Shown: one piece after another, positions 1 through 36,963 of the stretch | How positions within the stretch are numbered: position 1 is the stretch's first letter | Layout of the letters: the number at the start of each line of letters is the position of its first letter | IMG/VR virus record: IMGVR_UViG_3300047392_000059 | Span: 1-36,963 of that record | From: a virus | Length of the DNA: 36,963 nt | Reading direction: 5' to 3' (one strand) | Notes under the pieces: generated by a model | The model's database searches: none | What the model saw: only the letters and a program-made list of their open reading frames with translations | What the model was told of the DNA's origin: nothing | Position numbers and translations under genes: made by a program

Positions 1-250
1 CCTTACCTGCTAGTGCAGTTGTAAGTGTAGCCGCAAAATTGGCATCATCGCCAATTGCCGCTGACAACTCAGCCAACGTATCTAATACAGCTGGTGCAGA
101 GTTGATTAAGTCGCTAACCGCTGAGCTTACGAAGCTAGTAGACGCGATTTGTGTTGTGCTAGTACCTTTGGCGGCTGTAACCGCTGTAGGTGTACCACGA
201 AGATCAACCGAGTTAATAATCGAACTCGATCTTGCTTTGATAATAGGCAT
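1..250 (-). CDS. Tail-fibre-like structural protein, partial (N-terminal 83 aa)
   Basis: The reading frame starts at the ATG complementary to 248-250 and runs off the left edge, so only the N-terminus is visible. A clear AGAGGA ribosome binding site lies about 8 nt upstream on the minus strand. The visible protein begins MPIIKARSSSIINSV and contains LDTLAELSAAIGDDANFA, a low-complexity segment that is very common in phage tail fibres and other virion appendage proteins. The function is inferred from this segment and from its position downstream of another structural gene; no receptor-binding or trimerisation domain is in view. It is the last gene seen of the minus-strand capsid/structural block. 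Confidence 0.7.
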   Translation of the reverse strand, partial: MPIIKARSSSIINSVDLRGTPTAVTAAKGTSTTQIASTSFVSSAVSDLINSAPAVLDTLAELSAAIGDDANFAATLTTALAGK

Positions 251-338
251 TTATTTTTCCTCTTTGAAAACTTCTAGTGAAGCTTTTGTTTTTTTGACTT
301 TTTTAAGTATGGTGTCAAACCAACATGAGAAGATGATT

Positions 339-1571
339 TTAAATTACTAGTAACCAGTAGTTTTTCGTTATGTCAACGCTACCGTTACCAGCTGTTACTT
401 TGATTTCATATCGACTAGGGCTACTGTTTTGAGGAGCAGTTCCTACGATATTGTTTCCGCTTACTGACAACCAGCTAATTGCAGATTCACCTGCATTTGC
501 AGGTTGTATTGTTATACTTGTAGCGTTATTTACACCTAAAGTAAAATTTATGGTGTCTCCACCGGAAAAACTTCCAATATAGGAATTGGAATTGGTCCAA
601 TAAGGCTTAGACTGGCCGAAGTTGATTAAGTTTGTAAAGACAAACTCGTTACCACTGGTATCTACCAGTGTTAAGTCTTGTGGGTAAGACCATAATGGGC
701 CCACCACACGAGTTGTTTCTATCATCAACTGCATTGTGTTTGCAGTTGGATAGTCGATTCTTGTTATTGCTTGTCCGCCAACTCTAGCACCTGTACCAAA
801 TGTGATATCAGTTGCTTGGATTGTGATTGTGGTATATTGAGCAATGTTACTGTAACTTACTGCCGTTATAGTTGGTCTAGGACGATCGTTTGTTACTGTG
901 CTTCTTAAAATTCTTACTTCGATCAAATCACCAGACTCTGGAACTTCATCAAAGGCTAGTGTTGCTCCGTTGATAACAGTGTAACTGTAGTTTGGTTGTT
1001 GAACGATACCGTTAATTGACACTACTAAATTATTTGGGCCTGCAACACTTTCAAGCAGTTCAAATGTTGCAGTTGAACCATCACCATAATAGTTTTTTGT
1101 TGCTAGGCTTAGTTGATGCGTTTTGTTTCTAAACTGGCCAGATACTACATCAAATGACAGCACTTGTCCGTTAGTTGGGCCAGTGATAGTTGTATCTGTT
1201 AAACTGTCCAATGACAAATTGCTGATTATGCCAGCAAAATTTGCATTTGTGTTCTGTTGATTTTGTACAATCTCAGTTAATGAATCAATTGCGGCTGGGT
1301 CAACGTTGCTAGTAATATAATCAATTTGTTGTTGTAGATCTTGATCCTGTGCATTAACATAACTCAATGCTGCCAAGGTTTCCCAATCGTCACCACTGTA
1401 GTATTCAGGCTTGTCTGATGTTTGGTCAAAGCGAACATGACCAGCCAATGGAGATATTGGACGGTCAGTTGTTTCACCTGCTGGCAATGCCAATGCACCT
1501 GTGGCATCAATGGTCAGCACATTAGATGCTGGCTTGATTGATTCTGTTGTGTGATTGGTCTTAATTGCCAT
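339..1571 (-). CDS. Virion structural protein with C-terminal Ig-like domain (fibre or decoration candidate)
   Basis: The 410-aa protein looks modular. Residues about 30-70 (RPISPLAGHVRFDQ... and a following GDDWETL) resemble the N-terminal attachment segment of phage fibre-like proteins. Residues about 165-225 hold a beta-rich unit beginning YGDGSTATFEL and containing VVSINGIVQQPN, a repeat type seen in many phage structural proteins. The middle resembles a TIG/IPT-like beta sandwich. The last 80 residues (SWLSVSGNNIVGTAP followed by a Y-x-IKVTA strand) look like a putative Ig (He_PIG type) domain. Ig-like domains on virions commonly mediate weak glycan binding. It lies 5 nt downstream of the holin-like gene. 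The exact virion location is unknown. No signal peptide or enzymatic motif was seen. Confidence 0.6.
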   Translation of the reverse strand: MAIKTNHTTESIKPASNVLTIDATGALALPAGETTDRPISPLAGHVRFDQTSDKPEYYSGDDWETLAALSYVNAQDQDLQQQIDYITSNVDPAAIDSLTEIVQNQQNTNANFAGIISNLSLDSLTDTTITGPTNGQVLSFDVVSGQFRNKTHQLSLATKNYYGDGSTATFELLESVAGPNNLVVSINGIVQQPNYSYTVINGATLAFDEVPESGDLIEVRILRSTVTNDRPRPTITAVSYSNIAQYTTITIQATDITFGTGARVGGQAITRIDYPTANTMQLMIETTRVVGPLWSYPQDLTLVDTSGNEFVFTNLINFGQSKPYWTNSNSYIGSFSGGDTINFTLGVNNATSITIQPANAGESAISWLSVSGNNIVGTAPQNSSPSRYEIKVTAGNGSVDITKNYWLLVI

Positions 1572-1576
1572 TTGAT

Positions 1577-2029
1577 TTATGCCTTACCTTCTACTTTTTC
1601 TTTTGTACGGCCGTATGCGGCAACACCTAGTACTGCACCCATTGCCACGTGGTACAAACCTGCACCTTGCAATGTCAATGGTTGCCATTGTAATTCTACT
1701 CGACCGTTATTGCCTAATGCTTGTACAACGCTCCACAAGATTGGTGCAATCACAAAGTCAAACATACATGTTACCATGTAAGTCCAACCCATCATTGGTC
1801 GCCACTTTTTGTTTACCCAATCAGTATTGTCGTTCACTATTGAAGTTTCTGCTCCACCGGCAGTTGTGACTGCGGCTGCATCAGCAGTGGCTTTTACACT
1901 GGCTGCATAATCAACTGAAGTTGTATTTGCAAAGCCACCGTTTTGAATTTTGTTGTTGATGTTAACTTGGGCTCCACTTGTAAGTGGATTGAACGCACCC
2001 GAATCGTCGTAATCGTCTAGTTTTGGCAT
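1577..2029 (-). CDS. Holin-like membrane protein (GTA_holin_3TM-like)
   Basis: I place the start at the ATG ending at 2029 (150 aa). It has an AGGAGA site 10 nt upstream, and a late-promoter motif at 2053-2060 would start transcripts near 2047. This excludes the longer frame to 2170. After a hydrophilic Ala/Thr-rich N-terminus, the second half reads WVNKKWRPMMGWTYMV, then a long hydrophobic stretch (FDFVIAPILWSVV), then a second (GAGLYHVAMGAVLGVAAYG), ending in GRTKEKVEG. The RP-x2-GW opening and the GRT-x-EKV-x-G ending match the three-helix holin family named for gene-transfer-agent release. The inferred role is permeabilising the inner membrane at lysis. No separate endolysin lies beside it; the only lysozyme domain in the window is in gp5. 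A structural membrane protein is a less likely alternative. Confidence 0.6.
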   Translation of the reverse strand: MPKLDDYDDSGAFNPLTSGAQVNINNKIQNGGFANTTSVDYAASVKATADAAAVTTAGGAETSIVNDNTDWVNKKWRPMMGWTYMVTCMFDFVIAPILWSVVQALGNNGRVELQWQPLTLQGAGLYHVAMGAVLGVAAYGRTKEKVEGKA

Positions 2030-2052
2030 AGTCAGTATGTCTCCTAATGTAT

Positions 2053-2060
2053 TATTTACC
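2053..2060 (-). promoter_or_regulatory. Late-promoter motif GGTAAATA for the holin-like gene
   Basis: On the minus strand the octamer GGTAAATA lies between the Cys-pair gene (stop at 2067) and the holin-like gene (start 2029). T4 late promoters are TATAAATA with transcription starting six bases beyond the octamer. Applied here, the start is near 2047 and gives an 18-nt leader containing AGGAGA. The same GGTAAATA octamer occurs at 10978-10985, 17811-17818 and 23650-23657. Confidence 0.55.
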
Positions 2061-2066
2061 TTAGGA

Positions 2067-2297
2067 TCACTTTTTTGGATGCAAGAACTCTTGAACCTTT
2101 GTAGCCACTGTGGACATAAAGTCTGTACCTGCGGCTGCTTTACCCCATTTGCCAGCTGGACATTCTTCATTTGCTATTGTTACTTTTAAGTTAATTAAAC
2201 ATCCGCACAGTGTACATTGTTTTGTTGAGCGTCTGTAAAACTCGCACTTTTGGCAATGGCCTGCACGTTCTAATCTGACTTCTACATTTGTAAACAT
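2067..2297 (-). CDS. Small Cys-pair (putative zinc-binding) protein
   Basis: The frame encodes 76 aa from the ATG at 2295-2297; an upstream TTG at 2352-2354 would give 95 aa but would place a strong hairpin inside the coding sequence. The sequence has two CxxC pairs, HCQKC and CTLCGC, separated by about 10 residues, followed by NEECPAGKWG. This arrangement fits a small zinc ribbon. It lies immediately downstream of major capsid gene 23, behind the 2314-2341 hairpin. I do not recognise a named family with certainty, though similar short Cys-rich proteins occur beside structural genes in environmental T4-like phages. No Shine-Dalgarno sequence is obvious before the ATG, so the start is uncertain. 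Function is unknown. Confidence 0.6.
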   Translation of the reverse strand: MFTNVEVRLERAGHCQKCEFYRRSTKQCTLCGCLINLKVTIANEECPAGKWGKAAAGTDFMSTVATKVQEFLHPKK

Positions 2298-2313
2298 ACC
2301 ATACTTAGTCAAT

Positions 2314-2341
2314 GGAAAAGGGCAGTTGCCTGCCCTTTTCC
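2314..2341 (-). terminator. 12-bp perfect hairpin after gene 23
   Basis: Positions 2314-2325 pair perfectly with 2330-2341, giving a 12-bp stem with a 4-nt loop that reads GCAA (a GNRA tetraloop) on the minus strand. It starts 28 nt after the gp23 stop codon. The 3' arm ends CCCTTTTCC, so the U-run is short (four) and inside the stem. It is likely a rho-independent or processing/stability hairpin ending or protecting the abundant capsid mRNA. Its symmetry means it could act on both strands. Confidence 0.65.
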
Positions 2342-2368
2342 TAGTTGAACTCAACTAATCTTGTTAGA

Positions 2369-3565
2369 TTAGATGAAGCTCAAGTTTGCGCTGTCGATAG
2401 CGATTGTGTTAACGTAGTCAGCAGCGTTACCTAAAGAAGATGCGCTGTTTGACAACTCAACGTAGCCATAACGTGTCATGAAGCTAACTGTTGGTTCGAA
2501 TGTGTTTGGATCTAAAACAACACCAGAGCTCATCAATGGAATGTATGGGCAGTAGAATGCTGGAGCGTCCATTTCGTTAGCACCTTTGTAACCGATAAGG
2601 ATCGGAGCCGCATCGCCTGCGTAGTGGTTAACGTAAACACGAACTGAACTGTTCAATGTACCAACGAACTTGGTGTTTGTTGGAGCTTCGAATGTACCTT
2701 CTGTTGTACGAGCAAATGCGCTTGTAGTAGCAGATTGTAAGATTGTCAATGCTGTTGGAGAAACTACGATGTAGTTACCAGCACCACGACGTGTGCGGCT
2801 AGCGATGTCGTTAGCGGCGCGGTTTACCAATACTGCCAAGGCAGCGTGTTGGTCACCAACGAAGTTAGCAACACCAGAAACAGCGGCTTGGTCGTATGTA
2901 CCATAAGCAGAACCTGCCAAGTTGATCAAGGAACCGATAACTTCTTGGTCGATTTCAGCTGTAATTTCTTGAGCCAATGCAGCCATGATTTCTGCTTCAA
3001 CGTCAACACCGTGGATGGCTTGTGCGTCTTGAGCAGCTTCAAATGTCCAACGAGCAGACAACTTACGGCTCTTAGCTTCAACAGTCTCTTTCAAGATCTG
3101 GATGTTCATCTTCTTACCGCCAACACCTTCCATGCTAGCTGTAGAAGCACCTTTACCACCAGCACCAGAGTACTGAGTAGCAATGCTGAATGGGCTTAGA
3201 GCTTCATCACCAGCAGTTACGGCTTTACCGATGTTACCAGTTGCGTTGTCGGCAGCGTCAGCACCTTCAGCGTAACGTACACGCAATGTGTGGATCTGGC
3301 TAACTGGACCTTGCATTGGCTGAACACCAACCAATTCGTTAGCGATAGTTGTTGGCATAACGCGACGAATAACAGGTAAAATAACCTTGTTTAAAACTGC
3401 AATGTTACCAGAAGCTGTACCGCCGGCTGTTGCTGTTTCTGTCAAATACTTCTTTGTATTTTCCAAGCAGACTTCCATTGTAGTCTTGCGTTGACCTTGT
3501 AGGCCTTCTGTTAAGGCTTGCTTAGTAGCAGACCAGTTTTTGCTTTCAAATAGAGCTTGTGACAT
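2369..3565 (-). CDS. gp23: Major capsid protein
   Basis: The 398-aa product is a T4 gp23 homologue, the HK97-fold subunit of the capsid shell. Diagnostic segments include VILPVIRRVMPTTIANELVG, GVQPMQGPVSQIHTLRV, the KLSARWTFEAAQD region near residue 170, and a C-terminal MTRYGYVELS. It is much shorter than T4 gp23 (521 aa). Its N-terminal prohead peptide also looks short: a gp21-type site (hydrophobic-x-Glu) occurs as YLTE/TATAGG after Glu43, against Glu65 in T4. An AGGAGA site lies 7 nt before the ATG. It follows scaffold gp22 by 14 nt in the T4 order 20-21-22-23 and is followed by a strong hairpin, consistent with very high late expression. Confidence 0.95.
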   Translation of the reverse strand: MSQALFESKNWSATKQALTEGLQGQRKTTMEVCLENTKKYLTETATAGGTASGNIAVLNKVILPVIRRVMPTTIANELVGVQPMQGPVSQIHTLRVRYAEGADAADNATGNIGKAVTAGDEALSPFSIATQYSGAGGKGASTASMEGVGGKKMNIQILKETVEAKSRKLSARWTFEAAQDAQAIHGVDVEAEIMAALAQEITAEIDQEVIGSLINLAGSAYGTYDQAAVSGVANFVGDQHAALAVLVNRAANDIASRTRRGAGNYIVVSPTALTILQSATTSAFARTTEGTFEAPTNTKFVGTLNSSVRVYVNHYAGDAAPILIGYKGANEMDAPAFYCPYIPLMSSGVVLDPNTFEPTVSFMTRYGYVELSNSASSLGNAADYVNTIAIDSANLSFI

Positions 3566-3579
3566 ATAATGTCTCCTAA

Positions 3580-4692
3580 TTAAATCTTAATACCAGCGAG
3601 TTTACGAAGTTGTTGAATAGTTTCATCAGCTTCGGCTGGGGCGGCTTCAACAACTTGTGCTGTCTTATCGCCTGTAACCACAGTCTTCTGTGATTGCTGT
3701 CCTTCAACAAGTTGTTTCTTCTCACGACGAACTTCCTCGTTTAAAACAGATGGCAGGTACTTTTGGAATTGATCTTTTAGTTTAGCAGTATCTGTGCTTT
3801 CTAATAACTCTTCCATAATGCCACGCTTGTCTTTCGACAATGGTGAGCATAGGTCCTGCATGACGCGAACTCGCTGTGCTTGATCTTCCGCAATGCGCTG
3901 ACGACGAAGCGACTCGCTAATTTGTTGTTCTTTTTGTGTTAGTGTTGATTGAGCTTCTGATAGTTTTGTGTTCATTTCTGCTAGCTTGCTGTTCAATGCA
4001 CTAACGGCTGTACCGTCAGCGAATTTACTTGCCATAAACTCCGCAGCGAAGGCTTCCATAATCTTACGACCAAAGTTATTTTCTTTGGCTGTACGGATGT
4101 CTTCTTTTAATTGTGTTACTTCTTTCTTGAAAGATTCAGCAACCATTGTATTGATTTTCTCGCTTGCTTTCTTGATGAAAGTGCTACGAGCTTCGGCAAT
4201 CGCCTTACGACCTTCTGCAACTAATTTAACGCGAGCGTCAACTAATTGTTTGTGGTCTTCGTGTAGTTCGCTTAGTTCAGAAGTCAACTTGCGCAATGCA
4301 AATTCTTCTAACTGACCAACTGCATCTTTCTGTGATTTACGATCAGACTTTAGTTCTGCAACTTCTTTTGCCAATGTTTCCATTACAAATTGTTGTAGTA
4401 ACTTTGCGTCTTCGCTGATCTTGGCAGCATACTTTACACGTTGAGCCGCAGCTTCTTCACGTAAAGTTTTTAAATCGGCAGCACCTGCAGAGATTGTATC
4501 TTGCATTAGCTTGTCCATTGCTTCAATTAGCTGGCTTTTATCGTGTTCATAACGACCAGCAAATTCTTCGCGTAACTCAGCTGTAACTGATTCACGGCTT
4601 TCGGATAAGTGTTTTTCCCAAGCGGCGTTGATGTTCTCACGCACCTCTTCGGATAAAACTACTGAACCTAACATTTCTGTAAATTGTGTCAT
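3580..4692 (-). CDS. gp22: Prohead core scaffolding protein
   Basis: This 370-aa protein is almost entirely Ala/Glu/Lys/Gln-rich alpha helix with extended coiled-coil character (for example residues about 40-270), as expected for the T4 gp22 core that shapes the prohead and is degraded by gp21. Residues SKDKRGIMEELLESTDTAKL and the C-terminal TIQQLRKLAGIK are typical of marine T4-like gp22. Many LxE-type positions would serve as protease sites. It sits between gp21 and gp23 in the conserved order, with a GAGGAAA ribosome binding site before the ATG. It is longer than T4 gp22 (269 aa). Confidence 0.9.
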   Translation of the reverse strand: MTQFTEMLGSVVLSEEVRENINAAWEKHLSESRESVTAELREEFAGRYEHDKSQLIEAMDKLMQDTISAGAADLKTLREEAAAQRVKYAAKISEDAKLLQQFVMETLAKEVAELKSDRKSQKDAVGQLEEFALRKLTSELSELHEDHKQLVDARVKLVAEGRKAIAEARSTFIKKASEKINTMVAESFKKEVTQLKEDIRTAKENNFGRKIMEAFAAEFMASKFADGTAVSALNSKLAEMNTKLSEAQSTLTQKEQQISESLRRQRIAEDQAQRVRVMQDLCSPLSKDKRGIMEELLESTDTAKLKDQFQKYLPSVLNEEVRREKKQLVEGQQSQKTVVTGDKTAQVVEAAPAEADETIQQLRKLAGIKI

Positions 4693-4707
4693 GTTTTTTC
4701 CTCAGAC

Positions 4708-5337
4708 TTATTTCAGATTCTGAATGAATCTACGCACTTCGTTTTCTAAGTGCTTTTGTGCGGACCTATCGTAGGTCGCCGCGTAGGCCACGTCCATCAG
4801 AGCGGCACGTCTACGACTGCCCATTACTCGTTCATAAATTGCTGTTGGATAAGCATCAGGTGCGCTGGGTTGAGCAACAACGTCAACTGTAACGATTTCA
4901 AAGTCAGAAACTTTGCCGCTTTCAGTTACATTGCCGGATCCACGGCTACTAACGCCTAGCTTAACACCACTTTCAAGTAATGTCTTAATAATGTTACCCA
5001 TTGGTGTTGGGATTAGCTTTAATTTGCCAAACCCGTTTTCGCCTTCCATCCACATGTCAGTAATCATATGACTTACGCGGTCAATGTTTACTTGTAAATC
5101 ATCTGGATGGTCTGCTTCACCTAATACAGAATAACCTTGTTCTAGTCGAGACTTAATGCTCTCTACTGCACGGCTAATTTCATTGATAGGGTAAACACGA
5201 CCGTTATGGTTTTGTTTAGCACCTTGAATAAAAATACCCTTCATGTAGAGATCTTTACCGCCACTGGCTGACTCTTTTGATTCAATAACCAAATTGGCTT
5301 GATCAAATGTTAAGTGTTCACGTAGTGGCTGGTTCAT
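4708..5337 (-). CDS. gp21: Prohead core protein and maturation protease
   Basis: The 209-aa protein matches the T4 gp21 family (peptidase U9/S80 type), the serine protease that cleaves scaffold and capsid proteins inside the prohead. The N-terminal domain has KGIFIQGAKQNHNGRVYP, then VLGEADHPDD with the probable catalytic His77, and VKLGVSSRGSG with the probable nucleophilic Ser at about 131. The DAYPTAIYERVM segment follows. It starts 5 nt after the acidic core protein gene and ends 15 nt before gp22, the usual assembly-gene order. The only Shine-Dalgarno-like element (AAGG) is about 10 nt before the ATG, so translation may be coupled to the upstream gene. Confidence 0.93.
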   Translation of the reverse strand: MNQPLREHLTFDQANLVIESKESASGGKDLYMKGIFIQGAKQNHNGRVYPINEISRAVESIKSRLEQGYSVLGEADHPDDLQVNIDRVSHMITDMWMEGENGFGKLKLIPTPMGNIIKTLLESGVKLGVSSRGSGNVTESGKVSDFEIVTVDVVAQPSAPDAYPTAIYERVMGSRRRAALMDVAYAATYDRSAQKHLENEVRRFIQNLK

Positions 5338-5342
5338 GATGA

Positions 5343-6059
5343 TTAGGCCTTAGTTGAAACTTTGCTGAGGGCTGGCTTAGTTGTACCACCCATGTCTTGA
5401 GCTTTTGGAGCGGCTGCTGGTGTTGTACCGCTTGGAGTACCACTTGCATTGCTTGCACCAATTTTAACTGCTGGACGAGCACCCATTGGGTTCTTGCCTG
5501 CAACTGGGCTATGTTTCTGGTCAGCTTTGTCACTGTTGTCTGGCTTAGCAACGGCTGTTAATTCTGCTGATTCTTCAATGCTTTCTGGCATTTCTTCTTC
5601 AGCTTCTACGTCGCCCATTCCTTCTTCTTCTGAGCCCATTTCTTCACCGGCACCAGAAACCATTTCTTCAAATTCTGCTTTTAATTTTGCTAATGCAGAC
5701 TCAACGTCCATCATAGCATCTGCAACATCACCGGCGTCAGCATCAACTGCTTCTGCACCAGCTTCATCGCCCATGCCCATTTCGGCGCCTAGGTCGTCTG
5801 TTGCGGCTTCTTCATCGCCTGCGCCCATTTCTGGAGCAAGTTCGTCGTCGCCTTCTTCTGTCAAATCGGCTTCAACTTCGTCAATTGAACCGCTTAAATC
5901 TGTTGTGTCTTCGTCTTCGAAGGCAATATCATCAGCCATAATGTCTTCATAGACTTTACGACCAATACCTACATAGTAGTCATGCAACAATGCGCTAGCT
6001 TGATCTTCTTCTTTATTAAGAAGGTGAGCTAATGCCTGTTCTAAGATTGATTTACTCAT
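5343..6059 (-). CDS. Acidic prohead core protein (gp67/gp68-like)
   Basis: The 238-aa product begins with a helical segment (MSKSILEQALAHLLNKEEDQ, about residues 1-40). A very acidic Asp/Glu/Gly/Ala/Met-rich middle follows (about 45-155), then a Pro/Lys/Ala-rich tail. Composition and position between portal gp20 and protease gp21 match the small prohead core components gp67/gp68 of T4, which co-assemble with gp22 and are processed by gp21. I cannot say which of the two it corresponds to. An AAGGAG site lies 7 nt before the ATG. The low-complexity core makes sequence-based family assignment weak, so the call rests mainly on gene order. Confidence 0.65.
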   Translation of the reverse strand: MSKSILEQALAHLLNKEEDQASALLHDYYVGIGRKVYEDIMADDIAFEDEDTTDLSGSIDEVEADLTEEGDDELAPEMGAGDEEAATDDLGAEMGMGDEAGAEAVDADAGDVADAMMDVESALAKLKAEFEEMVSGAGEEMGSEEEGMGDVEAEEEMPESIEESAELTAVAKPDNSDKADQKHSPVAGKNPMGARPAVKIGASNASGTPSGTTPAAAPKAQDMGGTTKPALSKVSTKA

Positions 6060-6152
6060 TTATTTCTCCTTGCGCTAAGGGGAAGGCATATTATTTGAAT
6101 ATACCGTACCAATAACTACTTACTATTGACGCAGGAGAATATGGCGGAAATG

Positions 6153-6177
6153 GCGGAAAAACTGTCTGTTTTTACGC
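6153..6177 (-). other. Hairpin between the 68-aa gene and the acidic core gene
   Basis: In the 146-nt gap 6060-6205, positions 6153-6155 pair with 6175-6177 and 6157-6162 pair with 6168-6173 around one mismatch, leaving a 5-nt loop. On the minus strand the 3' arm contains GTTTTT. It could be a weak terminator or a processing site separating portal-side transcripts from the core/protease/capsid genes. Just beside it a 9-nt unit (ATGGCGGAA) is repeated in tandem at 6141-6158. No late-promoter octamer was seen in this gap. Confidence 0.35.
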
Positions 6178-6205
6178 AATAAGTGTCAAAAAATATAATT
6201 TAGTG

Positions 6206-6412
6206 TTAGACTGGTGCTGGTCTAGCGTACATTTTTTTGACTAGGTCTAGTCGTTGAGCTTCTTCGTATTTTCGTAGATCACGTAGCTTTCTCAAGCGAT
6301 TTACGTGCTCAAGCGTTAAACGCTTGCGGCGCATATCACCATAAAAGGCTATTTCAGGATCGATTTCACTTTCGATCTCATCTTCAGCTTCTAATATGTC
6401 GTTGAATCTCAT
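6206..6412 (-). CDS. Small conserved-type protein downstream of portal gene
   Basis: The frame is open from 6514, but that part overlaps the portal gene. The ATG at 6410-6412 gives a 68-aa protein that starts just after the portal stop. It begins MRFNDILEAEDEIESEID and has a basic, helical second half with LTLEHVNRLRKLRDLRKYEE and a final KKMYARPAPV. Similar short proteins sit beside gp20 in environmental T4-like phages, and the position matches T4 gp67, a prohead core component. The opposite charge pattern makes that identification uncertain. A weak TAAGAG element precedes the ATG. Confidence 0.6.
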   Translation of the reverse strand: MRFNDILEAEDEIESEIDPEIAFYGDMRRKRLTLEHVNRLRKLRDLRKYEEAQRLDLVKKMYARPAPV

Positions 6413-6437
6413 ACTCTTACTTAGTAAAAAGTGAAAT

Positions 6438-8129
6438 TTATGCGGCTGGTGGCGTTGGTGGGGGTGGTACAGCACCTTCGGCACCACCTTCTGCTCCGGG
6501 CTCGGTAGTTCCACCGCCTTCGGCTTCTAGATCTTCCATGCCAGCGCCAAGATCTAAATCAGCTTCTCCGGGACCTTTAAGTCCGGTTGCACCAAAGCCA
6601 ACACCTTCGTCGCCACTTGAAGCCATAGCATCTTGGCCTTCGTTTTCTTCAGTCCACATACGTTCGTTTTCTAAGATTTCATCTTCTGTCAATCCTAAGA
6701 ACTTCTTCAACTTGAACCTATGGCTTAGATAAGGAATCTCAGATAGCTGTGTAAACACTGCTGAACGTGCGTTGTTAACTTCAATCTCACGATAGTCAGA
6801 GAAGTTCTGTGGCTCTAAGAAGTCAATGTCAAACTCAGAACTGTCAATGTTAATACCACGTTCCTTCATAAAGACTTTAAACTCTTTATCAAGCATAGGA
6901 GCAATTAAACCTTGTAGTCTGCGGCAATAACGATTGAAGCGGAATTCTTGAATCAGTGCGGTACCCATACGTCCATCGTTGAAAACAGCCGCGCTGTCAT
7001 CAGGACCAGTTGGCAAGTAGCTACTTGGAATACGTAGGCCACGAAGCATTTTGTTTGTAAAATACTTCAAGTCATCAATTTCACCTAAGCCAGTACCGCC
7101 TGGTAGTGTCTCAACTTTACTACCACGACCGTCTGCTGTTTGGGCAAAGAAGAAGTCTTCCATAATGCTTAATGGATTGTAGCTTGCATCAACTGCATTT
7201 GAACCACCTGCACGAGTTGGGATACGGCGTTGGTGAATTTCGTTTTTAACACGTTCAACGAATGCCATAGCTTGGTGTGCTGGCAAGTTGCCTGTGTCAA
7301 TATAAAATACACGGCGTTCTGGCGCACGTTGTACACGATAGATAATAACAGCATCTTCAAGCATTTCTTTTTGCTTGTACACTTTGAATACACTGTCAAG
7401 GATACTTGGGCCGAATGGCCAGCTGGCGTCTAAACCTTCGTTTAGACTAATGTGAATAATGTCGTTGGCATCAATTGCAACTTCGCCACCTTGTTGTCCA
7501 GGTTTGGCAAAGTTGCTAGATTGAGAGAATGGTCCGGCTGCATTTGTTACTTGTGCTCCAGGTAATGTTTGTACGTTGTCAATCGGCTGTGTTGCAATTT
7601 TAGCAGCCATATTAGGATGTACGTTAGCAATAACATATTGCTCAACTGCACGACCTTCTGCTTCGTTGATAACCGCACGTTTGACATCAATTGGGTTTAC
7701 CCAATACAACTCAAATGTTTCTGGATCACGCAAGAAAAAGTGATCGCCATATTTGATTGCACTACGGAACATGCGGAATACACGTTGATCCATCTTGTTA
7801 ATAGCGCACCATTTTTTAAGTGCTTCATTAACAACTTTGCTTTCGCTTTCAGTTGGATCTTCTTTCCACATAATGCGGAATGGTAAGTTTGAGTCAGCAT
7901 CAGCTTGTGTACAAAACTCAGCAATAGTATCTAGTGCGGCATTTACTTCGCTGTCAATATCCATTTGATCGTACTGAACATAACGGTCTGTACGGTTTGG
8001 TTGGCCAGTGTATACTTCTTGTAACCAAGATGCAAACTTAGCAGACGTAGCTGATGCTCCGCCTCGTTGGCCAGCAGAAGTCTTTTCAGCTTCTGCGTCC
8101 CAAATTTTAAAATGTTTTCTCCAGCTCAT
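6438..8129 (-). CDS. gp20: Portal vertex protein
   Basis: The 563-aa protein is a T4 gp20 homologue, the dodecameric portal through which DNA is packaged and to which the neck joins. Characteristic segments include the N-terminal DRYVQYDQMDIDSEV-x-AALD, the central VQRAPERRVFYIDTGNLP, RAGGSNAVDASYNPLSIMED, LPGGTGLGEIDDLKYF, and RGLRIPSSYLPTG. T4 gp20 is 524 aa. The extra length here is mostly a disordered Gly/Ala/Glu/Pro-rich C-terminal tail ending in a polyproline run (about residues 500-563). The gene lies 23 nt after the tape-measure-like gene. The ribosome binding site is weak (GATAAG), which is unusual among its neighbours. Confidence 0.95.
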   Translation of the reverse strand: MSWRKHFKIWDAEAEKTSAGQRGGASATSAKFASWLQEVYTGQPNRTDRYVQYDQMDIDSEVNAALDTIAEFCTQADADSNLPFRIMWKEDPTESESKVVNEALKKWCAINKMDQRVFRMFRSAIKYGDHFFLRDPETFELYWVNPIDVKRAVINEAEGRAVEQYVIANVHPNMAAKIATQPIDNVQTLPGAQVTNAAGPFSQSSNFAKPGQQGGEVAIDANDIIHISLNEGLDASWPFGPSILDSVFKVYKQKEMLEDAVIIYRVQRAPERRVFYIDTGNLPAHQAMAFVERVKNEIHQRRIPTRAGGSNAVDASYNPLSIMEDFFFAQTADGRGSKVETLPGGTGLGEIDDLKYFTNKMLRGLRIPSSYLPTGPDDSAAVFNDGRMGTALIQEFRFNRYCRRLQGLIAPMLDKEFKVFMKERGINIDSSEFDIDFLEPQNFSDYREIEVNNARSAVFTQLSEIPYLSHRFKLKKFLGLTEDEILENERMWTEENEGQDAMASSGDEGVGFGATGLKGPGEADLDLGAGMEDLEAEGGGTTEPGAEGGAEGAVPPPPTPPAA

Positions 8130-8152
8130 AGTTTATTACTTATCGTATGTTA

Positions 8153-10906
8153 TTAAGACAATCTAACCGGACTTTCATATCCGTTTTTTCGTGTATTGCC
8201 TCGAATTGCTTGTAAATCGTTTTCAATGTTAGACAGATATGACATCAACTGTCCAATTACTTCTGGTGTTACTGCGGCATTGCCAGATAATACATTTGAC
8301 AATGCATTACCTTGTTGTTGCGCGGCTCCGGCTAAACCATCAGTTGATATTTGGGGAATTGACAATCCATTTAAACTTGGCATGTCAATGTTGCTTATTT
8401 CAACTAACGCATTTTTAAAATTGTCTAGTGCATCTAAGTCTAAGGCTTTTAAGTTATCGTTGATCAAGCCAATGCTTGATCCAAACTTAAACATTCCTTC
8501 GCCAATCATGCTGATCTTGTCTGCAACTGGTACTAGTTCAAGTATCTTCTCCATTGGACTTTTTGCACCAAACAATCCCATTAAGCCTGTTACTAAACTG
8601 GTTGCAGTAGCGGCTACCATACCAGCGGCAAATACAACTGCTCCTGCGCCTACTGCGGCAAGGCCAGCGCCAACAGCAATCAAGTTAGCACCATCAACAT
8701 CGCCAACTTTTTTGATTGCATTTGCAAATACATCTGCGGCTTGTCCTGCAACGTATGCGCCTGCACCAAATACACCTAGTGCTATGCCTAAACCTGCAAT
8801 AGCAACAGAGCCTAATAATATAGGCCCAATAAATGTGCCCATTATGGCTGCAACTGCTCCAAACGCACCTAATGCTACTACCCCTTTGGCAATGCCTTCC
8901 CATTCAACTTCACTGAATGCTTGGAATCCTTTACCAGCTATCCATAAAGATGCACCAAGTAATGCTATAACTGCGGCACCTTTAATCATACCTGTTGTTG
9001 CTTCGCCGACTAATCTAGCCATGCCAATTAAGCCACCAAGGGCAATGGTACCTTTAACTAAACTACCCCAGTTTACTTCATTGAACGTTTTTAATCCCAC
9101 AGCAGTTAATGCTAGCGCACTGCCTAGTAATGCAAGAGTAGCGGCACCCTTGACTGTTTTACTTTCGCCTAACTTGCCTAGCATATCACCGAAGCCTTCC
9201 ATGCCTTTGCTAGCGGCACCACTTAACTTGTCCATGATACCACTACCGGCACCTTGTGCGGCAGCAGTTGAGCCATTTTTCCAACCTGCAAATGATCCAG
9301 CGGCTGGCCCAGCAGTGCCCATCTTCTTACCGAACATATCGCCTAGCTTACTACCTAGGCCACCTTTTAAGATACCGCCAATGCCGCCCATGACAGCAAT
9401 TGCACCTAAGCTACCTACTAGCGTTGCAATACCAGCAGTGACACCTATGATAACATTACGCAAACTTTCAAGAGCCGCTGTTAAACTGTTCATGGCCATG
9501 ATGTTGTCGGTTTCTGACGTTCTTGGCTTAGGCTCCTCACCAGGTTTAGCAGAATCCATGCCTGCCTTGAATCTAGCCAATGTAGCACCAGTTGCAGAGT
9601 ACCCTGGTGCATTAACTGCAAGATTGGATGCGTCTTGAATAATCTGATCCATCTGCGGCCCTAAATTCTTCATTTCCCTAGCAACAGCACCCATGTCTTT
9701 AGCACCACCGGCTCTGTTAATGGATGTCATTAACAAGTCCATGGCTTGTTGCTGTGGTCCGGCACCAATTACAGCTCGTGCTTGACCTTCTTCGCCACGC
9801 ATTACACCTAGTGCGGCACGTGCGGCTTTTTCAGGATCAGTTGCAACACCCATGTCTTGCATCAACTTGGCCAGTGCCGCTGTTTCAGCAGTCATGCCTC
9901 CACGTGCCGCAAATGTACCAGCATCAGTTTTTCTAAATGCTTCTGCGGCTGCAAGTGCCGCATCTTTAGCAATACCAAATGCACTGTTTAGAGTCTTTGT
10001 AGAATCTATAGTCTTGGTATACTGTTGGGCCAAACGTTGTTGTGCTTCTTGTTCAGTCTTAGCACCCATGGCCGCGGTAATAGCAAGGTCGCCTGTTAGC
10101 TTTGCTTGTTCTTCATCAGTCATACCCATTGAACGAGCGGCACGTGCGGCACGGTCAACACTCTTGACAAGATCTTTGCCTAAGGCATTACGTAGAGTAT
10201 TATTAAGATATCCACTACCATACTTCAATCCACGACTTAGGTTACTTAAATTTTCAGCGGCTTCTTGGCTTGTGGCACCAAATGCTCTAAAGGTACCGTT
10301 ACTGTTTTCAATTACTTTCATGAATGCGCCACCAAGGCCACTCATTAGTTTCATCTGTGTAACTGAACCAACACTAAATTTGTCAAGGTCAGCAAATGCA
10401 CCCATCTCGCCAGCTTGCTTGGCAAATTCTTGCAAGCCACCAATGGCATACCCAACACCCATTGCAATGCCACCGGCTATCTTGCCAAAGGTAGTTCCAG
10501 TATATTCTAAATTGCCACCAAGACGACTAAAGGCGCTACTTAAATTTGCATTTTCCCCAATCAGTGTTGCACCAAGATCTTTGAAAGCTTCTGTAGTTTT
10601 TTCTTGTGCCTTCTTGGCTTCTTTTTGCTCTTTGGTTAATTCTTGTTGTGCATCAACTGCTTCCTTAGACGCTTTGATTTCAGCATCTGTTTGCACACGT
10701 TGGGCACGTATTGACTTTGTAGATTTGTCTAGTTCGACACGATTTTCTTTTTGTGCAGGATCAACTGCTTTGGCACGTGGTACTGGACCATTTTTTGGAG
10801 TGCCAGACGATGATGTTTGGCTACTGCCACGGCCAACAGAACTTGACACGCTGTCTAGCTTGTCTGTTAATCTGTCTATTGCCCTTATGAGTTCTTTATC
10901 ATCCAT
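8153..10906 (-). CDS. Tail tape-measure-like protein
   Basis: The 917-aa protein has the architecture of a tape measure. It opens with a charged helical coiled-coil N-terminus (about 1-120, including QELTKEQKEAKKAQEKTTEA). Helical, Ala-rich segments with an unusually low Cys/Trp content follow, then Gly/Ala-rich hydrophobic membrane-like helices. About residues 586-770 hold three imperfect repeats of the form KGAA-x-ALLG ... F-x-EV-x-W ... KG-x2-ALG. The C-terminal 80 residues are helical. Tape measures set tail length and are extruded with the DNA. In T4 this role belongs to gp29 (590 aa), so length would predict a longer tail. The ATG at 10904-10906 is preceded by AAAGGA at a rather long distance and by late-promoter motifs at 10951-10985. 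A different large membrane-interacting structural protein is the alternative. Confidence 0.7.
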   Translation of the reverse strand: MDDKELIRAIDRLTDKLDSVSSSVGRGSSQTSSSGTPKNGPVPRAKAVDPAQKENRVELDKSTKSIRAQRVQTDAEIKASKEAVDAQQELTKEQKEAKKAQEKTTEAFKDLGATLIGENANLSSAFSRLGGNLEYTGTTFGKIAGGIAMGVGYAIGGLQEFAKQAGEMGAFADLDKFSVGSVTQMKLMSGLGGAFMKVIENSNGTFRAFGATSQEAAENLSNLSRGLKYGSGYLNNTLRNALGKDLVKSVDRAARAARSMGMTDEEQAKLTGDLAITAAMGAKTEQEAQQRLAQQYTKTIDSTKTLNSAFGIAKDAALAAAEAFRKTDAGTFAARGGMTAETAALAKLMQDMGVATDPEKAARAALGVMRGEEGQARAVIGAGPQQQAMDLLMTSINRAGGAKDMGAVAREMKNLGPQMDQIIQDASNLAVNAPGYSATGATLARFKAGMDSAKPGEEPKPRTSETDNIMAMNSLTAALESLRNVIIGVTAGIATLVGSLGAIAVMGGIGGILKGGLGSKLGDMFGKKMGTAGPAAGSFAGWKNGSTAAAQGAGSGIMDKLSGAASKGMEGFGDMLGKLGESKTVKGAATLALLGSALALTAVGLKTFNEVNWGSLVKGTIALGGLIGMARLVGEATTGMIKGAAVIALLGASLWIAGKGFQAFSEVEWEGIAKGVVALGAFGAVAAIMGTFIGPILLGSVAIAGLGIALGVFGAGAYVAGQAADVFANAIKKVGDVDGANLIAVGAGLAAVGAGAVVFAAGMVAATATSLVTGLMGLFGAKSPMEKILELVPVADKISMIGEGMFKFGSSIGLINDNLKALDLDALDNFKNALVEISNIDMPSLNGLSIPQISTDGLAGAAQQQGNALSNVLSGNAAVTPEVIGQLMSYLSNIENDLQAIRGNTRKNGYESPVRLS

Positions 10907-10942
10907 TTGGAGAGATTTGGTCCTTTAGCCGTTAAAACTGTA

Positions 10943-10958
10943 CATAAATACATTTATG
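10943..10958. promoter_or_regulatory. Inverted-repeat late-promoter motif between divergent operons
   Basis: CATAAAT (10943-10949) and ATTTATG (10952-10958) form a perfect inverted repeat around AC. Read on the plus strand the octamer is CATAAATA, one base from the T4 late consensus TATAAATA. It predicts a transcript start near 10956 and a 46-nt leader for gp26 with AAGGAT before the ATG. On the minus strand the octamer is CATAAATG, with the final A changed, so it is the weaker half. The site lies between the minus-strand tape-measure/capsid block and the plus-strand gp26 genes. Confidence 0.55.
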
Positions 10959-10977
10959 ATATAGGTTCTATTACACC

Positions 10978-10985
10978 TATTTACC
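10978..10985 (-). promoter_or_regulatory. Late-promoter motif GGTAAATA driving the tape-measure/capsid block
   Basis: On the minus strand GGTAAATAGGTGTA occurs here, identical over 13 bases to the motif in front of gp25 at 23650. With T4 geometry transcription would start near 10972, giving a leader of about 66 nt before the ATG at 10906. It is the only full NNTAAATA match I found upstream of the gp20-gp23 genes in intergenic sequence. Confidence 0.55.
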
Positions 10986-11001
10986 GTTAAGGATTAACTA
11001 C

Positions 11002-11895
11002 ATGGATAACTCAAACCCACTAAAACAGCCAATTAAGCAGCCTGTTGCCAACCCATTGGCACAATATTATCGCAAGCCCGGCACTTATATTGAACTACCC
11101 AGTGGTGGCCGCTACTATAAAGTAGCACCAAAGATGTCAGATACAGGCGAACTAGCAGTATATCCAATGACTGCCAAAGATGAACTGGCTCTAAAGAATC
11201 CAGATTCGTTGTTAAACGGCGAAGCACTAAAACAAGTTATTGCTTCTGTATGTCCTGATATCGTAGATGTATCTGAAATCCCAGCACCAGACATTGATGC
11301 TATCTTGGTTGCTATGCGTATGACCAGCTACGGTGATGATATGGAGCTTGATGTAACTCACGGTTGTGAAGAAAGCGGCGGTAAGTCGCAAAGAGTTACA
11401 GTTGGCTTGGGCAGTGTATTATCAACATCACGTGCTATTCCCGAAACATTGGGCACAGTAACACTAGCAAATGGCGTGGTTGTACAGCTAAAGCCATATA
11501 CATTAGAAGCACAAAGTCGCTTGCTTCGTGTACAATTTAATACAATGCGTCAGTTACAAGGTGCCGAAGCAAACGAAAACTCTACTATTGAACAAAAAGC
11601 AGATATTGCCAATCGTGGTTATGATCAGTTAGTTGCACTAAGTCAAGACATTCTTGCTTCTAGTATCACTGTGGTACGATTGCCAGATGGAGTTGAAGTA
11701 ACAAATTTCAATCACATTTACGAATGGGTTAAGAACTTAGATCGTGCAAGTAACGAACGTCTAGACGAAGAAATCAAAGCATTTGGCAAGTATGGTATTA
11801 CTCGCACACTAGAAGTAACTTGTGATCATTGTAAGAACAAATTTACAACTGACATGCTATTTGACCCCACAAGTTTTTTCAGCGTCGGCTCTTGA
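11002..11895 (+). CDS. gp26: Baseplate hub / tail assembly protein
   Basis: The 297-aa protein belongs to the T4 gp26 (T4_baseplate) family. Diagnostic parts are NPLAQYYRKPGTYIELPSGG at the N-terminus, ELAVYPMTAKDELALKNPD, an internal DIDAILVAMRMTSYGDDMEL, and a C-terminal EVTCDHCKNKFT with a CxxC pair. T4 gp26 is shorter (208 aa). The family is needed for central hub assembly. An AAGGAT site precedes the ATG and a CATAAATA late motif lies at 10943. Seven codons before the stop, the gene contains T-TTT-TTC at 11874-11880. A -1 slip there would extend the protein into the next frame, giving 370 aa. This resembles tail assembly chaperone genes of other phages and lets gp26 be re-read as the short form of a frameshift pair. 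Confidence 0.88.
   Translation: MDNSNPLKQPIKQPVANPLAQYYRKPGTYIELPSGGRYYKVAPKMSDTGELAVYPMTAKDELALKNPDSLLNGEALKQVIASVCPDIVDVSEIPAPDIDAILVAMRMTSYGDDMELDVTHGCEESGGKSQRVTVGLGSVLSTSRAIPETLGTVTLANGVVVQLKPYTLEAQSRLLRVQFNTMRQLQGAEANENSTIEQKADIANRGYDQLVALSQDILASSITVVRLPDGVEVTNFNHIYEWVKNLDRASNERLDEEIKAFGKYGITRTLEVTCDHCKNKFTTDMLFDPTSFFSVGS
11874..11880 (+). promoter_or_regulatory. Slippery heptamer T-TTT-TTC: likely programmed -1 frameshift site
   Basis: In the gp26 reading frame, position 11874 is the last base of a Ser codon, followed by TTT and TTC, so the heptamer is correctly phased as X-XXY-YYZ. After a -1 slip the ribosome reads CAG CGT CGG CTC TTG and enters the 73-codon frame with no stop. That frame is closed upstream by TGA at 11862-11864, so it opens just three codons before the heptamer. 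Bases 11883-11887 can pair with 11922-11926 (CGTCG/CGACG), extendable by A-T and G-U pairs to 8 bp, a possible but closely spaced stimulator. Confidence 0.65.
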
Positions 11896-12113
11896 GTCTA
11901 GGTCTCGATAGAAACAAGATTCGACGTTTCATCGAGGGCATTGAAAACGAATCAAGAGCCGTAATCAAAGAAGTATCCATGTTAAGCGTGTGGGGAGGCA
12001 TAAGTCCACAAGAAATCTGGAACATGACTCACGAAGAAAGAATGGTACTAAGCGAAGTCATTAAAGAACACACAGAAACTATGTACGGCAAAAAGGGTAT
12101 TGCTCGTCATTGA
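11892..12113 (+). CDS. 73-codon frame expressed as gp26 -1 frameshift extension or by coupling
   Basis: The frame encodes a helical, charged sequence (RRFIEGIENESRAVIKEVSM, then WGGISPQEIWNMTHEERMVL, then a KEH-x-ETMYGKKG tail). Its only start near the 5' end is TTG at 11892, overlapping the gp26 stop as TTGA. No Shine-Dalgarno sequence precedes it, since the upstream bases are TTTTTTCAGCGTCGGC. Independent initiation would therefore be poor. The slippery heptamer at 11874-11880 shifts ribosomes straight into this frame. By position it lies where T4 has gp51 (a hub assembly catalyst, not a virion part), and small proteins of this shape follow gp26 in environmental relatives. The proposed role is the C-terminal part of a tail assembly chaperone; this is inference from organisation only. 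Confidence 0.7.
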   Translation: MSLGLDRNKIRRFIEGIENESRAVIKEVSMLSVWGGISPQEIWNMTHEERMVLSEVIKEHTETMYGKKGIARH

Positions 12114-12138
12114 TAGCCATTTGTTAAACTATCTTGGT

Positions 12139-12157
12139 AGAGCGAATACTTCGCTCT
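12139..12157 (+). terminator. 8-bp hairpin after the gp26 frameshift gene
   Basis: AGAGCGAA (12139-12146) pairs perfectly with TTCGCTCT (12150-12157) across a 3-nt loop, 25 nt after the stop codon at 12111-12113. No U-run follows directly; the nearest is TTTTTT at 12205-12210, after a second possible pairing (12125-12130 with 12189-12194) that would enclose this hairpin. It may end the gp26 transcript or be the first element of a longer structured RNA. Confidence 0.35.
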
Positions 12158-12420
12158 TGAATTTCGTATCGCTTCGCTCAACTCATTCAGTTTACTATAA
12201 CCTATTTTTTAGATTTAACACGATTTTATATGATACTTGTGTTGTTTCTTAATACATGAACTACATAATGAATACTTGACCTGATGCTTCAGTCACACTT
12301 AGCCGTTTTACCGGCTAAGATAAAAACACTTGACCCGAAGTCCAATGCCACATTCAATTACAGCAACTACTTAAAGTTAGGGCGGTCACGCTGTACCCTT
12401 TTACGCTTTTCTTATTATGA

Positions 12421-12431
12421 CGCTACTGCAC
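12421..12431 (+). repeat. 11-nt direct repeat CGCTACTGCAC, copy 1
   Basis: CGCTACTGCAC occurs exactly at 12421-12431 and again at 12573-12583, 152 nt apart, both inside the non-coding island. Each copy overlaps one arm of a predicted helix (12427-12433 and 12572-12577), so the two may be alternative partners or remnants of a duplicated structural unit. Confidence 0.6.
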
Positions 12432-12571
12432 ACACCTAATTGAAATAACGTGTGCAATATGCAGGTTGTAATAGTTCACCATTGCCTGCTCTTTCTAGCT
12501 TTACATATACTAAACCCAGATCTTTTCAAGCAATTGATCTACGTCCTGTGAAGGATAGTGGGTGTTAGTCT

Positions 12572-12685
12572 CCGCTACTGCACGGAAGTTCCTTCCCCAG
12601 CGCAACCCTAGTGCCTGGTTTTATGGGTGTCATAGTATCGGCGACACAAGCCTATCAGTAGTAAATGAGTCTGGGGAGTTAGCGG
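12572..12685 (+). ncRNA. Candidate structured RNA domain
   Basis: Two nested long-range helices enclose this segment. CCGCTA at 12572-12577 pairs with TAGCGG at 12680-12685. TTCCCCAG at 12593-12600 pairs with CTGGGGAG at 12671-12678, eight pairs including one G-U. Inside them GTGTC (12627-12631) pairs with GACAC (12643-12647). A GGAAG/CTTCC hairpin at 12584-12596 competes with the second helix, and just 5' of the domain TCCT/AGGA closes a GTGA (GNRA) loop at 12544-12555. Strand and transcription are unproven; pairings were found by eye, without energies or covariation. Confidence 0.3.
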
Positions 12686-12739
12686 TTTACGCAGGAAGTA
12701 TATTGATTTATCTGTATTACAGATATGTTAACTGTGTAG

Positions 12740-13165
12740 TTAAAGTTTGTCTTTGATATGATTTTTATGTACTTTTAAGTTGATAATGCCGTTGTAGTAG
12801 TCTGCTGATTCAAGTACTTTTCTATCAAATTGTTCTTTTGCTTCTATGTAAGAGCATACAGCTTTTGCATTGCAATAATGCAGTATCTCTCTTTTAAATT
12901 TATCTGGGCCTAGTTGAGCTAAGTCTGCTAAAAGTTCTACGGATGAGCCATAATATGTTTGCCAGTCGGATTCAATCTTGCTTTTGATCTTCTTCCGCTT
13001 TTTTGTACCGTTCTTTAGTTTAACAACCTTGTATGTGGTTTTAGAAAACTTTGATAGCTTCTTCCCCACATACTTTCGGTTGTTAGTTAGGTTTGTTATA
13101 AGGTACACAAACCCAACGCAGTCATCGGGTAATGCGTCTACAACTTGATCGTTGTAAAACCACAT
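12740..13165 (-). CDS. SegE-like GIY-YIG family protein (putative homing endonuclease)
   Basis: The 141-aa protein opens with GFVYLITNLTNNRKYVGKKL, a GIY-YIG-type core in which the two motifs appear as FVYLI and KYVGK. It continues with KIKSKIESDWQTYYGSS, then REILHYC and YIEAKEQFDRKVL. This is the pattern of the SegE-like GIY-YIG domain proteins common in T4-like phages. Such enzymes nick or cut DNA and can spread themselves as free-standing homing endonucleases. Its ATG shares one base with the stop of the upstream Hc1-like gene (TAATG), so translation is probably coupled. It is the last gene of the gp55 operon and borders the non-coding island, a typical place for a mobile gene. Activity is unproven. 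Confidence 0.75.
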   Translation of the reverse strand: MWFYNDQVVDALPDDCVGFVYLITNLTNNRKYVGKKLSKFSKTTYKVVKLKNGTKKRKKIKSKIESDWQTYYGSSVELLADLAQLGPDKFKREILHYCNAKAVCSYIEAKEQFDRKVLESADYYNGIINLKVHKNHIKDKL

Positions 13166-13350
13166 TACTTGGCTGCTAACGCTTCTTTCTCCGCTGTAAT
13201 CTCTTTACGGCGTTCTTTGATAGCTTTAGACATTTCCTGTAGTGCTTTACGAGCACGGGCGGCTGCGGCCTTAACGCCTTTACCTGCAAATTTTTCGTTC
13301 TCAGCTTTGTATGCTTCAAACTGTTCTAGTAAAATTTCATGATTTGTCAT
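13165..13350 (-). CDS. Histone H1-like (Hc1-type) small basic protein
   Basis: The 61-aa, Ala/Lys/Glu-rich helical protein reads EQFEAYKAENEKFAGKG followed by VKAAAARARKALQEMSKAIK and RRKEITAEKEAL. The GKG-x-KAAA-x-RARKAL core followed by a K-x2-RKE-x-x-AEK helix resembles the N-terminal part of Chlamydia histone H1-like protein Hc1 and its short bacterial and phage relatives. These are thought to bind nucleic acid non-specifically or act as coiled-coil partners. It lacks the long Lys/Ala tail of Hc1. AAGGAA precedes the ATG. It lies between recombination gene 46 and the GIY-YIG gene in the same operon, so a role in handling phage or host DNA is plausible but inferred. Confidence 0.65.
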   Translation of the reverse strand: MTNHEILLEQFEAYKAENEKFAGKGVKAAAARARKALQEMSKAIKERRKEITAEKEALAAK

Positions 13351-13358
13351 AATGTTCC

Positions 13359-15134
13359 TTAATTTTCAATGACTTGCGTATCCGCTTCGAGCATAGTGAA
13401 TCCATTTTCCTTAACTACCATAAGCACATTATTAACACGGCTTGCTAGTTCATCTCTGTGTGAGATTAAGAAAATGTTACGATTCATTTCACGACCCATT
13501 GACTTTAGAACTGACATGGAGTGTTCGATACCCACACTATCCATTCCAGAATCAACAAGCTCGTCAATGAACATCAAGTTCATTGGCTCTGTGAAGCTTT
13601 CATACACATCTCTAAAACTCCAGCTCAATGCCAGAATTAAACGATTTCGTTCTCCTCGACTTAGGTTATCAAAATCAAAACTTTGTCCTAGTTGGCTAAT
13701 GTCTACTTCCAAATCACTTTTAAATGTAACTTGGTGCGGTAGTTGTAACTTATCCAAATAGTAACTTAGTCTATGATTCAAATACGCCAAGTTCTGTTCA
13801 ATAATACGCTTTCTTACAAATGAGTCTTTGCTTGTTAACAACTTTAACAAAAACTCTTGATGCTCAAGTAGTTTACTTACTCTGTTAATTTCGTCCCAGC
13901 TGACCAGAGCTAGTGCAGTATTACGCATGGCTTCGATTTGTTCTTGATAAGGATCTTCTTCTTGAACCTTTGCATCAAGTTGCTTGCGAATGTTTTCTAA
14001 GTTGTTCTTGTGAGCAGCCGCATCCGCTACGTCTTGATACTTGGTACGTGGACGATCACCTAAGTTGCCAATGGTTCGAACAGCCATATCAGCTTGAGCC
14101 AAATAGCCATGTTCTTCGCGAAGCGCATTAACTGTTAGATCCACTGCGGCTTGTGCATCTGTGGCCATTTGGTCATGCTTCTCGTCATGAACATCTTGAC
14201 CGCAGGATGGACATTGATGAGCCTTGATAGATTCCAAACTCTTTTGTGCAACTGCTAAGGCATCCTGCAACTTCTTAACGTTGCTTTGGCGAGTGGCTAA
14301 TTCTTTGTTGGCTAACTTAAGGCGACTTTCGTTTTCTTTGTAAAGGGCCACCGCACGATGAGCCTCTAACTCGGCTTCGATGTCTGTGTTTTCTAATTCT
14401 GTAATAGCGGCTTCAAATGCAGCCACATCTGCTTCCTTCTTAGAAGTCCATACACGACTGCGACGTTCCAGATCGTCAATGCTAGTTTGAACACGAGCAT
14501 TGCTTTCTTGTAGGGCCTTGATGCGTGACTCTTCGTCTTTGATGTCGTCCTTGCTTTTCTTAATAAACTCGCGAAGGATTTCGGCTTTCTCACTTAACTG
14601 AGTAATGCCCAGCAGTTCTTCAATGATGTCACGTTGCTCACCACTTTTCAAACTCAAGAAAGGTTGAGTGTATGTGTTAAGAGCTACTAAGTGCTTGAAC
14701 ATTTCTGCACTCATGCCAACTACTTTTTCAATTGCTTCTTGAGTTACACGGTTCTCACCAGCACCTTCGTCTGTACCTGATTCGTTGACTTCATGATCGT
14801 CAACTAAGAATCGTAATACGTTAGGCTTGCGCCCACGTTCAATTGTATACTTGGCACCATTCTTTTCAAACTCAACAGTAACTAACATGCCCTTGGTGTT
14901 AGTTTTGTTGATAAGATTCTCTTTACGAATGTTAGTAAGTGCATTGCCGTAGATAGCATATGATAGCGCATTAACCATTGTAGTTTTACCTACGCCGTTA
15001 CGAGCACCATCACCACCTAAGTCTAAGTTGTTACCTAGCACAAGAGTCAACCCATGTTGATTCATGCGGAGTCCTTGGGTAACATTACCCACACTCATAA
15101 AGTTTTTAATTGTTAGATTGTTAAACTTAATCAA
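13359..15134 (-). CDS. gp46: Recombination endonuclease subunit, SbcC/Rad50-like ATPase
   Basis: The 591-aa protein is the T4 gp46 homologue. The Walker A region is at residues 34-52 (GNNLD...GVGKTT, with an insert before GKT as usual for phage gp46). Long coiled-coil arms flank a zinc hook CPSCGQ at residues 308-313. The C-terminal half has the ABC signature LSRGERNRL and Walker B LMFIDELVDSGMD. With gp47 it forms the Mre11/Rad50-type nuclease that resects DNA ends for recombination-dependent replication and host DNA breakdown. Translation starts at TTG (15132-15134), overlapping the gp47 stop as TTGA, with AAGGA about 8 nt upstream. The arrangement implies coupled synthesis of the two subunits. 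Confidence 0.95.
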   Translation of the reverse strand: MIKFNNLTIKNFMSVGNVTQGLRMNQHGLTLVLGNNLDLGGDGARNGVGKTTMVNALSYAIYGNALTNIRKENLINKTNTKGMLVTVEFEKNGAKYTIERGRKPNVLRFLVDDHEVNESGTDEGAGENRVTQEAIEKVVGMSAEMFKHLVALNTYTQPFLSLKSGEQRDIIEELLGITQLSEKAEILREFIKKSKDDIKDEESRIKALQESNARVQTSIDDLERRSRVWTSKKEADVAAFEAAITELENTDIEAELEAHRAVALYKENESRLKLANKELATRQSNVKKLQDALAVAQKSLESIKAHQCPSCGQDVHDEKHDQMATDAQAAVDLTVNALREEHGYLAQADMAVRTIGNLGDRPRTKYQDVADAAAHKNNLENIRKQLDAKVQEEDPYQEQIEAMRNTALALVSWDEINRVSKLLEHQEFLLKLLTSKDSFVRKRIIEQNLAYLNHRLSYYLDKLQLPHQVTFKSDLEVDISQLGQSFDFDNLSRGERNRLILALSWSFRDVYESFTEPMNLMFIDELVDSGMDSVGIEHSMSVLKSMGREMNRNIFLISHRDELASRVNNVLMVVKENGFTMLEADTQVIEN

Positions 15135-16153
15135 ACTGTCAGTCCTTGGTAAATTTGCACAAGAATTTGTCTATCGATAACATCAGAGTCAATTGCTTGA
15201 ATCTGATTGAGAACAATTGCGTCAACAGATTCAAATTGAATCTCCCCGCCTTGCCATTCAGTTGCGTGTTCTTCCTTCTTGCCAGGAATAAGCGACAGCT
15301 CACGCATGTTATACGTCTCTGCCCACTGTTCTTTAATATACGTTGCTTCTTCGTAGCTAATGTCTACGTCGATTGTAATACGAGCAAACGTTTGTTCATC
15401 AAACAGTTCAGCATGACGATCAATGGCTTGTGTTAGTGTAAGTGTTTTAAACTTAGGAGCTCCTGGCCATGTGCGGAAGTCTGGCTCACCACCATACTCT
15501 AAGAACATGCAACCACGTTCGTCATCCCAGGCATCTGCATAGTTATGGGGGAAGCAATTACCCATGTACACAATATTGCCTTTGCGCTGGCGCTTGTGAA
15601 AGTGTCCGCTAAACACTAGTTCTTGATTGGGAAAGTGTCCAGCATTAAGTCCACCATGGTCTGGCATTTCCACCATGGCGTTCATTTTAAAGTGTGGAAG
15701 CTCAAAGTGGCCAAATACATAGCGGCTCTTGAGCTTCTTCATTGTCTCCCACTCGTTGCCAACGAGCCAAGGGATGATTGTCATGTCACCAACAGTAAGT
15801 GGCTCATCAACTAACACCACATTGTCTAAGTGTTTAGCAAACGGCAGTGAGTTAATCTCACGTTTTTCACGATACGCTAAATCGTGATTGCCCATAATCA
15901 AGTATACCTTTTCAAAATGCTCTGAAAGATACTTGACGTTGGACGTTGTATAGTTTAATGTGCTTACGTTAACAGTGGATCTGTTGTTGTGCCAGTCACC
16001 GAGAAAGATGCATGTTTCAGCACCTTCTTTCTTGGCTTCTTCTACCATCCACTTGATAAAGTTTTCACAGTCATTGTTGTGGCTACGACTGTTATTACGT
16101 AGTCCAAAGTGAATGTCTGTGAAGCAAACAGCTTTCTTAAAAGATTGAGTCAT
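15131..16153 (-). CDS. gp47: Recombination endonuclease subunit, SbcD/Mre11-like phosphoesterase
   Basis: The 340-aa protein carries the metallophosphoesterase motifs in order: FTDIHFGLR (D-x-H), FLGDWHNNR (GDxxH), MGNHDLAY (GNHD), and FSGHFHKRQ (GHxH). These match T4 gp47 and Mre11, the nuclease partner of gp46. I prefer the ATG at 16151-16153 over the TTG two codons upstream. The gene starts 6 nt after the DUF465-like gene stop and has no strong ribosome binding site, so coupling is likely. It is the expected length (T4 gp47 is 339 aa) and all catalytic residues appear present. Confidence 0.95.
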   Translation of the reverse strand: MTQSFKKAVCFTDIHFGLRNNSRSHNNDCENFIKWMVEEAKKEGAETCIFLGDWHNNRSTVNVSTLNYTTSNVKYLSEHFEKVYLIMGNHDLAYREKREINSLPFAKHLDNVVLVDEPLTVGDMTIIPWLVGNEWETMKKLKSRYVFGHFELPHFKMNAMVEMPDHGGLNAGHFPNQELVFSGHFHKRQRKGNIVYMGNCFPHNYADAWDDERGCMFLEYGGEPDFRTWPGAPKFKTLTLTQAIDRHAELFDEQTFARITIDVDISYEEATYIKEQWAETYNMRELSLIPGKKEEHATEWQGGEIQFESVDAIVLNQIQAIDSDVIDRQILVQIYQGLTV

Positions 16154-16159
16154 TAGCAA

Positions 16160-16354
16160 TTATAGCATTTCTGCAAGTGTATGTCTACAACGAACAAGCT
16201 CGTCCTTAAGGAAAAGTTTTCGTTTCTTAAGAGTTTGGGCAACAGGAGTATCGTTCTGGTGCTGTTGTTCAAGGATCAATAATTGTTTCTCAAGACTCTC
16301 GTGATGAATCTCTAAATGATCAATGTGTCGTTTCAAACTATCTGGATGTTTCAT
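16160..16354 (-). CDS. DUF465/YdcH-like small helical protein
   Basis: The 64-aa product is an alpha-helical hairpin-like protein: LKRHIDHLEIHHESLEKQL, then a short turn (HQNDTPVA), then LKKRKLFLKDELVRCR. The LKK-x2-L-x-LKDE ending matches DUF465 (YdcH) proteins, small bacterial coiled-coil proteins of unknown function. AAGGAGT lies 6 nt before the ATG. It sits between the MazG-like gene and gp47 in the operon. No catalytic residues are apparent. Function is unknown. Confidence 0.65.
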   Translation of the reverse strand: MKHPDSLKRHIDHLEIHHESLEKQLLILEQQHQNDTPVAQTLKKRKLFLKDELVRCRHTLAEML

Positions 16355-16356
16355 GT

Positions 16357-16731
16357 TTACTCCTTCTTTAAGAATGGTGCAAGCTCAGGTGGCTCCCAAC
16401 CTAGTGGTTTAAGTACCTTGCCATCTTCACGCTTACGAACCTTGCCGGTTTCTTTGTCAATCTTGGCAAAGTTTGTTTTCATAACTTCTTTCCAAGCACC
16501 GTCACCGTCAAATCCTGCAGAGTGAATAGCACCAATAGTAACAACTAAGATGTCAATTAGTGCATCTAGCGTTTCTACTTGATCGTGAGCCGCAATAGCT
16601 TCTGCAAGCTCGCCTGATTCTTCTTCAATCAGTTTTAAGTACATGTTAAATTGATCTGCATTAAAGCCCTCAACGCTTTGGTCGCAAGCTCTCATAAACT
16701 TTTCTTGATCGCGAAATGGATTAGTCATCAT
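16357..16731 (-). CDS. MazG-like / all-alpha NTP pyrophosphohydrolase
   Basis: The 124-aa protein has the helical metal-binding signature of the MazG/HisE-like superfamily: LIEEESGELAEAI (the E-E-x-x-E element) and, on the next helix, ETLDALIDILVVTIGA (the D-x3-D element). The C-terminus GKVLKPLGWEPPEL resembles related phage proteins. Such enzymes hydrolyse nucleoside triphosphates to monophosphates and are widespread in marine phages, where they may clean the nucleotide pool or affect alarmone levels. The ATG at 16729-16731 overlaps the gp55 stop (16728-16730), and GAGGAA precedes it; a second ATG follows immediately. Substrate cannot be read from sequence. Confidence 0.8.
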   Translation of the reverse strand: MMTNPFRDQEKFMRACDQSVEGFNADQFNMYLKLIEEESGELAEAIAAHDQVETLDALIDILVVTIGAIHSAGFDGDGAWKEVMKTNFAKIDKETGKVRKREDGKVLKPLGWEPPELAPFLKKE

Positions 16732-17735
16732 GCTTCCTCACTATCCTCTAAAATAATTTCAGTAACTTCAATGTCTGCATCGATATCGATGTCTGCTTCT
16801 AAATCAACATTGACAGGTAATTCCTCACCTGGTTCAACAGCAGCCGCTGGATCTTTAAGTGCATTATATCGCTCAATTCCTTCAAGGTGCGCCTGCTGAC
16901 TTTCCATTTGACGTGTCCAACTTGGCATTTGTCCAGAGTCTTGTAACATGTCGTCGCGGATATCACGTTGACGCTTTTCTACGTTAAGCACACGGGTAAA
17001 ACTATTTGTAACTGCGGCAGTATAGTAAGCAAATGGGTTCTGCGATTTGCCTTCGTCGAACTGTAGTGCAATTTGTGTAAGCTGAATAAGAGCTTGACCA
17101 CGCATTTCATCGACATAGCTATAGCCACGCCAGTTGCTTCGCAAGCTATAACGTTCGCATAGCTTTAAGAACATGGCGCCTAAGCGGTTTGTAATTTGTC
17201 CATGGGTCACACAAAACTCACCTGTTTCCAAGTCGCCCTTCCAATGACTGCGAAGTACTTCGCGCCAAGTGCCATCTTCATTTTGAACAAAATGTTTGAA
17301 TGGAGGAAAGTTTACTTTGCTACGGTGATCAGCGATACTCTTAGGATTGTTTTTGCGCCCAGGCTCAAGAGGAATATGCTCAAACGTCATCATGCGAACA
17401 ACAAGATCAGTGACAGGAATCTTTTTAGGATTGACTTCGAATTGATCTTGTTTTGGTTTGGTGCTTGCTTTGCCCTTGGCAGCTTCCCATTCTGCAATGG
17501 CGGCTTGGTATGCTTGTTGTTGCAACCTAGCCGCACGAGCTTCACGTGCTAAATTGATAGCGCCTTCGGGGCAGGCTTTGGTTTTACGATTATGAAAGCT
17601 CTTTAATTCGGTTACAATGTAATCATACTGCTCGACATCTCGGCTTTCTTTCCAGCAATAGCTCATCTTACTTGCATGGATGGCTGCTAGAATATCTTTA
17701 TTCTTTAGGTAAATGGTTGTTGTTTTCTCTGACAC
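16728..17735 (-). CDS. gp55: Late-transcription sigma factor
   Basis: The 335-aa protein contains the conserved core of T4 gp55, the diverged sigma factor that recognises late promoters TATAAATA. Key segments are WRGYSYVDEMRGQALIQLTQ, FDEGKSQNPFAYYTAAVTN, FTRVLNVEKRQRDIRDDM and GQMPSWTRQME, in the middle and C-terminal part (about residues 200-285). It is longer than T4 gp55 (185 aa). The extra N-terminal part includes Ala-rich helices and the C-terminus is an acidic tail. Translation starts at GTG (17733-17735) with AAGGAG 7 nt upstream. It heads the operon and is fronted by a sigma70-type promoter, so it should be made before the NNTAAATA promoters it is expected to serve. Confidence 0.9.
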   Translation of the reverse strand: MSEKTTTIYLKNKDILAAIHASKMSYCWKESRDVEQYDYIVTELKSFHNRKTKACPEGAINLAREARAARLQQQAYQAAIAEWEAAKGKASTKPKQDQFEVNPKKIPVTDLVVRMMTFEHIPLEPGRKNNPKSIADHRSKVNFPPFKHFVQNEDGTWREVLRSHWKGDLETGEFCVTHGQITNRLGAMFLKLCERYSLRSNWRGYSYVDEMRGQALIQLTQIALQFDEGKSQNPFAYYTAAVTNSFTRVLNVEKRQRDIRDDMLQDSGQMPSWTRQMESQQAHLEGIERYNALKDPAAAVEPGEELPVNVDLEADIDIDADIEVTEIILEDSEEA

Positions 17736-17754
17736 TAGTAGTCTCCTTGTATCA

Positions 17755-17784
17755 AGTATAGCATAAAGTTATAGGCATTGTCAA
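17755..17784 (-). promoter_or_regulatory. Sigma70-type promoter for the gp55-gp47-gp46 operon
   Basis: On the minus strand TTGACA (17779-17784) is followed after 18 bases by TATACT (17755-17760). The -35 is perfect and the -10 differs from TATAAT at one base. Transcription would begin near 17748, shortly before the AAGGAG site and GTG start of gp55 at 17735. This is the clearest host-type promoter in the window and fits early or middle expression of the sigma factor and recombination genes. Confidence 0.75.
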
Positions 17785-17810
17785 CGGTAATATACCTACT
17801 TTATGGAAAC

Positions 17811-17818
17811 GGTAAATA
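17811..17818 (+). promoter_or_regulatory. Late-promoter motif GGTAAATA for the nucleotidyltransferase/baseplate genes
   Basis: GGTAAATAGGTAT lies on the plus strand directly upstream of the nucleotidyltransferase gene. With T4 geometry transcription would begin at 17824, inside the first possible ATG (17822-17824). The transcript would start GGAGAAACTTTTA and then reach the ATG at 17837, so the mRNA begins with its own Shine-Dalgarno sequence. The motif matches those at 23650 and (minus) 10978 over GGTAAATAGGT. Confidence 0.6.
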
Positions 17819-17836
17819 GGTATGGAGAAACTTTTA

Positions 17837-18484
17837 ATGAAGATCAATGAGCTAAATTCCCGCATTGTTGCTGTATACGCAGGACGCTTCCACCCGTTCC
17901 ACCATGGACACGCTGAAGTGTTTCGTGAACTCGCGAACAAGTTTGGCATTAACAATACTTACATCACTACCAGTGGCAAGGTAGAGCCAGAAAAGAGTCC
18001 GTTTTCATTTGCTGAAAAAGCACTTATGATGCAGGCCGCAGGCGTACCAAAAAAGAATATTGTAGAAGAAACAGTGCCATATGCACCAGTTAACTTACCA
18101 AGCAAATTGGGACTTGACCCAAACAAAGACGTTATGGTATTTGGTGTAGGTAAAAAGGACATGGCCGAAGATCCACGTTTTTCGTTTAAGCCATTGAAAG
18201 ACGGCTCTCCAAGTTACTTTCAGCCATACACTGGCAAGAATTTAATGCCATTCAGCAATGCTAAAAATGCTGATGGCACCCGTGCTGGCCATGGTTACGT
18301 TATCCCAGTTGCTGACGTACAGTTTAGCATAGCCGGACAAACAATCAATAGTGCAAGCCAAATTAGAAACTTGTATAAAGCCGCAGATGATGAAGGTCGT
18401 GTAGCAATTTTACACGAGCTATATCCAAACGGTGGCGCACAAATTGATAAGATTAAACGCATCTTTGATGCCAAGTTAGGATAA
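17837..18484 (+). CDS. HxGH-family nucleotidyltransferase
   Basis: The start at 17837 (215 aa) is chosen over the ATG at 17822 because the late promoter at 17811 would begin transcription inside the latter, and GGAGA lies 8 nt before the former. The protein begins with a Rossmann-like nucleotidyltransferase motif, VAVYAGRFHPFHHGHAEVF, with the HxGH signature. A C-terminal INSASQIRNLY resembles the ISSTxIR motif of the same superfamily, which includes NMN adenylyltransferase and cytidylyltransferases. The fold implies transfer of a nucleotide monophosphate from an NTP. The acceptor (NMN, pantetheine phosphate or a lipid/sugar phosphate) cannot be told. Related genes occur next to baseplate genes in environmental T4-like phages, suggesting an accessory metabolic or possibly structural role. 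Confidence 0.8.
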   Translation: MKINELNSRIVAVYAGRFHPFHHGHAEVFRELANKFGINNTYITTSGKVEPEKSPFSFAEKALMMQAAGVPKKNIVEETVPYAPVNLPSKLGLDPNKDVMVFGVGKKDMAEDPRFSFKPLKDGSPSYFQPYTGKNLMPFSNAKNADGTRAGHGYVIPVADVQFSIAGQTINSASQIRNLYKAADDEGRVAILHELYPNGGAQIDKIKRIFDAKLG

Positions 18485-18488
18485 TACA

Positions 18489-19124
18489 ATGGCTAATTTA
18501 GACAGTCGAGTTACACTTGAATTTAAAGCATTTGCCGAGATGGGCACAACAGATGAAAGTGGCCGCAAGACCGGTGAAAACGATATTCGTTCTTCGACGT
18601 ACAAAGAACCAGGCAAGAATCATATCCTAGAATGGCCAAGTACTCCTAAGATTAGCCAGTCAATTGAAGTAAACTACAGCACCTGGGAATTGCAACACAC
18701 TAACTATCAGCCAAGCGCATTTGGTAATCGCTCAACTCCTGTTGTAACAATTAGCGGCCCTTGGTTTAGTCGTACTGAAGAAGAAGCAAAGAAAACATTG
18801 ACTGCAATTCATTTACTACGTTCAGCAACCAGTATGTTTTATGGACGAGAAGACAGAAACAAAGGCATACCACCACCAATTGGGCGTTTAAGTGCCCATG
18901 GCTTGTATTCAAATACGCCAGTGGTTGTAAAAACGTTTCAATACGATTACCCAAACGATGTTGATTATATCACGGTTGATATGTTTAACGGCAGACAATC
19001 AGTGCCAGTGTTATTTGAAATGAGTGTTAGCTTGATTGTACAGATTAACGCAGTTGAAGCAGTTAAAGAATATACATTAGAAAATTTTTACACTGGCAAA
19101 TTATTAGGAAACGGATACATTTAA
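18489..19124 (+). CDS. gp48: Baseplate tail-tube cap protein (gp48-like)
   Basis: The 211-aa protein has the conserved C-terminal block of tail-tube cap/initiator proteins in environmental T4-like phages: KTLTAIHLLRSATSMFYG, then GIPPPIGRLSAHGLY, VVVKTFQYDYPNDVDYI and PVLFEMSVSLIVQ. In T4, gp48 and gp54 cap the central hub and start tube polymerisation. Distinguishing gp48 from gp54 by eye is uncertain, but adjacency to gp53 favours gp48. AGGAT precedes the ATG, and the gene begins 4 nt after the nucleotidyltransferase stop. It is shorter than T4 gp48 (364 aa). Confidence 0.72.
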   Translation: MANLDSRVTLEFKAFAEMGTTDESGRKTGENDIRSSTYKEPGKNHILEWPSTPKISQSIEVNYSTWELQHTNYQPSAFGNRSTPVVTISGPWFSRTEEEAKKTLTAIHLLRSATSMFYGREDRNKGIPPPIGRLSAHGLYSNTPVVVKTFQYDYPNDVDYITVDMFNGRQSVPVLFEMSVSLIVQINAVEAVKEYTLENFYTGKLLGNGYI

Positions 19125-19125
19125 A

Positions 19126-19425
19126 ATGGCAACTACTGGAAAGAACCAATATGCTGATACGCCAATTCAAGACTTTTACCTTGACTTGGCCAAGCTGCCA
19201 ACAGCCGCAGATATCACAGACGGTAAAACAACAGAGACTATTGTAGTTGGGCCTAAGTATCAGCATCGCCCAGATTTATTAAGCTATTCTCTTTATGGGA
19301 ACAGCAACTACTGGTGGGTAATTGTATTGCTTAACCGCAATCAACTTCGTGATCCTATTAGAGATTTAAAAACAGGTATGGTACTTCGTGTATTAAACAA
19401 AGCAGATATCGCTGGAGTAGTATAA
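19126..19425 (+). CDS. gp53: Baseplate wedge protein
   Basis: The 99-aa protein matches the gp53 family by its central RPDLLSYSLYGNSNYWWVIV and the following RDPIRDLKTGMVLRV, which is LysM-like. T4 gp53 (196 aa) joins wedges to the hub and to each other in the baseplate. This is a short version, containing mainly the conserved domain. It starts one base after the gp48 stop with no strong ribosome binding site, and its own stop overlaps the next start (TAATG), pointing to coupled translation. Confidence 0.88.
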   Translation: MATTGKNQYADTPIQDFYLDLAKLPTAADITDGKTTETIVVGPKYQHRPDLLSYSLYGNSNYWWVIVLLNRNQLRDPIRDLKTGMVLRVLNKADIAGVV

Positions 19426-21482
19426 TGGCTACTAAACCAACACACAATGATGATATTGGCTTGCCCGAGATTCATTATAATCCTTTACAAAATTATCGCA
19501 ACGTAACTTACAATACTCGCTTGACAGCGATGCCGGTGTTTGAAGCAACACAGTCAAGACACGAGCGAAGCTATGATTACAAAAAAGGTATCATATTATG
19601 GGAGACTGGCGGGTCCGGTTCAGTGTATCTAGAAGAAATGACAATAGAATGTACCGGAGCTGGTAACAAGACAGGCAACTACATCACTCAGATTCCAATC
19701 TCGTTTAAAGGCAAAGTAGTCGAGCCATTGGGTGGCCGATTCATGGAAGCAATTAGTTTAGCAAATTACGACCTAGGCTATAAAAGCAATGACGGTGTGT
19801 ACTTGTTTGAAATTACGTTCTCAGGATACAACACAGATTCTGACATGCCAGAAATCTGCAAAGGTTGGGAAGGTGAAGAATTAGTATTCCGCTGGTATAT
19901 TAGAATTAACGAACTGCAAATGAATCTAGACTACAAAGGTAGTACATACGATTTTGAATTTGTAACTTCATCTGGACAGTCACTAAACTCAGATTACACT
20001 CAACTTGAAGAAGGCTTTAGAATGGTTGGCACACCAGCTACCGTTGGAAGTTTTTGTAAAGAATTAGCTGAAGCACTTAACAAGCGTGAAAAAGAACACG
20101 TTAAGGATGGACTTCGTTGCATTCCACACAAGTATGTTATTACTGCTCACAAAGATATCGTAAATTTAAAAATACAAAATGGCTTTTGGTCAAGAGCATC
20201 TGCACAATTTAACATTGGCCGCGGAGAAGTACAAAGTCAACCTGGCCAAACAATACAATCATTCATCTTAGGACAATTGGCCAATAGCCAGGACATGATG
20301 AAGTATTTGCATCGCATCCCAGAGAAAAAAGATTACAACAGCAATGATGTTAAACCAGGTAAAATAGATATTGTGCCTAAGAACGTTGTAATTATTCCTG
20401 GAGCAAAAGATGTGTCAGAAAACAAAGGATATGCATTTGATCCAAAGCTAGGAAGTTCTGCAAAAGAAATTCACTTCTTTATTACAACTAAAGAAGATCC
20501 ACGTAACATTATTGACCCACAAGAATATAAAGATGCACAAGATCCAGTGGAACGTAACAAGCGTGTTGATAACTGGATTAAAAAAGGACTATTACGAAAA
20601 GTTTATAAGTGGATTTACACAGGTGAAAACTCTGAAGTTATTAACACCACTTTAAAACTAAACTACATGTGGCGTAATGTCCGTCCAATGTGGGTTAACT
20701 CAGAAACTGGTAAGCAAATTGCACCGTCTGGAACATCAGCTACTGCCAAGAAAAAATCAGAAGCCGCAGGACCTAAGGCAATTAAATGTGACGATGCAAA
20801 ATCTGTTGGAACCGAAACTCAACGAGTTGCCGCAACTTATGCCGAGGACGCAGAGTTTGATCCTACTACTGGCAAGATACGTCCTAAACCAGGCTGGTAT
20901 CCACACATGCCGCAATTTTATCATATGAACTTTGGTGTGCAACAACAATCACAACAAAGCGCATTGTCGCCGGAAAACGCAAACGAGTACAGCGTATATA
21001 GACAAATTGGTTCCAATTTATCAGGCAGTGGCGAAATGGTAGAATTGGATCTTGAAGTTGTTGGCGACCCGTACTGGCTAATGCAAATTCCTGGAACCCC
21101 AGGCAAACCGCCATGGGAAGAAGATGTGTGGGAATATGAAAAAGAACAATTGACTGAAGACCAGATGGCTGAAAAAAGAAAGAAAGCCGCAACACATACA
21201 TGGTTGCCGTTTATCTACTTTGAAGCACAAGTACCTTCAGCGACCAACAATGGAATTACAGACACAATGTTGTTACGCGAGTCTGATGCAATTAGTGGCG
21301 TATACTTTGCTATTACGTTAACAAATAAATTTACCAAAGGTAAGTTTACCACTAACTTAAAGTGCGCTAGGGAATCGTTGTCTAACCCATGGACTGGCAA
21401 AGCAGCCAAGCCTGGCGCAACAAAAGGATCAACGCCCGGCAATGCTAACTCAGTTGGTCCAAGTAATTCGAAAAAACCGTAA
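19425..21482 (+). CDS. Baseplate hub-type structural protein (gp27-like candidate)
   Basis: The 685-aa protein is beta-rich without transmembrane or signal segments. Recognisable stretches are the N-terminal region with QSRHERSYDYKKGI, a domain around residues 100-250, and LLRKVYKWIYTGENSEVINT (about residue 385), a segment typical of large hub-like proteins in environmental T4-like phages. It ends in a Gly/Ser/Asn/Lys-rich tail. Its place between gp53 and the gp5 lysozyme suggests the hub trimer that carries gp5, the role of gp27 in T4 (391 aa). I do not see a decisive gp27 signature, so the name rests on position and general character. Start and gp53 stop overlap as TAATG, with GGAG upstream. 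Confidence 0.6.
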   Translation: MATKPTHNDDIGLPEIHYNPLQNYRNVTYNTRLTAMPVFEATQSRHERSYDYKKGIILWETGGSGSVYLEEMTIECTGAGNKTGNYITQIPISFKGKVVEPLGGRFMEAISLANYDLGYKSNDGVYLFEITFSGYNTDSDMPEICKGWEGEELVFRWYIRINELQMNLDYKGSTYDFEFVTSSGQSLNSDYTQLEEGFRMVGTPATVGSFCKELAEALNKREKEHVKDGLRCIPHKYVITAHKDIVNLKIQNGFWSRASAQFNIGRGEVQSQPGQTIQSFILGQLANSQDMMKYLHRIPEKKDYNSNDVKPGKIDIVPKNVVIIPGAKDVSENKGYAFDPKLGSSAKEIHFFITTKEDPRNIIDPQEYKDAQDPVERNKRVDNWIKKGLLRKVYKWIYTGENSEVINTTLKLNYMWRNVRPMWVNSETGKQIAPSGTSATAKKKSEAAGPKAIKCDDAKSVGTETQRVAATYAEDAEFDPTTGKIRPKPGWYPHMPQFYHMNFGVQQQSQQSALSPENANEYSVYRQIGSNLSGSGEMVELDLEVVGDPYWLMQIPGTPGKPPWEEDVWEYEKEQLTEDQMAEKRKKAATHTWLPFIYFEAQVPSATNNGITDTMLLRESDAISGVYFAITLTNKFTKGKFTTNLKCARESLSNPWTGKAAKPGATKGSTPGNANSVGPSNSKKP

Positions 21483-21490
21483 GGATATAA

Positions 21491-23623
21491 ATGCAAGCAA
21501 ATAACAAAGGTATTAGCACAGGAGGCGTTGGCGCAGTTGGCAATAAAATGCAAGGCGTTTTTATTGGCAAAGTAAAAGACAACATTGATCCGGATGGTCT
21601 TGGCCGCCTACGAGTGTGGATCCCGCAACTAAGTTCTGCGGCTGAATCAAATACACAAAGTTGGTTTACTGTGCGTTACTGCCCGCCATTTGCTGGCGCA
21701 ACAAATACCAAGGACGAGTCACAAGCCAAGGATGCAAGCAAATACGCACAAACAAATCAAAGCTATGGTATGTGGATGGTGCCACCAGATAAAAACGTAC
21801 AAGTTATTTGTAGCTTTATTAACGGGGAATTAAATCAAGGCATTTGGTGGGCTTGTTTACCGCACGATGGTCACACTCATGCTATCCCGGCAGTTGCATC
21901 GGGTACAACACATGACGGCGAAACAACGCCATTGGCCGAACGTAATCGTTTTAATACAGCAGATCCTGATGTAGAACGCAGACCCAAGCACCCGCTTAAT
22001 AACGTTATTAGACGTCAAGGTCTAGAGAAAGACAAACGCCGTGGGCACATCAATGCTGGTCCATTTAGAAATAAAGAAAAACACACAGGCTTGGGTTATG
22101 GTATTTTAACACCTGGCCAGCATCAGTTTGTTATGGACGATGGCGAAGGTTTTAAGAATGGTCAAATCAGATTACGTACTGCTTCGGGTAATACGTTTAT
22201 CATGGACAACGACGAAGGCTTCATTTACTTTATCAACGCAACAGGCAATGCTTGGATGCAACTTGACAAAGAAGGCAACGTTGACGTTTATGCTGGCGGC
22301 TCTTTTAGTGTCAATGCCGAAGATAGTATTAACCTTCGCGCTGGCAATAACATCAACATGGATGCTGGCAGCAATCTAAACGCCGCAGCCGCAAAGAATG
22401 TTGAAATAGAAGCATGTGAAGTGTTTAATGCAACTGGTACTACCGGTATGAAGTTGAGCACAAGTCAGAACATGAACATTCTTGCTGACAGCCAGTTTAA
22501 AATGACAGGCCAGCGCATTGACTTAAATGGTCCTCCTGCTGAACGTGCAACATTGCCTAGTCAGAATAGTTTAGTAACAAACTCATCAGTTGGTAAAAGT
22601 ATTGCAGGTCGCGTACCCGAAGCTGAACCATATGGTGGCCACGTTAGTAAAGGCGGCGAACAGCCTACAGTGGTACCCGGAACTGCTCCAATTGACGATC
22701 CGGTTATTACACCAGCTCCAGAAAGCTACGAAGACAAACCAGCACCAGAAGACACTGATGCTATTGCTTGCGTACCAGAAGTAACACAAAGCAAATTAAG
22801 CGATGAAGGTTTTAAGATTTTAAAAAGTCGCGAAGCATATTGTGGTATCATGTACAGTGACTACCAAGGTTATAGCATTGGCTATGGCATCCGCTTAGAC
22901 ATTTTTGGTCCCAGCGGCGGCGGCAAGATTGACGAAAACTTAAAGAAGGCATTGTTAGCTGGCCCAAGTGAGCCCGAAGCACGACTAGCAAGCCGTCAAA
23001 TTATTGATCGTGAAAATACTCCTCGAGTTATGCGAGCACTTGAAAAGGCCAAAAGTGGAGCAGGTAAGCCAATTTGTATTACACAGTCTCAAATTGATGC
23101 ATTAATCATGGCATCGTATAGCAGTCCAGCAAGTGCTGATAAAATGGCGCAAGATTTGGTTCAAGCAGCCGCATCCACAGCCGACGGTAAGCCTACTAAC
23201 GAAGCTATTGCTAAAATTTGGGCCAATTCTCCTTACAATAACAGTAGCAAAGTTCGCAACAGCGATGCAAAATATGCAATGACTGGAAAGCCAAACTCTG
23301 ATACACGAGTAATGGAGCCAGAACAATTGCAAGCTGAAGGTATCAAGCGAGATTTGTTACGTTTAAAGAACAACAAAGTTCAACTTCCAGATACAGCTGG
23401 CTGGCGTACCCCTTATGGTAACGGTGGCCAAACTGGAACTAAAGTTGAAAATACTTACGGAAAACCAACTCCGCAACACTTGGCCCAATGGGAAAGAAGT
23501 TACTATCTAAACACTGGAAATGTGCCATATGGTAGCAACTTAACTGTTGAACAACTACGTGACAAGTACGGTTCTCCGCATACAGGAGGCAATAATCCTC
23601 CAAGTGCTCCGTCTGCTACTTAA
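21491..23623 (+). CDS. gp5: Baseplate central spike with lysozyme domain
   Basis: The 710-aa protein starts with a gp5/VgrG-type OB-fold (residues about 20-125: GVFIGKVKDN, DGLGRLRVWIP, FINGELNQGIWW). A linker precedes a spike-like beta-repeat stretch (about 200-345, with LRTASGNTFIMDN, NLRAGNNINMDAGSN). The lysozyme domain (about 430-620) follows, then a C-terminal extension. Catalytic candidates are Glu448 (KSREAYC), Asp457 (YSDYQG) and Ser462 before IGYG, replacing the Glu-Asp-Thr triad of T4-type lysozymes with one residue fewer. In T4 gp5 the lysozyme lies between OB-fold and beta-helix; here it follows the beta region. The role is piercing the outer membrane and cutting peptidoglycan during injection. 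AAGGAT precedes the ATG. Confidence 0.88.
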   Translation: MQANNKGISTGGVGAVGNKMQGVFIGKVKDNIDPDGLGRLRVWIPQLSSAAESNTQSWFTVRYCPPFAGATNTKDESQAKDASKYAQTNQSYGMWMVPPDKNVQVICSFINGELNQGIWWACLPHDGHTHAIPAVASGTTHDGETTPLAERNRFNTADPDVERRPKHPLNNVIRRQGLEKDKRRGHINAGPFRNKEKHTGLGYGILTPGQHQFVMDDGEGFKNGQIRLRTASGNTFIMDNDEGFIYFINATGNAWMQLDKEGNVDVYAGGSFSVNAEDSINLRAGNNINMDAGSNLNAAAAKNVEIEACEVFNATGTTGMKLSTSQNMNILADSQFKMTGQRIDLNGPPAERATLPSQNSLVTNSSVGKSIAGRVPEAEPYGGHVSKGGEQPTVVPGTAPIDDPVITPAPESYEDKPAPEDTDAIACVPEVTQSKLSDEGFKILKSREAYCGIMYSDYQGYSIGYGIRLDIFGPSGGGKIDENLKKALLAGPSEPEARLASRQIIDRENTPRVMRALEKAKSGAGKPICITQSQIDALIMASYSSPASADKMAQDLVQAAASTADGKPTNEAIAKIWANSPYNNSSKVRNSDAKYAMTGKPNSDTRVMEPEQLQAEGIKRDLLRLKNNKVQLPDTAGWRTPYGNGGQTGTKVENTYGKPTPQHLAQWERSYYLNTGNVPYGSNLTVEQLRDKYGSPHTGGNNPPSAPSAT

Positions 23624-23649
23624 AGATAAAACCCTGCTTAATAAAACTT

Positions 23650-23657
23650 GGTAAATA
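23650..23657 (+). promoter_or_regulatory. Late-promoter motif GGTAAATA giving a predicted leaderless gp25 mRNA
   Basis: GGTAAATA is followed by exactly five bases (GGTGT) and then the gp25 ATG at 23663. In T4 late promoters transcription starts on the sixth base after the octamer, here the A of the ATG. No Shine-Dalgarno sequence precedes gp25. CTTGG (23647-23651) can pair with CCAAG (23666-23670) only in read-through transcripts, which would constrain the start codon there. Confidence 0.6.
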
Positions 23658-23662
23658 GGTGT

Positions 23663-24043
23663 ATGCCAAGTTACACTTCAAAATTCCGCGGGTACAGCTC
23701 AATTGGGACTAGTTTTTTAAATCCAGTCCTGTACGACCTTGCCCTTGCGAAACAAGACCTACTAAACCACTTTCATACTCGCAAAGGCGAGCGTATTATG
23801 ATGCCAGAATTTGGTAGCATAGTATGGGATATGCTTTTTGAGCCATTGGATGATTACACAATCAATTTAATTGACGCTGATGTACGTTCGATTATCAAAA
23901 CAGATCCACGTTGGTTGTTGCAAAGTGTAGCTATCTCCGAAGGTCCAAACGCACTTAACATTGAAGTTACAGTGACATATTTGCCCACAGACGAAACAGT
24001 AGTACTACCATTGGTATACGATAAAGGAACGAACACATTATGA
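23663..24043 (+). CDS. gp25: Baseplate wedge protein
   Basis: The 126-aa protein belongs to the gp25/GPW family of baseplate wedge and T6SS TssE proteins: DLALAKQDLLNHFHTRKGER, then MMPEFGSIVWDMLFEP and ITVTYLP-like C-terminal strands. gp25 with gp6, gp7 and gp53 holds the baseplate wedge and nucleates the sheath. The ATG at 23663 is preferred over a TTG at 23648 because the late-promoter octamer overlaps the latter. With the T4 rule the mRNA starts on this ATG. Its stop overlaps the gp6 ATG (ATGA). T4 gp25 is 132 aa, so the length is normal. Confidence 0.93.
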   Translation: MPSYTSKFRGYSSIGTSFLNPVLYDLALAKQDLLNHFHTRKGERIMMPEFGSIVWDMLFEPLDDYTINLIDADVRSIIKTDPRWLLQSVAISEGPNALNIEVTVTYLPTDETVVLPLVYDKGTNTL

Positions 24044-27000
24044 GCCAGACACGACGCCTAGGACAGTTAAACGCCGCCGAAAGCTGGCTTAACAATTACC
24101 GTTATCTAGTAAATGCAGACTTTAAAGCATACGACTTTGAAAGTCTACGTACTGCATTGCTAGATCATATTCAACTTAACTATCCAGAAGATTTTAACGA
24201 CTTTATCAATTCAAGCGAGTACGTTGCACTTGTAGACTTAATGGCATTTATGGGACAAAACTTGTCCTTCCGTGCAGATTTAAACTTGCGCGAAACGTTC
24301 TTGGAAACAGCAGAAGTCCGTGGTAATGTATTAAGTATTGCTCGACAGTTGGGCTACAAGCCGTTCCGTAACGGCGCGGCCAATGGCTTCTTAAAAATTA
24401 CTTCTGTAACAACTACACAAGAAATATATGACAGCAAAGGTACAAACTTGGCTGGTAAAACAATCGTGTGGGCTGACCCGTTGAACTTAGACTTCAATGA
24501 GCAGTTTTCTTTAATTTTAAATCAGGCCCTAAACAAATCAAACCCAATTGGCCGTCCAGTTAGTTCTATTTCTGACAACGGCACCACACGACAAATTTAC
24601 GAACTTGATCAACCTGACACAAGAACAATGGTTGAATCATTTTCATTGACAGCAAGAAACAACAACAGCTATCCATGCGAGTTAGTTCCTGTTACAATTG
24701 ACACAGTTACAGAGCTTGCAAAAGAAAACACGCCAAACCCTTACGGTCGTCAGACTGTATTGTTTAACAATGATGGCACTGGCTTTGGCTCTGGTAGCAA
24801 CGGCTGGTTCTTTATGTTCAAACAAGGAACATTAAAGTTTGAAGACTTTATCTTAAACACACGAGTTGAAAACCGTGTGATTGATTTACAAGGCAGCAAC
24901 ATCAACGAAACCGATATTTGGGTTCAAAGCATTGACTCGCAAGGACAAATTTTAGAACATTGGACTCCTGTACCAAATACAAACAATAAAAACATTGTAT
25001 TCAATGCAGTAGCCAAGGACGTACGAAAAGTATACGAAGTTATTACTCGTGAAAACGATTCAGTATCACTGAAGTTTGGTGACGATATTTTTGCAGATAT
25101 TCCTACAGGTAACATTCGTGTATGGTATCGCGAAAGTGCAAACGAAACATTGTCAATCTCTCCTAACGATGTAGCAGGTTTAGAAATGTCATTGCGTTTT
25201 GTTGATGGTACATCAACTGAACAAGACTTAACAATTACACTTGAATTATCTACTCCGGCATCAAGCACTGCCGGTGAAACACTAGAACAAATTAAAAATC
25301 GTGCAGGTCGTACAAGCGCAAGCCAAGACCGTATGATTACTGCTTCTGACTACAACATCTATCCAGAAGGTAAAGTAAGCGGCGTCGATAAAATCAAAGC
25401 AGTTAACAGAACACATGCTGGCCAAAGTGTGTACGCAGACTTGTCTGACCCGACTGGCACATACCGTCCAGTAATTACATTTGCCGACGATGGTTATATC
25501 TACGAAACTGAAGTAGTTACATCTACTACAAAAGACTCGTTATCGGGTCCGCAAGAAGTGTTGTCTTGGGTAGAAAACAGTTTATTGAACAGACACTTGC
25601 ACCAGTTGTATTACAAAAAGTATACTCCTATCACACCAGAATCTGGTGTTAATGTCAAGTGGGTAACAGTAAGTTCTGGTAACGCAACTACTACAGGTCA
25701 CTTTTCAATTGTAACAAATAATGCACCATTGCGTATTGGCCGCGGCAGTCCAGATATCAAATATAGAACCATTGGCAAAAACAGTTTAGTAAAAACCGCA
25801 GGCGGTAAGTGGAGCCGTGTGCTAGATGTATATCGCGAAGGCCTGGGTGTAAGTGATAATGACGGCAACAACACTGGCTTACGTGCCAATGGTCAAGGAG
25901 CTGTATTCTTAAATTCTATTTTGACATCCACAAGCGTTGAGGCATGGTTCCCGTCATTGCGTACAATTTTTACTCCAACTGAGCAACGTGAAATTCTTGC
26001 TGAAATTCGTGCGGCACGTAGCTTTGGTTTGAAGTATGTAAACACATCAACTCAACCAGATCGTTGGAAAATTATTCCAGTGGATGCAGTTGTAACAACA
26101 GGCGACTTAGTTCCGCCAACAGAGCAAAACACAAACTCTGGCGCAAGCTGGTTAGTACGTTTAGAGTACGATACAACAACAGGTTCTTGGACATTATACA
26201 CACGTAACGATCAAACAGTGTTTGGCAGTGTTGACCAATTGACATTCCACAACCAACGTTTTGGCCAATCAATTGATTCGTCATCGAAGCGTGTGCTTAA
26301 AGATACTATTAAGTTTTTAAAACAAAACGGATTAGAGTCAGAGTTATCACTTGACGTTAACGATTACTTTAAGTTAGATGACGGTCGCTTTGATTCAACT
26401 CGAGTAATGCTATTACTACCTGGTTTAAATGAAAACTTAGCACCAAATGATCCAGATGTAATTAGCAAACTAATCACTGGTAATGTAAAGTTTGAACGTG
26501 TACCATTTGTTGATACCAAGGGACAATACACATTAAAGCCAAGCAATACTACTGGCGTGATATTACCTGGCAGAAAAGATCTAAAAGTACAAAGCACACA
26601 CGTTCCATTAAGAGATAACAGAGTTGATGCATCTACAACAAACATTGTTGACATGTATGTATTAACATCAAACTACAACGATTCTTATCGTGCTTGGGTT
26701 AATGCTGGTGGCAACGAATCTACAAAGCCATTACCATTAACTTCATATGGTTTAGAAAAGCTAATGAGCTCTATTATCCCTTATAAGAGTATTAGTGACA
26801 GCATTATCTTCCATCCTGTTAATTACAAAGTTATCTTTGGTAAGAACGCCGACAGCAGAAATCAAGTTAAGATTCGTATTACCAAGAGTGATACTACACG
26901 AGTAAGCGATGCTGAAATTCGCAGTCGTGTTATTGCGGCAATCAACCAATACTTCTCAGTGGACAATTGGGACTTTGGTGAAACGTTTTATTTCACAGAC

Positions 27001-27168
27001 ATGGCTGCTTGGATACATAAGTCGTTAGGTGGAATTATCAGTAGCATTGTGTTGATACCAAAACAAAAACAGTTGTCAAGTAATGACCTGTTCCAGATCC
27101 CATGTGAGGATAATGAAATTTTTATCAGTAGCGCAACGGTAAATGACGTTGAAGTTGTTTCAAATTAA
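24040..27168 (+). CDS. gp6: Baseplate wedge protein
   Basis: The 1042-aa protein is the gp6-like (baseplate J-type) wedge subunit that follows gp25. The N-terminus has DFNDFINSSEYVALVDLMAF, SFRADLNLRETFLETAEVRG and SIARQLGYKPFRNGA, the conserved entry of environmental gp6 proteins. SQDRMITASDYNIYPEG and the C-terminal FGETFYFTDMAAWIHKSLG match the rest of the family. T4 gp6 is 660 aa, so there is substantial extra material in the middle. The start overlaps the gp25 stop as ATGA, implying translational coupling. gp6 dimers form the inner ring that links wedges and moves during sheath contraction. Confidence 0.9.
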   Translation: MSQTRRLGQLNAAESWLNNYRYLVNADFKAYDFESLRTALLDHIQLNYPEDFNDFINSSEYVALVDLMAFMGQNLSFRADLNLRETFLETAEVRGNVLSIARQLGYKPFRNGAANGFLKITSVTTTQEIYDSKGTNLAGKTIVWADPLNLDFNEQFSLILNQALNKSNPIGRPVSSISDNGTTRQIYELDQPDTRTMVESFSLTARNNNSYPCELVPVTIDTVTELAKENTPNPYGRQTVLFNNDGTGFGSGSNGWFFMFKQGTLKFEDFILNTRVENRVIDLQGSNINETDIWVQSIDSQGQILEHWTPVPNTNNKNIVFNAVAKDVRKVYEVITRENDSVSLKFGDDIFADIPTGNIRVWYRESANETLSISPNDVAGLEMSLRFVDGTSTEQDLTITLELSTPASSTAGETLEQIKNRAGRTSASQDRMITASDYNIYPEGKVSGVDKIKAVNRTHAGQSVYADLSDPTGTYRPVITFADDGYIYETEVVTSTTKDSLSGPQEVLSWVENSLLNRHLHQLYYKKYTPITPESGVNVKWVTVSSGNATTTGHFSIVTNNAPLRIGRGSPDIKYRTIGKNSLVKTAGGKWSRVLDVYREGLGVSDNDGNNTGLRANGQGAVFLNSILTSTSVEAWFPSLRTIFTPTEQREILAEIRAARSFGLKYVNTSTQPDRWKIIPVDAVVTTGDLVPPTEQNTNSGASWLVRLEYDTTTGSWTLYTRNDQTVFGSVDQLTFHNQRFGQSIDSSSKRVLKDTIKFLKQNGLESELSLDVNDYFKLDDGRFDSTRVMLLLPGLNENLAPNDPDVISKLITGNVKFERVPFVDTKGQYTLKPSNTTGVILPGRKDLKVQSTHVPLRDNRVDASTTNIVDMYVLTSNYNDSYRAWVNAGGNESTKPLPLTSYGLEKLMSSIIPYKSISDSIIFHPVNYKVIFGKNADSRNQVKIRITKSDTTRVSDAEIRSRVIAAINQYFSVDNWDFGETFYFTDMAAWIHKSLGGIISSIVLIPKQKQLSSNDLFQIPCEDNEIFISSATVNDVEVVSN

Positions 27169-27180
27169 TAAGGCAAAGTA

Positions 27181-30100
27181 ATGGCAAAAGATCCAAAAAA
27201 ATTAAACCCTGAAAACCCATACAGCAAAACATTCCCGGGTCAGGATTTAAACACAGGCGTTTCACCTAAGACGACTGACTTACTACCTACGATTTTTAGA
27301 ACTGAAACAAATAAGAAAGTTCTAAGTGCAGTGATGGAAGACTTGTTTCAACCAAGTTCCATCGAAACATTAAACTATGCCGTTGGCCGTAATAGAACAA
27401 AGTTTACTGGCTTAGATTATTTGCCACATCCTACTGCTCGCAGACAATTAGAAACTGGCTTAGTGCTGTTCAATGATGATAAGGTATCTGTATTAACAGC
27501 CGACGACATTGCAACAGCATGGGATCTAAATGATAGAACACGTGAAACAGTAGAACCAATTAGCATTTTAGATTTGCCAATTGACCCAGACAAGTTTTTA
27601 AACTGGGCAAACTATTACTGGATCGAAGAACGTATGCCAGTGGTGTTTTTAACCAGTGGTAATACTGACTTAAATGTACAGTCTGACATTGTTGGTAAGA
27701 AATATTACACATCACCTGTACAGCCAAACGGTCGTAGTTTAGAATTTAAAAATGGCATGCGAGTGGTATTTCACCAACGCCCAGGCCTAACTGATATCAG
27801 CGGCGATTTGGATTTAGATTTGCTAACAGATGGCAACAGCCAACTTCAAATGGATTATGAATTTATCAATTACGATAAAGGGCTAATTGGTGTATCTGTT
27901 GATGGTGTTATTCTAACACAAGGCGTTGAGTACTATATCTCCGGCAATCACATTGTGTGGCTGTCTGAATTCCCAGCACAAAAGGCTGTGCATGTTCATG
28001 TACCAAACTTTTATATCACACTAGACGAAGAACTTAGATTGCGTTCGTGGTTAGTAACTGGTGTTGGCACTGAAGAAGGTATTCAGTTATTAGGTCTGCA
28101 CTCTCAGTTTACAAACACAGTATACAGCAAATTATCAAACGCATTGTGGGACCAATCGGCAGTGCCATGGGACCGTGTTGAGTGGGATGGTTTCATTCCT
28201 GGTATTAACCCTAAGGAATACATTTTACAAGAGCCGGGCGCAAAAAACAGAAATGCACACAGCCGAACAAATTGCTGGTTCCACAAGTCTACTATTCAAA
28301 CAGCAGTTGACTTTTTAGGAATTGAATTTAGTGACATTGCAAAAAGCAATAGTCAGGCTATGCGTCCTATTGTTGAATTTGAAAACGGCCTTGAATTATA
28401 CAATCACGGTACTCGCTACCGCGCCTGGCCTACGTTCTTGGTCAATGAACTAAACATTAGTATTCAAGATTTCTTTAACTTGCCATTAGTTGATAGCAAC
28501 ACAACTGTCTTGAATCCAAGATATATGTCATTGTTGGCTAAACTTGATAGACAAGTTGATATCATTGTACAAACACAAATTGGCGCCAACTTCAAGTTAG
28601 CGTTAAACGCATCATCCATTCCGCAAGACGAGCTTATTAAAATCTTAGCTAACCTTGACAAGGACAATGCCGCCGGTAGAATTCCAAAGTATGCAGTTTA
28701 CAAAATAACCGGCAACAGTATTACCTGGATTAAAAATCCACCAGCATCTAACTGGACAATTACCTACAGAATTTCTGGAGTGCTATTGTCTGCTTTGCGT
28801 ATTCTATGGCTAGCTAAAGATTCAAATGCTAACAAAATTTTAAACATCAAGCACGATGGTGTAGTAACAACAGGAGTATCAAAGGAAGTAGCATACGATG
28901 GTGACGCAGTAGTAATCAACGTAACTTCATCTGCTGACCCACATTACTTGAAAGAGTATCACTGGAAGAATGGTGTTGCTGTTCCAGCAACATTCCGTAC
29001 TACTGCAATTCAACAACCAGTGTTTGAAATTTACAGTCGTGATGGCGTTAAGCTAAGTTCAAACACAAGAACAAAGCCATCAGTAGTTAACAGCACAATT
29101 ATTAAGATCAAATCTGGCGCAAATTTTGATGACGAGTCAGGTTATAACATTGACTTCTTGCCAACTCAATTTACACAGTTGACTGCCGACAATACAGCGG
29201 TTAACAGCATGTACAATATTTTGTTTGAACACACGCTTCAAACAACAGCATTGTATATTGACAGCACTGGTACTCAACAGCCAGTGCCTGGACCATACTC
29301 ATTCCGTAGATTCAATGGTGGTGATACAGTGTCTGAACTAAGCAATGGCTACCGTCGTGCATGGTTCAAATTGAAAAGCTGGGCACTTCGCTCACAAAAC
29401 ATTGACGGCCCAACAACTATTCAGTTAGATAGTTCAATGTGGCCAGAATACAATTGGGCAGTTAAGATTGCCAATGGTGTAGGCACAGTATTGCACACAG
29501 ACGACTTTAAACAGGTTGTAGATAATGTAGCAGTAGCCGCACGTGGCCGCACTGTTTCATTCAAAGTATATCACAATGGATTACAAACTGTAGCAACAGT
29601 ACGTGGCCAAGGCTTTGAAGCATTTGATGTGCCAGTAGTAGATAGCGTAGTGTCATTTGTTGTTCCAACAACAGCAGTTGATACGCTAACTGTTTCTGTT
29701 GGCTTTATTAGCTTTACTACTCGCTTAATTGAACTTAAAGATGATCCTCGATTTGTAAAAATTAAGTTGAACAGCCTTCCTGTAGATTATGCAATTGATT
29801 CAACTGCTTATACAGTTACATTAAATGGCACAGGTGTTGTTGAAATTCAGCATCAAGGTAATAATATTGACAGTGACCACTTAACTGCTATTCCAGGTAT
29901 TGATTATAATCCAGAGCAATTTGAAAACTTTGGTGAGATTAGCGTAGCAAGAATTATTAAAGGACTGTCAAAGAACATTGCAGTAAACACAGCAGGCAAG
30001 CGTGAATGGATTGATTGTCCAAAGTTTAAAACACTCGACGGCATTTACATGGCTGACAACAGTGCAATTCGTTCTTCATGGGCAAACTTTGCATTGCAAC

Positions 30101-33100
30101 CTGGACTACAAGATGTTGTAGTTGCACGTTCAATGAGTGCTTGGAGATGGTACCGTAAGTTTATTTCCAAGTTGGAAGAAAGCAATATCGTCTATAACAT
30201 TAGCGAGTATGGTATTAACAATACACTTGACCGTATCTTAAGTGAAATGCTTCTGGGAGTAACTTATAGCTCAGTTGATGCAGTATCTGGTATGGCATTT
30301 ACTCGCGATGGTATGCAATTGAATACATTAACAGCCAATGGTAGTGATACATTTGCCATTGGCTCTGTTGATTTGTTTACTTTACCATATGCCGCAGATC
30401 ACGTTTATGTTTACGTAAACGATAATTTACAATTACGCGGCGTTGACTATACAATCAGCGGACAACAGGTTGTGTTTAATACTGCACCTGCAATTGACAG
30501 CGTCATTGAGATTTATTTTGCTGGCCAAACAGAAGTGTATTCTGGTATCCCAGCAAGCCCTGCCAAACTTGGTTTAGGTGGCGTATATGTTCCACAGCTG
30601 GTAACAGAAACTTGGGGAACAAACTCTAAGACGTTTATTCAACGTCACGACGGCTCACGTATCAGTGCATACGTAGATCCGGAATCCGGGGAAGTTACTG
30701 ATAGCTATCCACTAAATGCAATTATTTTAGAATTAGAAAAACGAATCTACAATGCTTGCATTAACACAGTCGGTGAAGCAAATAGACAGTACGCATTTAG
30801 AAACTATTCGGCAGAAGAAGTAAGCGAGTCACAGTCTCGCTCACAGCTAGAATGGTATTCTATAAATGGCATTGATTACAGAAGTCGCAGTGACTTTAAT
30901 GCCAACGATGCTTGGACATGGAACTATGGTAATGCAAGCTGGAGAAAGTTATACTTAGATTTTTACGGTACATATCATTTACATGATGCTCCGTGGGAAG
31001 CACTAGGCTACGATAGCAAGCCAACATGGTGGGATACTCATTACTCATGGACTGACGCAACAAAGCGTCAAGCACTTGAACTGGCACTATACTTTGGTAT
31101 TTTAAATGAACCAGGTGGTGCGGCTTTTACAGATCCAAAATTTGCACACCCACACACAACGTACCCAGTTGATGCCAATGGTAATTTACTAAGCCCATTT
31201 GATGCTGGTATTGCTTCGCCAACAGTTGATGAAGCACAACAGCCTTGGGAAATTGGTGCAATGGGTCCAGCTGAAATGGCATGGAGACGAAGCGTAAGCG
31301 GCACATGGAGTAATGTGCTTCATGCATTGGATTGCTACGACTTAGCAAACGAGTTCTTTGATAGTTCAATCAACCCGTTTATCCAAACAGTACATAATAA
31401 CAGCACAGCACCCAAAGGCACAGGCAGCATTGCACCTGACCAGTTCTTATACGCACGTACCTTAATTGGTATTGGCGCAGTATTGTTCGAAGGCTACCGC
31501 GAATTTAATTTATTAGGTGAGTCACCATTGGATGACTTGTTGGCCATTGGTACAAAGTTAGAGTTTAGTGTTGGTGGTTTCACTGACGGTGTTATTACAT
31601 TGAAAATGCCGTACTCTAAATTCCAAGACAACGAATATGTACCTGACAATGACTTTGGTTTAACATTGAGCCACGGTATTCCAAAGGAACAGTTGCGTTA
31701 CACTTCTGTACGAGTTGAAAAAGATGACGTTGGATTCCGTGTGTACGGCTTTGATCCAAAGTACAGATTCTTTAAAGTTCTAACACCAACAGCAAATGCG
31801 CTGTCAACCGGATACCCTACAACTCGTCGTCAGTTGACAACCAGCTACGGTACATTTGTTGAGTACCTACAATGGGACACTACTCCAGTGGCAGTGCCTT
31901 ATGGATCATATGTTGCAAACAAGCAAGACTTGATCACGTTGTTAATGGGTCTTGGAGAATATCAAAAGCAACAAGGACTTGTCTTCGACACTATAAACAG
32001 TCGTGGTACTATAACAGACTGGAAACAAGCGGCAATTGATGCTATCTCCTGGAGCGAAGAACAGTGGGGTGAAGAACACTTCTGTATCGTAGGTGTTGCA
32101 ACAACTGATGGTTTAAAAATTCATCACCCAATGGGCGCACTAAGCAGACTTGATGCTGACCTTGGCCGCACTGGTAAGGTGTTGTATGCCAATGGACGTT
32201 CAGCAACTGCCGCAGAGTTGTTAATTACTCGCGACTTTGAGCCCAGCACAGATAAAATCACTCCATTAACCAACGATCAAATTGTATTTGTAAATTTTGA
32301 AACACAATATTACGATCACGTTTTCTTTATCAGCAACAAGACCAAGTTTGGTGACTTAATTGCTGACTTACAAACAGATAACAGATTACAAGACTTGACA
32401 ATTGCTGGCCGCAGAACTTATAACTGGACAGGTCGTCCATCTGCACTTGGTATATTGCCACAGCAGTACAGCACCTTGCCAGGCTTTGATACGCTTGTAA
32501 ATGATATTGTTGCAAGTCACATGCCAGAACGTGTTGCTTTTGATACACTTAAAACTGACATTGCCCGAGGAAACGTAGTACCTTCAAAGAAAAGTGTTAT
32601 TGCTGACATTGTACAAGACAGCACAAGTGCGTACTTGTACCGTCAAGGCCTACAAAGTGCTGTTGGTACAAACTTGGCCATTGATGCGCTGTTCAGAAAT
32701 AGAAACATTGACATTCCGGGCAACGAACAAGACGTGGGTGTTAATGAGCAGTGGATGTTTAACACCGGCGAGTTTGGTAATTTGTCAAACAAGAAAACTT
32801 GGGAAATTGAACTTCGTAAAAAAGACCTAACAAGCAATCGTCAAATCGTAAGATTCCGTGATGATGCACTTGGTGTTACAGATTTACGAAGCGACAACAT
32901 TATTGATATCGTTGGTAAGGCTGATCCACGTTGGGTTTCTCGTCCAAGCGATTACTTGTTTAAAACAATCAATAGAGACGCGATCGACAAGAACTACAGC
33001 AAGTCTCAAAATTGGTTGCCAAGTGCTGGTTTAGCTGACGTTGTTACAACCGACGTAGAGATCATGCGCCTAAGCGATCTTACATTTGATAAGTTGCTCG

Positions 33101-35883
33101 ACGTAGAAGATTCTGCAATACTATTTGAAACACAATCATTTAGCAGATACAACGATTACAATACAGGTGATTACGTTTGGCACCAAGGTAAGTTGTACAG
33201 AGCAACAGTACGTATCATTGGTTCTGATGTTAGCGCATTTGACAACACACAATGGGCTGAAGTACTAATAACTGGCACAATGCTTCCATCTATTTGGATC
33301 AGTGATTACATCTTTACAAATCCACAAGGCTACGGCTGGAACGTTCTGCAGGCATTTGCCCCTGCGTACATTGAAGAAATTTGTCCAAATGCATTCAATA
33401 CTGGCTTAAATGAAAGTAAGGCATCGTTCGCTAGCCCACACAGATTAGCAAAAGGTGACTCGTTTATCATCGCTGGCACAAATGACGGAAACTATAACGG
33501 AGTTCATCAAGTTAAAGAAGTAGTTGATGACTATAACGTACTGATTCAAGCACGTAGTACAAGCAATGAAGTTGTCTATAACGCAGTTGGATTCAAATTA
33601 AGTTCTGTTAAATTTACTACAGATGAAGAATTCTTAGAATCAGCATTGATGTTCAGCGCCGGAATGACAGCGTATGTTGATTACGGTGACATTGAAGGAA
33701 CCTATAAGATTTACACCTTTACTGGCAATGGACAAGTAAGCTCACAGCAGTACGACACTGAACACTATAGCAATACAATGATTGATAGTGGATCAATTTA
33801 TCAAGTACAGTTGTTTGATTATGATACTGAAAACTTAATCCAGACTCTTGAAGTGTATGATCCATACAAGGGCTTGACAATTGATGATGTTGCCCAGTTC
33901 ATTGACTTTAAGCAATTGCCAGACCCTGCAAGTTACAACGTTAATGAGTTAGGCTTACCTGACGAATACAACTCAACACCTTGGGGTGCTGAGCAAGTTG
34001 GCAAACTATGGTGGGACCTAGACAAAGTACGTTACATTGAATACGAACAATCAGGTAATTTACAGTACCGTGCTAACCATTGGGGCGAACGCTTTGCTGA
34101 CAGCGAAGTTGCTATCTATGAATGGGTAGGTAGTACAGAACTACCATCAACAGATGTTGCACCAGATGCATACTTAGACACAAGTGGCAATGCTGAAGGT
34201 CAAATTAGATACAGTGAAATTGTAACAACTGATCCAGATTCTGGCGCAAGCACAACAACATATTACTATTGGAAGCGTAGTCCTTCAGTAATACCAGCTG
34301 GCGGCAATAGAGCATATTCAGCAGCCGCTATTGAGTCAGTGCTAAACAACCCAGATGTAAATGGTGTTGCTTGGTTAGCTCCTATTGATACTAATGCATT
34401 TATCGTTGCTAATATTTCTGGTGTGTTTGGAAACAAAGACAAAGTCATCCTACGTATCGAGCAAAACATAAACCCAGAACAAGTACATAACAACAGCGTA
34501 TTAGTAACAGAAAACGTAGATGTCATTGATGACTTCTTGTATCAAAGATTGTCATCAAGTGTCGTAGGCCGCGACAACTACAGAGAAGCATATAAGCTAA
34601 ACGAGTACGTTGTTGGCCAACAATATCGCAAAGGTGATTACCTATACATTAAAAACAATGGCATTGATGTTGCTACTAGCACGTACGGTGGTAGCGATTA
34701 TCCAATACTTCAAAATCTTGATGATACTCGTTACGATATTCATACTGTTCGTCGTGCAACATCTGCAGACCATAAAATTTATGTAACTATCAACGACTTT
34801 GTTGCAAGTGGTCTTGCTAAGGATATCAAGCAGAGATTTATTATCAAGAGCGCCGCTGGCGCATTGATTAAAGATCCATACGAAAACACAGAAGGATACT
34901 ATGCAGTAGTTAATACTCGACGCAAAGTACCTGATGCTAGCTTACATCCATTACGACGTTACGGTAATGAGTATGCTCCTCGCCCACAGTCCTGGTTCAA
35001 AGATGTTATTGCGGCCCGCAGAACCCTTATCACAGCAGCCAATGATTACTTGTTAAACATCGATACAATTAGCAAGCCAGACTGGGACCGATACTTGATA
35101 AAGTATCAACCATTAAATGGATCATACGAAAAAGATCTAACCCAGTATTGGGACTATGTTGATTATATTGTACCAGGCTATACAGTTGGTAACGAACAAG
35201 TACGAATCCGTTCTGAAGAGATTGGCATACTTGATAGCACAATAACAAATTTTGGTATCGTTGATAATTATGGTAATATCATTGAAGCATATACAAAGTC
35301 TGGTAATAACCTAACTCTGATGTATCGCAAAAATGGTACAATCCAATTCTCAAATGCAATTTGGGACGGCAGCTTAAATGATGCCTGGGACAAGTTGCCT
35401 TGGGATAGAACATACTGGGACGAAGATATCAGCGAAGTAGTTGAGAGTATTCTTCGTGCCTTGCGTAGAAATATCTTTGTAGGCGAGGACATCAACTACT
35501 TTAACAAGTTATTCTTTGCATTGGTTAAGGAAAGTTTGTCACAGATTCCAAACGCAGATTGGGTAGTTAAAACAACATATCTTGACGTATTCCAAACCAG
35601 CGAGCGTGAGTTGGAAAAGGTGGGTACATACTACAACAAGAAAGATAAGTTAATTATCAAGTACATTGACGAAGTTAAGCCTTTCCACAGCAAAATTGTT
35701 GAAGCAAACAAGCTAAACAATGCTCAACAAGATATTGCAGTTTCTATTAGTGAATCAATTACTTTGAATTGGACCATTAGAACCATGCTAACCGACGAAG
35801 AAGGCAACCCAATTGAAACCGAAGACGGCAGAAAACTGGCACCAATCTCTGACTCTCTTGTACAAGACTTAGAAGAACAATAA
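27181..35883 (+). CDS. gp7: Giant baseplate wedge protein (gp7-like)
   Basis: At 2900 aa this is the largest gene in the window. It follows gp6 by 12 nt with AAGG before the ATG, the position of gp7 in T4 (1032 aa). The N-terminus (SPKTTDLLPTIFRTETNKKV) resembles wedge proteins of environmental T4-like phages. The long middle contains beta modules, for example FAIGSVDLFTLPYAADHVYV followed by NDNLQLRGVDYTI, like those in the protein at 339-1571. Trp-rich segments recur (EWDGFIPGINP near residue 336 and the related DGSLNDAWDKLPWDRTYWDE near 2730), as does LWWDLDKVRYIEYE at about 2275. No transmembrane segment or frameshift was seen. A fusion of gp7 with other wedge or fibre-attachment modules would explain the size; the gp7 name rests on gene order and partial resemblance. 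Confidence 0.6.
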   Translation: MAKDPKKLNPENPYSKTFPGQDLNTGVSPKTTDLLPTIFRTETNKKVLSAVMEDLFQPSSIETLNYAVGRNRTKFTGLDYLPHPTARRQLETGLVLFNDDKVSVLTADDIATAWDLNDRTRETVEPISILDLPIDPDKFLNWANYYWIEERMPVVFLTSGNTDLNVQSDIVGKKYYTSPVQPNGRSLEFKNGMRVVFHQRPGLTDISGDLDLDLLTDGNSQLQMDYEFINYDKGLIGVSVDGVILTQGVEYYISGNHIVWLSEFPAQKAVHVHVPNFYITLDEELRLRSWLVTGVGTEEGIQLLGLHSQFTNTVYSKLSNALWDQSAVPWDRVEWDGFIPGINPKEYILQEPGAKNRNAHSRTNCWFHKSTIQTAVDFLGIEFSDIAKSNSQAMRPIVEFENGLELYNHGTRYRAWPTFLVNELNISIQDFFNLPLVDSNTTVLNPRYMSLLAKLDRQVDIIVQTQIGANFKLALNASSIPQDELIKILANLDKDNAAGRIPKYAVYKITGNSITWIKNPPASNWTITYRISGVLLSALRILWLAKDSNANKILNIKHDGVVTTGVSKEVAYDGDAVVINVTSSADPHYLKEYHWKNGVAVPATFRTTAIQQPVFEIYSRDGVKLSSNTRTKPSVVNSTIIKIKSGANFDDESGYNIDFLPTQFTQLTADNTAVNSMYNILFEHTLQTTALYIDSTGTQQPVPGPYSFRRFNGGDTVSELSNGYRRAWFKLKSWALRSQNIDGPTTIQLDSSMWPEYNWAVKIANGVGTVLHTDDFKQVVDNVAVAARGRTVSFKVYHNGLQTVATVRGQGFEAFDVPVVDSVVSFVVPTTAVDTLTVSVGFISFTTRLIELKDDPRFVKIKLNSLPVDYAIDSTAYTVTLNGTGVVEIQHQGNNIDSDHLTAIPGIDYNPEQFENFGEISVARIIKGLSKNIAVNTAGKREWIDCPKFKTLDGIYMADNSAIRSSWANFALQPGLQDVVVARSMSAWRWYRKFISKLEESNIVYNISEYGINNTLDRILSEMLLGVTYSSVDAVSGMAFTRDGMQLNTLTANGSDTFAIGSVDLFTLPYAADHVYVYVNDNLQLRGVDYTISGQQVVFNTAPAIDSVIEIYFAGQTEVYSGIPASPAKLGLGGVYVPQLVTETWGTNSKTFIQRHDGSRISAYVDPESGEVTDSYPLNAIILELEKRIYNACINTVGEANRQYAFRNYSAEEVSESQSRSQLEWYSINGIDYRSRSDFNANDAWTWNYGNASWRKLYLDFYGTYHLHDAPWEALGYDSKPTWWDTHYSWTDATKRQALELALYFGILNEPGGAAFTDPKFAHPHTTYPVDANGNLLSPFDAGIASPTVDEAQQPWEIGAMGPAEMAWRRSVSGTWSNVLHALDCYDLANEFFDSSINPFIQTVHNNSTAPKGTGSIAPDQFLYARTLIGIGAVLFEGYREFNLLGESPLDDLLAIGTKLEFSVGGFTDGVITLKMPYSKFQDNEYVPDNDFGLTLSHGIPKEQLRYTSVRVEKDDVGFRVYGFDPKYRFFKVLTPTANALSTGYPTTRRQLTTSYGTFVEYLQWDTTPVAVPYGSYVANKQDLITLLMGLGEYQKQQGLVFDTINSRGTITDWKQAAIDAISWSEEQWGEEHFCIVGVATTDGLKIHHPMGALSRLDADLGRTGKVLYANGRSATAAELLITRDFEPSTDKITPLTNDQIVFVNFETQYYDHVFFISNKTKFGDLIADLQTDNRLQDLTIAGRRTYNWTGRPSALGILPQQYSTLPGFDTLVNDIVASHMPERVAFDTLKTDIARGNVVPSKKSVIADIVQDSTSAYLYRQGLQSAVGTNLAIDALFRNRNIDIPGNEQDVGVNEQWMFNTGEFGNLSNKKTWEIELRKKDLTSNRQIVRFRDDALGVTDLRSDNIIDIVGKADPRWVSRPSDYLFKTINRDAIDKNYSKSQNWLPSAGLADVVTTDVEIMRLSDLTFDKLLDVEDSAILFETQSFSRYNDYNTGDYVWHQGKLYRATVRIIGSDVSAFDNTQWAEVLITGTMLPSIWISDYIFTNPQGYGWNVLQAFAPAYIEEICPNAFNTGLNESKASFASPHRLAKGDSFIIAGTNDGNYNGVHQVKEVVDDYNVLIQARSTSNEVVYNAVGFKLSSVKFTTDEEFLESALMFSAGMTAYVDYGDIEGTYKIYTFTGNGQVSSQQYDTEHYSNTMIDSGSIYQVQLFDYDTENLIQTLEVYDPYKGLTIDDVAQFIDFKQLPDPASYNVNELGLPDEYNSTPWGAEQVGKLWWDLDKVRYIEYEQSGNLQYRANHWGERFADSEVAIYEWVGSTELPSTDVAPDAYLDTSGNAEGQIRYSEIVTTDPDSGASTTTYYYWKRSPSVIPAGGNRAYSAAAIESVLNNPDVNGVAWLAPIDTNAFIVANISGVFGNKDKVILRIEQNINPEQVHNNSVLVTENVDVIDDFLYQRLSSSVVGRDNYREAYKLNEYVVGQQYRKGDYLYIKNNGIDVATSTYGGSDYPILQNLDDTRYDIHTVRRATSADHKIYVTINDFVASGLAKDIKQRFIIKSAAGALIKDPYENTEGYYAVVNTRRKVPDASLHPLRRYGNEYAPRPQSWFKDVIAARRTLITAANDYLLNIDTISKPDWDRYLIKYQPLNGSYEKDLTQYWDYVDYIVPGYTVGNEQVRIRSEEIGILDSTITNFGIVDNYGNIIEAYTKSGNNLTLMYRKNGTIQFSNAIWDGSLNDAWDKLPWDRTYWDEDISEVVESILRALRRNIFVGEDINYFNKLFFALVKESLSQIPNADWVVKTTYLDVFQTSERELEKVGTYYNKKDKLIIKYIDEVKPFHSKIVEANKLNNAQQDIAVSISESITLNWTIRTMLTDEEGNPIETEDGRKLAPISDSLVQDLEEQ

Positions 35884-35902
35884 AGTGGGTTATTTTAAAT
35901 AA

Positions 35903-35910
35903 ACTAAATA
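35903..35910 (+). promoter_or_regulatory. Late-promoter motif ACTAAATA giving a predicted leaderless mRNA
   Basis: ACTAAATA is followed by five bases (TCATT) and then the ATG at 35916, the same spacing as in front of gp25. The T4 rule again puts transcription start on the A of the ATG. The region between the gp7-like stop and this ATG has no Shine-Dalgarno sequence close enough to serve. Confidence 0.55.
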
Positions 35911-35915
35911 TCATT

Positions 35916-36542
35916 ATGAACATAACATCTTTACCAGTTAAAATTACAACTCACATTGTGATTACAGATGCTGATACCGGGGAAGTATTGCGTGAAGGCG
36001 AAAACGCTATTCACCAGGAAAACATGAGTCAAGTGTTGGCAACAGCACTTGCCCGCGGAACAAACAGCTTTATCAGTGAAATGCACTTTGGTAAAGGTGC
36101 CAGTGTAACTGCAATCGACGGTTCTATTTCATATAGAACACCAAATGTTTTTGGATCAAATTCAGAACTGTACAATCCAACTTACTTTACAGTGGTTGAT
36201 GCACAGGATTTAAACAATCCAGACTCTGCCAATAACAACTTAACGGTGACACATACTACAGGAACAACTTACAGCAGTACAGTAGTAACAGCAACACTTG
36301 ATTATGATGATCCTGTTGCAAGTGACAGCGTTTTCAACATTGTTAATAGCACCGAAGATAGCCTAAATGCAACTACAAGCGTAGATGGCGAAATGGTATT
36401 TGACGAAATTGCATTAAAAACAAAAGGGACAGCAGGTTTAAATTCTGGTAATTTGCTAACGCACTTTATCTTCCACCCGGTTGAGAAGAGTCACAATCAG
36501 CGTATACAGATTGTATACACGCTAAAAGTTCAAGCTGGTTAA
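35916..36542 (+). CDS. Virion structural protein of unknown role
   Basis: The 208-aa protein is predominantly beta with an acidic, Thr/Ser/Asn-rich composition. It begins MNITSLPVKITTHIVITDAD, has GTNSFISEMHFGKGA and YRTPNVFGSNSELYNPTYF in the first half, and ends with LLTHFIFHPVEKS followed by QRIQIVYTLKVQ. The style (a tail-fibre or baseplate-appendage beta protein) and the position after the gp7-like gene suggest a virion component. I do not recognise a T4 equivalent by sequence. It has its own late-promoter motif at 35903-35910 and no Shine-Dalgarno sequence, so a leaderless transcript is predicted. No signal peptide or enzymatic motif was seen. Confidence 0.65.
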   Translation: MNITSLPVKITTHIVITDADTGEVLREGENAIHQENMSQVLATALARGTNSFISEMHFGKGASVTAIDGSISYRTPNVFGSNSELYNPTYFTVVDAQDLNNPDSANNNLTVTHTTGTTYSSTVVTATLDYDDPVASDSVFNIVNSTEDSLNATTSVDGEMVFDEIALKTKGTAGLNSGNLLTHFIFHPVEKSHNQRIQIVYTLKVQAG

Positions 36543-36553
36543 TCCAAATTTAA

Positions 36554-36561
36554 ACTAAATA
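36554..36561 (+). promoter_or_regulatory. Late-promoter motif ACTAAATA for the right-edge gene
   Basis: ACTAAATA on the plus strand predicts transcription from about 36567, giving a 27-nt leader with AAAAGGA before the ATG at 36594. It shares AAACTAAATAT with the motif at 35903. Unlike that site it yields a conventional leader with a ribosome binding site. Confidence 0.55.
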
Positions 36562-36593
36562 TACAAAGGCAATAAGCCAAAAGGACATGAGAA

Positions 36594-36963
36594 ATGGCAT
36601 ACGAAGTAAACAAAGCAAACGGTGAAGTGTTAGTTAACCTAATTGATGGGGAAATTGACAACACATCAACCAGTTTAAATTTATTAGGCAAGAACTATCT
36701 TGGCTACGGCGAGCTGATCGCTGAAAACTTTGTTCATTTGCTAGAAAACTTTGCAAGTAGCATTGAACCAATTAGCCCAGTAACTGGCCAACAATGGTTT
36801 GATACAGGCGAACGCAGATTAAAGCTAAACGCAGACAATTCCAACTGGAAAACTATTGCGTTCTTAGCCGCACAAAATTATGTACCAGCAGTTGGCACGT
36901 CAATCCGTGGTGACTTCTGGTACGACACAGCAAACAATGCTATTAAGATTTACACAGCCGATG
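36594..36963 (+). CDS. Fibre/appendage-like structural protein, partial (N-terminal 123 aa)
   Basis: The frame starts at ATG 36594 with AAAAGGA upstream and runs off the right edge. The visible part has two tandem units of a fibre-like module: NYLGYGELIAENFVHLLENF with SPVTGQQWFDTGERRLK, then a second AVGTSIRGDFWYDTANNAIK. The pattern P-x-x-GQxWFDT followed by a residue-rich strand is common in tail-fibre and appendage proteins of environmental T4-like phages and probably repeats further. An out-of-frame ATG at 36587 was ignored. The full length and C-terminal receptor-binding region are outside the window. Confidence 0.7.
   Translation, partial: MAYEVNKANGEVLVNLIDGEIDNTSTSLNLLGKNYLGYGELIAENFVHLLENFASSIEPISPVTGQQWFDTGERRLKLNADNSNWKTIAFLAAQNYVPAVGTSIRGDFWYDTANNAIKIYTAD

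Follow-up and report, generated by a model that had tools for sequence, protein, structure and literature searches.

A predicted -1 frameshift in the gp26-like, probable tail assembly chaperone gene of a T4-like phage lineage, with a covarying RNA stem downstream

The gp26-like gene and its overlapping -1 frame

The window analyzed here spans positions 1 to 36,963 of the IMG/VR virus record IMGVR_UViG_3300047392_000059. On its plus strand, positions 11002 to 11895 hold a gp26-like gene that starts with ATG, encodes 297 aa, and represents the predicted short form of a tail assembly chaperone (TAC-N). The protein matches the Pfam family PF12322 (T4_baseplate; 49.8 bits, E 4.7e-13, curated cut-off 24.5) and the gene matches PHROG 150; its AlphaFold model, with a pLDDT of 85, matched nothing in the PDB at an E value of 0.001 or below. 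Seven codons ahead of the gene end, the heptamer T_TTT_TTC (11874 to 11880) lies in 0-frame phase (codons AGT, TTT, and TTC), as the original prediction had it, and no other in-phase TTTTTT[TC] heptamer occurs among the window genes (∼11,490 codons).

The -1 frame is closed by a TGA at 11862 to 11864, open from 11865 to 12110, and terminated at 12111 to 12113, which confirms the earlier description of a frame running free of stops into a small downstream one. This C-terminal extension (11865 to 12113, plus strand, stop included) has homology to the annotated "gp51" ORF of cyanophages and to the T4 gp51 C terminus. The part that would be translated after a slip comprises 77 codons (11880 to 12110), giving a predicted shifted product of 293 + 77 = 370 residues, the length first proposed. 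The 0-frame stop (TGA, 11893 to 11895) is overlapped by a TTG at 11892 to 11894, which is the only -1-frame start near it; we looked for a Shine-Dalgarno sequence ahead of this TTG and saw none, in agreement with the original reading.

A tape-measure-like gene encoding 917 aa lies next to the gp26-like gene on the minus strand (8153 to 10906). Its adjacency and divergent orientation are as previously claimed; its match to PHROG 4372 is weak (E 1.3e-8, 155 residues).

Beyond these genes, the window carries a Polynucleobacter-1 RNA (Rfam RF01718; 12509 to 12652, minus strand, 93.9 bits), a family reported from Burkholderiales and fresh water (PMC2864571). Of 20 relatives scanned, 17 carry the RNA downstream of gp51, again on the minus strand, and it seems to belong to this phage lineage. 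It adjoins a gene for a SegE-like GIY-YIG homing endonuclease (12740 to 13165, minus strand; PF19835, E 2.4e-32). A single open frame of 2,900 codons occupies 27181 to 35883 on the plus strand.

Conservation of the slip site and of the -1 frame

The heptamer is in phase, as T TTT TTC or T TTT TTT, at all 78 IMG/VR loci close to the window (relatives with a readable gene end, 38 to 99% identical; loci L014 and L020 are cut off by the ends of their contigs). It is also present in 157 of 157 further IMG/VR loci found with P-SSM2, phiM12, PA5oct, and 121Q as queries, in 15 of 15 named jumbo phages (including Atu_ph07, Phosso, PA5oct, 121Q, RaK2, XacN1, and SCTP-2), and in P-SSM2, syn9, S-PM2, and phiM12; in HTVC008M, gp26 ends in ...SFF and the gp51 match lies in the -1 frame. 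The residue ahead of FF varies (S, N, D, H, A, T, R, or Y), and the last base of its codon is always T. Calculated from each gene's own codon use, the chance of this constant T across 39 representatives is ∼10^-22, a value that is overstated because the lineages are not independent.

The original prediction had named conservation of both the heptamer and the distance from stop to slip site as checks. The heptamer is kept without exception; the distance is not, and we rejected it as a criterion, since the 0 frame drifts after the slip site and its stop falls 7 to 40 nt from the heptamer start. Conservation from the slip site to the stop is confined to codons of the -1 frame, those of the 0 frame being free to vary: the -1 frame keeps a (R/Q/Y)xxL(L) pattern, with leucine at its fourth position in 19 of 20, while identity in 0-frame columns is 0.06 to 0.46. 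That gp26 and the small frame were once a single gene, now broken or misassembled, might be suggested by T4, whose gp51 is one continuous gene, but the break is shared, down to the codon at which it falls, by independent contigs and finished genomes numbering in the hundreds. Because the break is conserved, we consider this reading refuted and give it practically no chance of being right.

The distribution of start codons bears on another alternative, in which ribosomes would end at the TTGA (11892 to 11895) and restart at its TTG to make a separate 73-aa protein. The TTGA overlap is found in the close clade, and Phosso has been annotated in this manner, but the overlap is a feature of that clade rather than a general one. 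In L078, PA5oct, and RaK2, the -1 frame lacks any start codon over the stretch from the slip site to 60 nt beyond the 0-frame stop (in PA5oct, none occurs in the entire frame), and in other relatives -1-frame start codons occur only at least 20 nt beyond the stop. The earlier view that the small frame lacks a normal start is thus borne out, such codons being often absent in relatives. Because L078, PA5oct, and RaK2 have no start nearby, restart at the 0-frame stop is not the general mechanism; it would also leave unexplained the constant heptamer and the conserved -1 frame ahead of the stop, and we regard it as very unlikely.

One relative interrupts the -1 extension with a single in-frame TAG (L079, 3816 to 4067), beyond which homology resumes. 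A code change was rejected as the cause: the standard code leaves the other genes of this locus intact, which makes a lone mutation or an error likelier.

A covarying RNA stem downstream of the slip site

An 8-bp stem pairs GGCTCTTG (11887 to 11894) with CAAGAGCC (11953 to 11960) across a loop of ∼50 to 60 nt. It begins 6 nt past the slip site (spacer, 11881 to 11886), inside the range of about 5 to 9 nt expected for a stimulatory RNA structure. The two arms are almost invariant in the close clade and covary outside it, reading GGCTCCTG/CAGGAGCC in L066, GGCTTTTG/CAAAAGCC in L069 to L071, L079, and L080, GGCTTTCT/AGAAAGCC in L075, GGCTCTTT/AAAGAGCC in Atu_ph07, and CGCTTTTG/CAAAGGCG in L202. 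Pairing holds in 98.6% of cells across 57 sequences, with compensatory (two-sided) changes in 23 cells, compared with 27 to 61% in slid controls. RNAalifold returned exactly this stem and nothing else, the window sequence alone folds into it (z = -3.6), and under a synonymous-codon null that preserves the protein the stem in the window has p = 0.001. Inside the loop, an inner hairpin (11906 to 11934; 4 to 5 bp in the alignment) covaries in the close clade.

The 8-bp stem is weak or missing in L065, some cyanophages, and the RaK2 group, which has no clear one, and different strong stems, not all significant, occupy a similar place in P-SSM2, S-PM2, phiM12, XacN1, and PA5oct. The frameshift region itself matched no family in an Rfam search. 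The CGTCG/CGACG pairing originally proposed does exist in the window (11883 to 11887 with 11922 to 11926), but we rejected it as the conserved structure because only 47% of its cells pair over the 57 relatives. The stem at 11887 to 11894/11953 to 11960, which that prediction had missed, is newly seen here and is a putative stimulator.

Polymerase slippage could in principle join the two frames as well: an RNA polymerase dropping one T would produce fused mRNAs, and T runs here span 6 to 8, with T7 or T8 in some relatives. Most relatives, however, have only T6 followed by C, which is short for polymerase slippage, and neither the precise phasing with the codons nor the covarying RNA stem placed exactly 6 nt downstream would follow from this mechanism, making it exceedingly improbable. 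Comparison among relatives shows the slip site, the frame, the extension, and the stem to be under selection, and a -1 ribosomal frameshift on T_TTT_TTC, aided by the stem and yielding a short and a long tail assembly chaperone, is in our judgment very probably the correct reading.

One gene or two: the gp26/gp51 family and a predicted chaperone pair

PF12322 is represented twice in T4, by gp26 and gp51 (hub assembly chaperones), two genes that share this domain with the window gene but are separate and divergently transcribed. The domain matches T4 gp26 over its whole length and gp51 over residues 1 to 201 of 249; gp51 is thus a continuous gene made of the PF12322 domain plus about 48 aa. Its additional C terminus aligns with the -1 extension, so that gp51 is collinear with the predicted fusion, although the profile match between the extension and gp51 is a modest one (E 0.0011, probability 21%). 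Jumbo-phage records have one PF12322 gene each versus two in T4; in the outlier SCTP-2, PF12322 was not reached in the Pfam search. In the one-gene phages P-SSM2, S-PM2, syn9, HTVC008M, and phiM12, a match to phrog_634, the gp51 C-terminal family, is confined to the -1 frame that follows gp26. T4-type gp26 genes end mostly in TTCTTT and have no extension in the -1 frame; T4 gp26 itself ends GAG TTC TTT GAG, which is not slippery, unlike the end of the window gene. L290 ends in TTTTTT, yet its -1 frame enters the next gene and offers no extension. These alignments suggest that T4 gp26 corresponds to the short form and gp51 to the long fusion, the two existing as paralogues.

A short and a long form with a common N-terminal domain are predicted from the frame, and the T4 homologues are likewise short and long. 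The proposal that gp26 and the small frame make up a chaperone pair is supported, fitting both the T4 paralogues and the phiM12 neighborhood, where the order is tail tube, gp26, gp51, an ORF, and tape measure. Several T4-like groups reportedly retain the frameshift according to Vladimirov et al. (2022), with T4 using genes 26 and 51. Vladimirov, Gautam, and Davidson (Virology 2022, 566:9-15) are credited with the T4-like tail assembly chaperones and their two-gene solution (PMC10885494) and with the poly-T slippery sequences that TAC-N genes of T4-like phages contain (PMC12846349), whereas a 2016 review still excepted T4 (PMC5009743). The statement in the original prediction that it knew of no established frameshift for T4 gp26 is out of date for T4-like gp26/gp51, where one was published in 2022, though T4 itself uses a short and a long gene without frameshifting, unlike the window phage. 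Chaperone frameshifting is already known in phages, some T4-like ones included, and because the T4-like case is credited to the 2022 paper, with the same gp26/gp51 family and a poly-T slippery sequence, the window adds one more of a known kind. Lambda G/GT likewise comes in short and long forms, which arise from a low-level -1 slip close to the 3′ terminus of a gene that neighbors the tape measure gene (PMC5009743), but the slippery heptamer and the protein family are different and the tape-measure-like gene of the window is on the opposite strand. The frameshift of Vandenendeviridae/Andersonviridae (phage Adele, PMC12846349) shares a conserved poly-T at the TAC-N end and an open -1 frame; it differs in its GTTTTT motif, and the accessible part of that paper claims no covarying stem.

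In the proposed frameshift, most ribosomes would end at the gp26 stop and release the 297-aa TAC-N. A minority would slip one base back on T_TTT_TTC, both phenylalanine tRNAs re-pairing with TTT TTT and the stem 6 nt downstream aiding the slip, and would read 77 further codons to produce a 370-aa TAC-NC. If the pair works as lambda G/GT does, the tape measure may then be coated by many copies of the short form and few of the long one, which would recruit tail tube subunits to it. Both the occurrence and the rate of slippage are inferred, as is the role of its products as chaperones, with product ratio and chaperone function taken from lambda (PMC5009743).

Subject to the content of Vladimirov et al. 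2022, what is added here is the spread of the frameshift to a jumbo-phage lineage and the conserved RNA stem. A broader joint proposal, that the stem and inner hairpin form a previously undescribed stimulator of chaperone frameshifting (window clade, Atu_ph07, and Phosso) and that single-gene frameshifting is ancestral, with T4 genes 26 and 51 arising by duplication, seems to us evenly poised between right and wrong. The conserved stem is a defined, testable candidate stimulator. The gp51 genes of P-SSM2 (L120, 1718 to 1891) and phiM12 (L121, 1531 to 1692) are listed in the annotation as "baseplate hub assembly catalyst" genes in their own right and are probably just the -1 extension of gp26. 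Because the small cyanophage "gp51" ORFs are probably not separate proteins, such annotations should be mended.
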